A stretch of DNA of 64,000 nt, from NCBI GenBank assembly GCA_949284985.1, contig CASDWY010000005.1, positions 1 through 64,000 of the forward strand, in the 5' to 3' direction. The notes beneath the pieces are model-generated. The model ran no database searches and had not been told where the DNA came from. It saw nothing but the letters and a program-made list of their open reading frames with translations. Shown piece by piece: positions 1 through 64,000 of this stretch (its first letter is position 1; every line of letters starts with the position of its first letter). The stretch is from an uncultured bacterium (lineage in GTDB: Bacteria > Cyanobacteriota > Vampirovibrionia > Gastranaerophilales > Gastranaerophilaceae). A program made the translations under genes and the position numbers.

Positions 1-2
1 CT

Positions 3-755
3 GAATTTGTTAATAAAACAGATTTTAATAAAAAAAGATTTAACCTGAAAAAAGCTGCTTTTACTTTAGCTGAAACTTTGATTACTCTCACTATTATCGG
101 CGTTATTGCTGCTTTAACTATTCCTACTTTAATCTCGAAATACCAAAAACACACCTATGTTGTTGGACTTAAAAAAGCCTACTCTCAACTTCAAAATGCT
201 ATGAAGATGATTCCTATTACTCAAGGCTGCCCTCCTGGGGATTTTGACTGTGTTGGGTGGAATGAATATGGGCACTATGATGAAAATGGGCAATGGGTTA
301 GTGACGTAACAAACATTGAGGGGCAGGAGTTTAATGGAAATATACACAACAAACAGACATATCTTCTCTCTAAACAGTTCAAAATTAATAAATTGTGTTA
401 TGAAAATTCAAATGATAAAATGTGTGAACAAGCTCGTAATAACATGCATATGGGTTCCTATCCAATAATTATTACAAATGATGGAACGGCATATAGTACT
501 TTTTATGGGTACGCAGTAGTTGATGTAAATGGTAGTCAAGGACCTAACAAAGATGGCAGAGACATATTTTACTTTTCTTTTTCTAATGATTACGCAGTAA
601 TACCTTGGGGATCAAAATTGTATGCTGATTTGTTCGATTCAAGATACTACTGGAGACTGTACAATACATGCAATTTCAAATCATTAGATTATGGCAATTG
701 GGATGCACGCTACTGCACAGGACGGGTGCTTGAAGAAGATGCGATGAATTATTAA
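3..755 (+). CDS. type IV pilin-like / pseudopilin protein (5' end outside window)
   Basis: The reading frame is open to the window edge, so the gene is 5'-partial; the TTG at 78 is internal to the prepilin signature and is not the start. The visible N terminus has basic residues, then A|FTLAETLITL, then a hydrophobic run ending IIGVIAALTIPTLI. This is the class III signal read by prepilin peptidase, with the conserved Glu at +5 of the mature protein. The rest is a Tyr/Trp/Cys-rich globular domain of about 200 residues, as expected for a minor pilin or type II secretion pseudopilin. No pilus assembly genes are adjacent, so the partner system is unknown. The fold class is well supported; the exact role is not. 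Confidence 0.85.
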   Translation, partial: EFVNKTDFNKKRFNLKKAAFTLAETLITLTIIGVIAALTIPTLISKYQKHTYVVGLKKAYSQLQNAMKMIPITQGCPPGDFDCVGWNEYGHYDENGQWVSDVTNIEGQEFNGNIHNKQTYLLSKQFKINKLCYENSNDKMCEQARNNMHMGSYPIIITNDGTAYSTFYGYAVVDVNGSQGPNKDGRDIFYFSFSNDYAVIPWGSKLYADLFDSRYYWRLYNTCNFKSLDYGNWDARYCTGRVLEEDAMNY

Positions 756-779
756 TTCATGGGACAATAATTCCATAAA

Positions 780-1868
780 TTATAAACAACATTGAGAGAT
801 AATCAGATTACTCAGCAAAAAACCTTTGTCTGAAAGTGCATATCCTTTAGGTGTTTTGTAAAGATGTCCCGTATCTAAAAATTTTACTACTGAATCACCA
901 TGCATACGATTGAAATCATAATCAAATTCTGTTTTTAGTTCGTTTACATCTATACCCTCAGACTTGCGAAATCCCAAAAAAATCTTCTCTTGACGTTTAT
1001 CTTCCTTACTTAATAAAATTTTGTTTTGTTTTTTACAAGGATTTTTTATATACAAATCCAAATCTACTTGATTTTCATACCTAATATTATTTTCATACCC
1101 ATGCGCACCACAACCAAAACCATAGTACGTATTAGCATTCCAATAATTTAAATTATGTCTGGAGAAATAATTTTCACGAGCAAAATTGCTTATTTCGTAC
1201 TTATCATACCCTGCGTATCTTAAAACATCTCCTGCAAGAAGATACATATCTGCTTGCAGGTCATCATCTGGAAGATTTTTCGGTTGTTTTTCAAAAAAAC
1301 AAGTTCCCTCTTCAATTTTTAAGCCATAAAGTGATATGTGCTCCACACCTAAACTAATTGCTCGTTTTAAATCCTCCTCGAAAAAAGCCAAAGACTGTCC
1401 AGGAAGTCCATATATTAAATCCAGGCTAATATTTTCAAAACCTGCCTTTCTTGCATTTTTAACCGCTTTTTCAATATCCAATGGTGTATGCAAACGCCCT
1501 ATAATCTTAAGAGTCTTTTCGTCAAATGTTTGTGCGCCAATACTTAAACGATTTATTCCTTTTTCTCTAAGCTTGGATAAATACTCCTGCTTTAGATTAT
1601 TTGGGTTTACCTCAAATGTAACCTCTGCATCTGTATCAAACTCAAATTTATCCATTATAGAAGATACTTCTTGAATACTTAACAACGACGGTGTTCCACC
1701 ACCAAAATATAAAGTTTTTATCAATTCTCGCTGATAAAACTCTTTTATCTCGCTTAGCAGGGCCTCAACATATTCTTTTTTTCTTTGAAGTTTACAGTAA
1801 GAAACAAATGCACAATAATTGCACTTTTGTACACAAAAAGGAATATGAATATAAACATTATTAGTCAT
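780..1868 (-). CDS. hemW: HemW / HemN-like radical SAM protein
   Basis: This 362-aa protein starts with IHIPFCVQKCNYCAF, which contains the CX3CX2C cluster motif of radical SAM enzymes, followed by YFGGGTPSLL (the GGTP motif) and SIGAQTFDEKTLKIIGR, both typical of the HemN/HemW family. The length fits HemW (about 370-380 aa), a heme chaperone, rather than the longer HemN coproporphyrinogen dehydrogenase. The C-terminal winged-helix-like part is present. The gene converges on the upstream pilin gene. No Shine-Dalgarno precedes the ATG, and an extended -10-like TGTGATAAT lies only a few bases upstream, so the mRNA may be leaderless. HemW versus HemN is assigned on length and the short N terminus. 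Confidence 0.85.
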   Translation of the reverse strand: MTNNVYIHIPFCVQKCNYCAFVSYCKLQRKKEYVEALLSEIKEFYQRELIKTLYFGGGTPSLLSIQEVSSIMDKFEFDTDAEVTFEVNPNNLKQEYLSKLREKGINRLSIGAQTFDEKTLKIIGRLHTPLDIEKAVKNARKAGFENISLDLIYGLPGQSLAFFEEDLKRAISLGVEHISLYGLKIEEGTCFFEKQPKNLPDDDLQADMYLLAGDVLRYAGYDKYEISNFARENYFSRHNLNYWNANTYYGFGCGAHGYENNIRYENQVDLDLYIKNPCKKQNKILLSKEDKRQEKIFLGFRKSEGIDVNELKTEFDYDFNRMHGDSVVKFLDTGHLYKTPKGYALSDKGFLLSNLIISQCCL

Positions 1869-1960
1869 AAAAAAATATTATCACAATTAGCCACTGCGGG
1901 GAATGTAGTTTTTTAGGATTTGGGCAAGCATTAAAAAGTAATTTATATAGGAGAAAAATT

Positions 1961-2374
1961 ATGCAGAGCTACCCAAATGTAACATTCAACACAAATCGAG
2001 CAAAAGATTTTTTTCTGGACAAAATTTCTTTCACAATAGGTCCGGTAGAATTAAAAAACATGATAAAAAATGACTTAAATCACTTTAATTTAATCGACCT
2101 TAGAAGTTATCAAGACTATATTGACGGGCATATTCCATATGCAACACATCTTCCGCCTGAAGAACTTGAGCAACATTGGAATATGTTTGACAAAGACAAA
2201 ATAAATATTGTTTATTGTTATAATCCTTTCTGTCACCTTGCCGCAAAAAACGCTGTACTAATCGCTGAAAAAGGCTATCCTGTTATGGAGCTTTGCGGAG
2301 GATATTATGCCTGGAAAGACTTTTTTAACTTCGATATTGTTACAACTGATGCTGAAACTGAACACGATTTATAA
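1961..2374 (+). CDS. single-domain rhodanese-like protein
   Basis: A 137-aa protein with the rhodanese fold pattern: FNLIDLRSYQDYIDGHIPYATHLP (the D-R-x-x-x-D-Y-x-x-G-H-I-P signature) and an active-site loop CYNPFCHLA with the nucleophilic Cys, followed by AAKNAVLIAEKGYPVMELCGGYYAW. Such proteins move sulfane sulfur via a Cys persulfide. An AGGAG Shine-Dalgarno lies 8 nt before the ATG. A strong terminator follows, so it is probably monocistronic, though hydE and cysK lie just downstream and both relate to sulfur chemistry. The substrate is unknown. Confidence 0.85.
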   Translation: MQSYPNVTFNTNRAKDFFLDKISFTIGPVELKNMIKNDLNHFNLIDLRSYQDYIDGHIPYATHLPPEELEQHWNMFDKDKINIVYCYNPFCHLAAKNAVLIAEKGYPVMELCGGYYAWKDFFNFDIVTTDAETEHDL

Positions 2375-2378
2375 AAAT

Positions 2379-2404
2379 AGCCCGCCTTACTTGGCGGGTT
2401 TTTG
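2379..2404 (+). terminator. intrinsic terminator after the rhodanese gene
   Basis: The stem CCCGCC/GGCGGG (2381-2386 with 2393-2398) and loop TTACTT are followed by a T run. The T run overlaps the -35 box (TTGCAA) of the next promoter. Confidence 0.85.
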
Positions 2405-2430
2405 CAAAAGTTCCCCTTATAGATTATAAT
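2402..2430 (+). promoter_or_regulatory. promoter of hydE, predicted leaderless
   Basis: TTGCAA at 2402-2407, a 17-nt spacer and TATAAT at 2425-2430. The ATG of hydE begins 6 nt after the -10 box and there is no Shine-Dalgarno, so transcription should start at or next to the A of the start codon. Confidence 0.7.
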
Positions 2431-2436
2431 CAGCTT

Positions 2437-3477
2437 ATGAATAATTTAATTTTGAAAGCTGAAAAAACACATTCACTAAACAAAGAAGAAATTACATCTA
2501 TTCTATCCAACAACAATATAGACAATGTGCTTTTTTCATCAGCAGATCGCGTAAGACAAAAATATGTTGGAAATGAAATTTATTTGCGTGCATTAATTGA
2601 ATTCTCAAATATATGCCAAAACAATTGTCTATATTGTGGGTTAAGAGCACAAAACTCTCAAATACAAAGGTATGCATTGACAGAAGAAAAACTTATTTCC
2701 ACTGCTCAAATTGCAATAGATGCAGGATTTAAGACTATAGTTTTACAATCTGGTGAAAGCTCAGCAATTAGTACAAAAACCTTGTGCAAAATTATAAAAA
2801 AAATAAAACAAAACGACATAGCAATTACTTTGAGCATTGGTGAAAAAGAATATAATGAATACAAAGATTTAAAAAATGCAGGAGCTGATAGATTTTTATT
2901 ACGCATTGAAACATCAGACAAAAATCTTTACAAAAAGCTCCATCCAAATATGGATTTTGATAACAGAATCAGATGCCTTAAAAACATAAAAGAGCTTGGT
3001 TATGAAACAGGAACCGGCTGCCTTGTAGGTTTGCCTGGACAAAGCATTGGCTCCTTGGCTGACGATATTCTGTTTTTTAAATCTATTGATGCAGATATGA
3101 TTGGAATAGGTCCTTTTATTCCTCACCCTCAAACTCCCCTATGCACAGAAAGTAAAGGGAGTTTAATAACTGCTTTAAAAGTTATGGCATTAACAAGACT
3201 GCTTCTCCCTTTTTCTAATATTCCTGCCACTACTGCAATGGAAACAATTGAAGCACAAGGACAACTTAAAGCTTTGCAATGTGGTGCTAACGTTATAATG
3301 CCAAACGTCACTGATGAAGTCTATCGCAATAAATACGAAATTTATCCAAACAAATCTGCTTGCGGCACTACAATCAATAACTTTAAAAAAATACTTGCTT
3401 GCAAATATGCACCAACAGGGCGTACAATAAAAATGTCCAAAGGTAATAGCTTAAATTACACAAAAAAACACAGATAA
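2437..3477 (+). CDS. hydE: HydE-like [FeFe]-hydrogenase H-cluster maturase (radical SAM)
   Basis: A 346-aa radical SAM protein. ALIEFSNICQNNCLYCGLR carries the CX3CX2C cluster site in the sequence setting seen in HydE (F-x-N-x-C-x-N-x-C-x-Y-C-G-L/I-R). It is followed by RYALTEEKLISTAQIAIDAGF and TIVLQSGE, and later GTGCLVGLPGQS. HydE acts with HydF and HydG to build the diiron subcluster of [FeFe] hydrogenase. None of the partners or the hydrogenase is in this window. The gene lies 10 nt upstream of cysK, probably in one transcript. BioB/PylB relatives are the main alternative; the order of motifs and length favour HydE. Confidence 0.8.
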   Translation: MNNLILKAEKTHSLNKEEITSILSNNNIDNVLFSSADRVRQKYVGNEIYLRALIEFSNICQNNCLYCGLRAQNSQIQRYALTEEKLISTAQIAIDAGFKTIVLQSGESSAISTKTLCKIIKKIKQNDIAITLSIGEKEYNEYKDLKNAGADRFLLRIETSDKNLYKKLHPNMDFDNRIRCLKNIKELGYETGTGCLVGLPGQSIGSLADDILFFKSIDADMIGIGPFIPHPQTPLCTESKGSLITALKVMALTRLLLPFSNIPATTAMETIEAQGQLKALQCGANVIMPNVTDEVYRNKYEIYPNKSACGTTINNFKKILACKYAPTGRTIKMSKGNSLNYTKKHR

Positions 3478-3487
3478 AGGTGACAAC

Positions 3488-4417
3488 ATGAAGATAGCTG
3501 AAAATATTTTAGAATTAATAGGGAATACTCCCCTAGTTAAAATAACCAAACTGAATAAAAGTGGAGTTGCAACCATTGCCGCAAAACTTGAATATTTTAA
3601 CCCTGCTAACTCCGTAAAAGACAGAGTAGCATTAAACATGATAAACACTGCTGAGAAAGAAGGCTTGATTACTCCAGGGGAAACAACAATAATTGAGCCA
3701 ACAAGCGGTAATACAGGCATAGGATTAGCCCTTGTCTGTGCAGTAAAAGGATATAAGCTTATTTTAACCATGCCTGAAACTATGAGCATAGAACGAAGAC
3801 TTATGGTAAAAGCTTTTAACGCTCAAGTCGTTCTTACTGACGGTAATAAAGGAATGAGCGGTTCGATTGAAAAAGCACAAGAATTAGCTGAACAAATTCC
3901 TAACACTTTCATACCGCAACAATTTTGCAACCCTGCAAATCCGGCTGCTCACAAAGCTAAAACAGCTGAAGAAATATGGAAAGATACTGATGGTAAGGTT
4001 GATATAATAATTGCAGGCGCCGGAACAGGCGGAACAATCTCCGGTATTGCACAAGCACTTAAAAACAAAAACTCTAAAATTAAAGCAATAGCTGTAGAAC
4101 CGGCTTCCAGTGCAGTACTTTCAGGCAACCCCCCGGGCATTCATAAACTACAAGGAATTGGAGCCGGATTTATTCCTGAAACTTGTGATACATCCGTTTT
4201 GGACGAAATATTCCCTGTGTCAGACGAAAACGCTATGTCTACCGCAAGAGAACTTGCGCAAAAAGAAGGGATTTTAACAGGTATTTCCGGCGGTGCAGCT
4301 CTATATGCCGCTCTTGAAACTGCTAAAAAACCAGAAAACAAAGGAAAATTGATTGTCGTAATTCTCCCAGATTTTGGAGAACGTTATCTCAGTACAGAAC
4401 TTTTTTCAAACCTCTAA
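3488..4417 (+). CDS. cysK: cysteine synthase A (O-acetylserine sulfhydrylase)
   Basis: A 309-aa PLP enzyme making cysteine from O-acetylserine and sulfide. NPANSVKDRVALNMI contains the Schiff-base Lys; EPTSGNTGIGLAL is the substrate Asn/Ser/Thr loop; GAGTGGTISGI binds the PLP phosphate; a conserved SGG segment lies near the C terminus. The length is typical. The Shine-Dalgarno AAAGGTG precedes the ATG. It follows hydE by 10 nt, suggesting that FeS maturation and cysteine supply are co-expressed. Confidence 0.95.
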   Translation: MKIAENILELIGNTPLVKITKLNKSGVATIAAKLEYFNPANSVKDRVALNMINTAEKEGLITPGETTIIEPTSGNTGIGLALVCAVKGYKLILTMPETMSIERRLMVKAFNAQVVLTDGNKGMSGSIEKAQELAEQIPNTFIPQQFCNPANPAAHKAKTAEEIWKDTDGKVDIIIAGAGTGGTISGIAQALKNKNSKIKAIAVEPASSAVLSGNPPGIHKLQGIGAGFIPETCDTSVLDEIFPVSDENAMSTARELAQKEGILTGISGGAALYAALETAKKPENKGKLIVVILPDFGERYLSTELFSNL

Positions 4418-4424
4418 TATAAAC

Positions 4425-5549
4425 TTAAATTTTAAAAAATTTACTTACAAGTCCTTCTATTTTCTGTGCTGAATGACCATCTCCATAAGGGTTTTTCTTT
4501 ACATCAAACCGAGTTTTACTCTTTGGCTTAGAAAGTATTGCACAACTTTCTTCTATGATTCTGTCATAATCTGCTCCAACAAGTATTGAAACTCCTGCCT
4601 TGACACCTTCGGTTCGTTCTGTCTCATATCGCATAACCAATGTAGGACAACCAAACGACGGTGCTTCTTCTTGAATTCCGCCTGAATCTGTAAGTATTAG
4701 CTTTGCATTTTTCATTAAGTACACTAACATCGGATAATCTAATGGAGTCAGAAGATGTATGTTTTCTAGCATACCCAAACGCTCATTTATCTTATTTTTA
4801 ACATTTGGATTGGGGTGAACCGGTATTACAAACTTATGATCTGAATACTTTTGCGCAAGATATTTTATGGCATCAATTATACGGTCGATTCTCTCTCCAT
4901 GATTTTCTCTGCGATGCACTGTTATAAGAACAAGGTTATCATCTATGGGAACATTTTTCTCTTCAAAAAACTGTTTTGCAGATGAAATAACCTCATTTGA
5001 CAAGCAAAATAATGCATCAATAACTGTATTCCCAACAACATGTACTTTCGCTAAAGGAATATTTTCATTTAGAAGCGCCTTTTTGTTAACTTCCGTAGGT
5101 GCAAAGTGCAACTCAGTAATTCTTGATGCCATCTGGCGCATAGCTTCTTCCGGAAATGGTTCAAATAAATCATAAGAACGCAAACCTGCCTCTACATGAA
5201 AAACAGGTACTTTATTATAAAAACTAACTAACGCCCCGGTTAAAACAGAAATTGTATCTCCCTGCACAACAGTAGCATCTAATTTATTCCTTGAAAATAC
5301 GTCTTGAAGTTTATTCAAAATTCTGGCTTGAACCTCTGCCAAACCTTGGTTTTCTTTCATCACATCTAAATTTACATCTGCTTTAAGTCCAAAATATGAA
5401 AGCGTCTGATTAGAAAGCTCTTTCTGCTGCTCTGTATTGCATATTATTACATTGTACTTTTCAGGGTACTTTTTTAATTCCAAAATAACAGGTGCAAGTT
5501 TTATTACTTCCGGACGAGTTCCAAAAACAAATAATATATTTTTAGTCAT
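4425..5549 (-). CDS. wecB: UDP-N-acetylglucosamine 2-epimerase (non-hydrolysing)
   Basis: A 374-aa protein of the WecB/MnaA family, which interconverts UDP-GlcNAc and UDP-ManNAc for surface polysaccharides. It starts ILFVFGTRPEVIKLAPVI (family N-terminal signature). It also has VVQGDTISVL, HVEAGLRSYD, ITVHRRENHGERI, LLTPLDYPMLVYLM and LTDSGGIQEEAPSFGCPTLVMR, all hallmarks of the two Rossmann domains. The flippase gene starts just upstream on the same strand with a 10-nt gap, so the two form a polysaccharide export unit. Confidence 0.95.
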   Translation of the reverse strand: MTKNILFVFGTRPEVIKLAPVILELKKYPEKYNVIICNTEQQKELSNQTLSYFGLKADVNLDVMKENQGLAEVQARILNKLQDVFSRNKLDATVVQGDTISVLTGALVSFYNKVPVFHVEAGLRSYDLFEPFPEEAMRQMASRITELHFAPTEVNKKALLNENIPLAKVHVVGNTVIDALFCLSNEVISSAKQFFEEKNVPIDDNLVLITVHRRENHGERIDRIIDAIKYLAQKYSDHKFVIPVHPNPNVKNKINERLGMLENIHLLTPLDYPMLVYLMKNAKLILTDSGGIQEEAPSFGCPTLVMRYETERTEGVKAGVSILVGADYDRIIEESCAILSKPKSKTRFDVKKNPYGDGHSAQKIEGLVSKFFKI

Positions 5550-5559
5550 AATTTTAACC

Positions 5560-7020
5560 TTATACTATATACTTATTATCTTTTTTAAAATGGCGTATAA
5601 TGCCGAACGTTATAAAGTATATCACAAGCAAAATAGTCATTTGTACCCAAGGGTGAATAAAATTATAAACTTGAAAAACTTTATACAATGCCAACATAGG
5701 TATAAAACACACAACTATATGCATAATTCTCCTATATGGTATAAGCCATTCTAATCCCGGCATAACAATTATAATACTTGCCAGAAAATATAGTGCGTTA
5801 GTAATAAGTGAAGCTACTCCTGCACCAACTATACCAACCCTCAATATTAAAATATAATTTAAACCAACTCCAATAACTCCGGTAATAACCTTTATTATAG
5901 TATTAATGTAAGTTTTTTTGCACAACATATATTGCATAGTTGTATACTCTGCAAGACTTAAGAAAAAGCAAGCCCAAGAAAGATAAGGGATAAGTATATA
6001 GGCGTCGTGAAACTTAACATTAGCTAACATTGTTATATCCTTTGCGTACAAGGAAGATAAAACAATCAACGGAAGAGAAACTAAAAAATAATACCCTGTA
6101 AGCTTGGATATAATTGGTCTAACATCTTTTTTATCTTCATACATATTTATGATTCGGGGAAACGCCGCAATGGTAAAAACAGCAAACAATGTCATCAAAA
6201 TTGGGAATGTAAGACTATAACCGACCCCAACAATGCCTGCTTCTGCAAATCCTTTTAAATGTTGAAGAATAAGCTTATTACTCTGTGTAATAAACCACAT
6301 ACTTGTGGAGGCTATCGATATTGGTATACCGTATTTAATAATAGATAACAAAGTCGATAAAGAAATGGGTTCTAATTTAAAATGCTTTAAAATATTACTT
6401 TGGTAAATCAGCAAAATATCTATAAGAGATATAGAAATTGCCATACCCCACAAAATAGAGGCTCCACCAAGATGTAAATATTTAATTATAATAACTGAAA
6501 TTACTATGGTCAAAATTTGGTTAACTATTGTTGAAATAGTAAATGCACTAGGTTTAATTTGTGCTCTCAAAATTTGAAACAACAATGCACGTATTGCAAC
6601 AGGTATAGTCAAAAAGACAATTCCCATAAACAAAGAAGGAGGAATGCTAAAAAATACATAAAAATTATGCCTAAAAATAAAAGCAGTTAAAAATAAAAAG
6701 AAAATATTAGCACTTAAAAGCATAACCAATATAGATAAATAATTGGAGATTTTATCATGCATTTGATGTTCTCTGAAGAACCTAAGCCCACTAAGTCCTA
6801 CCCAATCTGAAAAGACAACACACAAAAAAGATAAAACAGCAACGGACACAATATAAAGCCCATATTCTTCTCTAGAAAGTAAGTTTGTATAAATTGGAAT
6901 AAGAACCGTATTACCAAGCAAACCACAAAGTTTTGAAGGAGCATATTTTAACATATCTTTAAAAATTTCCTTCATAGGAATAGCCACTTCAGTAATATAT
7001 TTATTTACATTCTCACTCAT
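5560..7020 (-). CDS. polysaccharide biosynthesis flippase (Wzx/MVF-like membrane protein)
   Basis: A 486-aa protein with about 12-14 hydrophobic segments across its length and an N terminus (MLKYAPSKLCGLLGNTVLIPIYTNLLSREEYGLY) typical of O-antigen/polysaccharide flippases. In such proteins a charged loop containing the E-Y-G motif follows TM1-2. It probably moves an undecaprenyl-linked oligosaccharide across the inner membrane. It is co-directional with wecB immediately downstream. GAGAG serves as ribosome binding site. The substrate cannot be told from sequence. Confidence 0.85.
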   Translation of the reverse strand: MSENVNKYITEVAIPMKEIFKDMLKYAPSKLCGLLGNTVLIPIYTNLLSREEYGLYIVSVAVLSFLCVVFSDWVGLSGLRFFREHQMHDKISNYLSILVMLLSANIFFLFLTAFIFRHNFYVFFSIPPSLFMGIVFLTIPVAIRALLFQILRAQIKPSAFTISTIVNQILTIVISVIIIKYLHLGGASILWGMAISISLIDILLIYQSNILKHFKLEPISLSTLLSIIKYGIPISIASTSMWFITQSNKLILQHLKGFAEAGIVGVGYSLTFPILMTLFAVFTIAAFPRIINMYEDKKDVRPIISKLTGYYFLVSLPLIVLSSLYAKDITMLANVKFHDAYILIPYLSWACFFLSLAEYTTMQYMLCKKTYINTIIKVITGVIGVGLNYILILRVGIVGAGVASLITNALYFLASIIIVMPGLEWLIPYRRIMHIVVCFIPMLALYKVFQVYNFIHPWVQMTILLVIYFITFGIIRHFKKDNKYIV

Positions 7021-7212
7021 AAACTCTCAATACTTTGTTAAATTGAACTCACCACAGAATAATACCATATAATTGTTTTAAAAAAAAGTTATTAATATTA
7101 TAGATAAAGGAATAACAAATAATTGTTTTGTGACAGACATAATTTCTTGATTTTTTAATTAATTAGTGATACGTTAATAAAGCAATTAAAAAAGCTTTAC
7201 AATATATATTCT

Positions 7213-7285
<73 letters not shown>

Positions 7286-7492
7286 GTTTTTACTACCCTC
7301 TTAGATATTCCGGCTTATACAACACTTTTTTTTGATATTTAGTAAACATATTTGAGGTCTAATGAGATTAAAGCACTTTCTATCATATTTATGATTTTGT
7401 GAACTTCTAATACTTTTGAATGAATACAGCTTAGAAAAATTAAACTATAATTAGCTTGTTTAGTATTAAAATTTTAATAGAAAGGATTTCTT

Positions 7493-8065
7493 ATGGATCA
7501 AAACACAATTATTATCGGTGTAGTTGCGGTAGTATTAATTCTTCTTTACGTAATGTACACTTCTCTTATTCAAAAAAGGAATAAAGTATCAGAAGCGTTT
7601 TCAGCAATAGACGTTCAATTGGAAAAAAGATACGATTTAATTCCTAATATTTTGCAAATTGCACAAAAATATATGGAACACGAAAAAACTCTTTTAGAAG
7701 AAATTACGAATTTAAGAACACAAGCAATGAATCTTCCCAAAGACCTTAGCAATATAGCTGAAAAAATTTCATTAGACACTCAAATTGCTTCAAAGATGGG
7801 TCAATTTATGGTTGCGGTTGAAAATTATCCAGATATCAAGGCTAATCAAACAATGATTACAGCGATGCAAACATATAATGAAGTGGAAGCGCATATTGCT
7901 GCTGCTAGAAGATTTTATAATGCGGCGGCTCTTGAGCTTAAAAATGCTGTTGAAATATTCCCATCTTCTGTTCTTGCAAGCATGCTAAATATTAAAGCAG
8001 TTGACTTCTTCAAAGCAGAAGAACAAGCTAAAAAAGCTGTTAGTGCAAACGATTATCTAAAATAG
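7493..8065 (+). CDS. lemA: LemA family protein
   Basis: A 190-aa protein with one N-terminal membrane segment (about residues 6-24) followed by the LemA signature: NKVSEAFSAIDVQLEKRYDLIPNIL, a long helical region, and AARRFYNAAALELKNAVEIFPSSV. LemA proteins are membrane-anchored helical bundles of unclear function. AAAGGA precedes the ATG. The next gene starts 9 nt later and encodes a DUF3137 protein; this pairing recurs in bacteria and suggests one membrane complex. Confidence 0.93.
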   Translation: MDQNTIIIGVVAVVLILLYVMYTSLIQKRNKVSEAFSAIDVQLEKRYDLIPNILQIAQKYMEHEKTLLEEITNLRTQAMNLPKDLSNIAEKISLDTQIASKMGQFMVAVENYPDIKANQTMITAMQTYNEVEAHIAAARRFYNAAALELKNAVEIFPSSVLASMLNIKAVDFFKAEEQAKKAVSANDYLK

Positions 8066-8074
8066 GGGGTATAA

Positions 8075-8995
8075 ATGGATTCATCTGCTCAATATATTGA
8101 AATAGAAAATAAATTTAAAAATCAATTTTATAACTACCTAACTCCAATATTAAAAGAATTTGAACCAGAAAGAAAAAAAAGAATTGGATATATTATATTA
8201 ACTATAGTTCTGACAATTATAGCTGCTATAGTGTCCTGTTTTTATTTTGCTTACTATGAGTTTTCAGGTTTTGTTGTTGTCGCATGTGTTGCAGTAATAG
8301 CTGTTATAATAAAGACATTTGAGAAAAAAATCAAAAACCAAGTTATGCCGCATATTGGCAAATGCTTCGGTGATTTGACCTGGCTAGATTGCAACAATTA
8401 CATCATTGAGGGATTAAAAGAATCTAATCTACTGGCTTATTATACAAGCAGTTTTACAGATGATGTTTTTGTTGGTTCGCATAATGGTGTACAATTTGAA
8501 ATTGCAGAGTCCAAACATACAAAAACTAGTCGTGACCGCGATGGAAAAAGAGTTACCGAAACGGTCTTTAATGGTGTTATTATAAGATGTGCAATGAATA
8601 AAAACTTTACAGGTAATACTATAATAGTACCGGATTCTCTATTACACATTTCACCTAAGTTTAAATTAAAACGAACAACATTGGAAGATGTCAATTTTGA
8701 AAAGAAATACGATGTATTTACTAATGATGAAGTAGAAGCAAGATACTTAATTACAACAGCATTTATGGAAAGATTGAATAACATAAAAGTAGCGTTTAAT
8801 ACAAATAATATATCTTGTGCGTTCTATGGGGACTCTATTTATATAGGAATGAGCTTACGTAAAAACTTATTTTCGATTGGAGCCCTAAATAAAGATATTT
8901 GTGACTTTGATCAATTTTATAATATGTTTAAAGAAATTTTGTCCATAATCAAGTTAATTGACTACTTTAAATTAGATCAACAAACCAGATTATAA
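8075..8995 (+). CDS. DUF3137 family membrane protein
   Basis: A 306-aa protein with two adjacent membrane helices at about residues 34-82. They are followed by a soluble domain containing FVGSHNGVQFEIAE, then a charged loop with two Arg-Asp repeats, VFNGVIIRCAMNKNFTGNTIIVPDS and FEKKYDVFTNDEVEARYLIT, which match the DUF3137 pattern. The function is unknown. It forms a two-gene operon with lemA (GGGGGT Shine-Dalgarno, 9-nt gap), flanked by tRNA genes on both sides. Confidence 0.8.
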   Translation: MDSSAQYIEIENKFKNQFYNYLTPILKEFEPERKKRIGYIILTIVLTIIAAIVSCFYFAYYEFSGFVVVACVAVIAVIIKTFEKKIKNQVMPHIGKCFGDLTWLDCNNYIIEGLKESNLLAYYTSSFTDDVFVGSHNGVQFEIAESKHTKTSRDRDGKRVTETVFNGVIIRCAMNKNFTGNTIIVPDSLLHISPKFKLKRTTLEDVNFEKKYDVFTNDEVEARYLITTAFMERLNNIKVAFNTNNISCAFYGDSIYIGMSLRKNLFSIGALNKDICDFDQFYNMFKEILSIIKLIDYFKLDQQTRL

Positions 8996-9042
8996 TTATA
9001 AAGAAAATGAACAAATCTACTTAGCAAATATCAGAAAAAATA

Positions 9043-9070
9043 TTGACAGACAAGATTCATTTGGTAAGAT
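9043..9070 (+). promoter_or_regulatory. promoter of tRNA-Ala
   Basis: TTGACA at 9043-9048, a 16-nt spacer and TAAGAT at 9065-9070, 15 nt before the tRNA. The -35 box is a perfect consensus. Confidence 0.75.
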
Positions 9071-9085
9071 AGAAATAAGTTCAAA

Positions 9086-9161
9086 GGGGGCTTAGCTCAG
9101 TTGGTAGAGCATCTGCTTTGCACGCAGAGGGTCAGGAGTTCGAATCTCCTAGCCTCCACCA
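9086..9161 (+). tRNA. tRNA-Ala (anticodon TGC)
   Basis: Acceptor GGGGGCT/AGCCTCC, anticodon loop TTTGCAC between CTGC-type stems, T loop AGTTCGAATCT, discriminator A, and a genomically encoded CCA at 9159-9161. Confidence 0.95.
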
Positions 9162-9171
9162 TTATAAATAT

Positions 9172-9206
9172 AGGCGATTTTAGCAATAGGCTGAAACGCC
9201 TTTTTT
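9172..9206 (+). terminator. intrinsic terminator after tRNA-Ala
   Basis: The stem of GGCG (9173-9176) with CGCC (9197-9200) is extended by an inner TTTTAGC/GCTGAAA helix with one bulge and followed by six T's. Confidence 0.75.
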
Positions 9207-9330
9207 ATTTTAGGATTTATTAAAAATTTATTGAAATTGCAGTTAAACTATTTCTTGACGATTTTGCAAAAATATGAGATAATCAATCAAATGGTTATTA
9301 TTATTTATGGGAAAAGGATAAGGTGGTAGT

Positions 9331-10737
9331 ATGAAAAAATTTCGTGGCTTATTAGCCTCATTCGGTGCAGTCTGTGTGATTAGCGGAGCAGCTTTTGCTG
9401 TAGAAGAGCAACAAAGCCAAGCATATTCACATCCAACAATGTTTGGCTCAGCATCCCAGCAAACAGTTTCAACAGACTCAACTTATATCGTAGGTGGAAA
9501 AATTTTAAAATCTGAAAACAGACTCGGTATTAAAAACAAAGAAAATGTTGTAGTTGCCTCATGGGCAAAAGATATTCTTGCTACAATTAAAGACAACACT
9601 TCAGCAAAAGTTTGGAATCCTAAAATGCCTATATTAAGATCAGAATTAGCTGTTGTGTTGGCAGAGGGGTTATCCATTAAATCAACTGCAGACTCAAAAT
9701 ACACAGATATTAATGATAATTATTGGGCAAAAGCCTGGATTGACAAAGCTTTAGCCGCAGGTGTTATGATTGGTTACCCTGATAATACTTTTAAACCCGA
9801 TCAACCAATTACCAAAGCAGAAGTCTTTGCAACTATTGCACAATTAATAGATGTACCAACAGACAAAAGCTTAATTATCCCTGAGTTCAAGGGTAATCAA
9901 ATAAAATATATCCCTACCTGGTCAATTGCAGCAACAAAAGAGGTTGTAGCATCTAAACTTCTTGATGATGTTCCAAACCCAAACAAAATTGCTAATGACG
10001 AGTACCTTTCAAAAGAACAAGTTGCTTTCTTAGTTGGCAGCTTGAGACAAAATTTTATATATAATTACAAAAACGGAGCTACTACAGAAGCTTATACTCC
10101 GACTTGCATAAGCATAAAATTGGATGAAAGATTAAGTGCAAGAACTTCTAATGTCGGTGAAAAATTTACTGCCACAACTACAGAAAATGTAACAATAGCA
10201 GGTCAGTCTTTTGCGGCAGGCTCTAAGGTAAAAGGTGAAGTTATAGAAGTTTCCAGACCAGGTCTAAAAAATCCGGGTTACATTAGAGTAAAATTTAATG
10301 AAATTACAAATGATGATTCTTCTTTAACATTCCCCAAAAATATCTCAGAAGCACAAGCAGATAAAATTAAAAATCCAAATTTTGCAGCAAGACTCATAGG
10401 TGCACCTTTCTCTGCTGCAGGTAGAATTGTTGGTGTTACTGGAAGAACTATTGGCTCAGGTGTTAATGTTGTAGGAAGCGATTTAGAACAATTTGGAGAT
10501 CAAATATCTAATACTTTCGTAAATACATTGTCGCTTCAACCTAAAGCAGGCTTAAGAAGTCTTGGAGGAAGTATAATTACTCTTGGAAAAGGTATTTTTG
10601 ATATTGGAAAACTTCTTGTTAGTGGTGTTTTTGGTGTAGTTTATGAAGTAACTGACGAAGTTAAATATCTTATAATCCCTAGTACCTCTAATAACTCAAG
10701 CCTAAATCCAGGTGAAGAACTTGTAATTGTATACTAA
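9331..10737 (+). CDS. S-layer homology (SLH) domain envelope protein
   Basis: A 468-aa exported protein with a signal peptide at about 1-23 (ending GAAFA). Two SLH-type units follow: one around ILRSELAVVLAEGLSI and one containing YTDINDNYWAKAWIDKALAAGVMIGYPDNTFKPDQPITKAEVFATIAQLI. The C-terminal half has a beta-rich segment (LDERLSARTSNVGEKFTA, then GEVIEVSRPG) and Gly-rich amphipathic stretches. SLH domains tether proteins to cell-wall polymers, and in the cyanobacterial lineage they also occur in outer-membrane proteins. No full porin barrel is evident. The ribosome site AAGGTGG is strong, and a terminator follows. Confidence 0.85.
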   Translation: MKKFRGLLASFGAVCVISGAAFAVEEQQSQAYSHPTMFGSASQQTVSTDSTYIVGGKILKSENRLGIKNKENVVVASWAKDILATIKDNTSAKVWNPKMPILRSELAVVLAEGLSIKSTADSKYTDINDNYWAKAWIDKALAAGVMIGYPDNTFKPDQPITKAEVFATIAQLIDVPTDKSLIIPEFKGNQIKYIPTWSIAATKEVVASKLLDDVPNPNKIANDEYLSKEQVAFLVGSLRQNFIYNYKNGATTEAYTPTCISIKLDERLSARTSNVGEKFTATTTENVTIAGQSFAAGSKVKGEVIEVSRPGLKNPGYIRVKFNEITNDDSSLTFPKNISEAQADKIKNPNFAARLIGAPFSAAGRIVGVTGRTIGSGVNVVGSDLEQFGDQISNTFVNTLSLQPKAGLRSLGGSIITLGKGIFDIGKLLVSGVFGVVYEVTDEVKYLIIPSTSNNSSLNPGEELVIVY

Positions 10738-10760
10738 AATTTAATACTTAATAAGGATAA

Positions 10761-10788
10761 ACGGAGAACGAATATCGTTCTCCGTTTT
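10761..10788 (+). terminator. intrinsic terminator after the SLH gene
   Basis: An 11-bp perfect stem (10761-10771 with 10775-10785), a 3-nt loop ATA and a TTTT tail. Confidence 0.9.
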
Positions 10789-10807
10789 CCTCTGCAAATA
10801 GGGGAAA

Positions 10808-11215
10808 CTAATTGCAATTCTTTTTTAAAAACATCGGGTCAACAGTCCAGATAGTTATACCATAGAGTGGTGTAATTTTTGAAATTTTACTTATATATTT
10901 TTCGTCTTTGCTTTTATTTTCAACTATAAGCACTATACCCGCCTTTTTCTTTAGCATATAACTATAATACAAACTTTGCCCTACAGCTTCGCTCCATTTA
11001 TTAGCAAAATCAAATTCAATAGCATATTCAGGTAAAACGCAATCTACTCTTGACTTGTCATCCAAGTATACTTCAGTTTGCCCACCCATTATACTGCACC
11101 ACTTTTCTTGATATACTCTTTCAGGATAAAGCCTAGTTGCCGCCAATGTATTTTCGCAAGAAAAACTTAAACATCCCCAAAAGATACACAAGAACAAATA
11201 ATGTTGAATTTTCAT
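10808..11215 (-). CDS. secreted protein with PD-(D/E)XK nuclease-like motif
   Basis: The start is placed at the ATG ending at 11215, because it begins a clean signal peptide (MKIQHYLFLCIFWGC...); an in-frame ATG 30 nt upstream would spoil it. The mature part of about 110 residues contains G-G-Q-T-E-V, RVDCVLPEYAIEFDFANKW and EAVGQSLYYS, then a strand GIVLIVEN. The order D, then E-x-D-x-x-x-K, then Q-S-x-x-Y is that of the PD-(D/E)XK restriction-endonuclease-like core, and similar small secreted proteins are known as uncharacterised. Nuclease activity is an inference. Four Cys residues suggest disulfides outside the cytoplasm. Confidence 0.6.
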   Translation of the reverse strand: MKIQHYLFLCIFWGCLSFSCENTLAATRLYPERVYQEKWCSIMGGQTEVYLDDKSRVDCVLPEYAIEFDFANKWSEAVGQSLYYSYMLKKKAGIVLIVENKSKDEKYISKISKITPLYGITIWTVDPMFLKKNCN

Positions 11216-11283
11216 AGTAATTATGCTATATAATTTTAGCTGCAAAATCTATTACCCAACTGGCTAATATTTTTAATCATATT

Positions 11284-11311
11284 TATTAAAAATAAAGGGG
11301 GACTTCCCCCC
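11284..11311 (-). terminator. intrinsic terminator of the LuxR-type HTH gene
   Basis: On the minus strand, GGGGG-AAGT-CCCCC (11297-11310) is followed by a T-rich tract (11284-11296). Confidence 0.7.
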
Positions 11312-11342
11312 TCTTGAAATCCTGTTTTAACAAATATTAAGC

Positions 11343-11558
11343 TTATCTTACTAAAAAATCCGGCTTGATTTCTATTAATGCCAAAATAAGTTCAAACTTG
11401 TTTTTTACTCTAAACTTTGCATATAATCGACTTAAATGCCACTGTAAAGTTCTGTAGGATATTCCAATGTGCTCCGCAAGAGTTTTTAAATTTGGTAATT
11501 CCTTAATTAAGTAAATAATCTCTTTTTCTCGTTCTGTTAAAATAATTTTTCTGTACAT
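11343..11558 (-). CDS. stand-alone LuxR/GerE-type HTH protein
   Basis: A 71-aa protein that is almost entirely a GerE-like DNA-binding domain: LTEREKEIIYLIKELPNLKTLAEHIGISYRTLQWHLSRLYAKFRVKNKFELILAL. The T-E-R-E start and the final R-V-x-N-K-x-E-L are family hallmarks. No receiver or sensor domain is attached. The Shine-Dalgarno AGGAAA precedes the ATG, and the gene has its own terminator. It is divergent from the S24 repressor gene, so the two may share a control region. Its target is unknown. Confidence 0.85.
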   Translation of the reverse strand: MYRKIILTEREKEIIYLIKELPNLKTLAEHIGISYRTLQWHLSRLYAKFRVKNKFELILALIEIKPDFLVR

Positions 11559-11650
11559 GTTTCCTCACTGTTGCCTAGTAATAATAAAAAAACAAAATTA
11601 TAAATTTTGTATATTTTGTTACAAAACCCTAAATCTGAATATTGTCATGC

Positions 11651-11702
11651 TATAATTAGATTGTAAACCAACTATTGCCATATGTCAATACATAGTTTAC
11701 AA
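11651..11702. promoter_or_regulatory. 42-bp imperfect dyad, probable operator, with adjacent TATAAT
   Basis: Positions 11661-11702 form a near-palindrome centred at 11681.5. The outer arms are TTGTAAAC and GTTTACAA, the inner arms TATTG and CAATA, and the core is CATATG. A TATAAT box lies at 11651-11656. It sits 40 bp before the S24 repressor ATG, in the divergent interval with the HTH gene, which suggests autoregulation. Confidence 0.6.
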
Positions 11703-11742
11703 AAAGTGAATGGGATGATACAAAAGTCAAGAAGGAAAAACT

Positions 11743-12384
11743 ATGCAGCTTATTGAAATTATTAGAGATGTAACAGGATTAACTCGGCAAAAAGTAAGTT
11801 ATCAGGATATCGCAAATGCTTTAGGTGTATCGCGTCAATACGCACACCAAATAAAAGACAAAGATGTTTCAGACGAACAACTAAAGAAAATTGAAGAATA
11901 CTTTAACGTTAACATTTCAGAATCAGATTACAAAAATACAGTCGGTTATGTAAATGATTGTGTTGCAATAGAACATATTCATATAAACCCAAGTTGCGGT
12001 CATGGAACAGCAGTTTATTATGATGCGGAGATTACACCTGTTAAACTTGGAACGCAGCTGATAAGAGATATTTTAAAAGTAACATCCCCGGCAAATTTAA
12101 AAATATTCAAAGCTTCAGGAGATAGCATGGCGCCAACTATTGAAGATGGTGATATTTTACTGGTTGACGTGGGCAGAACAGATTTCAACAATGGCGGTAT
12201 ATTTTTATTAACTATCAATAACGAATGGTTTATAAAACGACTTAGATTAAGAATTAGCGGTGAACTTGAAATAATTTCAGAAAATTCTGCAAAATATGGA
12301 GCACCTGAAGTTCTACATCCGTATGATGAGGTAGAACTTGTTGTAAAAGGACGAGTTATTAAAAACCTAAGCAGAGGTCTATAG
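11743..12384 (+). CDS. S24 (LexA/CI-like) transcriptional repressor
   Basis: A 213-aa protein. The N-terminal HTH (about 18-40) includes SYQDIANALGVSRQYAHQI. The C-terminal S24 peptidase domain (about 85-210) has KASGDSMAPTIEDGDILLVD with the catalytic Ser at about 128 and the general-base Lys in WFIKRLRL at about 165. Such CI-type regulators act as dimers and in many cases self-cleave on RecA signals. The strand before the catalytic domain has CGHGTA rather than the usual Ala-Gly cleavage site, so self-cleavage is uncertain. AAGGA precedes the ATG. No phage genes are nearby. Confidence 0.88.
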   Translation: MQLIEIIRDVTGLTRQKVSYQDIANALGVSRQYAHQIKDKDVSDEQLKKIEEYFNVNISESDYKNTVGYVNDCVAIEHIHINPSCGHGTAVYYDAEITPVKLGTQLIRDILKVTSPANLKIFKASGDSMAPTIEDGDILLVDVGRTDFNNGGIFLLTINNEWFIKRLRLRISGELEIISENSAKYGAPEVLHPYDEVELVVKGRVIKNLSRGL

Positions 12385-12385
12385 C

Positions 12386-12988
12386 TTATTTATTAGCTTG
12401 TTTTAATGCAGCACTGAGAACGAGATTCTTTATTTTTTCGTTTTTAGATTTAACTGCTTTTATAATTGCATCGTCATCTATAACCGCACCTGAGTTTATA
12501 AGCAACTCAGCAATATCGTATTGTTTTTTTGCCAAAGCAGCGTATATTGGTGTTACACCATCGCACATACTGTTTACGTTTGCATTATTATCTACAAGAA
12601 CTTTTGCACAGTCATAACACTTTTTGTTGATTGAAAAAACAAGAGGAGTTACGCCTATAACTTTCAATTCAGGATTCGCACCATTTTTAAGCAAAGCTTC
12701 TAATGAATCAGAACGTTTTGAGCCGATTGCCAACATTACAGGTGTCAGTTTCATTTGAGTTGTATCAGGATTCATTCCGGACTTTATGTATGCTTCAATA
12801 AGCTTTGTATCCCCCTCATATACAGCATTCATAAAATTTGTTTTCGTATATTTTTGCACAACTATAACTTGTTGACGATAGTATTCAGAAGTTTTATCAA
12901 CATTTTTATCTGTTATTTCATCAGCATAAGCTATATTTAGCGACATAATTGCAAAGCATAAAAATACAATTGACAATATTTTTTTCAT
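12386..12988 (-). CDS. secreted ankyrin-repeat protein
   Basis: A 200-aa protein with signal peptide MKKILSIVFLCFAIMSLNIAYA (about 1-22) and four to five ankyrin repeats from about residue 55: GDTKLIEAYIKSGMNPDTTQ, LTPVMLAIGSKRSDSLEALL, VTPLVFSINKKCYDCAKVLV and VTPIYAALAKKQYDIAELLI. It probably mediates protein-protein contacts in the periplasm or at the surface. A good Shine-Dalgarno (GAGGAG) is present. The stop codon is 1 nt from the S24 gene stop (convergent). No partner can be named. Confidence 0.88.
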   Translation of the reverse strand: MKKILSIVFLCFAIMSLNIAYADEITDKNVDKTSEYYRQQVIVVQKYTKTNFMNAVYEGDTKLIEAYIKSGMNPDTTQMKLTPVMLAIGSKRSDSLEALLKNGANPELKVIGVTPLVFSINKKCYDCAKVLVDNNANVNSMCDGVTPIYAALAKKQYDIAELLINSGAVIDDDAIIKAVKSKNEKIKNLVLSAALKQANK

Positions 12989-13135
12989 GTAAAAATCTCC
13001 TCATACAATATTATAAATTTATTTTAGCAACAATTTTCAAAGAAAGCAAAATTTAAGGAAAATTTAAACTTTACGCAAGTGCAGTCAAGAAAAATTTTTA
13101 ATTAAAATTTTGGGATACACGAAAAATGATTCAAG

Positions 13136-13843
13136 CTAACTAATTGATTTATATAATTCAAAAGCTCTAATTACTTTAGAATTATTTTGAATTTGATAAA
13201 TTTTTACTAACGCCCATTCGGAGACAGAATCCAATTCTTCTTTTTTAATATAACCGGCGTCATAAGAAGATCTAAGAGCTTTATCAATAATATTGTACAA
13301 TTTACGCAGAGTACGATTATCCATTCTGTGGATTGGTCGTGAAAAATAATCCGCCAGACCTCCTGAATTATCTTCAAGCGTTTTGTATAATTTTTCAAGA
13401 ACAGTTTTGACGTCAGAGAGCTCATGCTCCAAAAATGATGCGACTTGATTTTTTGTTCCATGTCTGTATACATATGTTTTAACTTTGTCGATATCACTGG
13501 TTCTTTGAGCGTCTTTAAGACTAAACTCATTTTTTATTATAGATTCAATATATTTATTTACTTCTTTTTGCTCAATACCTAAAGACTTTGCCAACAAAAT
13601 TTTATCACCTTTTTTAGTAAAAGAATTTTTTATTGGTCTAAATCTGATTAAAGGTCTATGCTTCATCAATTCTTTGAACTCCGTCAGAGTAATTTCTTGT
13701 TTCAGAGTATCATTTACAAGAGAAGAATTATTTTTTATAAATTCAGCTTTTTGTTTATTTGTAAGTTGATTAGATTCCAAAATTTTGTAAAGCTGGATAG
13801 AATCTAGATTATAAATTCCATTAATTGCAGAAATGTTATTCAT
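13136..13843 (-). CDS. conserved-looking hypothetical protein behind tRNA-Leu
   Basis: A 235-aa, largely helical, charged protein with no signal peptide or membrane segment and no domain I recognise. Segments that look structured are LYKILESNQLTNKQKAEFI, LAKSLGIEQKEVNKYIESI and HRMDNRTLRKLYNIIDKAL. The start lies only 26 nt downstream of the 3' end of tRNA-Leu on the same strand. No clear promoter, terminator or Shine-Dalgarno lies between, so it may be read through from the tRNA gene. Codon use resembles its neighbours. Confidence 0.7.
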   Translation of the reverse strand: MNNISAINGIYNLDSIQLYKILESNQLTNKQKAEFIKNNSSLVNDTLKQEITLTEFKELMKHRPLIRFRPIKNSFTKKGDKILLAKSLGIEQKEVNKYIESIIKNEFSLKDAQRTSDIDKVKTYVYRHGTKNQVASFLEHELSDVKTVLEKLYKTLEDNSGGLADYFSRPIHRMDNRTLRKLYNIIDKALRSSYDAGYIKKEELDSVSEWALVKIYQIQNNSKVIRAFELYKSIS

Positions 13844-13869
13844 ACTACCAAATTAATTTTTAGTTTGAG

Positions 13870-13954
13870 TGGTGGGCCCGGAGAGACTCGAACTCTCACA
13901 GATTGCTCCGCTAGATCCTAAGTCTAGTGCGTCTACCAATTTCGCCACAGGCCC
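13870..13954 (-). tRNA. tRNA-Leu (anticodon TAG)
   Basis: On the minus strand: acceptor GGGCCTG/CGGGCCC, class II variable arm, anticodon stem CTAGA/TCTAG with loop CTTAGGA, T loop AGTTCGAGTCT, and CCA encoded at 13872-13870. Confidence 0.95.
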
Positions 13955-14005
13955 TTTTGTCATGCGTAAAATTTGTAGTTCTGTATCAATAACTTACCCT
14001 AAACC

Positions 14006-14638
14006 TTAAATTGCGTCAAGTATTAGTTTTAAATCTTTTTTATCTATTATTATATTGGCGGCTTTTTTCAATATAGGTTTGGCGCAAAAGGCTATTTTTG
14101 TTGAAGCATGTTTAAACATACTGATATCGTTTGCTCCATCTCCGACAGTGAGTGTTTCAGCAGGTGTAATATTTAAAAGTGTTTGAAGTTTTTTTATTAT
14201 TTCTCCTTTGCTTTCACCAAACATCATTTCTCCGCCTACCAACCCTGTTAAAAGTCCGTTTTTAACGTGCAAAATATTTGAAAATTCTGCGTCTATGCCA
14301 AGGTTGTTACATATTGGGATTGTTGCGTTTTTAAATCCGCCTGAAAGACATACCACTATGTAACCTCGTTTTTTTAGCTCAGAAATTGTTGTTTTGGCTC
14401 CTGGAGTTAATGGGAGATTTCTGCAAATTTCATTTACCCTTTCAAGCCTCATTCCTTTTAGCAGGCTTATTCTTGTTGTTAGGCTTTCAAAAAAATCTAA
14501 TTCGCCTCTCATTGCTTTGTCTGTTATAGCTTTTACTTTTTCTACTATTCCAAAATCTTTTGCTAAAAATTCTATCGTTTCCCCATCCATTAGGGTTGAA
14601 TCAAAGTCAAATACTGCAAGTTTTAATTGATTGTTCAT
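14006..14638 (-). CDS. serB: phosphoserine phosphatase-like HAD hydrolase
   Basis: A 210-aa HAD protein. Motif I is VFDFDSTLMDGETIEF with nucleophile and acid/base Asp at about 10 and 12, and the adjacent E-x-x-x typical of SerB. Motif II is VCLSGGF, the conserved Lys lies in GESKGEIIKKL, and motif III is TVGDGANDISMF. It would release serine from phosphoserine, feeding cysteine and glycine synthesis. The ATG directly abuts the stop of the upstream secreted-protein gene, so the two are co-transcribed. Confidence 0.88.
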   Translation of the reverse strand: MNNQLKLAVFDFDSTLMDGETIEFLAKDFGIVEKVKAITDKAMRGELDFFESLTTRISLLKGMRLERVNEICRNLPLTPGAKTTISELKKRGYIVVCLSGGFKNATIPICNNLGIDAEFSNILHVKNGLLTGLVGGEMMFGESKGEIIKKLQTLLNITPAETLTVGDGANDISMFKHASTKIAFCAKPILKKAANIIIDKKDLKLILDAI

Positions 14639-15214
14639 TTATTTTGTCCAAGTTTCGGCAACAAGATTATAATCTAAGCAACCGTATACTATTTTTGCTT
14701 TTAGGTCATTTTCTATATAAATTATTTTAGCATAATTTATTGTTTCTGCGTTATAGTCATTTTGGGTTTCCTTTGCCGGGATTTTTCCGATTAGACTACT
14801 ACCTTGATAAAAATTTATAAAGAATTTTCCTTCTTTCGTTTTTGCTGCCAGTACACGATAAAAGCCTGGTGTAATTACTTCATTTTTTACAAAAATTGTT
14901 TTAGGAACGAGCAGTGTTGGATAATTTTCGGCTAATTTTCGTAAAGTTGTTAGATTAGTTTCGTTAATATTATTTGGGTTTATGGCTTCTCCAACCTTTT
15001 TCTTAAATTTTTTTTCTTGTTTTTCTTTTGATTTTTTTGTTCTTTGTTCTATAATTTTTTCGAATTGTTCGTCTGTAATAATTTTTTGCCCATCCCAAGC
15101 GTCTTGCATTTTTCCAATATCGCTCCACTCATCAGAGCTGCCTGAATCATCTGCAGCTAAGGCAGAGGTGCATATAAGAAAACTAGTAAAAAGTATTAAA
15201 AAAAGTTTTTTCAT
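14639..15214 (-). CDS. secreted hypothetical protein upstream of serB
   Basis: A 191-aa protein with a signal peptide at about 1-20 (ending ALAA), an acidic stretch, a Lys/Glu-rich helix (KSKEKQEKKFKKK) and a C-terminal domain of about 100 residues. That domain contains TIFVKNEVITPGFYRVLAA and INFYQGSSLIGKIPAKE. I do not recognise a family. It is the first gene of a unit with serB. No Shine-Dalgarno is visible; the -10 box TAAAAT ends 6 nt before the ATG, so a leaderless mRNA is predicted. Confidence 0.75.
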   Translation of the reverse strand: MKKLFLILFTSFLICTSALAADDSGSSDEWSDIGKMQDAWDGQKIITDEQFEKIIEQRTKKSKEKQEKKFKKKVGEAINPNNINETNLTTLRKLAENYPTLLVPKTIFVKNEVITPGFYRVLAAKTKEGKFFINFYQGSSLIGKIPAKETQNDYNAETINYAKIIYIENDLKAKIVYGCLDYNLVAETWTK

Positions 15215-15220
15215 ATTATT

Positions 15221-15248
15221 ATTTTAATAATTTACAGTAGAAAGTAAA
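15221..15248 (-). promoter_or_regulatory. promoter of the secreted-protein/serB unit, predicted leaderless
   Basis: On the minus strand: TTTACT (15248-15243), a 16-nt spacer, TAAAAT (15226-15221), then 6 nt to the ATG. No Shine-Dalgarno is present. It is divergent from another promoter of the same type at 15302-15330. Confidence 0.6.
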
Positions 15249-15301
15249 CCTCTGTTTAATTGAGAAAGATTAAATAAGCCTGTTATTATTTCTTAGTATA
15301 A

Positions 15302-15330
15302 TTGGCAAAACTTTCTTATTAATATAAAAT
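15302..15330 (+). promoter_or_regulatory. promoter of the dppB-like gene, predicted leaderless
   Basis: TTGGCA at 15302-15307, a 17-nt spacer and TAAAAT at 15325-15330, then CAATTT and the ATG at 15337. No Shine-Dalgarno. Confidence 0.65.
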
Positions 15331-15336
15331 CAATTT

Positions 15337-16305
15337 ATGAGTTTAGTTACATATATTTTCAAAAGATTATTGCAAACAATTCCACTATTAGTAATAGTGT
15401 CATTGATAAGCTTTTTTTTAATAAGACTTAGCCCTGTGGATCCTTTAGCAGAAATAAGGCTTAATCCGTCTATCTCTCAAGAGACACTAGATGCAGAAAT
15501 AAAGCGTTTAGGGCTGGACAAGCCTATAATTGTTCAATATTTTAAATGGGGTAAAAGCTTTATAACGGGTGATTTGGGTGTAAGTGTTACGGGCGAAAAA
15601 GTTTCTGATCGTTTAAAAGAACGTATTCCAAACACATTATTACTTGCAGGTGTTGTTATTTTGCTTACTTGGCTGGTTGGTATACCGTTGGGAATTGTGG
15701 CGGCTTTAAATTGGAAAAAGCCCATAGACAGGATACTAACAGTTTTTTCAAGTATTGGTATGGCTATTCCGTCGTTTTTCTTTGCATTATTATTATTAAT
15801 TTTTGCGGTTAAAACGAGTTGGTTTCCTACCGGAGGGTTGACTTCTTTTAATTTTTCGGGTTTATCAATAGGGGGAAAAATAGCGGATATTATATGGCAC
15901 CTTGTTTTACCGGTTACGGTTTTATTTACACTTTCACTTTCTGGACTTCAGAGACAAATGAGGGGAAATTTGCTTGATGTTTTGGGTGCTGATTATGTTA
16001 AGTTTGCAAGAGCCAAGGGACTTTCTGAGACAAAAGTCGTGTATAAACATGCTCTTAGAAACGCTATAAATCCAATGATAACACTTTTGGGCTTTGAGTT
16101 TTCTTCTTTGTTAAGCGGTGCAGCTTTGACAGAATTTGTTTTTCAATATCCTGGTTTAGGAAGGTTAATATTAGAAGCGGTTTTAAAGTCTGATATTAAT
16201 CTTGTTATGGCTTCGCTTATGATGGGGACTATAATGTTGATATTGGGTAATTTAATTGCAGATATTCTTCTTAAAATGGTAGATCCTAGAGTGAGGATAG
16301 GCTGA
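15337..16305 (+). CDS. dppB: oligopeptide/dipeptide ABC transporter permease (DppB/OppB type)
   Basis: A 322-aa inner-membrane protein with about six TM helices. The N terminus MSLVTYIFKRLLQTIPLLV is typical of DppB. The cytoplasmic EAA loop (GADYVKFARAKGLSETKVVYKHALRNA) docks the ATPase. It imports peptides or, in some members, nickel; the substrate is not readable here. The last codon overlaps the start of the DppC-type gene. No ATPase or binding-protein gene follows, so those must be encoded elsewhere. Confidence 0.92.
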   Translation: MSLVTYIFKRLLQTIPLLVIVSLISFFLIRLSPVDPLAEIRLNPSISQETLDAEIKRLGLDKPIIVQYFKWGKSFITGDLGVSVTGEKVSDRLKERIPNTLLLAGVVILLTWLVGIPLGIVAALNWKKPIDRILTVFSSIGMAIPSFFFALLLLIFAVKTSWFPTGGLTSFNFSGLSIGGKIADIIWHLVLPVTVLFTLSLSGLQRQMRGNLLDVLGADYVKFARAKGLSETKVVYKHALRNAINPMITLLGFEFSSLLSGAALTEFVFQYPGLGRLILEAVLKSDINLVMASLMMGTIMLILGNLIADILLKMVDPRVRIG

Positions 16306-17399
16306 TGAAAGAAGATTCTTTGTCTGTATTCTCTTTTAAGGAAATATTAAAGCAGCTTTTTAGAGATAAGTTTGCCTCTATAGCTTTTATAATTTTAATT
16401 TTATTTTATTTGTGTATAGCATTAGCTGAATTTATTGCCCCTTATTCAAAAGAATTTTCGGATAGGAGTAAATCTTATGCGCCACCTAGTAAAATATTTA
16501 CAATTGATGAGCATGGAAAGTTCTCGAGACCATATACATATAATTATGTGAGAGAATTCGATGAAGATACTTTTGATGTCGTTTATAAGTTAGATAGAAC
16601 AAAAAAATATTATATTAAACTATTTAATAAAGCTGAACCATATAAATTATTTGGTATAATACCGACCACAAGACATTTGTTTGGTGTGGAGCCTGGTGGG
16701 TCTTTATTTATTATTGGTACTGATATAAATGGTAGGGATAATTTTTCAAGAGTGCTTTATGGCGGTAGGATATCACTTACTATAGGCTTTCTTGCTTTAT
16801 TTATTTCTTTTCCTTTGGGGATGCTCTATGGTGGGTTGTCAGGATATTTAGGCGGTATTGCGGATAACTTTATGATGAGATTAGCTGAGGCAATTATGTC
16901 TATTCCAAGTTTTTACTTGTTAATTATTCTTGCAGCGATTTTGCCCTCTGGGATGACAAGTATTCAAAGATTTACATTGATAATAGTAATTTTAGCACTT
17001 ATAGGCTGGGCCGGGTTTGCCAGAGTTATAAGAGGAATGGTTTTGTCTATCAAAACACAAGATTTTGTTAAGGCCGCTGAATCTTATGGTGCATCAAAAT
17101 TAAGGATTATAACAAAACATATTTTGCCACAAACTATAAGTTATGTAATAGTAGCAATAACGTTAAGCGTGCCTTCATATATATTGGCAGAATCAGGGTT
17201 GAGTTTTTTAGGACTTGGAATACAACAGCCGGATGCTAGTTGGGGAAATATGCTTAAAGAAGCACAGGAGTATATAAATATAGTTTCAAGACCTTGGCTT
17301 TTGACTCCGGGATTTTTAATTTTTATTGCAGTCTTATCATTTAACTTAATTGGTGATACAATAAGAGATGTGTTAGATCCAAAAAGTAAGGTGAGATAG
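16305..17399 (+). CDS. dppC: oligopeptide/dipeptide ABC transporter permease (DppC/OppC type)
   Basis: A 364-aa inner-membrane protein partnering the previous permease. It has the DppC-type N-terminal TM followed by a long extracytoplasmic segment (about 45-130, containing HLFGVEPGGSLFIIGTDINGRDNFSR). Five more TMs follow, with the EAA loop KAAESYGASKLRIITKHILP and the ending AESGLSFLGLGIQQPDASWG. The extracytoplasmic segment is longer than in classical DppC (about 300 aa). The gene is followed 7 nt later by the mgtC-like gene. Confidence 0.92.
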   Translation: MKEDSLSVFSFKEILKQLFRDKFASIAFIILILFYLCIALAEFIAPYSKEFSDRSKSYAPPSKIFTIDEHGKFSRPYTYNYVREFDEDTFDVVYKLDRTKKYYIKLFNKAEPYKLFGIIPTTRHLFGVEPGGSLFIIGTDINGRDNFSRVLYGGRISLTIGFLALFISFPLGMLYGGLSGYLGGIADNFMMRLAEAIMSIPSFYLLIILAAILPSGMTSIQRFTLIIVILALIGWAGFARVIRGMVLSIKTQDFVKAAESYGASKLRIITKHILPQTISYVIVAITLSVPSYILAESGLSFLGLGIQQPDASWGNMLKEAQEYINIVSRPWLLTPGFLIFIAVLSFNLIGDTIRDVLDPKSKVR

Positions 17400-17406
17400 G
17401 AAAAAT

Positions 17407-18129
17407 ATGGAGTATTTAAGAATTGACTTATTAGCAAAAACTTCAAACATTATGTTTTGTATTTTGTTATCTTTTATTTTAGGTTTTGCAATAGGTTTGG
17501 AGCGCGAATATTCAAATAAATGGGCAGGACTTAGGACACACATATTGGTGTGCGTTGGTTCATGCGTGTTTACTATTCTTTCGATATATGCATTTCCGGT
17601 GCTTATGGCTGATAATGCTACGTCTACAAGAGATTCTGCAAGAATTGCGGCACAAGTTTTAACCGGAATAGGGTTTATTGGTGGAGGTACAGTTCTTCGG
17701 CATGGCTCTTCAATATATGGGTTAACAACTGCATCTACTTTGTGGACTGCTGCGGCGATAGGAATGGCGTGTGGAAGCGGATTATATTGGTTAGGGGTTG
17801 TTACTACAATTTTATCTGTAGCTGTGCTTATTTTGGTTAGAATTTTCGAGAAAAATTTTATAGGAAAACATACCTCAAAAGCTATTAAGCGTTTAAAGGT
17901 TAGTATTACTTGTCCTGTTTCGTTATCCGATGAAGTCTTTAATAAAATTATGCAGAACTTTTCTACTATTGTGGAAATTAATCGTAAACGATATGACAAA
18001 GATACTTATCAGAGTAAGATAGTATTTGTTTTTGAGTCAAGAGAAAGACATCCTATCCAATTTATTAATGATGTTGTTAGTGAAATAAAAGAAATAAATA
18101 ATGTATCAATAGTGGAATTAGATGAGTAA
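17407..18129 (+). CDS. MgtC/SapB family membrane protein
   Basis: A 240-aa protein. Four TM helices carry the family motifs GLEREYSNKWAGLRTHILVCVGSC and RIAAQVLTGIGFIGGGTVLRHG. A C-terminal soluble ACT-like domain of about 85 residues follows (LKVSITCPVSLSDEVFNKIM). In pathogens MgtC inhibits the F1Fo ATP synthase and supports growth at low Mg2+; housekeeping relatives are uncharacterised. It is in an operon after the peptide permeases, and the stop overlaps the TPR gene start by 8 nt. Confidence 0.9.
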   Translation: MEYLRIDLLAKTSNIMFCILLSFILGFAIGLEREYSNKWAGLRTHILVCVGSCVFTILSIYAFPVLMADNATSTRDSARIAAQVLTGIGFIGGGTVLRHGSSIYGLTTASTLWTAAAIGMACGSGLYWLGVVTTILSVAVLILVRIFEKNFIGKHTSKAIKRLKVSITCPVSLSDEVFNKIMQNFSTIVEINRKRYDKDTYQSKIVFVFESRERHPIQFINDVVSEIKEINNVSIVELDE

Positions 18130-19411
18130 AGGTAAAAAAATTTCATATATCGAATATTTTAAGACTTCGATGATAACACTTATAGTTCTTGTTTTTATAG
18201 CAACTGTAGTGCTAATTTGTACGAGGTATAATGTACAACATCAACTTTCTGATGATGATTTGGCACTGCAAGATGATATGGTCGGATATTTGTTATCAAA
18301 ATATAAGTATCAAGAAGAGGTTGATAAAAATAATGCAACTGTAAACTTAAAACTCGGTCAGTTATATGAATTGCTTGGCTCATATAAGCAAGCGGAACAA
18401 GAGTATATTTTGGCATTGGAAAAAAGAAACGGTAATTATGATGCTGCTTCTTTCGGACTTGCCGGAGTTTATTTGTTTGAAAAAAAATATGATCAAGCTG
18501 AAACACTGATTAGTAGTTTAAAAGATGTTTCAAAATATTCAGCCATTTTAGGAAAAGGTAAATTCTTTAAAAGTTATGGCGATGCTCTTTTTAATGAAGG
18601 TATGTATTTAAAAGCTATGGAGCAGTATGATAGAGCATATTTTTATTTAGAAAAAATAAATAATTCACTTATAAAAGATGTTGAATTAGCACGATGTGAT
18701 TCATCTGTTGCATTGGCCGATAAATTTGTTGCTGAAAATAAAGTGCCTCAAGCAATTGAATTCTTAAAGGAAAGCGAAGACAGATGCAAAAATTCTTTAG
18801 TTACATATAAGCTTGGTATTTTGTATTTTGATACAAATCCTGAAAAAGCAGTTGACTTGTTTGAAGAGGTGAAAAAAAAAGATCCGTCAATTATAAATTA
18901 CCAATTATATAAACGATTACTTTTTTCCTTAAAGACTCAGTTTATGTATGCAGGAAATGTTTTAAAAAGTGAATTGTATGATGCAAAGCTTGCGAGATTA
19001 CGTTCTTATATGCAAAGAAATGTTCTGCAAGCAGAAGAGTTATTATTTTCGGATTTTGATTTTGCAGTGAAAAAATTTCCTATTAGAAATGAGTATGATG
19101 TAATATATAAATTTAGTATTGAAAATATTACAAATCATAATATTCCAAAGCTTTTTGCTATAGTGGAATTTTATGATAAAAAAGGAACAAAGTTATATGA
19201 ATATACTCAAAAAATTACAAAAGGAGTAGAAGGATTAAAAGCAGCTTCTGGGAAAATAGAAACCAAAATAGTTATAAAAACAAAAAAAAATATAATACAG
19301 CAATTTGATGAAATAACTATACGTATGTACTTGACCAAAAACGCTAAGGTGTCAAAATTGTTATATTCAAATAATAAATTGGACGTTACAAAGGGTAAAA
19401 AAAGCGAGTAG
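18122..19411 (+). CDS. membrane-anchored TPR-repeat protein
   Basis: A 429-aa protein with one N-terminal membrane helix (about 14-34), so the rest is probably extracytoplasmic. TPR units include VNLKLGQLYELLGSYKQAEQEYILALEKR, DAASFGLAGVYLFEKKYDQAETLI and GDALFNEGMYLKAMEQYDRAYFYL. The C-terminal 110 residues form a beta-rich domain (YKFSIENITNHNIPKLFAIVEFYDKKG) like a FxLYD/immunoglobulin-type module. It is likely a scaffold in the envelope. It overlaps mgtC, and the acyltransferase gene follows. Confidence 0.8.
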   Translation: MSKGKKISYIEYFKTSMITLIVLVFIATVVLICTRYNVQHQLSDDDLALQDDMVGYLLSKYKYQEEVDKNNATVNLKLGQLYELLGSYKQAEQEYILALEKRNGNYDAASFGLAGVYLFEKKYDQAETLISSLKDVSKYSAILGKGKFFKSYGDALFNEGMYLKAMEQYDRAYFYLEKINNSLIKDVELARCDSSVALADKFVAENKVPQAIEFLKESEDRCKNSLVTYKLGILYFDTNPEKAVDLFEEVKKKDPSIINYQLYKRLLFSLKTQFMYAGNVLKSELYDAKLARLRSYMQRNVLQAEELLFSDFDFAVKKFPIRNEYDVIYKFSIENITNHNIPKLFAIVEFYDKKGTKLYEYTQKITKGVEGLKAASGKIETKIVIKTKKNIIQQFDEITIRMYLTKNAKVSKLLYSNNKLDVTKGKKSE

Positions 19412-19417
19412 AAATAT

Positions 19418-19446
19418 TTGTAAAAATAATGAAAATATGGTAAAAC
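19418..19446 (+). promoter_or_regulatory. promoter of the acyltransferase gene, predicted leaderless
   Basis: TTGTAA at 19418-19423, a 17-nt spacer with an extended-10 TG, TAAAAC at 19441-19446, then 6 nt to the ATG at 19453. No Shine-Dalgarno. This splits the acyltransferase off from the upstream run. Confidence 0.6.
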
Positions 19447-19452
19447 GAGTAT

Positions 19453-20313
19453 ATGGATAAGCAAATTACAGAAAAAGAACCATTATATGTAGATATTCCG
19501 CCAACTCAGCTGAGAAATAGAAATGAAAAGTTTAGAAAAGCAAAATGGATTCCGTTTTGGGTTGCTGTTGCGGATTATGTTTTTGCTAAAATGCTGAGAC
19601 ATAGGTTTTTTGCATTAAGATATAAAAATAAAAGCAGGTATGATAATGGAATAAACCCTGATTACCCTTGTATTTTTTATGCACCGCATTGTAATTGGTG
19701 GGATGGAATAGTTTGTTATAATCTTTCAAAAAGTGTATTTAAGAAGCGTATAACAATGATGATAGAAGAGATGAACAGGTTTCCGCTTTTTAATTATGCG
19801 GGTGCTTTCCCTGTTAATAAAAAATCAGCTCAGTCTGCAATGATGGCATTAAAGCATTCAGTAGAGCTTTTATCAACAGATAAAACAAAAAAAATAGCTT
19901 TATGGATTTTTCCTCAAGGGATAATTCGTCCGCCACATTATAGACCAATTGAATTTCAAACTGGCATTGCATATATTGCTCAAAATGTAGCTAAGATGGT
20001 AGGCGGTGTTAATTTAGTGCCTTTATCTTTTGAATATTGTTTTTTAAGAGAACATAGGCCAGAGGTTCTCGTGGATGTTGGAGAGCCTATAGTTTTGACC
20101 TCGGCAAAGTTTGATAGGCATGAATTTACTGCTGAGTTGGAAAAAAAGTTTGATGTATTGTGTACAGAACATTTTAATATGATTTCTGAAGGGCAAGTTA
20201 CGGATTATGAAATATTGTTTAAACAAAAACTGCCTTGGTATAGAGAAATTGAAAAATATTTGAAAAGCCGCGGATTTAAGTTTAAACAAAATTCAAGCTC
20301 TTCAATGAGATAG
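19453..20313 (+). CDS. PlsC-like lysophospholipid/glycerolipid acyltransferase
   Basis: A 286-aa protein with the acyltransferase block I YAPHCNWWDG (H-x4-D), an intermediate ITMMIEEMNRFPLFNYAGAFPVNKK (block II-like), and FPQGIIRPPHYRPIEFQTGIAYIA (block III, here P-Q-G rather than P-E-G). It would transfer an acyl group to a glycerolipid or glycolipid at the inner membrane. No long TM helix is obvious. The substrate is unknown; 1-acylglycerol-3-phosphate acyltransferase is one option. Confidence 0.8.
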   Translation: MDKQITEKEPLYVDIPPTQLRNRNEKFRKAKWIPFWVAVADYVFAKMLRHRFFALRYKNKSRYDNGINPDYPCIFYAPHCNWWDGIVCYNLSKSVFKKRITMMIEEMNRFPLFNYAGAFPVNKKSAQSAMMALKHSVELLSTDKTKKIALWIFPQGIIRPPHYRPIEFQTGIAYIAQNVAKMVGGVNLVPLSFEYCFLREHRPEVLVDVGEPIVLTSAKFDRHEFTAELEKKFDVLCTEHFNMISEGQVTDYEILFKQKLPWYREIEKYLKSRGFKFKQNSSSSMR

Positions 20314-20419
20314 AGTTAAAAATTGTTAAGATGTGTTTCAATTTTGGCTTCTAATGCAGTTTTTTGGCATTTATTTTAGTTAATCGAACTTATTATTAAT
20401 AGTAAGGTAAGGTTTTTGT

Positions 20420-21301
20420 ATGCAAAATATGACAAATCAAGTTATGAATACAATTCCTCAAATACAGATGCCTGCACAAAATACGCAAAGCGTACCTGTG
20501 CAGCAAAATGGTGTGTATATTCCGGTTAATGTTCCGCCACAAACTCCTGGAAACCAGTCAGCTGGGGTTAATATAATAATATATAACCCATCTGTAAATC
20601 CATCGGCAGGAACAGTAGCTAATTCAAATAACAGTTACAATATGCCTGTAAGCGCTGCTCCGTACGCAAACAATTGTGCAGCTTGTAACGGTTCAGCTAA
20701 TAAAGGAGCTTCTTCTGCAGCAGCAGCTTCAAGTATGAATTCAGCTAATCCTTATAATTCTTCAATGTCTTATCCGTCAAATTATTATACTAGTTCGCCA
20801 AAGAAGGCTTCTTCCGATGAGGTTGCAAGGTCTTATTTGGCAAATACAACGCTTAAAGAAACAGTAAAAGAAGCACCGAAAAAAGAACCTGAGTTTCATA
20901 AAGAAAAAATTGTACAGTTGACGGATGATTATATTAAAACTTTGGAAAACTATTTGAATAATCCGAACGCTAAAGTTCGTGAAATGGCAATCAAAGAAGT
21001 AATGGAGAGATTTAAAGAACACAAATCCAGATATACGGATATAGCGTTAACAAATCTTTTAAATAAAGCTCTCCAAGATAAAGCAAAAACAGTAAGGTTT
21101 GTTGCACTTGCTACGCTTGATTCGGAATTTGCAAGGGGTGATAATCTTACGGTTGATATATTAAATAAAATGCAGTCTTCAAGTGCCGTTTATGGTGAAG
21201 ATGCTATATTGGCAGCAGATATACTTTTGAAGATGTCAAGAAGACAGGTAGAAGTTACGGTTCCAGGTCCAAAACCTGAAAGTAAAAAGAAAGAGAAATA
21301 A
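20420..21301 (+). CDS. HEAT-like protein with Asn/Gln/Pro/Ser-rich N terminus
   Basis: A 293-aa protein. The first 130 residues are low-complexity (Q, N, P, S, A rich) with one CAAC pair and no signal peptide. Residues about 160-280 are helical repeats (YIKTLENYLNNPNAKVREMAIKEVMERFKEH, then TNLLNKALQDKAKTVRFVALATLDSEF) in the HEAT style. The disordered front plus repeat scaffold suggests a binding or assembly protein; no partner is known. It is followed 3 nt later by a small membrane protein gene. Confidence 0.75.
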   Translation: MQNMTNQVMNTIPQIQMPAQNTQSVPVQQNGVYIPVNVPPQTPGNQSAGVNIIIYNPSVNPSAGTVANSNNSYNMPVSAAPYANNCAACNGSANKGASSAAAASSMNSANPYNSSMSYPSNYYTSSPKKASSDEVARSYLANTTLKETVKEAPKKEPEFHKEKIVQLTDDYIKTLENYLNNPNAKVREMAIKEVMERFKEHKSRYTDIALTNLLNKALQDKAKTVRFVALATLDSEFARGDNLTVDILNKMQSSSAVYGEDAILAADILLKMSRRQVEVTVPGPKPESKKKEK

Positions 21302-21304
21302 GTT

Positions 21305-21760
21305 ATGAATATTGCAGCAATATGTTCAAAAACAATAGGTATAGTAAGTGCAGGTTTAATAATGTATGATGCACATAAAAATGGGCAAATAATGAGCACT
21401 ATGAATGCTAAGCAAAACATTGCAGATACAATGGTGGATCAGTATATTCAGTCTAATAATATATCAAAACTGAGTACAGTTGAAGCAAATACTAAAAAAG
21501 CATGGTTTAGATTTGTTATGGATGATAATATTAAAGAGCCGATAGATTCGACTATAGGATATGTTAAAGGCTTTTTGGGAAGTGTTGTAAACGATATTAT
21601 TCCCGCAGTATTTGCGACAGGAGCGATTGTCTTTGGTGGTAAAAAGTTACCGACTGTGGGTAAATTGTGTTCGTTAGGGCTTATTGCATATGGTTTAAAA
21701 TATATGTTATTCGATATTATGTCTTTGGGTAAAAGGGATTATCTAAAGGAAAAAGTTTAA
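21305..21760 (+). CDS. small membrane protein, unknown function
   Basis: A 151-aa protein with hydrophobic segments at about 8-24, 95-110 and 118-135 separated by a charged region. No family is recognised. It is co-transcribed with the preceding HEAT-like gene (3-nt gap), and its overall layout recalls the 175-aa membrane protein at 62368-62895. A bidirectional terminator follows. Confidence 0.7.
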   Translation: MNIAAICSKTIGIVSAGLIMYDAHKNGQIMSTMNAKQNIADTMVDQYIQSNNISKLSTVEANTKKAWFRFVMDDNIKEPIDSTIGYVKGFLGSVVNDIIPAVFATGAIVFGGKKLPTVGKLCSLGLIAYGLKYMLFDIMSLGKRDYLKEKV

Positions 21761-21785
21761 GTTTTGAATTATAAAATAAAAATGA

Positions 21786-21815
21786 AAGCCGACTTATTAA
21801 TAAGTCGGCTTCTCT
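21786..21815. terminator. bidirectional terminator between convergent genes
   Basis: A perfect 24-bp palindrome (21787-21810, half AGCCGACTTATT) with T/A-rich flanks lies between the stop codons of convergent genes. Confidence 0.8.
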
Positions 21816-21835
21816 CTTAATACATTAAAATTTAC

Positions 21836-24800
21836 TTATTTGTATAAAGGTATCATATTTGGGAAGATTAGTTTAGGTTCGTATTTTTGAGGATTTACTT
21901 TGTAGAACACAGCAGTGTTTTTGTCAGAGTTTAGAATTGATATAGCATTAAAGCCTGTTGAATCTTCTCTTTTAAGTTTATATTTGTTGTCTTCTATTAC
22001 AACTTTATATATACCTTCATTATCACCAACTTTTTTGAATATTTCACCTTCTTTTAATCCGCCTTTTATACCTTCTTTCCAGTTAAAGTCATCTAAAACA
22101 ATTCTATCAAGGTTTACTGCATTTGGTCTGTTCATAACGTGGTAATTATCAAGTTGAGCGCCTTGGGTAGTATATAGGCAGATTACTTGTGAGCCTTTGT
22201 CGTTATAACGGAATGTAGCTGCAACTTTACTGCCATCTTGTGCTGTTTGTATAGGAAGTGATATCGTATGACCGTTGTTTAGTGCAGAAAGTTCTTTTCT
22301 GTTTCTTAAGCTTCCTATTGCAGTCATTCTTTTGTAATAAGCATTGACAAAATCTTTGTTTTCTTTAAATCCTAAATCATTGTTTTGAATTGTATTATTT
22401 ACCCATTCGAAAGGAACAGCGTTTCTGTTTTGTTGAAAATCATTATTAGATTTTGTTTCATAACCAGAAGAACCTTCTTTATCTCCTACAAAGTCGGTAG
22501 GAGAGCCTGGAAGAGTAACTAACATTTTATATACTGTTTCCATTTTATCCATAGCGGGTTCGAGTATATTTTGAAGAGCTTTAGCTTCATATTCTTTTAT
22601 TTTGTCGCTGTTGTAGCCAAGATATTTAGCTTCTTCAAATACGTGTTGAATTGCATGTTTAAAATCTCTTGTTCCAAACGCATCCGGATTAAACTTTTTG
22701 CCTTTGAATTGACCTTTTACGAGATTGGCTATAGCATTTCTTAATATTTTACTATTTTTTTGTTTTAGATAATCTGCATGTTCAAATTCAGCATCTGTTA
22801 GAGTTGCGCCAATACATTCGAGTGCATAAATAATTCTTTCACCCATAGCTACAGCTTTTGAGCTAATTGTTTTTATAGATACTTGTTCGTCATATCCAAG
22901 ATTGAGGACTCTTCTTGCTCTGTTTAAGTGTTCTTTATTTTCAAAATCAGAGTGGAACAGTGCCATATCAAGACCAAATATATGCAAAACTCTTGGTTTG
23001 TCGTGGTTACCTACAAATGTATAAGAATTTGAAATTGAATCATCCGGGTATTGGAATAAAAAGCCATGACATTTTCCAGACCAACCATGAATAAGTTTGT
23101 TTGGAATGTTGTGAATATTATTGAATTCATTGGCATTTCCATCTTCAGAGTTGTTTGCGAAAAGATCCTTTAACATAGAGTAGAAAAACATGTAGTTTGC
23201 AGTATTGTTCAAACCTGTTTTTTCAATAAATTTTGTTTCTGCGTTAATTTCATCGTGGAATTTGCCATTTGGATTTTTTATAACAGTTTGGAGATCTGTA
23301 ATTTCAGCTGTTGTAAAGGCGTGTTTGTTTTCTTTTGTAACAACGTTCTTGAATTTACTCCAAAAATCTATAACAGCCGAAAATAATTCGTCATCATTGT
23401 CATTTCCGGTTCTAATTGCGTCGATATTTGCAATATCTTTGGCAGCATCAATTCTCCAACCAAGTCCGGATTCTGTTTGGTCGACTATTGCTGCAGCCAT
23501 TTTTACGCTAACTTCATTTGTATCTTTTATTCTGTTTACAATATATCTTATTAATGTTTCTTTTTCTTCTTCTTTTCCGTTGAATATATTTTTAAGTCCT
23601 TTTTGGAGTTTTTGGATAGTTTTTTGGGCTTCTATTTCTGGAGAACCTTCTGCTCCAATACTTTTTAATGATATTTGATCTACTTTAGCTTGAGAATAAT
23701 CTATTTTTTGGTTTATAGGATCTATAGTTATTTTTGCCTTTGGATTAAGTGCTTTGACCATTCCATATTTCATCAGATCGGGCATCAAAAAGGAGATAAC
23801 AAATTTTCCATAATCTGTTATTTCTAAACTTCTATGTTTAAAGATTTTTTGATTATTTGGCATTCTAAAATCAACCCAAGTAAGCAAATCTTCAATGTAA
23901 TTTGTAAATTCATTGTTGATTACATCGTCTGTTTTGTTATATACATTTGAGTATTTTGTTGGAGCAGGACCTTCATTAATATCTCTTTCTACATACATTT
24001 CATGTCTTTTCTTAAAGATGTCACCTTCTGTTGTTCCTCGTTTAGTTATATATGGTGAGGCTAAAACAGCTGTTAAATCCGGTGCAAAATCTATTGATTC
24101 AAGAGGAAAATCCATAATTTGGCTTTGTATGTATGGTTTTCTCCATTTTATGAATTCCATTGTATTTAAGTTGTTAAAGACATATTTATTGGAGATAACG
24201 TTTTGAATAACTTTATCAGTCATTACTTCTTTAGTTCTTTTAGGTAGATTGCCAAGTTCAACTTGCTCTGCTATTACCTGTTTAAATCTATCAACTAAAG
24301 ATAATTGAGGTTGGACTGTGTTTTCTGACTTTATAGCGTCTTTAAGTGTATTTGCGGCAAATTCAGTTTGTGTATTTGCAACTAATCTTGTCCAATATTG
24401 TGCTGATTTTAATGCAAAATCTTGTACTTGATAAGTTGCAGCTATAATATCTTTAGTTTTTTGTTTTTTCTCATCTATATCAGTAAATTTATTTAAATAA
24501 GCTTGATCGGTATTTCCTATATAGAAATTAAGCTTAGCTATATCCATATTACCATCCCAAAGATCAAAACCGCCTTTGTCTTTGGTCTTAATTTTGAAAT
24601 TTTCAAAAGATAAAAGAGCTTCAATAAGTTTTGTATTATTAAAAGTTAATTCTTTTGATGAGAAATTCTTTTTAACCTTTTTTACATTATTTTCAAAAGT
24701 TTTGGGGTTAATTTGGAAAGCAATCAGTTGAGTTATATCGTTATGACCTGTAATATCGTAGGCATTTTCAGTATTAGGTATTGAATATCTTTCTAAGAGT

Positions 24801-25897
24801 TTTGTTGTATCAGCTAACTCTTTATTTGTGACTAATCTTTTGTCGTAGAGTTGAATAAATGTTGGTTTTTTTGCATCATAATCTCTATTAGAGTCAAATT
24901 TTAATTTTCCGTTTTCTTCAATTAAAATATTAGGAGAATTTACTAATCTAAAGCGGAAGTTTTTTCTGGCTTGCGGGTTCGCAGGAATAAGACCGAGTTT
25001 AAGATCGGAGCTTAAAATTCCTGAAGCTTTAAACCAGTTAATAAATGGGGATTGCGCACCATGTTTAAGAACATTTTGAAAAATTGTACCTTGTAAACCT
25101 TGGTTAACAAAAGCGCCATCTGCAATAAAATTTATTCCGTTTTTAAATAATTCAATTTGAAGTGTTTTAAAATCGTCAAGAGTTCCCAATCCTTTATCAA
25201 CTTGGTAGGGGTTTTCTGTCCAATAATAATGAGAAGAAGTTGTATCTCTTGTATAAGGAGTTCCTACAATTTTAGTATATCCTTCACGACTCCAAGTTGG
25301 AAGCATTTTAATTATACCAGCGAAATTACCTCCAAGCTTGTTTCCATGTGTACGAACAGCGTTTATTGCACGTTGTCTTTCTATAGGATTGAATACAGGT
25401 TTTTTTGTTTGAGGGTCGAGATAGTATCCTGGTAAACAAATATCCGGCATAACTTGTTTTGTAAGCCCATTAATTGTTAATACTGCTCTGTTAGGTAAAA
25501 TTAATGAATATGTGTCATTAGGTGTTTTGGCATTTGGATTTGTTTGAAGTCCCGAATCAATTTTGTAGAAGCTGTTATTTGGATTATTTTTTTCGGTTAG
25601 TTTAAATCTGTACCCTGTTGCTGTTCCTTTTTCTGTAAATAGATATTTTTCCGGAATGCTTATTCCTTCCGGCCCCATTTCATATGTAAGAACATTGCTG
25701 TCTTCAATTTTTTGCCAAATTCCGTTTTCTTCTTCAAAACCACAAAGTTCTAAAGTGGCTGAATATTTATTGCTATCATATGGAAGATAGAATTTGTGTC
25801 CTGTAAGCCCTTTATCTGTAGAGTAGGCGGTGTGCCCTTTGAAGCTTACATAGCTGTTTTTATTTATTGCTGGGGTAATTGTAATTGAAGTTTTCAC
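21836..25897 (-). CDS. large divergent alpha-amylase-like (GH13) protein
   Basis: The start is set at the GTG ending at 25897: AAAGGAG lies 6 nt before it, whereas the TTG and ATG further upstream lack a site. The protein has 1353 aa. The core shows GH13 landmarks: GTLDDFKTLQIELFKNGINFIADGAFVNQG (region I position, about 240-267), GLGWRIDAAKDI (region II with nucleophile Asp, about 815), TTAEITD (possible acid Glu, about 863) and FVGNHDKPRV (region IV, about 963). Region I has N-Q where N-H is usual. About 500 residues separate regions I and II, far more than normal. There is no signal peptide; SFKG occurs at about residue 18. Probably an intracellular glucan-active or pseudo-enzyme. Confidence 0.7.
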   Translation of the reverse strand: MKTSITITPAINKNSYVSFKGHTAYSTDKGLTGHKFYLPYDSNKYSATLELCGFEEENGIWQKIEDSNVLTYEMGPEGISIPEKYLFTEKGTATGYRFKLTEKNNPNNSFYKIDSGLQTNPNAKTPNDTYSLILPNRAVLTINGLTKQVMPDICLPGYYLDPQTKKPVFNPIERQRAINAVRTHGNKLGGNFAGIIKMLPTWSREGYTKIVGTPYTRDTTSSHYYWTENPYQVDKGLGTLDDFKTLQIELFKNGINFIADGAFVNQGLQGTIFQNVLKHGAQSPFINWFKASGILSSDLKLGLIPANPQARKNFRFRLVNSPNILIEENGKLKFDSNRDYDAKKPTFIQLYDKRLVTNKELADTTKLLERYSIPNTENAYDITGHNDITQLIAFQINPKTFENNVKKVKKNFSSKELTFNNTKLIEALLSFENFKIKTKDKGGFDLWDGNMDIAKLNFYIGNTDQAYLNKFTDIDEKKQKTKDIIAATYQVQDFALKSAQYWTRLVANTQTEFAANTLKDAIKSENTVQPQLSLVDRFKQVIAEQVELGNLPKRTKEVMTDKVIQNVISNKYVFNNLNTMEFIKWRKPYIQSQIMDFPLESIDFAPDLTAVLASPYITKRGTTEGDIFKKRHEMYVERDINEGPAPTKYSNVYNKTDDVINNEFTNYIEDLLTWVDFRMPNNQKIFKHRSLEITDYGKFVISFLMPDLMKYGMVKALNPKAKITIDPINQKIDYSQAKVDQISLKSIGAEGSPEIEAQKTIQKLQKGLKNIFNGKEEEKETLIRYIVNRIKDTNEVSVKMAAAIVDQTESGLGWRIDAAKDIANIDAIRTGNDNDDELFSAVIDFWSKFKNVVTKENKHAFTTAEITDLQTVIKNPNGKFHDEINAETKFIEKTGLNNTANYMFFYSMLKDLFANNSEDGNANEFNNIHNIPNKLIHGWSGKCHGFLFQYPDDSISNSYTFVGNHDKPRVLHIFGLDMALFHSDFENKEHLNRARRVLNLGYDEQVSIKTISSKAVAMGERIIYALECIGATLTDAEFEHADYLKQKNSKILRNAIANLVKGQFKGKKFNPDAFGTRDFKHAIQHVFEEAKYLGYNSDKIKEYEAKALQNILEPAMDKMETVYKMLVTLPGSPTDFVGDKEGSSGYETKSNNDFQQNRNAVPFEWVNNTIQNNDLGFKENKDFVNAYYKRMTAIGSLRNRKELSALNNGHTISLPIQTAQDGSKVAATFRYNDKGSQVICLYTTQGAQLDNYHVMNRPNAVNLDRIVLDDFNWKEGIKGGLKEGEIFKKVGDNEGIYKVVIEDNKYKLKREDSTGFNAISILNSDKNTAVFYKVNPQKYEPKLIFPNMIPLYK

Positions 25898-26082
25898 ACA
25901 AGACTCCTTTTGCATGCTTTTTTTTGTTTTAATGCTCCTCAAGACACTTTTTTGCTTTAGCTTATGGGCATTTTAATAAAAATTTACATTCTAGGATACA
26001 GATTGTAAATTTATATACCAAATAATAATACCTCATAAATATTTCTGTTAAAATAATAATAGAGAGAAAAACTGGGAGAAAG

Positions 26083-27402
26083 ATGAAAGAACGAGTAGTC
26101 TTACTGGTTATAATTGCATCGTTGTGGGTGTTTTTGTTTATTTTTCAAAACTATATGCCTACATTTTGGGCTTTGGTTTTTTTGTGTTCTTTTATGGTTG
26201 TTTATGCAATATATATGCAAATTGCTTTTAAGCATCAAAAACGTAAGTTGAAAAAAAAACCTGTAGAAATTAATTATAATTACAAGCCGTTTGTGTCAAT
26301 TTTAATTCCCTCTCACAATGAACAATCTGTTATAGCAAAAACGGTGGAAAATGTTTTGAACCTTGAATATCCAAGATTTGAGGTAATTGTTATTGATGAT
26401 AGAAGTAGTGATAACACCGGTCTTGTAATAAAGGAATTAGAAGAAAAATATGAAAAAGTTACGGCAATGATTAGACCAAAGACTTCATTTCCTGGTAAGT
26501 CTGCGGTGCTTAATGATGCTATGTCTATTGCAAAAGGTGAGGCTATACTTGTTTTTGATTCAGATGCGAGAGTAGACAAGGATTTTCTTACAAATCTTGT
26601 TCCAATGTTAGAACAAAAAGATGTTGGTGCAGTACAATCAAGAAAAGTTATAATGAATGCATCGTATAATTTTTTAACAAGATGTCAAAATAATGAATAT
26701 GCAATGGATACTCATTTTCAAGTAGGTCGAGATGCCGTAAAGGGTGCTGTAGAGCTAAGAGGAAATGGTGAGCTTTTAAAAAGAGAAGCTTTGGTTGATA
26801 TTAATGGTTGGAATAATTATACAATTACTGATGATCTTGATATGTCAACGAGGATGCAGATAAAAGGGTGGGATGTGAGATTTTGCCCGGATGTTTGCGT
26901 GTATGAAGAAGGGGTTACAAGGTTTTTTCCGCTGTTAAGACAGAGACGTCGATGGGTTGAAGGTTCCATAAGAAGGTATCTTGAAAATTTTATAGACGTT
27001 TTATTCTCGAAAGATATGTCACTCCGAGTAAGTCTTGATATGACGGCATATATAACAGAGGTTATTATGCCGTTTTGGGTTATGTCTGAAATATGTTTTC
27101 AAGCATTTAGAGTTATCAAAGGTTATGAAAATAACATATTATCTTCATTGTTTGTACTTTTTTTAATAGGTGTTTGCTTTTGGCTTGTTGCAACATACAG
27201 TATAAAAAAATATAATAATGAAAGTCTTATAAATAGTATATTTCAAGCTGTTGAAACCAGTGTTTATTTAATTATTGTTTGGTTTCCATTGGCAATGTTT
27301 ATTGTTTATAAAATAATTTTTATGAAAAAGTCTATGAATTGGGGAAAGACTGATCATGGTAGTATTTTACAGCAAGACAACAAGGTATTTGCAAATAAGT
27401 AA
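26083..27402 (+). CDS. membrane GT2 family glycosyltransferase (processive type)
   Basis: A 439-aa protein with two N-terminal TMs, a GT-A domain (about 65-300) and two to three C-terminal TMs. Motifs: SILIPSHNEQSVIAKTVENVL, VIDDRSSDNT, FDSDARVD (D-x-D), a TDDLDMSTR segment and QRRRWVEGS (Q-x-x-R-W). This set is that of processive synthases such as poly-GlcNAc, cellulose or hyaluronan synthases. The polymer is unknown. A GGGAGAAAG ribosome site precedes it, and lysA follows 14 nt later. Confidence 0.9.
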   Translation: MKERVVLLVIIASLWVFLFIFQNYMPTFWALVFLCSFMVVYAIYMQIAFKHQKRKLKKKPVEINYNYKPFVSILIPSHNEQSVIAKTVENVLNLEYPRFEVIVIDDRSSDNTGLVIKELEEKYEKVTAMIRPKTSFPGKSAVLNDAMSIAKGEAILVFDSDARVDKDFLTNLVPMLEQKDVGAVQSRKVIMNASYNFLTRCQNNEYAMDTHFQVGRDAVKGAVELRGNGELLKREALVDINGWNNYTITDDLDMSTRMQIKGWDVRFCPDVCVYEEGVTRFFPLLRQRRRWVEGSIRRYLENFIDVLFSKDMSLRVSLDMTAYITEVIMPFWVMSEICFQAFRVIKGYENNILSSLFVLFLIGVCFWLVATYSIKKYNNESLINSIFQAVETSVYLIIVWFPLAMFIVYKIIFMKKSMNWGKTDHGSILQQDNKVFANK

Positions 27403-27416
27403 AGGATGTTATAAGT

Positions 27417-28760
27417 ATGAATTCATTAAATCAAAATATTAAACCATCAACGTTGAAAATTAATAAAAATGGTAATTTGGAAATAGGCGGTTGTGATTTA
27501 ACAGAGTTGGCTGATAAATATGGAACTCCGCTTTATGTTATGGATGAAACTTCGCTAAGAGAAATTTTACGGCAGTATAAGGATGCGTTTAAAGATTATC
27601 CGAACATTAACATGATGTATGCATCTAAAGCTTTAATGACTCAAGGTATCGCAAGAGTTGTAGATGCAGAAGGGTTTGGTTTTGATGTTGTTTCTGGCGG
27701 TGAAATTTACACTGTTTATAAAGCAGGTGCGGATATGTCCAAAACTATGTTTAACGGTAACAATAAATCTGTTGATGAAATTGGGATGGCTATTGAACTT
27801 GGGGTTGGTCGGTTTTCTGTTGATAATTTTTTGGAATTGTCTTTAGTTAATGAAATTGCTAAGTCTAAGGGGAAAATTGTTGATATTTTGCTTAGAATAA
27901 CACCGGGGATTGAATGCCATACTCATGAATATATTCAAACAGGACATTTGGATAGTAAATTTGGTTTTGATCTTACGCAAATCGATGAAGCCATTGGATT
28001 AATTAAGGATGAATATAAAAACCTTAGGCTTAAAGGATTGCATGCGCATATAGGTTCTCAAATTTTTGAATTACAAGTTTACTATGATGAAGTAGGCGTA
28101 ATATATAAAGAAATAAAAAGAATTAAAGATGTATATGGCATTGAGCTAACAGAGGTTAATTTAGGCGGTGGATTGGGAATCAAATATACATCTGCGGATG
28201 TTCCACCTTCAACATATGATATTGCTAAAGTTATCATAGAATCTATAGAAAAACATGTAAAAGAATATGATTTGCACGAGCCCAAAATATATATAGAGCC
28301 TGGCAGGAGTATTGTCGGAACAGCAGGTGTGACGCTTTATACTGTTGGAAGTTCAAAACAGGTTCCACAAGGCAGAAAATATGTAGCTGTTGATGGAGGA
28401 ATGGCTGATAATCCTCGTCCATCTATGTATCAAGCCAAATATAGTGCTGATGTCGCAAATAAGCCAAATGCAACTGATAAAGAAATTGTAACAATTGCAG
28501 GAAGATTTTGTGAGTCAGGTGATATATTAATTAAAGATATAGAGCTGCCAAAGCTTGAAGAAGGCGATATTTTATGTGTATATAACACAGGTGCTTATGG
28601 GTATTCTATGTCTAGTAATTATAATCGTGTATTAAAACCGGCAATGGTACTTGTAAATAATTCACAATCTGATATTATTGTAGAAAGAGAAACTTATGAA
28701 CATTTAGTTAGTCTCGATCGTGTTCCCGAAAGATTAAAATCGGCAGGTAAAATTGAATAA
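27417..28760 (+). CDS. lysA: diaminopimelate decarboxylase
   Basis: A 447-aa fold-III PLP enzyme converting meso-diaminopimelate to lysine. Landmarks: TPLYVMDE near the N terminus, MMYASKAL with the PLP Lys, GFGFDVVSGGE, HAHIGSQI, NLGGGLGIKY, IEPGRSIVGTAG and FCESGDIL with the catalytic Cys. The length is slightly above usual (about 420). The 3' end overlaps the diadenylate cyclase start by 8 nt, so the two are translationally coupled. Confidence 0.95.
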   Translation: MNSLNQNIKPSTLKINKNGNLEIGGCDLTELADKYGTPLYVMDETSLREILRQYKDAFKDYPNINMMYASKALMTQGIARVVDAEGFGFDVVSGGEIYTVYKAGADMSKTMFNGNNKSVDEIGMAIELGVGRFSVDNFLELSLVNEIAKSKGKIVDILLRITPGIECHTHEYIQTGHLDSKFGFDLTQIDEAIGLIKDEYKNLRLKGLHAHIGSQIFELQVYYDEVGVIYKEIKRIKDVYGIELTEVNLGGGLGIKYTSADVPPSTYDIAKVIIESIEKHVKEYDLHEPKIYIEPGRSIVGTAGVTLYTVGSSKQVPQGRKYVAVDGGMADNPRPSMYQAKYSADVANKPNATDKEIVTIAGRFCESGDILIKDIELPKLEEGDILCVYNTGAYGYSMSSNYNRVLKPAMVLVNNSQSDIIVERETYEHLVSLDRVPERLKSAGKIE

Positions 28761-29631
28761 CTTGTATGCTTTTTTAATTTCACAGTTTAGCACTTTAAAT
28801 TTCCATCCTAAGAATATTGTGGAAATATTTGTGTTAATAATTGTTATGACGCTTGGATATAGAAAGTATATTAAAGGAACGCATAGTGAAAAATTTGTAA
28901 AAGGTATATTTATACTTATTCTTATTTGGGTCTTTTCTGAAATGTTAATAAAGATAGATCTTCAAATATTGGGAGTTTTCTTGCGAACAATGGTTATGGT
29001 TATATCATTTTCGCTTGTTGTTATCTTTCAGCCGGAATTGCGTCGTTTTTTGGGATATCTTGGACAAGGCGGTTTTTTTGCCAAATATTTTAATAAAAAT
29101 AATTCAGAAGCAGATTTGAATGTAATTCAAGAACTTATAGAAAGTGTTAAATATTTAAGAAAAACTCGTACAGGAGCATTAATAGTTCTTGAAAAGGAAG
29201 AGGATGAAAACACATATCCTGATGTAGGAACTCAACTTAATGCAGATGTAAGTCAAGAGCTTTTACTTACAATTTTTCATCCAAATACGCCACTGCATGA
29301 TGGAGCGGTTGTTATTAGAGATGATAAAATTATATCAGCGGGAGTGCTTTTGCCTTTGACAGAAGATCCAAAGTTAAGTTGGAAATATGGAACAAGACAT
29401 AGGGCAGCTATAGGTATGAGTGAAGTTTCTGATGCCGCATGTCTTGTTGTTTCAGAGGAAACAGGAGAGGTTTCGCTTTCTTTAGGTGGAGTCCTTAAAA
29501 AATATGAAGATTTAAGTCTTTTAAAACAAGATTTAGAAAAAATACTTGGTTGTGAGGATGACGAAGTAGAGGAAAAAACTGTATTTAATTTTATAAAGGT
29601 TCGTTCGCATAAGCAAGAAGTAAAAAAGTAA
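28753..29631 (+). CDS. cdaA: membrane diadenylate cyclase (c-di-AMP synthase), CdaA type
   Basis: A 292-aa protein starting at a TTG within the end of lysA; no ATG exists near the N terminus. Two to three N-terminal TMs are followed by VVIFQPELRRFLGYLGQ, then the DAC domain with LHDGAVVIRDDKIISAGVLLPL (DGA motif) and GTRHRAAIGMSE (RHR motif), both required for catalysis. It makes c-di-AMP, which controls K+ and osmolyte transport and wall homeostasis. CdaA usually sits with cdaR and glmM; here it is coupled to lysA and followed 9 nt later by eda. Confidence 0.92.
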   Translation: MNNLYAFLISQFSTLNFHPKNIVEIFVLIIVMTLGYRKYIKGTHSEKFVKGIFILILIWVFSEMLIKIDLQILGVFLRTMVMVISFSLVVIFQPELRRFLGYLGQGGFFAKYFNKNNSEADLNVIQELIESVKYLRKTRTGALIVLEKEEDENTYPDVGTQLNADVSQELLLTIFHPNTPLHDGAVVIRDDKIISAGVLLPLTEDPKLSWKYGTRHRAAIGMSEVSDAACLVVSEETGEVSLSLGGVLKKYEDLSLLKQDLEKILGCEDDEVEEKTVFNFIKVRSHKQEVKK

Positions 29632-29640
29632 GGAATAAAG

Positions 29641-30270
29641 ATGAATGCCATTGAAAAATACAAGCAAGTAAAGGTGTCTGCGGTAGTAAGAACAGATGAT
29701 AAAGAGCAGTCTTTAAAAATAGCCAAAGCCTTGATATTGGGCGGGATAAATTTGATTGAAATTACTGTAGAAAATCCTGAGATGTATGATGTAATAAGAG
29801 TTTTGTGTAATACTACTGATGCATCTATTGTTGCAGGTGGGGTTATAACTGCAAGGCAGGCACATGAAGCTATAAACGCAGGTGCTTGTGCGATAGTTTC
29901 ACCAATATTTCAACCGGGATTAGTAAAACTATGCCAAGCAAAAGATGTTCCGGTTGTTACAACAGCGACAACACCAAATGAAGCTTATCAAGCTTGGAAA
30001 GCAGGTGTTCATTTGATAAAAATTTCTCCATCTCATCAAATGGGTGGGGCGTCTTATATTAGAGATTTACTTAGACCAATGCCGTTTCTGAATATAATTG
30101 CCACAGGAAGCATCAAACTTGATGAGGTTAAAGATTACTTAGATGCAGGTGCAGATGCAGTTACTATAGGTAGAGATTTTTGGTTTAATGTACCATTTGA
30201 CACAATTACCTCCAGAGCTAAAACAATAGTTGCAAAAGTTGAGGCTTATACAAATAATAATAAGTCTTAG
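29641..30270 (+). CDS. eda: KDPG/KHG aldolase family protein
   Basis: A 209-aa class I aldolase. Landmarks: AVVRTDDKEQSLKIAKALILGGINLIEITVENP, GGVITARQAHEAINAGACAIVSP, TATTPNEAYQAWKAGVHLIKISPS with the Schiff-base Lys, and ATGSIKLDEVKDYLDAGADAVTIG. Classical Eda cleaves 2-keto-3-deoxy-6-phosphogluconate; family members also act on related keto-acids. No edd gene is in the window, so an Entner-Doudoroff role is not shown. It is third in the lysA-cdaA-eda unit. Its stop overlaps the convergent trpS stop. Confidence 0.9.
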   Translation: MNAIEKYKQVKVSAVVRTDDKEQSLKIAKALILGGINLIEITVENPEMYDVIRVLCNTTDASIVAGGVITARQAHEAINAGACAIVSPIFQPGLVKLCQAKDVPVVTTATTPNEAYQAWKAGVHLIKISPSHQMGGASYIRDLLRPMPFLNIIATGSIKLDEVKDYLDAGADAVTIGRDFWFNVPFDTITSRAKTIVAKVEAYTNNNKS

Positions 30271-31277
30271 TAAATATTTATTATTTCTCTTATTTTATCT
30301 ATAACTTTTTGTGCTTCTATTCGAGCTTTTTTAGAACCTTCTTGTATAATTTCGTCAACGATTTCGGGGTTTTTAGAGAGTTGGTTTCTTTTTTCTCTAA
30401 TAGGAGCAAATTTGTTGTTTATAATGGCTGCGAGATTTTTTTTGCACTCAGCACAACCTCTTATTCCTAAAGAACATTCTTGTTCGCAGCATTTTGTTTC
30501 TTCTTCGTTGGCAAAAATTTGATAGTATTTGAATGCAACTTCACATTGATCCGGGTGTCCTTTATCCGTTTTTCTCACTCTGCTGCGATCTGTAATACAT
30601 TTCATTATTTTTTTGGTTGTTTCTTCTTCTGTATCAGAAATTTTTATATCATTGTGGAATGATTTGCCCATTTTTTGTCCGTCAATACCGTATAATAGCG
30701 GTACTTGAGTTAATTTGGGGAGTGGTTCTTTTAAAAAATCTGTTTTGTATATATTGTTAAATCTTCTTGCAATATCTCTTGTAATTTCCAAATGAGCTAG
30801 CTGATCGTTTCCTACAGGTACAATATCGGCATTAAAAGTTAAAATATCTGCACTCATTAAAACGGGATATCCAAGTAATCCGTAGGATACAGTATCTGTT
30901 TTGGCGCCAGAACCGTCGCCACGTATAATTTTTGTCATATCTTTTAGAGTTGGGTCACGTTCTACCCAATTTTGAGGAGTAATCATACTTAAGTAGATGT
31001 GAAGTTCTGCAGTTTGCGGCAGCATCGATTGAACATATATTGTTGATTTTTTGGGGTCAAGTCCTGATGCTAGCCAATCTGTGACTACTTCTCGTGTATC
31101 TGATTTTAAATTTTCTGTTTTGTCATATTTCGTTGTAAGAGCATGCCAGTCGGCTGCAAAAAAGTAACAATCATAATCATCTTGTAATTCTATCCAATTT
31201 GTTAGAACTCCCATATAATGTCCAAGATGGAGTTTTCCTGTAGTTCTCATTCCGGATACGATTTTTTTCTTTTTCAT
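30267..31277 (-). CDS. trpS: tryptophanyl-tRNA synthetase
   Basis: A 336-aa class I aminoacyl-tRNA synthetase. It has SGMRTTGKLHLGHYMGVL (HIGH-type motif), FFAADWHALTT, SADILTFNADIVPVGNDQLAHLE, and GQKMGKSFHND (KMSKS-type motif). The length is right for bacterial TrpS. A Cys-rich insertion (ETKCCEQECSLGIRGCAECKK, about 260-285) could bind a metal or FeS cluster, as known for some TrpS enzymes. The Shine-Dalgarno is AAGAGGT. Confidence 0.96.
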   Translation of the reverse strand: MKKKKIVSGMRTTGKLHLGHYMGVLTNWIELQDDYDCYFFAADWHALTTKYDKTENLKSDTREVVTDWLASGLDPKKSTIYVQSMLPQTAELHIYLSMITPQNWVERDPTLKDMTKIIRGDGSGAKTDTVSYGLLGYPVLMSADILTFNADIVPVGNDQLAHLEITRDIARRFNNIYKTDFLKEPLPKLTQVPLLYGIDGQKMGKSFHNDIKISDTEEETTKKIMKCITDRSRVRKTDKGHPDQCEVAFKYYQIFANEEETKCCEQECSLGIRGCAECKKNLAAIINNKFAPIREKRNQLSKNPEIVDEIIQEGSKKARIEAQKVIDKIREIINIY

Positions 31278-31388
31278 TGTGTTACCTCTTTGCTGTTTCT
31301 AAATATAAATTATCATAAAACGTTTGACTTTAAAAGTTGTGTAAATTATATTTGTAATTAAGATAATTAAATAAAAGGAGAGGTTCTT

Positions 31389-31685
31389 ATGAACAAACGC
31401 TGGTATGATGTAGACCCTACGGTTAGCCTTGCAGTTAGTCTTTTAAGAAATTCAGATGAGTCAACACGCAAGGATTGTGCGTCATTTATTATAAAAGAAG
31501 CACAAAATAAGGGTGTTGTTATAAAGAATAACCTTGTTTCAGCTTTTGATTATGCTTTGCGTCGTTGGTATGATGACGAGGAAACTATATTTGAGGCTAT
31601 GGAATATTTAAGAATTGCGCCTGTTGAAGTTCAAAAAGAATTAGCTTTCGATATAATAGAATATTTGGAAGTTTCTGCAGTCTAA
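31389..31685 (+). CDS. small conserved-looking helical protein
   Basis: A 98-aa protein, acidic, with no signal or TM segment and a very strong ribosome site (AAAGGAGAGG). The beginning MNKRWYDVDPTVSLAVSLLRN and the later ALRRWYDDEETIFEAMEYLR repeat an R-W-Y-D element, which suggests an internal duplication. I do not recognise the family. It stands alone between trpS (divergent) and the SpoIID gene with its own promoter. Confidence 0.75.
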   Translation: MNKRWYDVDPTVSLAVSLLRNSDESTRKDCASFIIKEAQNKGVVIKNNLVSAFDYALRRWYDDEETIFEAMEYLRIAPVEVQKELAFDIIEYLEVSAV

Positions 31686-31701
31686 ATCGTGCAAATAAAT
31701 G

Positions 31702-31729
31702 TTAACATTTAACTTTATTGTCATATAAT
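31702..31729 (+). promoter_or_regulatory. promoter of the SpoIID/LytB gene, predicted leaderless
   Basis: TTAACA at 31702-31707, a 16-nt spacer and TATAAT at 31724-31729, then AAGAAT and the ATG at 31736. No Shine-Dalgarno. Confidence 0.7.
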
Positions 31730-31735
31730 AAGAAT

Positions 31736-32611
31736 ATGAACATCATCAAATTTATATTAACTTTGTTAGTATATGTTACTGTTAGCACTCCGACATATGC
31801 AATAAAAATAGGGCTTATAGACAGTGTTCCATTTACATATATTGGAACATCAACTCAGGGGTATATAATAGATACTAATACTAATAAGTCTATATACAGA
31901 ATAGAGGCTATGAAACCATACAAGTTTAAAGCTAAAAAAAATGTGGTAATTATTGAAAGCGGTTCACATGAGTATAACTTGGGAGCTTCTATGGTACAGG
32001 TTCGACCTATTGATAATGGCTTTTGTAGTGTAAAGCAGAAATGGTATCGAGGTGAATTTATATTAAAAGCCGTTAATGGAAATTTAACGGTAATAAATAA
32101 TCTTAATCTGGAGGATTATTTGAGAGGAGTCGTTCCATCGGAAATGCCTTCTAAATGGAATTTTGAGGCACAAAAGGCACAAGCTATAGCCGCAAGAAGC
32201 TATGCTATTGCGAATTTGAATAAACGAGGTTCTAGAGGATATGATCTTAAAGATACACCGGAAGATCAAGCATATGGTGGTGCTTCTAGTGAGACAAGCC
32301 AGACAAATAGGGCTTGTGATGAAACAAGAGGAATTGTAATAACATATGACCAAAAAGTAATTCCGGCATATTATTCAGCAAGTGCAGGAGGACATACAAT
32401 TAATTCTGGCGATGTTTGGGCAAAAGACTTACCATATTTACGAGCTGTTCCATCTTTTGACGATAATGTTAAGAAAAATGGTCATGGTATCGGTATGAGT
32501 CAGCATGGAGCTAATAATTTGGCAGGAAAAGGCTATAATGCGTATCAAATATTAACGTATTTTTACAATAATGTTAAGTTTGGTAAACTAAACCCCACTT
32601 GGTCGATATAG
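31736..32611 (+). CDS. SpoIID/LytB domain protein (peptidoglycan-acting)
   Basis: The start is placed at ATG 31736, which opens a signal peptide (MNIIKFILTLLVYVTVSTPTYA), rather than at an upstream TTG that lies inside the -10 region. The mature part has the SpoIID/LytB pattern: NLNLEDYLRGVVPSEMPSKW, EAQKAQAIAARSYAIAN, YYSASAGGHT and the C-terminal GHGIGMSQHGANNLAGKGYNAYQILTYFY. In spore formers SpoIID is a lytic transglycosylase removing glycan strands stripped of peptides; homologues in non-sporulating bacteria act in wall remodelling. No sporulation genes are near. Confidence 0.9.
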   Translation: MNIIKFILTLLVYVTVSTPTYAIKIGLIDSVPFTYIGTSTQGYIIDTNTNKSIYRIEAMKPYKFKAKKNVVIIESGSHEYNLGASMVQVRPIDNGFCSVKQKWYRGEFILKAVNGNLTVINNLNLEDYLRGVVPSEMPSKWNFEAQKAQAIAARSYAIANLNKRGSRGYDLKDTPEDQAYGGASSETSQTNRACDETRGIVITYDQKVIPAYYSASAGGHTINSGDVWAKDLPYLRAVPSFDDNVKKNGHGIGMSQHGANNLAGKGYNAYQILTYFYNNVKFGKLNPTWSI

Positions 32612-32694
32612 CCTAAAAAGCACTGTTGGCTTGAGTTTTATTTTTGTGTAGGAGCTAGCTTGTTTGTTATCTTGGGTTGCGGAAAATAAAATAC

Positions 32695-32722
32695 TTGTCA
32701 ACTCTCGAAAAACAGGTATAAT
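32695..32722 (+). promoter_or_regulatory. promoter of the HU gene
   Basis: TTGTCA at 32695-32700, a 16-nt spacer and TATAAT at 32717-32722, followed by a leader of about 22 nt with AAGGAGG at 32739-32745. Unlike the leaderless group, this gene has both a leader and a full Shine-Dalgarno. Confidence 0.8.
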
Positions 32723-32750
32723 CGTAAATGTGATTTAAAAGGAGGTTCTT

Positions 32751-33023
32751 ATGAACAAAGAAGAATTAGTAAAAGAAGTTTCAAAAGCAGCTAAAGTTTC
32801 TCAAAAGGCTGCAGCCGATGTTATTTCTGCAACATTGGAAACAATTCAAAAAACTGTATCTAAAGGTAAAAAAGTTACCTTAGTTGGTTTTGGTACATTT
32901 GAATCAAGAAAAAGATCAGCAAGAAATGGTCGTAACCCTCAAACTGGTGCTACAATCAAAATTGCTGCAAAAACAGTTCCGGCATTTTCTGCTGGTAAAA
33001 AATTCAAAGAACTTGTTAAATAA
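32751..33023 (+). CDS. hup: HU family DNA-binding protein
   Basis: A 90-aa histone-like protein: MNKEELVKEVSKAAKVSQKAA, GKKVTLVGFGTFESRKRSARNGRNPQTGATIKIAAKTVPAFSAGKKFKELV. This includes the G-F-G-x-F strand turn and the RNPxTG arm that intercalates into DNA. It compacts and bends the nucleoid DNA. Promoter, ribosome site and terminator are all strong, as expected for an abundant protein. Confidence 0.97.
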   Translation: MNKEELVKEVSKAAKVSQKAAADVISATLETIQKTVSKGKKVTLVGFGTFESRKRSARNGRNPQTGATIKIAAKTVPAFSAGKKFKELVK

Positions 33024-33043
33024 GTTTTTGAATTTAAGTTTGA

Positions 33044-33071
33044 AACACCTGCCACAAGGCAGGTGTTTTTT
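33044..33071 (+). terminator. intrinsic terminator of hup
   Basis: A 10-bp stem AACACCTGCC/GGCAGGTGTT (33044-33053 with 33058-33067), loop ACAA, then T's. Confidence 0.9.
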
Positions 33072-33087
33072 ATATTTTGATTATATT

Positions 33088-35712
33088 TTAATTTTTTTCA
33101 TCTGGATATAAGGGGGGTTGCTTGAGAAGTTTAAGAGCAATTTGGCAGTTTTGTATTAATTTATCGCAGTATAATTTATCTTCTTGACTAGTAAATAGAA
33201 TTGATGTTTTTTTAACTGCAGTTTCAAACTGGTGAATAAAATCTATTGTTTGTGAAATTGTATTAAATAAATCGCCTTCGTATCTCATTGAGCCGGTTTC
33301 TTTAAGCATTTCGCATATAATATCCCAGTTTTTAGTATAATTTTTAGATTCTGCATTGAGTTGTGCCCACTTTTTAACAAAAATCATTGCAGTTGGATTT
33401 AGTGTTGCAATAGGAATAGATGGATTCATTAGTTTAGCAGCGTTTGAGTTGTATTTTTCAAATCCTTGATTAATTTTATTGTATGTATCTTCTGTTTTTT
33501 GGTCTTTTTTGCTTAGTTTATATGCTTCAAGTCCTAAGCGTTCTTGAGTTAGCTCTATAAGTTGTCTGTATTGAGATAAAAGATTGATTTCGTTTTTAGT
33601 TGTTTTAAGTTTATGGTAGAGATCTTCTATCTTTTTAGTTAGTTCATTTGAGCTACCAAACAAGGATCTTTCCAGTTCATTTTCTTCTATTGAAAGCAGA
33701 AGAGATTTTTTTTCGTTATAAAGTGAATAAATATTTTTTTGTATTGTTTTTTTGTATTGTTTATCAATAGCATCTAGAATTTCATCATTAGTATTATCTG
33801 CATTAAGTTGTTCACTAGAAAAATTGAAAGTATTTTTTAAAATTTTGTTTATAGTGGAATTGATTTTGAATAAAGTTGATTCATCCAGACGGATTGTATT
33901 TGTTGGGGAGTTAAAGTCTGGTTCGTTAATACCTGGTGGAATTGTCATAGCGGCAAGAATTCCAGCAAGATCTACAGGAGATAGGTTTTCAAATCTTTTT
34001 TTAAGAATCGCTTGTACTATAGGAATTTGAGGTTTCCCTTTTATTTCACTAATTAATTCACCTTTTTGTGTAGTACGGTATCCGTATTGAGTTTTTTTAA
34101 GAAATCCGTATATTTCCAGTAGAGTTGTGAAATCTTCAAAGTTTTTTATGTGTTCTTTGTATTTTGATTCTTTTTCTGTAGCCGGTAATTCAAACAGGCT
34201 AAAGGTTTTGTCCAGAATTCGGGTTAGTTGGGTTGGGTCTTCTGTTTTTTGATAAAATCCTGTTACGCTTGATGCGTCAAATTTGAAGTTGCTGTTAATG
34301 CTATTGGGTTTAGATTTCATAAGAGCTTTAAATAGGTTTTGTTTTGATTTCGAGTCGGAGAGTAAAACAACATATCCGACAGAGTCAATTCCTCGTCTTC
34401 CGGCTCTTCCACTCATTTGGTGAAATTCATTAGGTAAAAGAGGTCTAAGAAAACTTTCGTTGAACAAATTTTTTGGGGGTGTTCCCGGTTTTTGCGCATC
34501 AGACAATATAACTGTTCTGGCTGGCATGTTTATGCCTGCGGCAAGAGTTTCTGTAGCAAAAACTACTTTTATAAGTTTTTTATTAAATAATTCTTCTATT
34601 AGTTGTTTTTGGAGAGGAAGTATTGCCGCAGAGTGCGTTGCATATCCTTTAAAAAGGGCATTTTCGTTAAGCCCATTTGAATAAAAGGATTGATCTTTTT
34701 GATATTTTTTAAGAATTTCTTCAATTTTATGTTTTTCTTCTTTTGTTGTTAAGTCTTGTCCTTGAATTTCAGCAGCATTAAGCAGTTTTTCTGCAAATGC
34801 TTTACTAAAGATGAAAACAATAGCAGGTAGTTTGTCTGTTTGAGCAAGTGATTGGATTGTCTCAAGCATAACTAGAGGGTTTCGGCTGTTATTATTGGAT
34901 CGTTTTGCATCTGTTGATTTAGTGCTAATATCTTTTAAAATAAATTTAAGTGGAACATGCCTATTTGATATAGGTACATCTATCAGAGAAGTTGTTTTAT
35001 CTTTTTTTTCATTTATCCAATTTGTAATTTTTTGGTTATTTCCGACGGTTGCAGACAGAGCTAAAATTTGGGTTTGCTTTGGTGTAAACATTATGCTTTC
35101 TTCCCAAACGCTTCCTCTGTCAGGATCTCCCATGTAATGGAATTCGTCAAAAATTACTGTTTGAAGGTTATCAAGCATATTATTTCTTTTTTCAAAATAA
35201 TTTGATGCAACCATATTTCTGTAAATTTCAGTTGTCATTATTACAATTGGGGCTTTGGTGTTTTCTTTTCTGTCTCCGGTTAGTATCCCTACATTTTTAT
35301 TACCAAAAAGTTTTTTTAGGTCGTGGTATTTTTGGTTACTAAGAGCTTTAAGGGGTGTTGTATAAAAAGTTCTTTTACCTTCTTTGAAATTCTTTTTTAT
35401 TATGAAGTGAGCTATAGCTGTTTTTCCTGTACCGGTTGGTGCAGTGACAATTGTATTGTGACCTTTTTGGAGTGCAACAGCAGCTTCAATTTGATATTTA
35501 TCAGGTTTGCAGTTTGGAGGTAAAAGAAAATCATTAGCTTTGTATTGTGGCTCTAAGTTGCCAAAAGATATTTTCCCAAGTCTTGATTCAAAACCGGGTA
35601 GAGTGGTTGTATTTAGTATTTGAGGTTGTGAGCTTGCCGGGGTTAGGGTAATTTTTTGTTTTTGGAAGATTAAGGGGGTAAGCTTTATATTGTTATTTAT
35701 TTTAAGTTCCAT
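33088..35712 (-). CDS. Ski2/Mtr4-like DExH-box RNA helicase
   Basis: An 874-aa superfamily 2 helicase. Motif I is TAPTGTGKTAIAHF (about 90-103), motif II DEFHYM, motif III ALSATVGN, motif V ATETLAAGINMPARTVILSD and motif VI QMSGRAGRRGID. The C-terminal 350 residues are helical with coiled-coil character, at the place of the DSHCT region. Bacterial and cyanobacterial Ski2-like helicases act in RNA processing or decay. The N-terminal 60-residue extension is unrelated to the helicase core and carries LGKISFGNLEP at about 46-56, one of the recurring S-F motifs. Shine-Dalgarno AAGGAGT. Confidence 0.92.
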   Translation of the reverse strand: MELKINNNIKLTPLIFQKQKITLTPASSQPQILNTTTLPGFESRLGKISFGNLEPQYKANDFLLPPNCKPDKYQIEAAVALQKGHNTIVTAPTGTGKTAIAHFIIKKNFKEGKRTFYTTPLKALSNQKYHDLKKLFGNKNVGILTGDRKENTKAPIVIMTTEIYRNMVASNYFEKRNNMLDNLQTVIFDEFHYMGDPDRGSVWEESIMFTPKQTQILALSATVGNNQKITNWINEKKDKTTSLIDVPISNRHVPLKFILKDISTKSTDAKRSNNNSRNPLVMLETIQSLAQTDKLPAIVFIFSKAFAEKLLNAAEIQGQDLTTKEEKHKIEEILKKYQKDQSFYSNGLNENALFKGYATHSAAILPLQKQLIEELFNKKLIKVVFATETLAAGINMPARTVILSDAQKPGTPPKNLFNESFLRPLLPNEFHQMSGRAGRRGIDSVGYVVLLSDSKSKQNLFKALMKSKPNSINSNFKFDASSVTGFYQKTEDPTQLTRILDKTFSLFELPATEKESKYKEHIKNFEDFTTLLEIYGFLKKTQYGYRTTQKGELISEIKGKPQIPIVQAILKKRFENLSPVDLAGILAAMTIPPGINEPDFNSPTNTIRLDESTLFKINSTINKILKNTFNFSSEQLNADNTNDEILDAIDKQYKKTIQKNIYSLYNEKKSLLLSIEENELERSLFGSSNELTKKIEDLYHKLKTTKNEINLLSQYRQLIELTQERLGLEAYKLSKKDQKTEDTYNKINQGFEKYNSNAAKLMNPSIPIATLNPTAMIFVKKWAQLNAESKNYTKNWDIICEMLKETGSMRYEGDLFNTISQTIDFIHQFETAVKKTSILFTSQEDKLYCDKLIQNCQIALKLLKQPPLYPDEKN

Positions 35713-35884
35713 AGTTACTCCTTGCTTGAATAAAATGTGAACAAAAAATAATTTAATAATAATTACTTTAATTATTTACATTAGTTAATATTGTATACGT
35801 ATTAAGAAATTGTTACCTATCAGGGTAAATATAAGATTAAAAATCATTTTTTTGCTAAACTAAATGTGTGTAGGAAAATAGAGT

Positions 35885-36886
35885 ATGACGCTTAGCATAG
35901 ATATATCATTAAGTACATTATATATGATCGTGGGATTTTTGGTTTCCATGTATTCATGTGTATCAAATGATGTTATTCAGACTCTTGGTACTTTTTTAAG
36001 TTCAAACAAAGATAAACCTGTATGGATGATATGGTTTTTTGCTACATTTGTTTTGGCGGTTACGCTTACAGTTGGATGGGTAGTTAATGGTGGAGATATG
36101 TCATTTGGGCGTTTAGAGCGTATACCTTTCCCTGAAACATTTTATTGGTGGCAGATAATTCCTCCTATAATATTGGTTTTTTTGACTAGATTAGGTATTC
36201 CGGTTTCGACAACCTTTTTAATTTTGAGTGTTTTTTCTTCAAATGCAGTTGTCGGAATGATTTTGACTAAGTCTATTTATGGATATTTTATAGCTTTTAT
36301 TTCATCGTTTATATTATATGCAATTATTGCCAGACCGATAGAGCGTGTGTTTTTATTGAAAAAAATCACGCATGTAAAATCCTGGACAGTTGCAAAATGG
36401 TGTGCTACAGCATTTTTATGGTCATCATGGATTATGCAGGATGCTGCAAATTTGTTTGTTTATTTGCCGAGAAAAGCTTCAGTTTTGCAATTAATAAGTG
36501 TAATTGCCGCTTTTGCAATATTCTTGTGGGTAGTTGCATATAAACGTGGTGGTGAAATCCAAAACATAGTTAAGTTGAAAACAAATACACAAGATCTTAG
36601 ATCAGCAACAATAATTGATTTGGTTTATACTGTGATATTAATTTATTTTCAAACGCTTAATAATATTCCTATGTCCACAACTTGGGTATTTATAGGGCTG
36701 TTGGCAGGTCGTGAAATGGCGATGTATCACAGATTAAGGTTTGAATCTCCTAAAAAAATGTATAAACACATAGCAAAAGATTTGACAAAGACAGTTGTTG
36801 GGCTTATTGTTTCAATTGTAATTGTTCAAGCGCTAGTAAATTTCCAAGCAATAAAATCAATTGTGTTAGATTTCTTAAGTTTATAG
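35885..36886 (+). CDS. PiT-like membrane permease
   Basis: A 333-aa protein with about 9-10 TM segments arranged as an inverted repeat. The half-repeats carry SNDVIQTLGT and MQDAANLFVYLPR (compare the N-D-x-A-N signature of inorganic phosphate transporters), each followed by RLGIPVSTTFLILS and NIPMSTTWVFIGLLAGRE (compare P-V-S-T-T-H). It is therefore a relative of the PiT phosphate:cation symporters, shorter than most (about 400+). The ion is not known. Its stop lies 1 nt before mutL, implying one transcript. Confidence 0.7.
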   Translation: MTLSIDISLSTLYMIVGFLVSMYSCVSNDVIQTLGTFLSSNKDKPVWMIWFFATFVLAVTLTVGWVVNGGDMSFGRLERIPFPETFYWWQIIPPIILVFLTRLGIPVSTTFLILSVFSSNAVVGMILTKSIYGYFIAFISSFILYAIIARPIERVFLLKKITHVKSWTVAKWCATAFLWSSWIMQDAANLFVYLPRKASVLQLISVIAAFAIFLWVVAYKRGGEIQNIVKLKTNTQDLRSATIIDLVYTVILIYFQTLNNIPMSTTWVFIGLLAGREMAMYHRLRFESPKKMYKHIAKDLTKTVVGLIVSIVIVQALVNFQAIKSIVLDFLSL

Positions 36887-36887
36887 T

Positions 36888-38642
36888 ATGAAAAGAATAA
36901 ATTTATTAGATAAGAATACAATAAATCAAATAGCTGCGGGAGAGGTAATTGAACGCCCGGCATCTGTGGTGAAAGAACTTGTTGAAAATTCTATAGACGC
37001 AGGTGCAACAAAAATTGAGATTTTAATAAGCAATGATTGTCGTAATATTAGAGTTGCGGATAATGGCTCTGGAATTCATCCGGATGATATTGAGCTGGCT
37101 TTTGTTAAGCATGCTACAAGTAAAATTCATTGTGAAAAAGATTTATATGAGGTTCATTCTCTTGGTTTTAGAGGTGAAGCGCTTGCAAGTATAATATCTA
37201 TTGCAAGAGTTACTGCAACATCAAGAATAAAAGATTTTGATTATGGTGTTAAGGTGGATTGTGAAAACTCTGAGGTTATTAAACAGAAAACCGGTTGTGC
37301 TATTGGTACGGTAATGGAGGTAAAAGATTTATTTTTTAATTTACCTGTTAGGTTGAAATTTTTGAAAAATCCGTCTACTGAGTTTAGTTATATTGTAGAA
37401 ATTTCACAGTTAATAGCTCTTTCTAATCCTGGTGTTTCGATTGTTTTGAAAAATAACAATTCTGAATATTTTAAAACTTCAGGGTCGAATGATTTAAAAA
37501 CAGCAATTTGTGAAATATATACAAATTCTTTTATGGATAAGCTTAAAACGGTTGTTAAAACAGATTTGTTATCGGGGTTAAAAATTTCCGGTTATGCTGC
37601 TACTCCTGATTTTACACGATCATCAAGAAAATCTGTTATAACATTTCTAAATGGTAGAGTTGTAAAGTGCCAAATTCTTTCTAAAGCCATAGAAACAGCA
37701 TATAAATCTATGTTGCCGATTAAGAGGTATCCTTTTGTTATTGTTAATTTACAGATGCCTGTCGAGGATGTTGATATTAATGTTCATCCTCAAAAGAAAG
37801 AAGTGAGGTATAAGTCACCAAATCAAGTTTTTCAATTTGTTATGAGTGCAATTAGCTCTGCTATAAGTTCGTCTGTTTCTATTGATTCTAGCAGTTTGGG
37901 AGAAGAAAAAAAGATTATAGATATTTTTGCGCATACAAAATCGAGTATTGATGATGATGTAGTTTATTTTTCAGAAGAACAAATGCAGTCGAATATCTAT
38001 AATTTGAATGAGGTGACACAAAAAACAGTGTTTGAAGCAAATACTGATGATACGTTTTTAAAACCTTCTCAAGTATCATCTGAAAAAGAATATCGTATTA
38101 TAGGACAATATCAAAATACTTATATATTGATAGAATATAGTGACGGCTTGGAGATTGTAGATCAACATATTGCGGATGAAAGATACCGTTTTGAAAAATT
38201 GATAGAAGAGGAACATCCAGAGTCTCAAATACTTTTGTTCTCTGATATTATTCATGTTGAAGCGGACGAGGCTAATATATTAAAGGAAAAACTTTCTGAG
38301 TTGAATAAGTTAGGGTATGAAATTAATTTTGTAAATAGTGATGAGATTATATTTAAAAAGGTTCCTCAAGTTGTTGCGCATATTGCAGTAAAAGAGCTAT
38401 TTGAGGACATTATAAAAACATTAAAGAATACAGATGTTAGAAGTTTTTATGAAAATATGATTACAAGCATCGCTTGTAAAGCATCAGTAAAAGCAGGACA
38501 AGAGCTTAATATGTGGCAAATAGAGGAGCTTATTGCCAGATGGAAAAAAACAAAAAACCCATACACATGTCCACATGGCAGACCAATATGCAAAAAGTTT
38601 ACGCACAATGAGATAGCGGCCTTTTTTATGAGAAATGAATAG
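36888..38642 (+). CDS. mutL: DNA mismatch repair protein MutL
   Basis: A 584-aa protein. The N-terminal GHKL ATPase has INQIAAGEVIERPASVVKELVENSIDAGA, VADNGSGI, HATSKI and LGFRGEALASI. The C-terminal dimerisation domain carries the endonuclease motif DQHIADERYRFE (D-Q-H-x-A-x-x-E-x4-E class), ACKASVKAGQ and CPHGRPICKKF. It is thus a nicking MutL of the type found in bacteria without MutH. It lies directly after the PiT-like gene, without mutS nearby. Confidence 0.96.
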   Translation: MKRINLLDKNTINQIAAGEVIERPASVVKELVENSIDAGATKIEILISNDCRNIRVADNGSGIHPDDIELAFVKHATSKIHCEKDLYEVHSLGFRGEALASIISIARVTATSRIKDFDYGVKVDCENSEVIKQKTGCAIGTVMEVKDLFFNLPVRLKFLKNPSTEFSYIVEISQLIALSNPGVSIVLKNNNSEYFKTSGSNDLKTAICEIYTNSFMDKLKTVVKTDLLSGLKISGYAATPDFTRSSRKSVITFLNGRVVKCQILSKAIETAYKSMLPIKRYPFVIVNLQMPVEDVDINVHPQKKEVRYKSPNQVFQFVMSAISSAISSSVSIDSSSLGEEKKIIDIFAHTKSSIDDDVVYFSEEQMQSNIYNLNEVTQKTVFEANTDDTFLKPSQVSSEKEYRIIGQYQNTYILIEYSDGLEIVDQHIADERYRFEKLIEEEHPESQILLFSDIIHVEADEANILKEKLSELNKLGYEINFVNSDEIIFKKVPQVVAHIAVKELFEDIIKTLKNTDVRSFYENMITSIACKASVKAGQELNMWQIEELIARWKKTKNPYTCPHGRPICKKFTHNEIAAFFMRNE

Positions 38643-38644
38643 AT

Positions 38645-39316
38645 TTATTCTAGAACCATTCTTGCGCTGTAACCATGTGATATAAGGTTTTCAGCAATAT
38701 TTTGGGCTGTTTGTTGATTTGAGTATGAACCTATTTGAATTACATAATAATCGCCCATATTTTTAATAAAAGGTGCAGATGCCAATGATTTTTGCACTAG
38801 TGCATCTTGAACTTTAATTGCTTCATCAAAATTTGAATAATGTCCAATGTATACTTTTGCCATTTTAGCAGGAGTAGAAGTGCTCGCTGCTGTTGAGGGT
38901 TGTCGTTTATAAGCCGGGTTGGCAGGACTTATTTTGTTTGCAATTTCATTTGAGGGTATGTCTTCGTCTGTTTCTGTTTCAAGTTCAATTTCATCATTTT
39001 TTTTCTGTTTGGCAATAGTTTCTTCTTTAAGCTTTTTAAGTTGCTGAATAATTTCTGAGCTGGAGTCTTCGTCTGTATTTTTTGGAGTTATACCAATCAG
39101 CTCATCTTGCTGAAGATCTTTTAATCTTTGATCAATATCCGGACGAGAAGTTTCTGTTGCACTATATTCACTTTCGGAATTTACGTCTACGTCAATCTCA
39201 GGGGTTAGTGCTGTAGCGAGATAAATTATTATTACTAGTGAACCAAAAAAAGCTGTTAAAAAAATATATAAAAGTTTATTTTGTTGTGATTTTTTTTTAT
39301 TTTCAATCGAAGGCAT
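38645..39316 (-). CDS. SPOR-domain membrane protein
   Basis: A 223-aa protein with one TM helix (about 16-36), a long acidic, disordered periplasmic linker, and a C-terminal SPOR domain (about 150-223: VYIGHYSNFDEAIKVQDALV, YYVIQIGSYSNQQTAQNIAENLISHGY). SPOR domains bind denuded glycan at division sites. It is last in a four-gene unit. Its start codon overlaps the stop of the DUF366 gene. Confidence 0.85.
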   Translation of the reverse strand: MPSIENKKKSQQNKLLYIFLTAFFGSLVIIIYLATALTPEIDVDVNSESEYSATETSRPDIDQRLKDLQQDELIGITPKNTDEDSSSEIIQQLKKLKEETIAKQKKNDEIELETETDEDIPSNEIANKISPANPAYKRQPSTAASTSTPAKMAKVYIGHYSNFDEAIKVQDALVQKSLASAPFIKNMGDYYVIQIGSYSNQQTAQNIAENLISHGYSARMVLE

Positions 39317-39876
39317 TAAATAACTCCTTTTACTTTTGTTGTAGCTAAATATATGTCTTTTATTTCTTTATTATAAGCGTTTAAGACTTCATTGGCAAAT
39401 TTTTCTATATTATTTATGCCAAAATCTGATTTTAACCCTGAAGTTTTTATTGGTGTGTTATCAGTTGTAATATTAAGTGCCGTATGAATGAGTACTGAGT
39501 TTGTTGATTTTGTTGCGATAGAGACTGAGAGTTTTCCGTTATTTTTAAATAAGTCATCCCCGCGTCTTGTCAAAGATTTATTGTAAACAGTTTCAAGCTG
39601 TTCTTTGATAGTGGTGACAAGAAGTCTTTGCATATAAACTCCGCGAATTAAGTCGATGTTAAAAAATTCTCCTATAAAATGAAGCATGTTTTCGCTATAA
39701 ATTGGTTCATTATTTACAACGTCTTCAATATCTACCATTTCAGTTAAGTTAACTTCGCATGGACCTTGAAAAGCAATCATTGCATCTCCCATTAAGTTAA
39801 AGTTTTTGTATATAAAGTGTGGAGCTAGCTGTCTTCCATCATATTTTAATTTATCTTTTAAAAATTTTGTTTTCAT
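39316..39876 (-). CDS. DUF366 family protein
   Basis: A 186-aa soluble protein resembling DUF366 (a family mostly described in archaea). Recognisable segments are KYDGRQLAPHFIYKNFNLMGDAMIAFQGPCEVNLTEMVDIEDV, MLHFIGEFFNIDL and RGVYMQRLLVTTIKEQLE. The function is unknown. It lies 13 nt downstream of queC on the same strand, which hints at a link to 7-deazaguanine or nucleotide metabolism. That link is inference only. Confidence 0.7.
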   Translation of the reverse strand: MKTKFLKDKLKYDGRQLAPHFIYKNFNLMGDAMIAFQGPCEVNLTEMVDIEDVVNNEPIYSENMLHFIGEFFNIDLIRGVYMQRLLVTTIKEQLETVYNKSLTRRGDDLFKNNGKLSVSIATKSTNSVLIHTALNITTDNTPIKTSGLKSDFGINNIEKFANEVLNAYNKEIKDIYLATTKVKGVI

Positions 39877-39889
39877 TTCTATCCTTTAC

Positions 39890-40540
39890 TTAAAATAAAA
39901 TTTTTAATAATTCAGTTTTATTGTTTTTTTCAAGAGCAGTTTTTAAAAGTTTGCAAGAGGGACAATTCCCACAGTGCTTTGTTCCGTTATAATAGCAGCT
40001 CCATATTAAATGTAAAGGAGCTTTTGTCTCTATTGCTATTTTAATTATTTCAGATTTATTTAAATCTATTAGAGGTGCGTATAATTTGACATTATTTTGA
40101 GTGGAGTTTAAGAACATTTTTGTCGCTGTCAAAATAAAATCTTTTGAATTGTCTTTAAAATCTTTTGCTTCTTGTTTGTTTGCGCCTATTATAACTGTTT
40201 CACAATTTAATGCTTCAGCATAGCAAGCTCCGATGTTTGCAAATAATCCGTTTCTGTTTGGAATCCAAAAATTTTTTTTATTTTTTGATGAGGAGTTGTT
40301 AGATTTATTTAAGTCAGATGATTTACTTATGTTAGAAAGCCAGGGCAAACAAATTACTTCAGATTCAATTTTGTAGTAATCGCATATATTTTTAAAAGCA
40401 AGACGTTCTTTTTTTTCGGGTATTTGACCATAATCAAAATGCAGGGCTTTTATTATATTGTATTCTTGCATTGAAACTGACGTTGATACAACGCTGTCCA
40501 ATCCACCGGAAAGAAGAATTATTGCATTTTTATTAGGCAT
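39890..40540 (-). CDS. queC: 7-cyano-7-deazaguanine (preQ0) synthase
   Basis: The start is set at the ATG ending at 40540, which overlaps the stop of the upstream HEAT gene; a longer frame would run deep into that gene. The protein has 216 aa. AIILLSGGLDSVVS is the PP-loop that binds ATP, and CYYNGTKHCGNCPSCKLLKTAL holds the zinc cysteines. The enzyme converts 7-carboxy-7-deazaguanine to preQ0 for queuosine. QueD and QueE are not in the window. Confidence 0.94.
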   Translation of the reverse strand: MPNKNAIILLSGGLDSVVSTSVSMQEYNIIKALHFDYGQIPEKKERLAFKNICDYYKIESEVICLPWLSNISKSSDLNKSNNSSSKNKKNFWIPNRNGLFANIGACYAEALNCETVIIGANKQEAKDFKDNSKDFILTATKMFLNSTQNNVKLYAPLIDLNKSEIIKIAIETKAPLHLIWSCYYNGTKHCGNCPSCKLLKTALEKNNKTELLKILF

Positions 40541-41483
40541 TTTCTTCCTCATATTCGTCGATGATATTTTGAGCAAAATCTTTTGTATTTTTGCTGTATT
40601 TTTCGCTTAAAATAATTTCATCCAAAACATCTTTACCTTCTAAGTTATAAAGTGCTATTACAGCATTTTCTACAACTTCTGGATCTTTATCAAGTAACGC
40701 CAGTTTTATCAAACTAACAGCTCTTTCGTCTTCGCTATTCATAAGTGCTTCAATAGCGTTAATTCTTATTTGAGGAGATTCATCTTCCAAAGAGTTTTTA
40801 AGTGCTTTAAAAACTCTTTCATTGTTGCTGTTAATTTTTCCTAAAGCTTCAATAACTCTTTCTTTTAAAAAAGTAAATTTATCAAGAAAAGTTTTTTTAG
40901 CTTCAAGAATATGAACCAGAGAGTCTACTGCTCGCATATCACCAATCATACCGAGTGCTTGTGCTGCGGATTCTCTAACGTATATGGATTTTTCGTTTTC
41001 ATCTGAAACAAGATCTATTAATGGCGTTACAGCATATTTGTCTCCGATTTTTCCCAATGCTTCTGCGCATGCTAGTCTGATTTTATAGTTTTCATTTTTA
41101 TTGTTCATACAATATAAAAGTGGGAGGACTGCTTTGTTATTTTTATAATTGGAAATAACGCGAGCAACATTTACACGCAAATCTATGTAGTTTTCTTTAT
41201 CAGATAAGTTGTCTTTAAAAGTCTCTTTAAGCAGCATTAAATCCAAAAGAGTATCAAGGCATTCTTGAGGCTTATAGGCGTTTATTCTTCTTATTATGTG
41301 CATTAAAACTTCAGGGTCATGCTCATTTTGAAGAATTTTATTGTATATAAAAGTCATTTCTTCAAGGGGATATTTAGTTTCAAGGTTCGCAAGGTTTGCA
41401 ATAACAGCATTACTGTCTTTACCTTGGGCTATTTGGCAGTCTTGCAGGATTTTATTTAAATCTAAATCAGTTTCTTTTGCCAT
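40533..41483 (-). CDS. HEAT-repeat protein
   Basis: The start is placed at the ATG ending at 41483 (MAKETDLDLNKILQ...), giving 316 aa; the longer frame has no better site. From about residue 60 it consists of HEAT/PBS-lyase-type repeats, for example RLACAEALGKIGDKYAVTPLIDLV, YVRESAAQALGMIGDMRAVDSLVHIL and EDESPQIRINAIEALMNSEDERAVSLI. In the cyanobacterial lineage such repeats occur in phycobilin lyases, but here a general scaffold is likelier. It overlaps queC, so it leads the queC-DUF366-SPOR unit. Confidence 0.85.
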   Translation of the reverse strand: MAKETDLDLNKILQDCQIAQGKDSNAVIANLANLETKYPLEEMTFIYNKILQNEHDPEVLMHIIRRINAYKPQECLDTLLDLMLLKETFKDNLSDKENYIDLRVNVARVISNYKNNKAVLPLLYCMNNKNENYKIRLACAEALGKIGDKYAVTPLIDLVSDENEKSIYVRESAAQALGMIGDMRAVDSLVHILEAKKTFLDKFTFLKERVIEALGKINSNNERVFKALKNSLEDESPQIRINAIEALMNSEDERAVSLIKLALLDKDPEVVENAVIALYNLEGKDVLDEIILSEKYSKNTKDFAQNIIDEYEEENA

Positions 41484-41580
41484 AACACTAACATTATCTG
41501 ACAGAATTGATGGAAAATGCAACTTAAATCTAATTTTTACAGTAGATTGCAACACTTCTTAACAAGTGAATACATAAGAT

Positions 41581-41623
41581 TTTATTATAAAAGCCCAAAA
41601 GCTCCAGAACGGAGCTTTTGGGC
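41581..41623 (-). terminator. intrinsic terminator of the 143-aa protein gene
   Basis: A 13-bp perfect stem (41593-41605 with 41611-41623) and a 5-nt loop. On the minus strand it is followed by TTTTATAATAAA. Confidence 0.85.
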
Positions 41624-41653
41624 AATATTAATATAATCAACTAAGAGATAGTA

Positions 41654-42085
41654 TTAAGCATTTGTTGAGGTTTCGGTAACTGCCTCAGCAGCTTTTTCTA
41701 CTTTCGCTGCAGTATCATTGTTTTTTGATAAGAAAGGGATTTTACCTTTAATATAATTAAATCCGTCGATAACGTATTGACCAGCTTTGGCAATAATATA
41801 TTTACCTTTAGCCATTACACCTTTTTGTTCGCCAAGTCCTGTGTCCAAATTGATAGTTTTTAGTCCGCCTACTTTGCTTCTTAATGCTGCAAGGGCTGCT
41901 GCTATGATAGCAAGTGAGACGACTGTTTTAAGAACTTTTTTACCTTTAGAACCTGATTTTTCGAAGCTATCATTGATAGGATCAGTGATGCCTGCTGCTG
42001 CAGATGTTTTTGCGCGAGCATTAGCTGGCGGTTCTGCTATAAGTGAGTTAAGATCTTGAGCTCCAAAAGATACACCGTTAATCAT
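41654..42085 (-). CDS. small Ala/Lys-rich membrane-associated protein with SFG motif
   Basis: A 143-aa protein starting MINGVSFGAQDLNSLI, one hydrophobic stretch at about 53-68 (VLKTVVSLAIIAAALAAL), then a basic region and an Ala/Glu/Thr-rich tail. No family known to me. The ribosome site AGGAGGTAATAA and the strong terminator point to high expression as a single gene. The SFG at residues 6-8 matches the recurring N-terminal motif of other proteins here. Confidence 0.75.
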   Translation of the reverse strand: MINGVSFGAQDLNSLIAEPPANARAKTSAAAGITDPINDSFEKSGSKGKKVLKTVVSLAIIAAALAALRSKVGGLKTINLDTGLGEQKGVMAKGKYIIAKAGQYVIDGFNYIKGKIPFLSKNNDTAAKVEKAAEAVTETSTNA

Positions 42086-42264
42086 TTATTACCTCCTAAA
42101 TTTTGATTATATACAGTTGCTTGTTTTAATTAATACTTGTAATTATAATTTATTGCGTCAATTTTAGCAAGAAAATAATTTTTGTTACAAAAGTTTACAA
42201 TTTGTGCTTTTTCGGAATAAATTTGTTTTGTTTGTTATCTTAAAGTTTAGAGAGGTAGTTTGTA

Positions 42265-44655
42265 ATGAAAAATTTATTAAAATTAGACACAAGTAATGAA
42301 GAAGCTTCAGCATTAGCAGCACCATATAGCTCTGTTGATGACAGGAAGGAAATATATTTAAAGTACTTAATTGTTTCTGCGTTAAAAAAACAATCGAGTT
42401 TTTTGGATATGTCGGATTCGTTGTTTTACGGTCGGAAGTTTTATTCTGCAACAAGACTGTTTGACTTTTACGTAAATAACAATCTTTTTGATTTAATTAT
42501 CCTTAAGCCTAATTCAAATGAATTATTATTTAAAATAAAGAAAGATGATTTCCATTCAAATATTTATGGTTATGTCGTAGCAAGATTGGATGAAAAAGCT
42601 GAAAATACTGAAATTCTTGGTTATTTTATGGCTAATGATTATGATAATGTGTTGGTTGATGATATTGTAAAAATTTCACAGCTAAAGCCGATTGAGGATT
42701 TTGACAGTATAGAAATAATGGACTCTCAGTTGTCATTGGATGAGGTTTCAGATAGATTTTTCGGGTTATTATCAGAGTTTTTTGATGATTCTATAGGAGA
42801 GGCAGATTTTTCAGAGTTGGCATGTCTTTTGTATAATTCAAGCGAGTTGAGGGAAGTTTTTGCCGAATTGGGTCGTTTTGATAGAGCATGTGCTGAGTTG
42901 AAAACAAATGCTGATTTGTTAGAGGATAATTTAACATCAATTCTCGCTCAAAATAGAAATAATATAGAAGAAGCTGAAGAATATAACCTTGGGGATTTAG
43001 CTTCGATTGCAAAAGATCAAGAAGATCAGATGAGTGAAATATCATCTTTGGATGATCTATCTGATTTGGTTTTATTTGATGAGGATAATAAAGAAGATAA
43101 TCAAGAAGATAATCTTGAGGATATAAGCAGTTTTGAAACTTTGGAAAGTTTAGAAGAGTCAAAAACAGATGAAGAAGAGCAAGTCGCAGATGAAATAAAA
43201 GAGACGACTCCTGATGATACGGACTCAAATTTCATTTTGGATAATTTAGAAGAAGATGCACCTATTATAGATGATTCTGAAGTTGTTTCTGATATGGAGC
43301 CGTTGATATTTGAGACTGATGAGGATGAGTCGAATAATGAATTGCCAAAAGAAGTTCAAGACGAGGCGGTAAGTGATTTAAATGAAGCTGATTTGGATGA
43401 TTTGGATAATTTCAGTTTTGTAGAAGATAATGAGGTCGCAGATAATAATTTTGCTGATAATGGCGAGTCAGAAATTGTTTATAATGAAAATCACGATAAA
43501 CAGATTTCATCAGAGTTACATTACGAGCAAAAAGATGTGGATAATTTGGCAGAGTCTTTTGATTCAGTTATGGAAGAAACCATGCCTGATGAAAGTGAAT
43601 ACGAGAAAAAATCTGAAATAAATACCGTTGATAGTGATACAGTGACTCAAAATAGTGAAGATGAAAGAGGTCAAAAGGCTTATTCAGAAGCTAATTTAAT
43701 TAGCAGCGTAGTTGATGATGAGTTACTTGGATTGTTAGAATCTGATAATGATGATGAAAATATTGTTGTTGATAATAATGTGATTATGTCATTAATTGAA
43801 GATAGTTCAAAAGTTCAAAATGCACCCCAAAATGATATTAATACACAAAAGAATAATACTGACGGGTATAATGTAGATCAAAAATATTTTGATAATGAAA
43901 CGGAGCAGAAACAAGATTTACAGTTATTGTATTCTAAAGAGAATACGAATACAGCAGATACTTTTCCTGGAGAAGGAATTGTTAGTATGAGCAGTAAAAA
44001 GGCTTTGCCAATAAAGTTTAATAAAAAAATAGCAATTATGGCGGCTATACTTGTTTTGGTTGGAGTTGGAGGGTTGACTGCAACGTTTTTGAAAAAAGGT
44101 GTTGATGAAAATGTTAATATGGCAGCGAGTGATGCCAGCCAAAATAATAATATGAATAATGATCAATTTCAGTTTCCTGAAACAGCAAATAATATGAATA
44201 ACGTATTACCTCCGATTACAGGAGATATGGCAGAAGTAAATAATTCTGTTGAAACTGCTGCGCAAGAAGATACAAAAATAGTTTCTTCATTATCAAAACA
44301 TGCTGGAGCCGCTCCTGTTATTTTAAAATCCGTAGCATGGCAAATTCCGGAATCTATTAATGGTGATGCAGTATTTAACAAGTATTTGCAAATAGCAGGT
44401 AAGAATATAAAAATGAATTTAGCGTCAGATCTTCTTGATACAGATGATTTTGCTTATAATAATAAAATTAAAATTTCTATGACAGTTAGAAATAACGCAC
44501 CGGTTAGTAGAATAAAAGTAATTGAATCTAGCGGCTCGAAGAATGTTGATGATATAGTGTTACAAAGCATTAAGCAAACGTTAAAATATGTTAATTCGCC
44601 TGTAATGTCTACTGATACTGGGGATAGGGAAGTTGTTTTGGTTATTTCCATATAA
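42265..44655 (+). CDS. TonB-C-like membrane protein with very acidic central region
   Basis: A 796-aa protein. Residues 1-210 form a globular N-terminal domain I do not recognise. Residues about 220-560 are extremely Asp/Glu-rich and probably disordered. One TM helix lies at about 587-608 (KIAIMAAILVLVGVGGLTATF). The last 95 residues (KMNLASDLLDTDDF..., SRIKVIESSGSKNVDDIVLQSIKQTLKY) look like a TonB C-terminal domain. The N-terminal 585 residues are then cytoplasmic and the TonB-like end is periplasmic, an inverted size balance compared with TonB. A divergent sigma-factor gene follows. Confidence 0.7.
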   Translation: MKNLLKLDTSNEEASALAAPYSSVDDRKEIYLKYLIVSALKKQSSFLDMSDSLFYGRKFYSATRLFDFYVNNNLFDLIILKPNSNELLFKIKKDDFHSNIYGYVVARLDEKAENTEILGYFMANDYDNVLVDDIVKISQLKPIEDFDSIEIMDSQLSLDEVSDRFFGLLSEFFDDSIGEADFSELACLLYNSSELREVFAELGRFDRACAELKTNADLLEDNLTSILAQNRNNIEEAEEYNLGDLASIAKDQEDQMSEISSLDDLSDLVLFDEDNKEDNQEDNLEDISSFETLESLEESKTDEEEQVADEIKETTPDDTDSNFILDNLEEDAPIIDDSEVVSDMEPLIFETDEDESNNELPKEVQDEAVSDLNEADLDDLDNFSFVEDNEVADNNFADNGESEIVYNENHDKQISSELHYEQKDVDNLAESFDSVMEETMPDESEYEKKSEINTVDSDTVTQNSEDERGQKAYSEANLISSVVDDELLGLLESDNDDENIVVDNNVIMSLIEDSSKVQNAPQNDINTQKNNTDGYNVDQKYFDNETEQKQDLQLLYSKENTNTADTFPGEGIVSMSSKKALPIKFNKKIAIMAAILVLVGVGGLTATFLKKGVDENVNMAASDASQNNNMNNDQFQFPETANNMNNVLPPITGDMAEVNNSVETAAQEDTKIVSSLSKHAGAAPVILKSVAWQIPESINGDAVFNKYLQIAGKNIKMNLASDLLDTDDFAYNNKIKISMTVRNNAPVSRIKVIESSGSKNVDDIVLQSIKQTLKYVNSPVMSTDTGDREVVLVISI

Positions 44656-44682
44656 ATGTGTTAAAATTTAATTAACCACATA

Positions 44683-45264
44683 TTGGTGTTAAGTTTTGAC
44701 ATGGGAAGAATGAATAACGATTTATTAAAGTTAATTAAAGCAAATGCGAAGTATCAAGGAAATGAGGATCTCTGTGAGGATTTTTTGGCAGAGTCACTCA
44801 GGCGTTCTGTTGCAATAACAGAGAATATAGATGATATAACTTTTATTACTCCTTATTTAAAAAAAGTTGTTAATACATCTATATTAACAGTGTTAAAAAA
44901 TGCAGGCAGAATTAGGCGCGTTAGACGAGATTATGTTTCAGTACCGCAATCGGTGTCTTTGGAAGAGTTGAGCGAAGGCGGAGACGTAAAAAATAATTTT
45001 TCATTAGATAATTTGCCGGATCCAAGGGCTGATTTTTCGGAGATAGTAGCAAACCGTCAGCTTCTTACACAGGTTTGTAACGCAGTGTCTATGGCAAATG
45101 CTTCTGCACCTGAAAAGGGCTATTATGATATCTTTGTAAAAAGGTATGTTGATATGAAGAAGCAGGCTGAGATTGCTGAGGAATTGTCTATATCTCAGTC
45201 AGAAGTATGTAAAAGATTGTACGAGCTTGTTAAAATTATTAAAAATGACGTAATCGGGTATTAG
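44683..45264 (+). CDS. divergent ECF-like sigma factor
   Basis: Up to 193 aa; the start is uncertain (GTG 44683, ATG 44701 or ATG 44710). The N-terminal half resembles region 2 (NEDLCEDFLAESLRR..., ITPYLKKVVNTSILTVLKNAGRIRRVRRDYVSVPQSVSLEEL). The C-terminal half has a region 4 HTH (YDIFVKRYVDMKKQAEIAEELSISQSEVCKRLYELV). Region 2 is atypical, and no anti-sigma gene adjoins. It sits between the TonB-like gene and the zinc-ribbon ATPase gene (4-nt gap), suggesting a dedicated regulator of that unit. Confidence 0.65.
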   Translation: MVLSFDMGRMNNDLLKLIKANAKYQGNEDLCEDFLAESLRRSVAITENIDDITFITPYLKKVVNTSILTVLKNAGRIRRVRRDYVSVPQSVSLEELSEGGDVKNNFSLDNLPDPRADFSEIVANRQLLTQVCNAVSMANASAPEKGYYDIFVKRYVDMKKQAEIAEELSISQSEVCKRLYELVKIIKNDVIGY

Positions 45265-45268
45265 GCTG

Positions 45269-48200
45269 ATGTTGTGTCCGAAGTGTAAAAGTGAAGTTCC
45301 GGAAAATGTGTTGAGATGTCCCGGGTGTAAAGTTAAGGTTAGATCAAAGTGTCCGGATTGCGGAACTTTAAATAAAGTTAATGCTTTGCGGTGTATAAAG
45401 TGCGGAAAAGAGTTGTTGCGCAGATGCCCTAGTTGCGGAGCTTATAATTTACCCAGTGCAAAATTGTGCAGAAAATGTTCTGCTAGTTTGGTTAAAGAAG
45501 AAAATGTAGAAGTTTTGCCTTTAAATAGATCTGAGAATAATGTGCAAAATGTTTCTGCGCGAGTAAATGAGGTTGTTGAAGATATTTCTCCCTTAAAACA
45601 AGAAACTTTGGACTCAGAAGATAACATTAAAGAAAAGCCTTTTTCTGAGCAAGTTGTACCCGAGCAAGTTGAGCATGACGAGAAAGAACAATTGGAGGTG
45701 AAAAATCTTGTTGTTAATTCTTTGATTAACTCTGACAAGGCTGTTTGTGCTTTGATTTCTGGTGAAGGATATGGAAAATCATATGTTTTGGAGTTTATTA
45801 AAAACGATCTTGTGAACGCAAAGATAAATTTGTTGTCTGTTGATGCGACTCCTGTTACTCAGTTGTCTCCTTTTGGATTGTTTCAAGATTTGTTTTTAAC
45901 TTCATGCGAGTTGCCTAATTATTTTGTTGAGAATCAGCAAAAAGAAAGTGATGTTGTTAAAGTTTTGGAACAGAGTTTGGGGCTTACTTCTGATGATGCG
46001 TATGCTTTGTTTGAGTTTTTGTATCCGATAAAAACAGCTTATTTTGAGGAAATTTTACAAAATAAAAAAAGATTAAAGGAACTTATTAAGAAGATTTTTA
46101 TTAATATAAAATCAGTTGGTGAAATTGTTTTAACGGTTGATAATTTTGATTTGGTAGACGCTACATCTTTTGAGTTATTGTGTGAGATGTATAGCGAAAA
46201 TATAATTGATGAAAATTTAAAAATATTTTTAACTGTACAAAATCAAAGGAATATAGAAGGTTTTATACAGGTAACTCAAATGCCGGAAGATGCTTGTGAT
46301 AAGTTCTATATGGGGCGATTAAATGATGAGAGTACGGCTTCTTTGATGAAAAATATTTTAAATGGATTTGAACCTTTTTCAGAGAATGTAAAATCAGCAA
46401 TAATAAAGGCATCAGGCGGCTCTCCTTTATATATTGGACAAATTTTGCTTTTGATGAATGAATCCGGCATGTTTAATTTTGATGGAACCAATCTTACGGC
46501 ACTTGTAGATGAAAAGACTTTTGTCCCACCTGTAGATGTAGCATCAATTTTAGCTAAAAGATTAGAACGTATTAAAGCAGGAGTTCCTCAGTTATATAAA
46601 GCTTTGATTATCTTATCTATGTTAGGTGATAGATTTAATATTTTGATGCTCCAAGCTGCAATGGAATTGAGTTCGGAAGATATGGAACCTTTGATACAGC
46701 AGTTGGTAGGCTTTACCTTTATTAAGCCTTGTGCTCAAAATTGGTTTATATTCCAAAGTTCTACTTTGTGGAGGTGTTTGTTTGATTATGTCAAACAGGA
46801 TGAACTTTATGCGCAGTGTGCTGAGCAAATTCTTAAAGCTATTGAAAAGTTAAGACTTTCTAATTCTGCATATAAGCCATTGTTTGCTCAAAATGCAAAG
46901 GATAATCAAAAAGCTTTTCAATATTGGAGTGAGGCGGTTAAAACTTCTGCGTATCTTGGTGATGTTAGTTTGTATGTTCTTGCTCAAAAGCAGTGTCTTA
47001 AATTAAATGAAGAATTAAATCTTCCGCAGAAAGCTATTATTGACAGAAATATAAAATTTAGATTAGGAAAGTTGCTTTGTTCTACTGAGCCTGATTTAGC
47101 GTTAGACTATCTTGGTTCTGTTTTAGGGCTGATTGTAGAGGCGGGCAGCGAGGTTGATTTTATCGATGTGTCTTCTTATGCTGTCGTAGCGGCAAATAAT
47201 TGCGGAAATTATAATGCAGTTATAGAGCTGGTGGATAATGCTGTTAAGCTTTTGCAACCTGCAGAAAAATATAAATTAGAAATTGCGTTAATGAAAACTA
47301 GAAAAATAAAGACACTATTATATTTAGGCAATTTTGAACAATTAATTAATACGATAGAAAATGATATAAAGCCATTTTTAGAAGATGCATTGTCTCAAAA
47401 TTATACTGTATATAATTTACCTATTTCTAAGATATTTGAAACCTGGCTTGAAACAAATTTTATATTGGCAGATGCATTAATATTGCAAGGTAATAACAAG
47501 GTTTATAATATTATTGCAGATTTAGACGAGGCAATATCTGCTCATGGTGAAGAATTGGTAAGTTTTCAGCAAAAATTAAATCTTACAAAAGCTTTTGCCT
47601 CTGTTATGAAAGGTGAGGCTGCAGAAGCAGATAGAATTATGGAGGTTATTACGGCATCTGCTACAGTAGACCCACCGGAAATGGATTTTGCTTGTAAGTT
47701 TAATTTAATTCAAGTGCTTAGTAGATTTATGAAAAAAGATTTTTCTAATATGAAAACATATCTTTTTGAGGCAGTTACCTTTGCTAATAATGCGAGTGAT
47801 TATATTGGAAAAAATTTATTAAAAAGTGCATTGGGTAAAGTGATTGAGAATGAAGGTGATTTTAATAAAGCCTTTGAGATATACAATGATCAGATTACAT
47901 ATTTTGCAAAAGAACGAGTAGCTGTTGGGGCTTTACTTACTTGGTTTTTGATAGCGGATTTATGTTTAAAGGTTTCTGATACTGACAAGGCATTGGAAGT
48001 AGCAATAAATGCATTAGATGTGGCTAAAAATCCAAATATAAATTCATATTATTTCCAAGTAATGTATAAGCGTTTAATTGCTGAAATATATTTAATTAAA
48101 GGTGATTTTGAAGCTACTAAGATGTATTTAGAAAAATCTTTATTATTGACAAAGAAATTTAATTTAGAGTATTTGAGTGTTCAAATATATGATTTTTATG

Positions 48201-48394
48201 CAAAGTATCATATAGAAATGTTTAAAACAGGAAATGACGGCGGATCTTCTCCATTGGTTTCTGCAAAAAAACTCTATGAAAAAGCTATTACATTAGCATC
48301 ACGACTCGGACATTTGAATCTTGTTGATGAACTTAAGCAAGAATATCAAGCACTTTTAACCTTTGCACAGCTTAAAAAAGTTGTATTATCCTAA
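45269..48394 (+). CDS. zinc-ribbon / P-loop ATPase / TPR regulatory-type protein
   Basis: A 1041-aa protein. Residues 1-73 hold three zinc ribbons made of CPKCK...CPGCK, CPDCG...CIKCG and CPSCG...CRKC pairs. Residues about 140-420 are a STAND/AAA-type ATPase: SGEGYGKSYV is a Walker A in which the first Gly/Ala is Ser, and LTVDNFDLVD is Walker B. Residues about 560-1041 are TPR-like helical repeats. The architecture resembles the regulatory part of large signalling ATPases or adenylyl cyclases (zinc ribbon-ATPase-TPR) without a cyclase or HTH. It likely senses a ligand or partner; the output is unknown. It follows the sigma-like gene by 4 nt. Confidence 0.75.
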   Translation: MLCPKCKSEVPENVLRCPGCKVKVRSKCPDCGTLNKVNALRCIKCGKELLRRCPSCGAYNLPSAKLCRKCSASLVKEENVEVLPLNRSENNVQNVSARVNEVVEDISPLKQETLDSEDNIKEKPFSEQVVPEQVEHDEKEQLEVKNLVVNSLINSDKAVCALISGEGYGKSYVLEFIKNDLVNAKINLLSVDATPVTQLSPFGLFQDLFLTSCELPNYFVENQQKESDVVKVLEQSLGLTSDDAYALFEFLYPIKTAYFEEILQNKKRLKELIKKIFINIKSVGEIVLTVDNFDLVDATSFELLCEMYSENIIDENLKIFLTVQNQRNIEGFIQVTQMPEDACDKFYMGRLNDESTASLMKNILNGFEPFSENVKSAIIKASGGSPLYIGQILLLMNESGMFNFDGTNLTALVDEKTFVPPVDVASILAKRLERIKAGVPQLYKALIILSMLGDRFNILMLQAAMELSSEDMEPLIQQLVGFTFIKPCAQNWFIFQSSTLWRCLFDYVKQDELYAQCAEQILKAIEKLRLSNSAYKPLFAQNAKDNQKAFQYWSEAVKTSAYLGDVSLYVLAQKQCLKLNEELNLPQKAIIDRNIKFRLGKLLCSTEPDLALDYLGSVLGLIVEAGSEVDFIDVSSYAVVAANNCGNYNAVIELVDNAVKLLQPAEKYKLEIALMKTRKIKTLLYLGNFEQLINTIENDIKPFLEDALSQNYTVYNLPISKIFETWLETNFILADALILQGNNKVYNIIADLDEAISAHGEELVSFQQKLNLTKAFASVMKGEAAEADRIMEVITASATVDPPEMDFACKFNLIQVLSRFMKKDFSNMKTYLFEAVTFANNASDYIGKNLLKSALGKVIENEGDFNKAFEIYNDQITYFAKERVAVGALLTWFLIADLCLKVSDTDKALEVAINALDVAKNPNINSYYFQVMYKRLIAEIYLIKGDFEATKMYLEKSLLLTKKFNLEYLSVQIYDFYAKYHIEMFKTGNDGGSSPLVSAKKLYEKAITLASRLGHLNLVDELKQEYQALLTFAQLKKVVLS

Positions 48395-48882
48395 AATCTT
48401 CGGATGGATTTTTTAGCGGGTTCTTGGCATATGACGTGAGAAAAATCATCTCTTGTTATTTTTTGTTTTATTTTATAACTTCCTCCGGAGATGTGATAGG
48501 AGGTGTGCATTAGTCTGTTGTTTACTGGGTTTTCTGTATTCATCATGTATGTTCCGATAATTTTATTGTCAGTTGTTTTATAGACGAGCCAGCAGGTTGT
48601 TCCTATTTTCTTTTGTGAATTTGTGTCATAAAGCACATAGTCGTTTACGTGATACCATTGAGCTTTATTTTCATCAAAACCTATTTTTCTAAAATCTTCG
48701 CAAAGTTGATTTATGATAGCCATTCCCATTTTATAAGTTTTAGGATGAATTTGCTTTCCTTCAAAAGTGCTTGGAAAATTTGATAATAACAATGCTTTTA
48801 GTGCTTCATAATTTTGTGATAATGAAGCCAAACCTGTGTTTATACATATAAATACAATTAGTATTTTAAGTAATATTTTCAT
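48391..48882 (-). CDS. secreted hypothetical protein
   Basis: A 163-aa protein with signal peptide MKILLKILIVFICINTGLAS (about 1-20). The mature domain has paired Cys (NQLCEDF, GTTCWLVY, VICQEP) and segments QWYHVNDYVLYDTNSQKKIGT and MHTSYHISGGSYKIKQ. I do not recognise the family. It overlaps the end of aroQ by 17 nt and is third in the small ORF-aroQ unit. Its stop overlaps the stop of the convergent ATPase gene. Confidence 0.75.
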   Translation of the reverse strand: MKILLKILIVFICINTGLASLSQNYEALKALLLSNFPSTFEGKQIHPKTYKMGMAIINQLCEDFRKIGFDENKAQWYHVNDYVLYDTNSQKKIGTTCWLVYKTTDNKIIGTYMMNTENPVNNRLMHTSYHISGGSYKIKQKITRDDFSHVICQEPAKKSIRRF

Positions 48883-49324
48883 TTGAATTTTTTAGGTAAT
48901 TAATCATTGCATCTATTGCTAGTTTATAGCCATTAGATTTAAAACCTGATATTTGCCCTATACAAACTGGGGCTATAAAAGAGTGGTGTCTGAAATCTTC
49001 TCTTGAATATATGTTGGAGAGGTGAACTTCTATAGTGGGTATATTTACTGCGGAAATAGCATCACGAATAGCAATACTGGTGTGAGTATATGCTGCAGGA
49101 TTTATAACTATACCGTCAAAATTGCCAAGGGCTTGTTGAATTTTTGTGACAATTTCGCCTTCTGTGTTGCTTTGAAAAATTTCCAATTCAACATTTATTT
49201 TAAAACAGTATGCGTATAAATTTTTGTTAATTTCTTCAAATTTTTCTAAACCGTATTTTTCAGGCTCTCTTGTGCCAAGTAGGTTTAAGTTTGGACCATG
49301 TATTAGTAATAGTTTCATTTTCAC
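48866..49324 (-). CDS. aroQ: type II 3-dehydroquinate dehydratase
   Basis: A 152-aa shikimate-pathway enzyme. IHGPNLNLLGTREPEKYG contains the catalytic loop with Arg and Tyr. Also present: VINPAAYTHTSIAIRDAI (Asn and catalytic His region), IEVHLSNIYSREDFRHHS and APVCIGQISGFKSNGYKLAI. The length is typical of the dodecameric enzyme. Shine-Dalgarno AAGGGTGA. It lies 7 nt downstream of a 58-aa ORF. Confidence 0.96.
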   Translation of the reverse strand: MKMKLLLIHGPNLNLLGTREPEKYGLEKFEEINKNLYAYCFKINVELEIFQSNTEGEIVTKIQQALGNFDGIVINPAAYTHTSIAIRDAISAVNIPTIEVHLSNIYSREDFRHHSFIAPVCIGQISGFKSNGYKLAIDAMINYLKNSNENIT

Positions 49325-49331
49325 CCTTACT

Positions 49332-49508
49332 TTAGTTTACGCTTCCGCGCATAAGATCAGATAGCTTAATATCTTTTTTCTTTTTCTTTATTGGTGTACT
49401 TTTGATAATTTCTTTTTGTCTCACTTTAAATTGTGAAAGCCCAATGTGCATTTTTGTGTCTTCTTTAATCATAAAGATATCTTTAAAAAAATCAAGTATT
49501 TCTCTCAC
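49332..49508 (-). CDS. 58-aa basic small protein upstream of aroQ
   Basis: A short ORF on the minus strand starting with GTG (49508-49506) 6 nt after a near-perfect AAGGAG, ending with TAA at 49334-49332. It encodes 58 residues: an N-terminal amphipathic part MREILDFFKDIFMIKEDTK, then QFKVRQKEIIKS, a run KKKKKDIK, and an ending LSDLMRGSVN. It is not a shadow of another gene. Its stop lies 7 nt before aroQ, so it is probably co-translated. Its function is unknown. Confidence 0.6.
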   Translation of the reverse strand: MREILDFFKDIFMIKEDTKMHIGLSQFKVRQKEIIKSTPIKKKKKDIKLSDLMRGSVN

Positions 49509-49622
49509 TTTTCACTCCTTTTGTTTAATAAACTTATTATTAAATACTTTTTCTTTTGTGCATATCCTATATTAAAACTATTTTAGAGGATTTTTTACCC
49601 CCGATTATGCTATATTTATTTT

Positions 49623-50336
49623 ATGAAAGTAGTTAATTTGGATAAGAAAATATTTGAAAAAGCCTTTTCGCTTTGTATTAGTAGGTTAAATACGGATGAA
49701 ATAGAGACAATACTTAAACAAGGTGATGATGTTGAGAAGCAAATTGCAATCTTACAATTATCAGAAGTTGAGGATAAATCAATGGCGGATCAGCTTATTT
49801 TGCATTTGACAGGGCAGGATGGACCTATTAGAGAAGTTACCGCAATAAAAATAAGGGAGGCTGTTATTGACAAAAATAATGATATTTTTGATGATGTAGA
49901 GTATTATCCTGTATTTGCAGATGCTTTATGTGATGTTAATCCAAATATTTGCAGGTTCGTTGTTGAATTTTTGCCCAGACTTAGTTATAAAGTGCAGCTA
50001 CAAAATATTATAATTGAAAAAATAAAAAATATTTTTTATAAAATCAATAACCCTGATAAAACGCAAAAAAATTTTATTACTGTTCGACTTTTTAATTTAT
50101 ATTGGTGTTTAGAAGCGTTAAGCAGTATAATGCCAATTACAGGTGAAGAAGCAGAGCAAAAAATAGCAGATATTTTACAAGAAGCTATAAAGTTGAAAGA
50201 CTATACTATTGATGAAAAAGTTGCTAAAATAGTAGCAGGTTTTAAGGGTAAAGTGGAGTTTAAAAAACTTGAGCAAGCTTTGGGTAAATCAGATAATTTT
50301 TATGTAAAGCGTTATTTTAAGGAAGATAAAAACTAG
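49623..50336 (+). CDS. HEAT-like helical hypothetical protein
   Basis: A 237-aa soluble, helical protein. LKQGDDVEKQIAILQLSEVEDKSMADQLILHLTGQDGPIREVTAIKIREAV and YPVFADALCDVNPNICRFVVEFLPRLS look like degenerate HEAT repeats. No catalytic motif seen. An extended -10 TGCTATATT ends 6 nt before the ATG and no Shine-Dalgarno is present, so this may be another leaderless gene. Its TAG stop shares bases with the GTG start of the ABC exporter, so it probably works with it. Confidence 0.75.
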   Translation: MKVVNLDKKIFEKAFSLCISRLNTDEIETILKQGDDVEKQIAILQLSEVEDKSMADQLILHLTGQDGPIREVTAIKIREAVIDKNNDIFDDVEYYPVFADALCDVNPNICRFVVEFLPRLSYKVQLQNIIIEKIKNIFYKINNPDKTQKNFITVRLFNLYWCLEALSSIMPITGEEAEQKIADILQEAIKLKDYTIDEKVAKIVAGFKGKVEFKKLEQALGKSDNFYVKRYFKEDKN

Positions 50337-52123
50337 TGTTTACGGATTATTTTTATAAATTTTTAAAATTTTTTGCAAAAGGTTATGAATATAAACTTAT
50401 TTTATTATTGTGTTTGTCTATAATTGCAGGTTTTATGGAGTTTATAGGAATAGCCTTAATTTTTCCGTTAATTATTTTAATTTTGCAGCCTGAGCAAAGT
50501 TATAATATTCCTTATATTTCTTCTTTTATAACAATTGAAAATTCCAGATTGGCAATTTTTCTTCTTAGTGTAGGAGTTGTTGGAATATTTATTGTTAAAA
50601 ACGTATTTATGATTATAAATACGTATTATCAAACTTATATTCTTAAAAATTGGCAATGTAGTTTAGATCTTTTGTTTTTTAAGAAGTATCTTTTTTCGTC
50701 ATATGAAAGTAAACTTACATTGCCGTCAAAATATTCAGTATTTCAAGTTTGGCAGTTATGTGGGATAACTTTTTGTAATTTTGTCTCAAGAGTATTGAAT
50801 TTGATGTCAAATTTAATTATTTTAAGCTTAATTTTACTGTTTTTGGTATGGAAGTTTAAAATTTGGGCCATAATTACATGTTTGTTTTTTCTTGTTACAG
50901 GATTGTTGCAAAACAAATTTTTCAAAACAAAGGTACGTGAATATGTTAGAAAACAAGTAAGGTTAATGGATGAAATTAACAAGAGTATTTTAGGTGCAAT
51001 AAGTAACATTAAAGACATTAAAATTTTTGCTAAGGAGCAGTATTTTTATGATGAATACTCCAAGTGTAAAAGTAAAATGGTTAAGGTAGAGGTGTTGAAT
51101 GATTTTTATGGAGCAATTCCTCAAAATATAGTTGAAATAACTATTATCTTGGCAATAGTTATTATGAGTTGTGGAGTAGTTGATTTTGCAAATAGTGATT
51201 CAAATAAAATTGTTGCTTCATTTGGAATGCTAGCTGCTGCAGTTTTTAGGATGGCGCCTTTGGTGAATAAGATTCAAATACACTTGAATTTTATTCATTC
51301 GAACAAACCTATTGTTCAAGAGCTTTTTGATGCATATATGTATTATGATAAATTAGAGGTTAATGAGCTTAATTATAAAGATAGATTTAATTTTGAAAAT
51401 ATTATAGAAGTAAAAAATATAGCATACAGTTATAAAGATAAACAAGTTTTTTCAAATATTTCGATGAATATAAGAAAAGGAGAGTTTATAGGAATAATTG
51501 GACCGTCTGGCGTTGGAAAAACTACGCTGGTAAATGTTTTAATGGGGTTATTTGTTTTAAATAGCGGAGATGTTTACGTTGATGGGGTTAAGCTAAAGGA
51601 AAAAACGGCAAAAGAGTGGTTAAATACTGTGGGGTATGTTCCGCAGGATATTACAATATTACCACTGTCAATTGCTCAAAATATAGCTTTTGGAATAGAC
51701 ATTGAAAAGATAAACTATGATAGGGTTAAAGAAGTTGTAAAACTTGCTAGTCTTGATGATTATGTATTGCAGTTGGAAAATGGGGTAGATACAATATTGA
51801 ATGGGCAGGATAGCCTTTCTCAAGGGCAAAAACAAAGAATCGGTTTGGCAAGAGCCTTGTATAAGAATCCTTCAATTTTGTTTTTAGATGAGGTAACTTC
51901 TGCATTGGATTTAGAAACAGAAAACAAGATTATGGGGTGTTTAAATAAGCTAAAAGGAGAAATAACAATTGTGGCTATAGCTCATCGTTTGTCAACTTTA
52001 AAAACGTGTGACAGGTTATATTATCTTAAATCACCGACAGAATTTGTTACCGGCACTTTTATGGAATTATTTGAGAAAGATGCATCGTTTAATAAACTTG
52101 TAGAATTAGCGTCATTAAAATAG
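50336..52123 (+). CDS. ABC exporter, fused permease-ATPase (MsbA/PglK-like)
   Basis: A 595-aa half-transporter. About six TM helices lie in residues 1-310, and the nucleotide-binding domain at about 345-590. NBD motifs: Walker A GPSGVGKTTLVNVL, Q-loop VGYVPQDI, signature LSQGQKQRIGLARAL (LSQGQ in place of LSGGQ), Walker B SILFLDEVTSALD and H-loop AIAHRL. Members of this group flip lipid-linked oligosaccharides or lipids. Start GTG, overlapping the previous stop. The substrate is not determinable. Confidence 0.92.
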   Translation: MFTDYFYKFLKFFAKGYEYKLILLLCLSIIAGFMEFIGIALIFPLIILILQPEQSYNIPYISSFITIENSRLAIFLLSVGVVGIFIVKNVFMIINTYYQTYILKNWQCSLDLLFFKKYLFSSYESKLTLPSKYSVFQVWQLCGITFCNFVSRVLNLMSNLIILSLILLFLVWKFKIWAIITCLFFLVTGLLQNKFFKTKVREYVRKQVRLMDEINKSILGAISNIKDIKIFAKEQYFYDEYSKCKSKMVKVEVLNDFYGAIPQNIVEITIILAIVIMSCGVVDFANSDSNKIVASFGMLAAAVFRMAPLVNKIQIHLNFIHSNKPIVQELFDAYMYYDKLEVNELNYKDRFNFENIIEVKNIAYSYKDKQVFSNISMNIRKGEFIGIIGPSGVGKTTLVNVLMGLFVLNSGDVYVDGVKLKEKTAKEWLNTVGYVPQDITILPLSIAQNIAFGIDIEKINYDRVKEVVKLASLDDYVLQLENGVDTILNGQDSLSQGQKQRIGLARALYKNPSILFLDEVTSALDLETENKIMGCLNKLKGEITIVAIAHRLSTLKTCDRLYYLKSPTEFVTGTFMELFEKDASFNKLVELASLK

Positions 52124-52125
52124 GG

Positions 52126-52776
52126 TTATTGCATTAAATCAGAGGCAAGTTCGTGATTTATAGGTGAGTGGACATATATAGTTTTTTTGAAAAGTTTTAT
52201 GCTTTTTTCTTTTACGGTTTTTCCTATTGGAATATTGGCAGTTATTAATGTAGCGAGCATTATTATTATTCCTACAAAAGAAGCTATTTTAAGAGTTATT
52301 TGTTTTTTAAAATCCGGATTTTTTCCAAGTACTCTATAGCAGATAGTTTTTGAGTAATCTTCGTTAAGAGTTTTTTTGACGCAAAGAAGCGAACTGTTAA
52401 TAATTTTATGCAAATTATACATTTCTTCTAAATCTTTCCTTGCGTTTGGGAATTTTATCATGTACTTTTTCATAGAAACACTTTCATTAAGAGGTAATTC
52501 ATTGTCAAAATATGCTGAAAGGTTTGTGTGAAATTTTTCATATTCTTTAATATTAAATTGTCTATGTTTTTCTTCAGCAGCCGTATCTTGAATCATATCT
52601 TTGTAGGCGTTTCTTAATTCTGAAATTAGCTGTTTAAGCATTATATATTTTTTGTGGCAGTAGGGACAAATTTCAAGGTGTTGTTTTACAAAGAGCTGCA
52701 TTCTTGGATCAAGCTTGTTGTCTATGTATAGGGCAAGTAATGAGGTTACTTTTTTACATGTTATACTTTGAGTCAT
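52126..52776 (-). CDS. membrane anti-sigma factor (zf-HC2 type)
   Basis: A 216-aa protein. The N-terminal zinc-binding anti-sigma domain has QHLEICPYCHKK (H-x3-C-x2-C) in the expected helical setting. A second similar helical domain at about 80-130 lacks the cysteines (TNLSAYFDNELPLNESVSMKKYM). One TM helix lies at about 162-184, followed by a short extracytoplasmic tail. It should hold the ECF sigma encoded 11 nt upstream at the membrane until a stress signal arrives. Confidence 0.88.
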   Translation of the reverse strand: MTQSITCKKVTSLLALYIDNKLDPRMQLFVKQHLEICPYCHKKYIMLKQLISELRNAYKDMIQDTAAEEKHRQFNIKEYEKFHTNLSAYFDNELPLNESVSMKKYMIKFPNARKDLEEMYNLHKIINSSLLCVKKTLNEDYSKTICYRVLGKNPDFKKQITLKIASFVGIIIMLATLITANIPIGKTVKEKSIKLFKKTIYVHSPINHELASDLMQ

Positions 52777-52787
52777 TTTTTCTCCTG

Positions 52788-53393
52788 TTATTGGATTAAA
52801 TAAGGTTTAAGATTTTCTTGTAATTTGGTTCTTGCTCTTGCAATTCTGGACTTAATTGTACCTATAGAAGTTTGTGTTATATTTGAAATTTCTTCATAGC
52901 TAAGCCCTTGGAGTTCTCTAAGGACAATGGCAACACGGAATGGCTCCGGAAGAGTATGAATTGCAGAAATGATTTTGTTGTTAAGTTCACCAGCTAAAGT
53001 TGATTCAGCTGGGAGTTTTTTTTTGTCACGTAATTCGGTGATGTTTACAATATTTGATTGTTCACTTGTATCTGCGTCAATAGAGAGTGTTTGTGGTTTT
53101 TTGTATTTTTTTCTCATTTCGTCATGAAAGAGGTTTGTAATTATTTGGTTAAACCAACTTTGAAATTTTTTTGGATCTCTAAGTTTTTTAATATTTTTTG
53201 CCATGCGAAAAAGAGCTTCTTGAGTAAGATCAGGAATATCCTGTCTATTAGGGTCAAGGTAATAAAAAGAGGCGTAAACATTTTTTTGTTCACGTTTAAT
53301 AAGTTCTTCAAGCGCATGGTAATCATCTTGTTGTGCTAAAAGAATAAGATTATCTCTCGATAAGTTTTTGTGGTGACGTTTAACTAAATGCAT
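52788..53393 (-). CDS. ECF-type RNA polymerase sigma factor
   Basis: A 201-aa protein. Region 2: DDYHALEELIKREQKNVYASFYYLDPNRQDIPDLTQEALFRMAKNIKKLRDPKKFQSWFNQIITNLFHDEMRKK. Region 4: LPEPFRVAIVLRELQGLSYEEISNITQTSIGTIKSRIARARTKLQENL. The domains are the two expected for a group IV sigma factor of the RpoE/SigW type. It forms an operon with its zf-HC2 anti-sigma. The site GGAG precedes the ATG. Confidence 0.94.
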   Translation of the reverse strand: MHLVKRHHKNLSRDNLILLAQQDDYHALEELIKREQKNVYASFYYLDPNRQDIPDLTQEALFRMAKNIKKLRDPKKFQSWFNQIITNLFHDEMRKKYKKPQTLSIDADTSEQSNIVNITELRDKKKLPAESTLAGELNNKIISAIHTLPEPFRVAIVLRELQGLSYEEISNITQTSIGTIKSRIARARTKLQENLKPYLIQ

Positions 53394-53539
53394 TATGACT
53401 CCAATTTATAAATAAAGAATAAATGCATATAACTGTTAAGTCGTCGCCTTTTACATTATTAAATAGGGCTATTATATTTTTGAATTGAATTTGGTTAGTA
53501 GGTAGGTAACTAAAAAATTAACAAAATTACACTACCCCC

Positions 53540-53568
53540 TTTACAAAAAATTATCTTCTTAATATTAT
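53540..53568 (+). promoter_or_regulatory. promoter of tRNA-Ser
   Basis: TTTACA at 53540-53545, a 17-nt spacer and TATTAT at 53563-53568. Essentially the same pair precedes tRNA-Asn. A small hairpin TCGC-GAAA-GCGA lies between the promoter and the tRNA. Confidence 0.7.
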
Positions 53569-53599
53569 AGTAATTAACCAATCGCGAAAGCGAAGCTTT

Positions 53600-53690
53600 G
53601 GAGGAGTGCCAGAGCGGTTGATTGGAGCAGTCTTGAAAACTGTCGTACGTGATGAGCGTACCGTGGGTTCGAATCCCACCTCCTCCTCCA
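53600..53690 (+). tRNA. tRNA-Ser (anticodon TGA)
   Basis: Class II tRNA: acceptor GGAGGAG/CTCCTCC, anticodon stem GCAGT/ACTGT with loop CTTGAAA, long variable arm (CGTACG... pairing), T arm GTGGG-TTCGAAT-CCCAC, CCA encoded at 53688-53690. The discriminator reads T, unusual for tRNA-Ser (normally G). Confidence 0.93.
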
Positions 53691-53694
53691 TTTT

Positions 53695-53720
53695 AAAAGA
53701 GCCTTTTCAGGCTCTTTTTT
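53695..53720 (+). terminator. intrinsic terminator after tRNA-Ser
   Basis: The stem AAAAGAGCC/GGCTCTTTT (53695-53703 with 53710-53718), loop TTTTCA, then T's. Confidence 0.85.
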
Positions 53721-53754
53721 AGTAAACTTTTTTTTTACTTTTATATTACATTTG

Positions 53755-54288
53755 TTATGAAAGACCAAGATGCTCTATGTTTCTTACAAATTCGAAAAGA
53801 AATGTCTTAATTTTTTTCATAATAAAGCTATCTGCTTGGTTTATTTCATCACCAACTTGAAAATGAAACATTTTGAATGGCTCTTTACAGCTTATTATTT
53901 TCCCATTCATAATTTCAAAGCGTTTTTCACCTTTTTTAGGGCAAAGAGAGTTTTTTAGTTCTTCTATTGATATGTAATCATCCACTAGGTTTGTTTTTGG
54001 GTCAGAGGAATGAATTACAATTTTAGAAGTTTTCAATTTAGCTTTGCTTCTTTTATCGGGTGTGAATTTTTCTAGCCAAAAAATTATACCATTTTTAGTT
54101 TTTAGTTTTGGAGAAATTATTACTTCGTCTGCAAAAGGAACATCAAATGGTAATTTAGAAAACCCGGGTTGGTTATTTTTATACGATTTTTCAAATATTT
54201 TTATACTGTCTGAGTATAATTTTTCTATTTGAGTTCCTATTGGTGGAGTTTTTCGTGATACTACGTGGGGAAGTCTTGCGATATTCAT
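53755..54288 (-). CDS. hypothetical protein, intact member of a small tandem family
   Basis: A 177-aa soluble protein, no signal peptide. Segments: MNIARLPHVVSRKTPPIGTQIEKLYSDS, FADEVIISPKLKTKNGIIFWLEKF, DPKTNLVDDYISIEELKNSLCPKKGEKRFEIMNGKI and PFKMFHFQVGDEINQADSF. No family recognised. A decayed copy lies directly upstream (54296-54513). AAGGAG precedes the ATG. With the 94-aa gene and the pseudogene it forms a co-directional cluster. Confidence 0.72.
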   Translation of the reverse strand: MNIARLPHVVSRKTPPIGTQIEKLYSDSIKIFEKSYKNNQPGFSKLPFDVPFADEVIISPKLKTKNGIIFWLEKFTPDKRSKAKLKTSKIVIHSSDPKTNLVDDYISIEELKNSLCPKKGEKRFEIMNGKIISCKEPFKMFHFQVGDEINQADSFIMKKIKTFLFEFVRNIEHLGLS

Positions 54289-54295
54289 TTTGGTC

Positions 54296-54513
54296 TCCTT
54301 ATTTTTTTCCCATTGATGATTTTAAGGCGGTTTCACCTTTTTATAATATTATAATAAGTAGTTTTTTTAGTTCTGCTGTTAGTATATAAGTATCTACTAG
54401 GTTTTATGTGCATTGTCAAGAATTTTTAAACTTTTTGATTGAAAGTCTTTAACCCCTGTTCCTATGGAGGATGATTTTTTTACAATTGCTTGTGTAATTC
54501 TGTGAATGTTCAT
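54296..54513 (-). pseudogene. decayed partial paralogue of the 177-aa gene
   Basis: Translating from ATG at 54513 gives 38 residues: MNIHRITQAIVKKSSSIGTG, then VKDFQSKSLKILDNAHKT and a stop. It aligns with the N terminus of the neighbouring intact protein (MNIxR...IGT...S.S.KI). The DNA then jumps to a second similar block: CTAGTAGATACTTATATACT, later AAAAAGGTGAAA and ATGGGAAAA. This matches the region coding for NLVDDYISIEEL...KKGEK...NGK, but with frameshifts and stops. About 60 codons are missing between the blocks. A Shine-Dalgarno (AGAAGG) is still present. Confidence 0.8.
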
Positions 54514-54514
54514 T

Positions 54515-54799
54515 TTACCTTCTAGCTTTTTCTATAATTTGGCTATAAGTTATACTTTTAGATTGACTTGGTAAATCTTTTTGTTGTAAATAGGCCAGGA
54601 TGAATTTTGTATATGGTATATTTAAAACTTGAGTGCCGTTTTTAGTAATTACTCTTGTGCTTTCGTCGAGTTTTTCTTCTTTTATTCCAATAATGTCATT
54701 AGTATCATACAAAAGATTACGCTTATCGTAATAGTTTGAGAGCTTTATATTTATATGCCCTTTAAAAGCAGGATTATTTAATAAGTATTTAATGTTCAT
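54515..54799 (-). CDS. 94-aa hypothetical protein with FKG motif
   Basis: A 94-aa protein starting MNIKYLLNNPAFKGHINIKL. The remainder (IIGIKEEKLDESTRVITKNGTQVLNIPYTKFILAYLQQKDL) is soluble with mixed strands and helices. No family known. The ribosome site AAGGTG is good. It ends 2 nt before the decayed gene and is first of the cluster. The N-terminal A-F-K-G-H matches S-F-K-G-H of the amylase-like protein. Confidence 0.68.
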   Translation of the reverse strand: MNIKYLLNNPAFKGHINIKLSNYYDKRNLLYDTNDIIGIKEEKLDESTRVITKNGTQVLNIPYTKFILAYLQQKDLPSQSKSITYSQIIEKARR

Positions 54800-55025
54800 T
54801 TTTTCACCTTATTGTTTACAAAAGAAATTAAAGCAGTAAATAAAACAAATTGCTTTAGAAATAATTAAACTTTACATAAGTTAATATGAATTTATATTTA
54901 CTTTATAGTTTAAATGAATTTGTGTGCAATTTTTTTGAAAACTTAATATTTGTTTATAAATTGTTCAAAAAAAATAATCACATGTTATATATGATTGTAA
55001 TTAAATTGCCAATGAGGTCATAGTA

Positions 55026-56792
55026 TTGATATCGCCAGTAAGGGTTTACTCTATTAATAACAAAAAATATTCAAATCCCTCTTTTAAAAGCAGGGTTGTT
55101 TCTGATTTTCCAGCAGGGTCTGCAACAGAGCGAGTAAAGGCGTTGGTAGATATTTTTGAGGAGAAGCCTGGACTTTTTAAAAAGCTAGGAGAGGGGGATT
55201 CTTCTCAAGTATATTTGCTTGATGAGTCGGATAAGCTGGTTATAAAAAAATCGCAAGCGGGTAAAAGTGCGATTAATAATAAGTTTGAGCATGAAGCAGA
55301 AATATTGCAAAGTATTCCTAGTTCGTTTTGGCCCACACAGCGTTTTAAGTCCAGAGTTTTAACTGAAAACGGAAAATATTATTTAATTTCAACTTTTGTT
55401 CCGGGGAAAAAAGTTGATTATAATTCAAATCCTTTAGATTATGTTAAAATGTGTTTGATTGGTAGTTCTTTAAGTGATTTGGATTGTAATAATATTTATC
55501 ATAATGATTTGAGCTTTGAAAATCTTTTGATAAATGATGATTTGTCTGATGCTAATGTTGTTGATTATCAGTTAGCAAAAAGATTTAAACCTTATGAAGA
55601 TAATAGCGATTTAAATATATATTTTCCAAAAACGATTATTCCGGGTAATTATTTAAATTTTGAGGAGTTTTCGTATATTCCATATTTGCTTAAGTATGCT
55701 TCAGAGCATAATATTAGGGATACAAGAAATTTTTTCAAGGATTATTTAAATGTAAAATCATACTATCATGATGCAAGATTTGAGCGTTTTAAAATTAAGG
55801 CAATTAAGGAAGATAATAATTTTTATAATAAAGACGGATCTTATAACAAAAGAGTTACAGTACCATTGATGTACGAAGAAGCTTTGGCAATGGTATATGA
55901 GCATCCTAATGATGATGTAATTGACTTAGAACTGCTTAAGATGGACTTTTTGTATTCTCATAAAAAGTCATATTCTTTTACTGATCCGAATAATAGAAAG
56001 AATATTAACAATTTGAACGCATATCCATATTTAGCTAACACTGTGATGACCTTGAGTAATTTTTATCATAAGTTGTGTGAATATGAAGAAACAAATAAAG
56101 ATACGAGGTTTGTATCAAAATATATTCAGTATAATAAAGATTTCGCAGAATATTATGCCAATCTATATAAAAAGTGGCTTTGGGGAACGTTTAATTATTT
56201 GATGGATTTAACGGCAGGGTTAGAAAAAATTAACCAGACTAGACCTCTTGGTCCCAAAGCGAATAAAACATATGTGTTTGAGAAGTTTCAAACGTTAGCA
56301 CCATTAATAAGAGATAGATCTAAACAATATAATTTAAATTTAAAGGTGTTGGGACCAAGTAGAAATGAGGAAATTGCAGGGTATGTCTCTGATCTTAATG
56401 ATGCACTGCAAGGATTATATGGTCAAAAAGCAATGAAATCATATGTTGCTAAATTTGATCAAGATAAAAATATATTTGTTTATGACCAAATAAGAATTAT
56501 TTATAAGCAAATTTCGCAATCTATTCAGGAGTTAAACCAAGGGAAGCCGATAAATGCGATTATGGTTGGACTTAATGCACGATTGTTAAATCATCAATTG
56601 TTTGAGTTAGGAAAAAACTCTAAAGGTGATGAATTTGCTGCTCTTCGTGATGCAGCAGGTAAGTTGGGTTTTAGACTTGAACATTATTTGATTAAAGTTC
56701 AAAGTGAAATAATGGAGCTTTTGAATTTTAATCATAAATACAGGGTTAGTGAGCCGGATGATGGGTTGCTAACTTATATAGCAGATAATTAA
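55026..56792 (+). CDS. protein-kinase-fold protein
   Basis: A 588-aa protein starting at TTG (GAGG upstream; no ATG near). Residues about 54-185 form a kinase-like core: LGEGDSSQVYLL (Gly-rich loop), DKLVIKKS (Lys), FEHEAEIL (helix C Glu), IYHNDLSFENLLIND (H-x-D-x4-N, about 159-166) and VVDYQLAK (metal Asp, D-Y-Q in place of D-F-G). The remaining 400 residues are helical and unrecognised. The key residues are present, so activity is plausible. N-P-S-F-K lies at residues 17-21. A HAD phosphatase gene follows after 11 nt. Confidence 0.75.
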   Translation: MISPVRVYSINNKKYSNPSFKSRVVSDFPAGSATERVKALVDIFEEKPGLFKKLGEGDSSQVYLLDESDKLVIKKSQAGKSAINNKFEHEAEILQSIPSSFWPTQRFKSRVLTENGKYYLISTFVPGKKVDYNSNPLDYVKMCLIGSSLSDLDCNNIYHNDLSFENLLINDDLSDANVVDYQLAKRFKPYEDNSDLNIYFPKTIIPGNYLNFEEFSYIPYLLKYASEHNIRDTRNFFKDYLNVKSYYHDARFERFKIKAIKEDNNFYNKDGSYNKRVTVPLMYEEALAMVYEHPNDDVIDLELLKMDFLYSHKKSYSFTDPNNRKNINNLNAYPYLANTVMTLSNFYHKLCEYEETNKDTRFVSKYIQYNKDFAEYYANLYKKWLWGTFNYLMDLTAGLEKINQTRPLGPKANKTYVFEKFQTLAPLIRDRSKQYNLNLKVLGPSRNEEIAGYVSDLNDALQGLYGQKAMKSYVAKFDQDKNIFVYDQIRIIYKQISQSIQELNQGKPINAIMVGLNARLLNHQLFELGKNSKGDEFAALRDAAGKLGFRLEHYLIKVQSEIMELLNFNHKYRVSEPDDGLLTYIADN

Positions 56793-56803
56793 TAAAGTAA
56801 TGT

Positions 56804-57934
56804 ATGAGAATTCAAAATATTTTTAGACTAAGTAATATAAAAAAGTATTCCGGTAAGGTTAGTTTATATACTGACTTTGATGAAACACTAATGCCACTTG
56901 CTTTTGATGCAATGAAAAAAAATGCGCAAGAGGAAAAAAGCCAGTATGTTGATGCTTACAATAAATATTTTGGTAAAATCCAGCAGTATATTAGAGAACA
57001 AAAGGGTAATTTTGAAATAAGCATTACTACTGGTCGAAAATTTGCTGCAGGAGGTCCTTATGATTTTATAAAAGCGTATAAAGCGTTAACAGATGCAGGT
57101 GTTGTTTTTCCTAAAATAAAGGAAGTTATAACAGAGGATGGTGGGGATATTTATGCTTTTTCTAAGTCTGGGCATCTTGATACTGCTCCATTAAAAGAAA
57201 AAATTGATACTATTTCGAAAGCAACAGGCTGGAAAAAAGAAAAAGCTGATAAGTTTGTTAAAGAGTCTGCTAAAGAATTTGGGGTTGAATCTTCAGTTGT
57301 TTCTCGCGGAAGCTCTCATAAGCTTGACGTTATTCTGTCAGATAGTAGTGTAATTAATGAATTTTTTAATACATTACTTTCTAAATTTAATAAAGCAAAG
57401 ATTCAAGTGAGAATGTTAATAGAAAATATAAAATACAGAACAAATGGCGAAGTCTTAGAAAGTGGTCTGGGGGTGCGTGTAGAGCCTTTGGCTGATGGGC
57501 ATGTTATTAGAAAAGATTTTGATGTGAAGCTCAAACTTAAAGATGCAATAAAACATGGTGGATATGTAATTGCTGCTGGCGATGCTCCTAATGATAAAGA
57601 AATGTTGAATATATTTAATTATCTTGGAGCAAAAAATATTGATTCTGTAGAAAAAATTAATAGCCTTAATAAAAGGGCTGTTGAAGAATTTAAAAAGAAA
57701 TTAAGTAAGCTACCATTTGGAGCTATTTTTGTTGATCATGTGTTTGAGCAGAGAAATTCTGCACAGTACATGGATTTTTATAATCTTGGAGTTTTTATGC
57801 AGCAGTTGCAAAGACTTTTCCCAAGTAGAGTTAAAATTATAAAAAAATCTAATGTGGCTACAGAAAATCTTTTGTTGGATGCCGTAAAACAGTTAATAGC
57901 AGATTACAAGGCAGAAAAAAATTTATTTCAGTAA
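56804..57934 (+). CDS. HAD-superfamily phosphatase
   Basis: A 376-aa protein. Motif I: LYTDFDETLMPLA (nucleophile and acid Asp at about 24 and 26). Motif II: ISITTGRKFA. Motif IV: VIAAGDAPNDKEML (about 255-270). The layout resembles Cof/sucrose- or trehalose-phosphate phosphatases (type IIB cap). A C-terminal extension of about 100 residues (DHVFEQRNSAQYMDFYNLGVFMQQLQRLFP) is not part of the HAD core. It lies directly behind the kinase-like gene, suggesting opposed or sequential action on the same substrate. Confidence 0.8.
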   Translation: MRIQNIFRLSNIKKYSGKVSLYTDFDETLMPLAFDAMKKNAQEEKSQYVDAYNKYFGKIQQYIREQKGNFEISITTGRKFAAGGPYDFIKAYKALTDAGVVFPKIKEVITEDGGDIYAFSKSGHLDTAPLKEKIDTISKATGWKKEKADKFVKESAKEFGVESSVVSRGSSHKLDVILSDSSVINEFFNTLLSKFNKAKIQVRMLIENIKYRTNGEVLESGLGVRVEPLADGHVIRKDFDVKLKLKDAIKHGGYVIAAGDAPNDKEMLNIFNYLGAKNIDSVEKINSLNKRAVEEFKKKLSKLPFGAIFVDHVFEQRNSAQYMDFYNLGVFMQQLQRLFPSRVKIIKKSNVATENLLLDAVKQLIADYKAEKNLFQ

Positions 57935-58196
57935 GTTGATTTTTTTTTAGGTTATGTTAAGTATATTCTAAAATGTCTGGAGCAAAACACTCTTTGCAAT
58001 GTGCAGAATTAGCAATGCTGAATTTATCAATTTATGCTTTTTTATTTCTCTTAAAAATATAATTAAAAATGTTTAAATGTAAAGTTTTTAAATTAATTTG
58101 AGATTTTATATTTTTTGATGTAAAAACTTATATAAGTTTGTTAGTCATTAATTATTAAGTTATATGCTTATATTCTATGAAATAAAGGAGAGTAAT

Positions 58197-59948
58197 ATGG
58201 TTTTGGATAGAGTTAATACACCAATAGATTTGAAGCAATTAAAAATAGAAGAATTAAAACAACTTGCGGAAGAAATGCGTGAGTTAATTATAAAGAAAGT
58301 TAATAAAACAGGTGGGCATATGGGTCCCAACTTAGGGATAGTAGAGGCGACTATTGCGATGCATTATGTATTTAACTCTCCGGAAGATAAGATAATTTTT
58401 GACGTTTCGCATCAGTGTTATCCTCACAAAATATTGACAGGAAGGAAAGAAGGCTTTACAGATCCGGACAAATATCTTAAATATAGCGGTTATACAGCCC
58501 CTGAAGAAAGCGAACATGACTTATTTAAAGTAGGACATACATCAACATCAGTAAGCTTAGCTACAGGAGTAGCTAAAGCAAGAGATTTAAAAGGTGAAAG
58601 CGGAAATGTTATTGCCTTGATTGGGGATGGTTCTCTTAGTGGCGGAGAGGCATTTGAAGGGCTAGATAATGCTGCAGTTTTGGGTAGTAACATGATAGTC
58701 ATTGTTAATGATAATGATATGTCAATAGCTAAAAATACCGGAGGTCTTTATTCAAATTTAAAATTATTAAGAGAGACTAACGGAGCGGCTGAATGTAACT
58801 TTTTTAAGGCTTTAGGTTTTGATTATTATTATGTGGATAAGGGCAATGATATAAATGAGTTGATAGATGTTTTTGAAAAAGTCAAAGATACTTCTGTTCC
58901 TGTAGTTGTTCATATAAAAACACTCAAGGGTAAAGGTCTTAAGCCTGCGGAAAATAATAAAGAAGCTTTCCATTGGGTTCTACCCGGAGCTCTTGATAAA
59001 AAAGAAACTTCTTGTGAAGCTGTTCAAGAAACTTATAACTCAATTACAACAGACTTTATATTAAAAAAAGCAAAAGAGGATTCTAAAGTAATTGCTATTG
59101 CTGCGGCTACACCTGGAGCGTATGGATTTACTCCGGAGTTTAGAAGTAAACTGGGCAAACAGTATACGGATGTTGGTATAGCAGAAGAACATGCTGTTGC
59201 ATATGCTTCTGCACTTGCAAAAAGTGGGGCTAAGCCTATACTTGCAATTCTTAGTTCTTTTGTGCAAAGAACTTATGATCAACTTTCGCAAGATTTGTGT
59301 TTAAATAATTCACCAATAACTATGCCTGTCTTTTGGGGAGGCTTATCAAATGCAGATGCGACACATTTAGGGGCGTTTGATATTCCGTTGATAAATAATA
59401 TACCAAACATAGTATATTTAGCCCCAACTTGTAAAGAAGAATATTTGAAAATGATGGAGTGGGCTGTTGGGCAAGATAAGTACCCTGTTGCAATTAGAGT
59501 GCCTTTTGGTGAAGTTATTTCAACAGGTGTTGAGGATAAAACAAATTATGATGAAATTAATAAATTTCAGTTGGTAGAACAAGGTCAAAAAATTGCTATT
59601 ATAGGTCTTGGCAATTTTTATCATTTAGGTTGTAAAGTTAAGCGAGAGATAAAAGATAAGTTGAATATTGATGCAACTCTTATTAATCCTAAATTTATAA
59701 CCGGAATAGATACGGAGTTGTTGGACGAATTAAAGGGAAAACATAGCCTTGTTATAACCCTTGAGGACGGTTGCGTGGATGGAGGATTTGGAGAAAAGAT
59801 AGCCAAATATTATGGACCGGATTCTATGAGAGTATTGGTTTATGGTGGTAAAAAAGAGTTTACGGACAGAGTTCCGCTTGAGCAGCTTTATGAACGATAT
59901 CATTTAACTGTGGAACATATTTTGAACGATGTAAAAAAGTTTTTTTAA
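58197..59948 (+). CDS. dxs: 1-deoxy-D-xylulose-5-phosphate synthase-like TPP enzyme
   Basis: The start is set at the ATG at 58197, preceded by AAAGGAG. The protein has 583 aa. TPP-domain motifs: GGHMGPNLGIVEATIAMHYVF, FDVSHQCYPHKILTGR, GHTSTSVSLATGVA, ALIGDGSLSGGEAFEGLD and NDNDMSIAKNTGG. Pyrimidine domain: TDVGIAEEHAVAYASALA. Where canonical Dxs has the D-R-A-G motif (Arg contacts the glyceraldehyde-3-phosphate phosphate), this protein has WGGLSNADATHLGAFD. It is also shorter than usual (about 620 aa). It may be a short Dxs variant or a related ketolase. Confidence 0.72.
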   Translation: MVLDRVNTPIDLKQLKIEELKQLAEEMRELIIKKVNKTGGHMGPNLGIVEATIAMHYVFNSPEDKIIFDVSHQCYPHKILTGRKEGFTDPDKYLKYSGYTAPEESEHDLFKVGHTSTSVSLATGVAKARDLKGESGNVIALIGDGSLSGGEAFEGLDNAAVLGSNMIVIVNDNDMSIAKNTGGLYSNLKLLRETNGAAECNFFKALGFDYYYVDKGNDINELIDVFEKVKDTSVPVVVHIKTLKGKGLKPAENNKEAFHWVLPGALDKKETSCEAVQETYNSITTDFILKKAKEDSKVIAIAAATPGAYGFTPEFRSKLGKQYTDVGIAEEHAVAYASALAKSGAKPILAILSSFVQRTYDQLSQDLCLNNSPITMPVFWGGLSNADATHLGAFDIPLINNIPNIVYLAPTCKEEYLKMMEWAVGQDKYPVAIRVPFGEVISTGVEDKTNYDEINKFQLVEQGQKIAIIGLGNFYHLGCKVKREIKDKLNIDATLINPKFITGIDTELLDELKGKHSLVITLEDGCVDGGFGEKIAKYYGPDSMRVLVYGGKKEFTDRVPLEQLYERYHLTVEHILNDVKKFF

Positions 59949-59983
59949 AATTAAAAAAATAAAAGATGAAAAAATAAAGGAAA

Positions 59984-60056
59984 AGCCGATGGTGGGATTC
60001 GAACCCGCGACCTACTCATTACGAATGAGTTGCTCTACCAGCTGAGCTACATCGGC
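59984..60056 (-). tRNA. tRNA-Thr (anticodon CGT)
   Basis: On the minus strand: acceptor GCCGATG/CATCGGC, anticodon stem ACTCA/TGAGT with loop TTCGTAA, T loop GGTTCGAATCC, discriminator T. No CCA encoded. Confidence 0.94.
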
Positions 60057-60162
60057 ACAACTTTTATTCTACAACTTTAAAATGTTCAAAAAATAAAATC
60101 AAGCCCCTTTAAAAACTCTTTTTTGTTCATGCTAGAATATGTTAAAAGTATTAAGAGGGATA

Positions 60163-61551
60163 ATGTCTGACAGTTTAAAAAGAACGTTAAATCTTAAAGA
60201 TGCAATTTCAATTGTTGCAGGTTCCATGATTGGCTGCGGAATTTTTATTGTATCTGCAGATATAGCAAGACAAGTAAATTCTGCTTGGTTGTTAATTTTG
60301 ATATGGGCGCTTGCTGGTTTTACAACTATTTGTGGTGCTTTGTGTTATGGAGAATTGTCTTCTACAATTTCTGATGAGGGAGGTCAGTATATATATCTTA
60401 AAAAGATTTTTAGTGAAAAATTGGCTTTTATATACGGTTGGACGCTTTTTCTTGTTATTCAAACAGGGACTCTTGCAGCGGTGGATATTGCTTTTGCTAA
60501 ATTTGTGGGTATTGTTTTTCCTTTTATAAGTTCTCATAAATTTTTGTTTGGAATAGGACAGTTTAATTTTTCTACACAGCAATTATTTGCAATGATTACA
60601 GTTGTTTTGATAACTTGGATAAATTCTCGTGGGATTAAACATGGTGTTTTTACTCAAAATTTATTTACTGTAACAAAGGTTTTTTCAATGATTGCGATTA
60701 TATGTTGCGGATTATTCTTTGGACTTAATTGGGATGTTATAGTCCAAAATTTTTCTTTGGCAAGTAATTTTTCAGCTATAAATATATCAGCTTTAAAACT
60801 TTTAGGAGTAGCTGTTGTTGGAGCCTTGTTTGCGTCAATTACTTGGAATAATGTAACATTTATTGCTTCAGAAATAAAAGAACCAAAGAAAAATGTACCA
60901 AGAGCGTTGATAATAGGAACAGGACTGGTTATTACACTTTATATGTTTATAAATTTAATTTATCTTGGAGTTATGCCGTTAGAAGTTATAAAATATGCAC
61001 CTGAAGATATTGTAGCTTCGGCGTTAATTAATTATATATTTGGTGCTGCCGGAATGATTGCAATTTCTTTTGTTGTGGCAATTTCAGCATTTGGGTGTGC
61101 AAACGGAATGATTTTGACCGGCTCCAGGGTGTATTATAAAATGGCTAAGGATAAACTTTTTTTTAGAAGTCTTGCTGTTGTTAACCGAAAAACTAAAGTT
61201 CCGGTAAATTCTCTTTGGCTTCAATGTGCTTGGGTTTGTTTGCTCATACTTTGGGGAAATTATTCCCAACTATTGGATTATGTAATATATGCATCTTTAA
61301 TTTTTTATGCAATTACTATTTTGGGTATATTTAAAATGCGAAAGATGTATGTCGGTTCAAGCAGTGTTTATAGAGTAAACTCTTTTATTCCTATTGCATT
61401 CTTATTAATAAGTTTATTTATTATATTGTCACTTACTGTTTATAGACCATTATATACGGTGCCAGGTTTGTTAATTACTTTTTTGGGAATTCCGGTATAT
61501 GATGTTTGGGTAAAAAAAAGAGCAAAAAAACATCAACTTTGCAGTAAATGA
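60163..61551 (+). CDS. APC-family amino acid permease
   Basis: The start is chosen at ATG 60163 (MSDSLKRTLNLKDAISIVAG), which has GAGGG at proper spacing; the ATG at 60139 directly abuts a TAGAAT box and has no site. The protein has 462 aa with 12 TM helices. Family landmarks: GSMIGCGIFIVSADIAR in TM1 (G-x-G-I-F), ALCYGELSSTISDEGGQYIYLKKIF, and ITWNNVTFIASEIKEPKKNVPRAL. It imports or exchanges amino acids; specificity unknown. Confidence 0.92.
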   Translation: MSDSLKRTLNLKDAISIVAGSMIGCGIFIVSADIARQVNSAWLLILIWALAGFTTICGALCYGELSSTISDEGGQYIYLKKIFSEKLAFIYGWTLFLVIQTGTLAAVDIAFAKFVGIVFPFISSHKFLFGIGQFNFSTQQLFAMITVVLITWINSRGIKHGVFTQNLFTVTKVFSMIAIICCGLFFGLNWDVIVQNFSLASNFSAINISALKLLGVAVVGALFASITWNNVTFIASEIKEPKKNVPRALIIGTGLVITLYMFINLIYLGVMPLEVIKYAPEDIVASALINYIFGAAGMIAISFVVAISAFGCANGMILTGSRVYYKMAKDKLFFRSLAVVNRKTKVPVNSLWLQCAWVCLLILWGNYSQLLDYVIYASLIFYAITILGIFKMRKMYVGSSSVYRVNSFIPIAFLLISLFIILSLTVYRPLYTVPGLLITFLGIPVYDVWVKKRAKKHQLCSK

Positions 61552-61581
61552 TATAAAAAATGAAATATTGCAGGTAAACAG

Positions 61582-61896
61582 TTATAAAGTTTCTTTGTCA
61601 ATCCAGTTCAAATATCCTTTGTTTGCATTTGCTATATCTAAAGATATAATTTCAGGAAGGTCGTAAGTGTGAAGTTCAATTATTCTGGATTTTACCGTTT
61701 CGAAAAGATTTGCTTTTGTCTTAATAACAAGTAAAGCTTCTTCGTCTTCAGATAGAGTATTATTCCATCTGTATATAGAGGTAATTTTGGGAATAATATT
61801 AACACAAGCTGCAAGCTCTTCTCTAACAAGTTCACCGCCAATTAGTTTAGCTTGTTTGGGACTTTCAGCAGTGCATAAAATTAGAATATAATTCAT
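61582..61896 (-). CDS. cutA: CutA-like divalent ion tolerance protein
   Basis: A 104-aa protein with the CutA1 layout: LILCTAESPKQAKLIGGELVREELAACVNIIPKITSIYRWNNTL, EDEEALLVIKTKANLFETVKSRIIELHTYDLPEIISLDI and GYLNWIDKET. It forms trimers related to PII; linked to copper tolerance in E. coli, otherwise unclear. Shine-Dalgarno AGAGGT. Confidence 0.95.
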   Translation of the reverse strand: MNYILILCTAESPKQAKLIGGELVREELAACVNIIPKITSIYRWNNTLSEDEEALLVIKTKANLFETVKSRIIELHTYDLPEIISLDIANANKGYLNWIDKETL

Positions 61897-62026
61897 TTTT
61901 ACCTCTTTTATATGTAATGCATTTTGAAAGTAGCATAATGTAATTATTTAACTAAAGCAAGTAATTAATAAAAATAAATAAATAAATAGATAATTAGTGA
62001 AAGTAGAGTTTAAATTTTTAGAAAAT

Positions 62027-62056
62027 AAAAAGAGATGATAAATATCATCTCTTTTT
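62027..62056 (-). terminator. terminator of tRNA-Asn
   Basis: A near-perfect palindrome AAAAAGAGATGAT...ATCATCTCTTTTT at 62027-62056 lies 3' of the minus-strand tRNA-Asn; the T run is part of the stem. Confidence 0.7.
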
Positions 62057-62063
62057 AAAAAAA

Positions 62064-62135
62064 CTCCTCGGGTGGGACTCGAACCTACAACCTATCGGTT
62101 AACAGCCGATTGCTCTGCCATTGAGCTACCGAGGA
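62064..62135 (-). tRNA. tRNA-Asn (anticodon GTT)
   Basis: On the minus strand: acceptor TCCTCGG/CCGAGGA, discriminator G, anticodon stem ATCGG/CCGAT with loop CTGTTAA, T loop GGTTCGAGTCC. No CCA encoded. Confidence 0.95.
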
Positions 62136-62149
62136 ACATCTACATGACT

Positions 62150-62177
62150 ATAATAACAAAAAAAATTTTCTTGTAAA
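62150..62177 (-). promoter_or_regulatory. promoter of tRNA-Asn
   Basis: On the minus strand: TTTACA (62177-62172), a 16-nt spacer, TATTAT (62155-62150), 14 nt before the tRNA. Same boxes as tRNA-Ser. Confidence 0.7.
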
Positions 62178-62367
62178 GCTTTTTTTTAAAATTTCACTTT
62201 TATTTGTTTCTTACTAATTATTAAGAAATACTAACTGTACTATTGACAAATATTATACCTTTTGATATAGTATTAAAAATTTACAAAAAACCCAATGTAA
62301 GTTTTCTAAAAATGTATTTCTAATGAGAGATATAGTCGATACAAGTAAGTAGTTAAGGTGACTAACT

Positions 62368-62895
62368 ATGTCAGTCAGTGTAACAAAAATTCAACAACAA
62401 AATAACTTTAATCCAACAAGATGGGCAATTGCAGGCGCTCTTGGGGGATATATAGCAAAGGATTTGCTTCCAATTACAAAAGCCGAAAAAGAACACTATC
62501 AGTTTGATGAATTTGTAATTGATAGAAAACGTTCAGTGCGAGAAGCGGTTGCTGAGGAGTTGGAGGCTATAAGAAAAATTGTAGCTAACGGTACTCAAGA
62601 TAAGGGCTATGATGCATATTTAAAATACGTTAGTATTGGTAAAAATAATGAAGCCAGAGAAGGTTTTATGAAGGAATTGGAAACCCTACCTGAAAATGCT
62701 CAAGCTACTTTTACGCGTCTTAGAACTATGGTTGATCAAAAGGTTCGTGATGTTAAAAAAAGTCATAATTTTATTTTTGAAGCAGCAATAAAAAGGTATC
62801 GTCCATTACTCAGATATGTTTTTATAGGTGCTTTATTAGCAACAGGTGCTGCTTTTGTTAAGTATGTTCTTTCTAAAATGGCGTCTCCTCAATAA
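62368..62895 (+). CDS. two-TM hypothetical membrane protein
   Basis: A 175-aa protein. A weakly hydrophobic N-terminal segment (WAIAGALGGYIAKDLL, about 19-34) is followed by a charged helical middle (EAVAEELEAIRKIVANGTQDKGYDAYLKYV) and a clear C-terminal TM (YVFIGALLATGAAFVKYVL, about 150-168). No family known. Shine-Dalgarno AAGGTGA. The sigma-factor gene follows 90 nt later on the same strand. Its layout resembles the 151-aa protein at 21305-21760. Confidence 0.72.
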   Translation: MSVSVTKIQQQNNFNPTRWAIAGALGGYIAKDLLPITKAEKEHYQFDEFVIDRKRSVREAVAEELEAIRKIVANGTQDKGYDAYLKYVSIGKNNEAREGFMKELETLPENAQATFTRLRTMVDQKVRDVKKSHNFIFEAAIKRYRPLLRYVFIGALLATGAAFVKYVLSKMASPQ

Positions 62896-62985
62896 TATTT
62901 TTTAGCGGAACTTTGAATAAATTTGTTCGTCAACCCATATATAGCCAGGTTGGCTTTTTGTTATATATGAGTTGGAGGATTTATC

Positions 62986-63954
62986 GTGGAATTTAAAACC
63001 TTGCAGCAAGACTATTTTGAGGAATTGGAAGAAAATACAAAGCTTTTGGATATGGTTGAGTTTGAAGAACGCCAAGAGGACATTGCAGACAGCCCTGTTA
63101 CTTTTAATGCGATAGCTCACAAGGACGATATTTTGCAAATTTATCTTAAGGATATTGGAAAATATAAATTATTGAAGCGAGATGACGAAGTGGAGTTAGG
63201 CAAAATAATTAGAACTGGGAAAAAGAAAGAATCTGATTATGCATTAAAAAAATTAATACAGGCGAATTTAAGATTGGTTGTTAGTATTGCCAAAAAGTAC
63301 GTTGGACATGGTATACTTTTTATGGATTTGGTTCAAGAAGGTTCTTTGGGGCTTATCAAAGCCGCAGAAAAGTATGATTATTCCAAAGGTTTTAAGTTTT
63401 CGACTTATGCAACCTGGTGGATAAAACAAGCTATAGTACGGGCTATTGCAAACAATGCCCGTACAATTAGAATCCCTGTTTATATGGCGGATAAAATAAG
63501 GCTGCTAAAGAAAACAATGGTCGAGTTGACTTTTTCTACGGGAAAAGAACCTACCGAAGAGGAGTTGGCTGTTGCGATGAATTTGCCTTTAAAAAAAATT
63601 AAAGCAATAAAAAAAGCAATGATTCCATCTCCATTAAGCCTTGATGTGCCTATTGCAGAGGATTTATGCTTAGAAGATTATATTGCAGATGATTCTTATA
63701 AAGCACCCGAACTTATTGTAGAAAAAGAAAACATGTGTGCAGATGTAATGAAGTGTTTGGAAATTCTTTCAGAACGTGAAAGAAATATATTGATTAGCCG
63801 GTTTGGATTGTGTGGGGCTAAAATAAAAACATTAGAAGAATTAGGTGTACAGTATGGCTTTTCAAAAGAGAGAATAAGACAGTTGGAAAATGGGATAATT
63901 GCTAAAATAAAAAGTTATGAAAATGTTGCACATCTTAAAGATTATTTGAATTAG
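62986..63954 (+). CDS. RpoD/SigA-like sigma-70 factor (group 2 type)
   Basis: A 322-aa protein starting at GTG (GGAGG upstream). Region 1.2: [28 protein letters not shown]. Region 2: [72 protein letters not shown]. Region 3 follows, then region 4: [15 protein letters not shown]...[27 protein letters not shown]. There is no region 1.1, and the N terminus is short. This fits the non-essential group 2 sigma factors numerous in the cyanobacterial lineage, although it could be the primary factor of a reduced genome. Confidence 0.9.
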
Positions 63955-64000
63955 GGTTGAAAAAAAAACAATTTATTGTTATTATAATGATAGGTAACAT

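Follow-up and report, generated by a model that had tools for sequence, protein, structure and literature searches.

The gene pair and its active sites

The window (the whole stretch of DNA analysed, 64,000 nucleotides) contains two adjacent genes on the forward strand. The first is a kinase-like gene (P0001, positions 55026–56792) that encodes 588 aa from a TTG start codon, which GAGG precedes by 8 nt. The second, a HAD-IIB-type phosphatase gene (P0002, positions 56804–57934), encodes 376 aa from an ATG start. The open reading frame list and the translations bore out both frames and the 11-nt spacing reported in the first-pass annotation. A terminator scan found no such site between the two genes, and the sole terminator-like site found lies inside the kinase gene, at chance level. 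Upstream of the pair on the minus strand, a 94-aa open reading frame without a family match (54515–54799) carries N-N-P-A-F-K-G at its N-terminus.

We aligned 32 kinase and 26 HAD homologues, whose identity to the window proteins is about 20–35%. The kinase core residues claimed earlier are real, and the residue set of the protein kinase superfamily (Gly loop, Lys, helix-C Glu, Asp, Asn, metal Asp) is complete in the window kinase. In the 32 relatives, the glycine-rich loop G-E-G-D-S (residues 55–59, positions 55188–55202) has an invariant G57 and a G55 kept in at least 90%, and Lys74 (55245–55247) and the helix-C Glu90 (55293–55295) are invariant. The same is true of D161 and N166 in the catalytic loop, H159-N-D161 to N166 (55500–55523), and of D180 in the metal-binding D180-Y-Q (55563–55571), which stands in place of DFG. 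Q105, N208, E213 and Y220 are invariant residues specific to the family. The HRD and DFG motifs of Hanks-type kinases are missing, being replaced by H-N-D and D-Y-Q in the window kinase and by H-G/N-D and D-Y/F-Q in its relatives, and the kinase is therefore not classed as Hanks-type.

The window kinase matched the Pkinase model (PF00069) with an E value of 1.9e-5 and 24.6 bits, below the curated cut-off of 31.7. Among the 32 relatives, Pkinase matched 21 (best E 2.5e-15), ABC1 matched 12 and APH matched nine; a search of the window genome with PF01636 (APH) gave no match. The profile of the 32 relatives matched solved protein kinases (E 1.6e-10). The AlphaFold model of the kinase is of low confidence (mean pLDDT 52.8) and usable over about residues 31–385. 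With this low-confidence model, virtually every match listed by Foldseek was a protein kinase (best E 2.5e-6), and the top match in VIA was TkArkI (7vnx; Z 8.1, hardly above other protein kinases). The Gly loop and the profile and fold matches thus favour a protein-kinase-like enzyme over an APH-like one. The 400-residue C-terminal part of the protein had been called unrecognised, which still holds for residues 386–588 (about 200 residues) but not for residues of about 190–385, where the family alignment, the model and the fold matches place conserved helices in the C-lobe position.

A contig search with the window kinase sequence alone found no relative. When a sub-alignment of one clade was used as the query, the relatives in named genomes came nearly all from Candidatus Gastranaerophilales. 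Across the searches, every strong full-length relative belonged to the family of the window genome. Elsewhere in the phylum the kinase profile matched the core alone (profile positions of about 50–200), so that within the searched data the full-length kinase family is confined to the window's family.

The claim of complete HAD motifs was likewise confirmed, since motifs I–IV are present and conserved across the 26 homologues. Motif I, D24-F-D26-E-T28 (56873–56887), has invariant D24, D26 and T28; motif II, T75-T-G-R78 (57026–57037), has invariant G77 and R78; and the Lys237 of motif III (57512–57514) is invariant. In motif IV, G259-D-A-P-N-D264 (57578–57595), G259, N263 and D264 are invariant and D260 is kept in at least 90%; the HAD of L095 is an exception in this motif and reads GNETND. 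Their arrangement is that of subfamily IIB, in which the cap is inserted after motif II and before motif III; here about 160 residues separate R78 from K237. The HAD-IIB model TIGR01484 matched 19 of the 26 relatives, and the window HAD scored 17.8 bits against it, below the curated cut-off of 41.8. The 100-residue tail, which had been set apart as unknown, is instead aligned family sequence in which P304 is invariant and L357 nearly so. A membrane segment is predicted at the C-terminal end of 12 of 35 HAD relatives and is absent from the window HAD. The structure prediction for the HAD (pLDDT 43) was unusable; searched against solved structures, the window HAD alone gave no match and the family profile gave weak matches.

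Linkage, co-occurrence and trees

We searched 191 genomes of the window's family with the kinase and HAD profiles and scored 39 HAD loci. A homologous kinase lay within 5.3 kb of the HAD gene in 29 of these loci and within 1 kb in 26, so that the adjacency seen in the window is conserved in related genomes. By our estimate, which assumes a 1.9-Mb genome with between one and a few copies of the gene, the chance that a random place falls within 1 kb of a kinase gene is well under 1%. The 29 linked loci comprised 15 with the HAD gene followed by the kinase gene, 12 with divergent genes and two with the kinase gene first. The usual same-strand order is therefore HAD then kinase, and the window has the rarer order. 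The other ten HAD loci were unlinked, some of them on broken contigs. It should be noted that the divergent loci g6, g19, g33, g36 and g41 have kinases that were no part of the profile that found them.

Both genes were found in 31 genomes, the HAD alone in five, the kinase alone in 18 and neither in 137 (Fisher p 5e-18, with no correction for relatedness among the genomes, which appear to be mostly metagenome-assembled). Kinase and HAD tree distances were correlated (r 0.78, 0 of 2000 permutations), and part of this correlation could stem from shared descent. The kinases of G024 and G010 cluster while their HADs fall apart, which suggests that partners were exchanged without loss of linkage. 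In the HAD tree the window copy falls into a small, well-supported group together with an unlinked HAD, the G010 copy in kinase-then-HAD order and HADs of flagellar-type operons in G010 and G047; the window kinase forms a long branch of uncertain place. At L180, the gene after a short family kinase encodes another HAD-IIB protein, which matches the sucrose-phosphate phosphatase model S6PP (E 4.7e-18).

A functional link between the kinase and the HAD is strongly supported by these comparisons: the genes stay adjacent in three arrangements and tend to occur in the same genomes, their trees largely agree, and the catalytic residues of both proteins are conserved. We found neither a loss of catalytic residues in most orthologues nor a lack of conserved linkage. 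The first-pass annotation had suggested a module for reversible phosphorylation or two-step salvage; its functional link is upheld, and the data do not separate its two alternatives.

Neighbouring genes and a shared N-terminal motif

A pentapeptide-repeat gene joins the pair in HAD-then-kinase loci of several genera. Double-size HADs of 782–871 aa (L072, 12130–14745; L080, 5100–7712; L069, 2523–4871) were observed in operons shared with pentapeptide-repeat genes and the kinase gene. In all ten divergent loci of one clade that were read at length, the pair is accompanied by a radical SAM gene and a gene of the c82 family, and eight of the ten also have a c83 gene. A conserved block of kinase, HAD, radical SAM-SPASM, c83 and c82 genes was seen in several genera (L096, L100, L116 and L167–L173).

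A single solved structure matched the c82 profile, namely that of a GH13 maltodextrin glycosyltransferase (E 1.5e-4); the match runs in colinear pieces and aligns its R-L-D-M-G-H with R-A-D-M-A-H of c82. A Pfam search of c82 gave nothing convincing, and the GH13-like character is therefore a good lead and not an assignment. Kinases without a HAD lie 2–6 nt from a large gene of GH77 (4-alpha-glucanotransferase) type in L081 (10520–14440), L098 (4548–8416) and L099 (4853–8758), the last of which matches GH77 with an E value of 2.7e-34, and in L179 a relative of this gene is one gene away from the kinase. No glucan gene adjoins the pair in the window. At 21836–25942 on the minus strand, the window encodes a protein of 1368 aa that matches the alpha-amylase catalytic domain (E 4.1e-13) and has V-S-F-K-G as its N-terminal motif.

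Kinases and HADs begin with a variable polar N-terminus that is followed by [S/N]-F-x-[S/A/G]. In the window kinase the motif reads P-S-F-K-S-R-V (residues 18–24, positions 55077–55097), with F20 invariant in the 32 relatives. The window HAD has the degenerate form Y-S-G-K-V (residues 15–19, positions 56846–56860), where relatives have F-[KT]-A-G-K-V; F14 is present in at least 90% of HADs and the window HAD has Tyr there. One fixed pattern found the motif in 40 of 60 kinases, 31 of 42 HADs, nine of nine c83 proteins, eight of ten pentapeptide-repeat proteins and three of four GH77-type proteins, and in none of 15 radical SAM and none of ten c82 proteins. Because the pattern was picked after the families had been viewed and family members are not independent, p-values for it are indicative. 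In a 442-kb sample of the window's own genome, about 7% of other N-termini carried the motif, compared with 5% of internal stretches. This near-background frequency ran against our expectation that the motif would be abundant genome-wide and shows that a few families account for most of its occurrence. A DEAD-box helicase also carries a similar motif, as does a CheR methyltransferase. Within the open-access literature, which leaves out most subscription papers, we found no published description of the pair or of such an N-terminal motif.

Proposed function and comparison with known systems

The kinase and the HAD probably act on the same target, as an on/off switch or in a two-step pathway, because their genes are repeatedly adjacent and both active sites look intact. 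Our preferred reading, to which we assign a probability of roughly 45%, is a lineage-specific writer/eraser pair whose two enzymes share a target, possibly one in alpha-glucan metabolism. The kinase-like enzyme would phosphorylate this target and the HAD-IIB phosphatase would take the phosphate off again; the target would most likely be a protein, or a protein-bound or glucan complex. A role in alpha-glucan handling is possible, with some of the linked proteins carrying the same N-terminal motif, and the glucan context may extend to the window's own copy. The writer/eraser reading is favoured by the linkage, the co-occurrence, the conserved catalytic residues, the correlated trees and the partner exchange, by the L180 kinase with its different HAD-IIB partner, and by the Gly loop, profile and fold matches of protein kinase type. 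The glucan context is suggested by the radical SAM and GH13-like genes in the ten divergent loci and by the GH77-type genes at three kinases without a HAD. However, the kinase lacks HRD, DFG and a Pfam score above cut-off, 18 genomes have the kinase alone and five the HAD alone, no glucan gene lies next to the window pair, and the HAD-IIB relatives whose function is known mostly have sugar phosphates as substrates.

A more specific version would be a phospho-switch of the Gastranaerophilales' own, in which a divergent protein kinase and a HAD-IIB phosphatase of proteins (or glucans) act on target proteins, including alpha-glucan enzymes, that share an undescribed N-terminal tag. We regard this version as doubtful. 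If true, it would form a system for signalling or compartmentation that differs from the PP2C-based systems found in other bacteria.

The main rival to the writer/eraser reading is two-step small-molecule phosphate chemistry, in which the kinase would phosphorylate a sugar or oligosaccharide and the HAD would hydrolyse a related sugar phosphate. Both steps would belong to carbohydrate metabolism, whether of alpha-glucans or of other compounds. Members of the HAD family match HAD-IIB, Cof, sucrose-6-phosphate phosphatase and trehalose-6-phosphate phosphatase models, and the S6PP match of the L180 partner, the APH matches of nine kinases and the GH13-like and GH77 neighbours in sublineages are also consistent with such a pathway. 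Maltokinase, which phosphorylates maltose, is a small-molecule kinase with a protein-kinase-like fold in a glucan pathway, and we counted it on the same side. The Gly loop, profile and fold matches nevertheless point to protein kinases and not to APH, which is a family without a match in the window genome, and neither most HAD-then-kinase loci nor the window has a conserved sugar-metabolism neighbour. We consider this pathway somewhat unlikely.

The two genes might also be linked through co-transfer or shared regulation only, with unrelated substrates. Linked genes can travel together and several genomes carry just one of the two, but co-transfer alone hardly explains three arrangements, an apparent exchange of partners and an independent pairing with another HAD, and we judge it improbable.

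Another alternative is that both proteins are substrates of flagellar-type type III export, with the N-terminal motif as the signal, and that they work extracellularly or on other cells, whether those of the host or of neighbours. The FHIPEP (FlhA-type) export gate was found in 145 of 146 family genomes and in 126 of 126 of good quality, often as at least two paralogues, including G000:C12 (L108–L110). Most Gastranaerophilales genomes then at hand had incomplete flagellar gene sets (Soo et al. 2014; PMC4040986), and the gate may be kept for a purpose other than swimming. In G010 and G047, which belong to the same genus, a HAD of the window copy's subgroup (L091, 7730–8719; L094, 6458–7459) is flanked by an flhB-like and an flhA-like gene. 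Beside an export-gate gene in L115, we observed neighbouring paralogues (11807–13609 and 13692–15575) that start with MGLSASQARLLS and look like candidate substrates of the gate. The polar and variable N-termini before the motif also speak for export. The near-universal gate made the export-signal reading look strong at first, but it was demoted once a similar motif was found on the helicase and the CheR protein, which makes export a weak reading of the motif. A predicted membrane segment ends 12 of the 35 HADs, and a nearly universal gate contrasts with a patchy pair, so that we hold export to be very improbable.

Least probable is a defence or toxin-antitoxin-like module with a harmful kinase and the phosphatase as its brake: the distribution is patchy and the kinase core weakly matches the PD-T4-6 defence kinases (E 2.4e-6), but these matches are limited to the core, the HAD matched no defence model, no relative of the pair was found in phage or plasmid records, and the neighbours read are not defence genes.

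Several known systems resemble the writer/eraser pair in part. TkArkI, the archaeal RIO-like kinase that was the best VIA match, aligned over 193 residues with an rmsd of 6.0, but its Z score is barely above that of other protein kinases (7.5), the identity is 18% and the kinase model is of low confidence. The maltokinase/GlgE alpha-glucan pathway would share the protein-kinase-like fold and, in sublineages of the window family, the glucan context, whereas the window-family kinase possesses a Gly loop and finds its best matches among protein kinases, and neither a trehalose synthase nor a GlgE gene was noticed among the neighbours read. The HAD-IIB sugar phosphatases (for sucrose-6P, trehalose-6P and mannosyl-3-phosphoglycerate) are similar in motif order, in the cap between motifs II and III and through weak model matches; the window HAD differs in being far below their cut-offs and linked to a kinase, and some of its relatives have a C-terminal membrane segment. 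SerB of Porphyromonas gingivalis is a HAD phosphatase that acts on proteins, with no linked kinase reported there (PMC8787120); compared by description, it is similar in its HAD chemistry and in the possible protein substrate of the window family.

Bacterial Hanks-type Ser/Thr kinases often share an operon with a cognate PP2C (PPM) phosphatase, as in PrkC/PrpC (PMC6213207). The window family likewise encodes a protein-kinase-like enzyme and a phosphatase side by side, but its phosphatase is of the HAD-IIB and not the PP2C type, and its kinase has H-N/G-D and D-Y/F-Q and no PASTA or other sensor domain that we could find. Adjacent kinase and phosphatase genes, in most cases with a PP2C (PPM) partner, and protein-acting HADs are thus already known, and what is new in the sources searched is the conserved HAD-IIB partner of a divergent kinase. 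The pair together with the radical SAM, c83 and GH13-like genes provides a defined set for a substrate hunt, and the shared N-terminal motif offers a way into a feature of these proteomes that is so far unexplained. In a little-studied gut order known mostly from metagenomes, a HAD-IIB partner retained across rearrangements would widen the meaning of a cognate phosphatase beyond the PP2C enzymes of PrkC/PrpC-type pairs.
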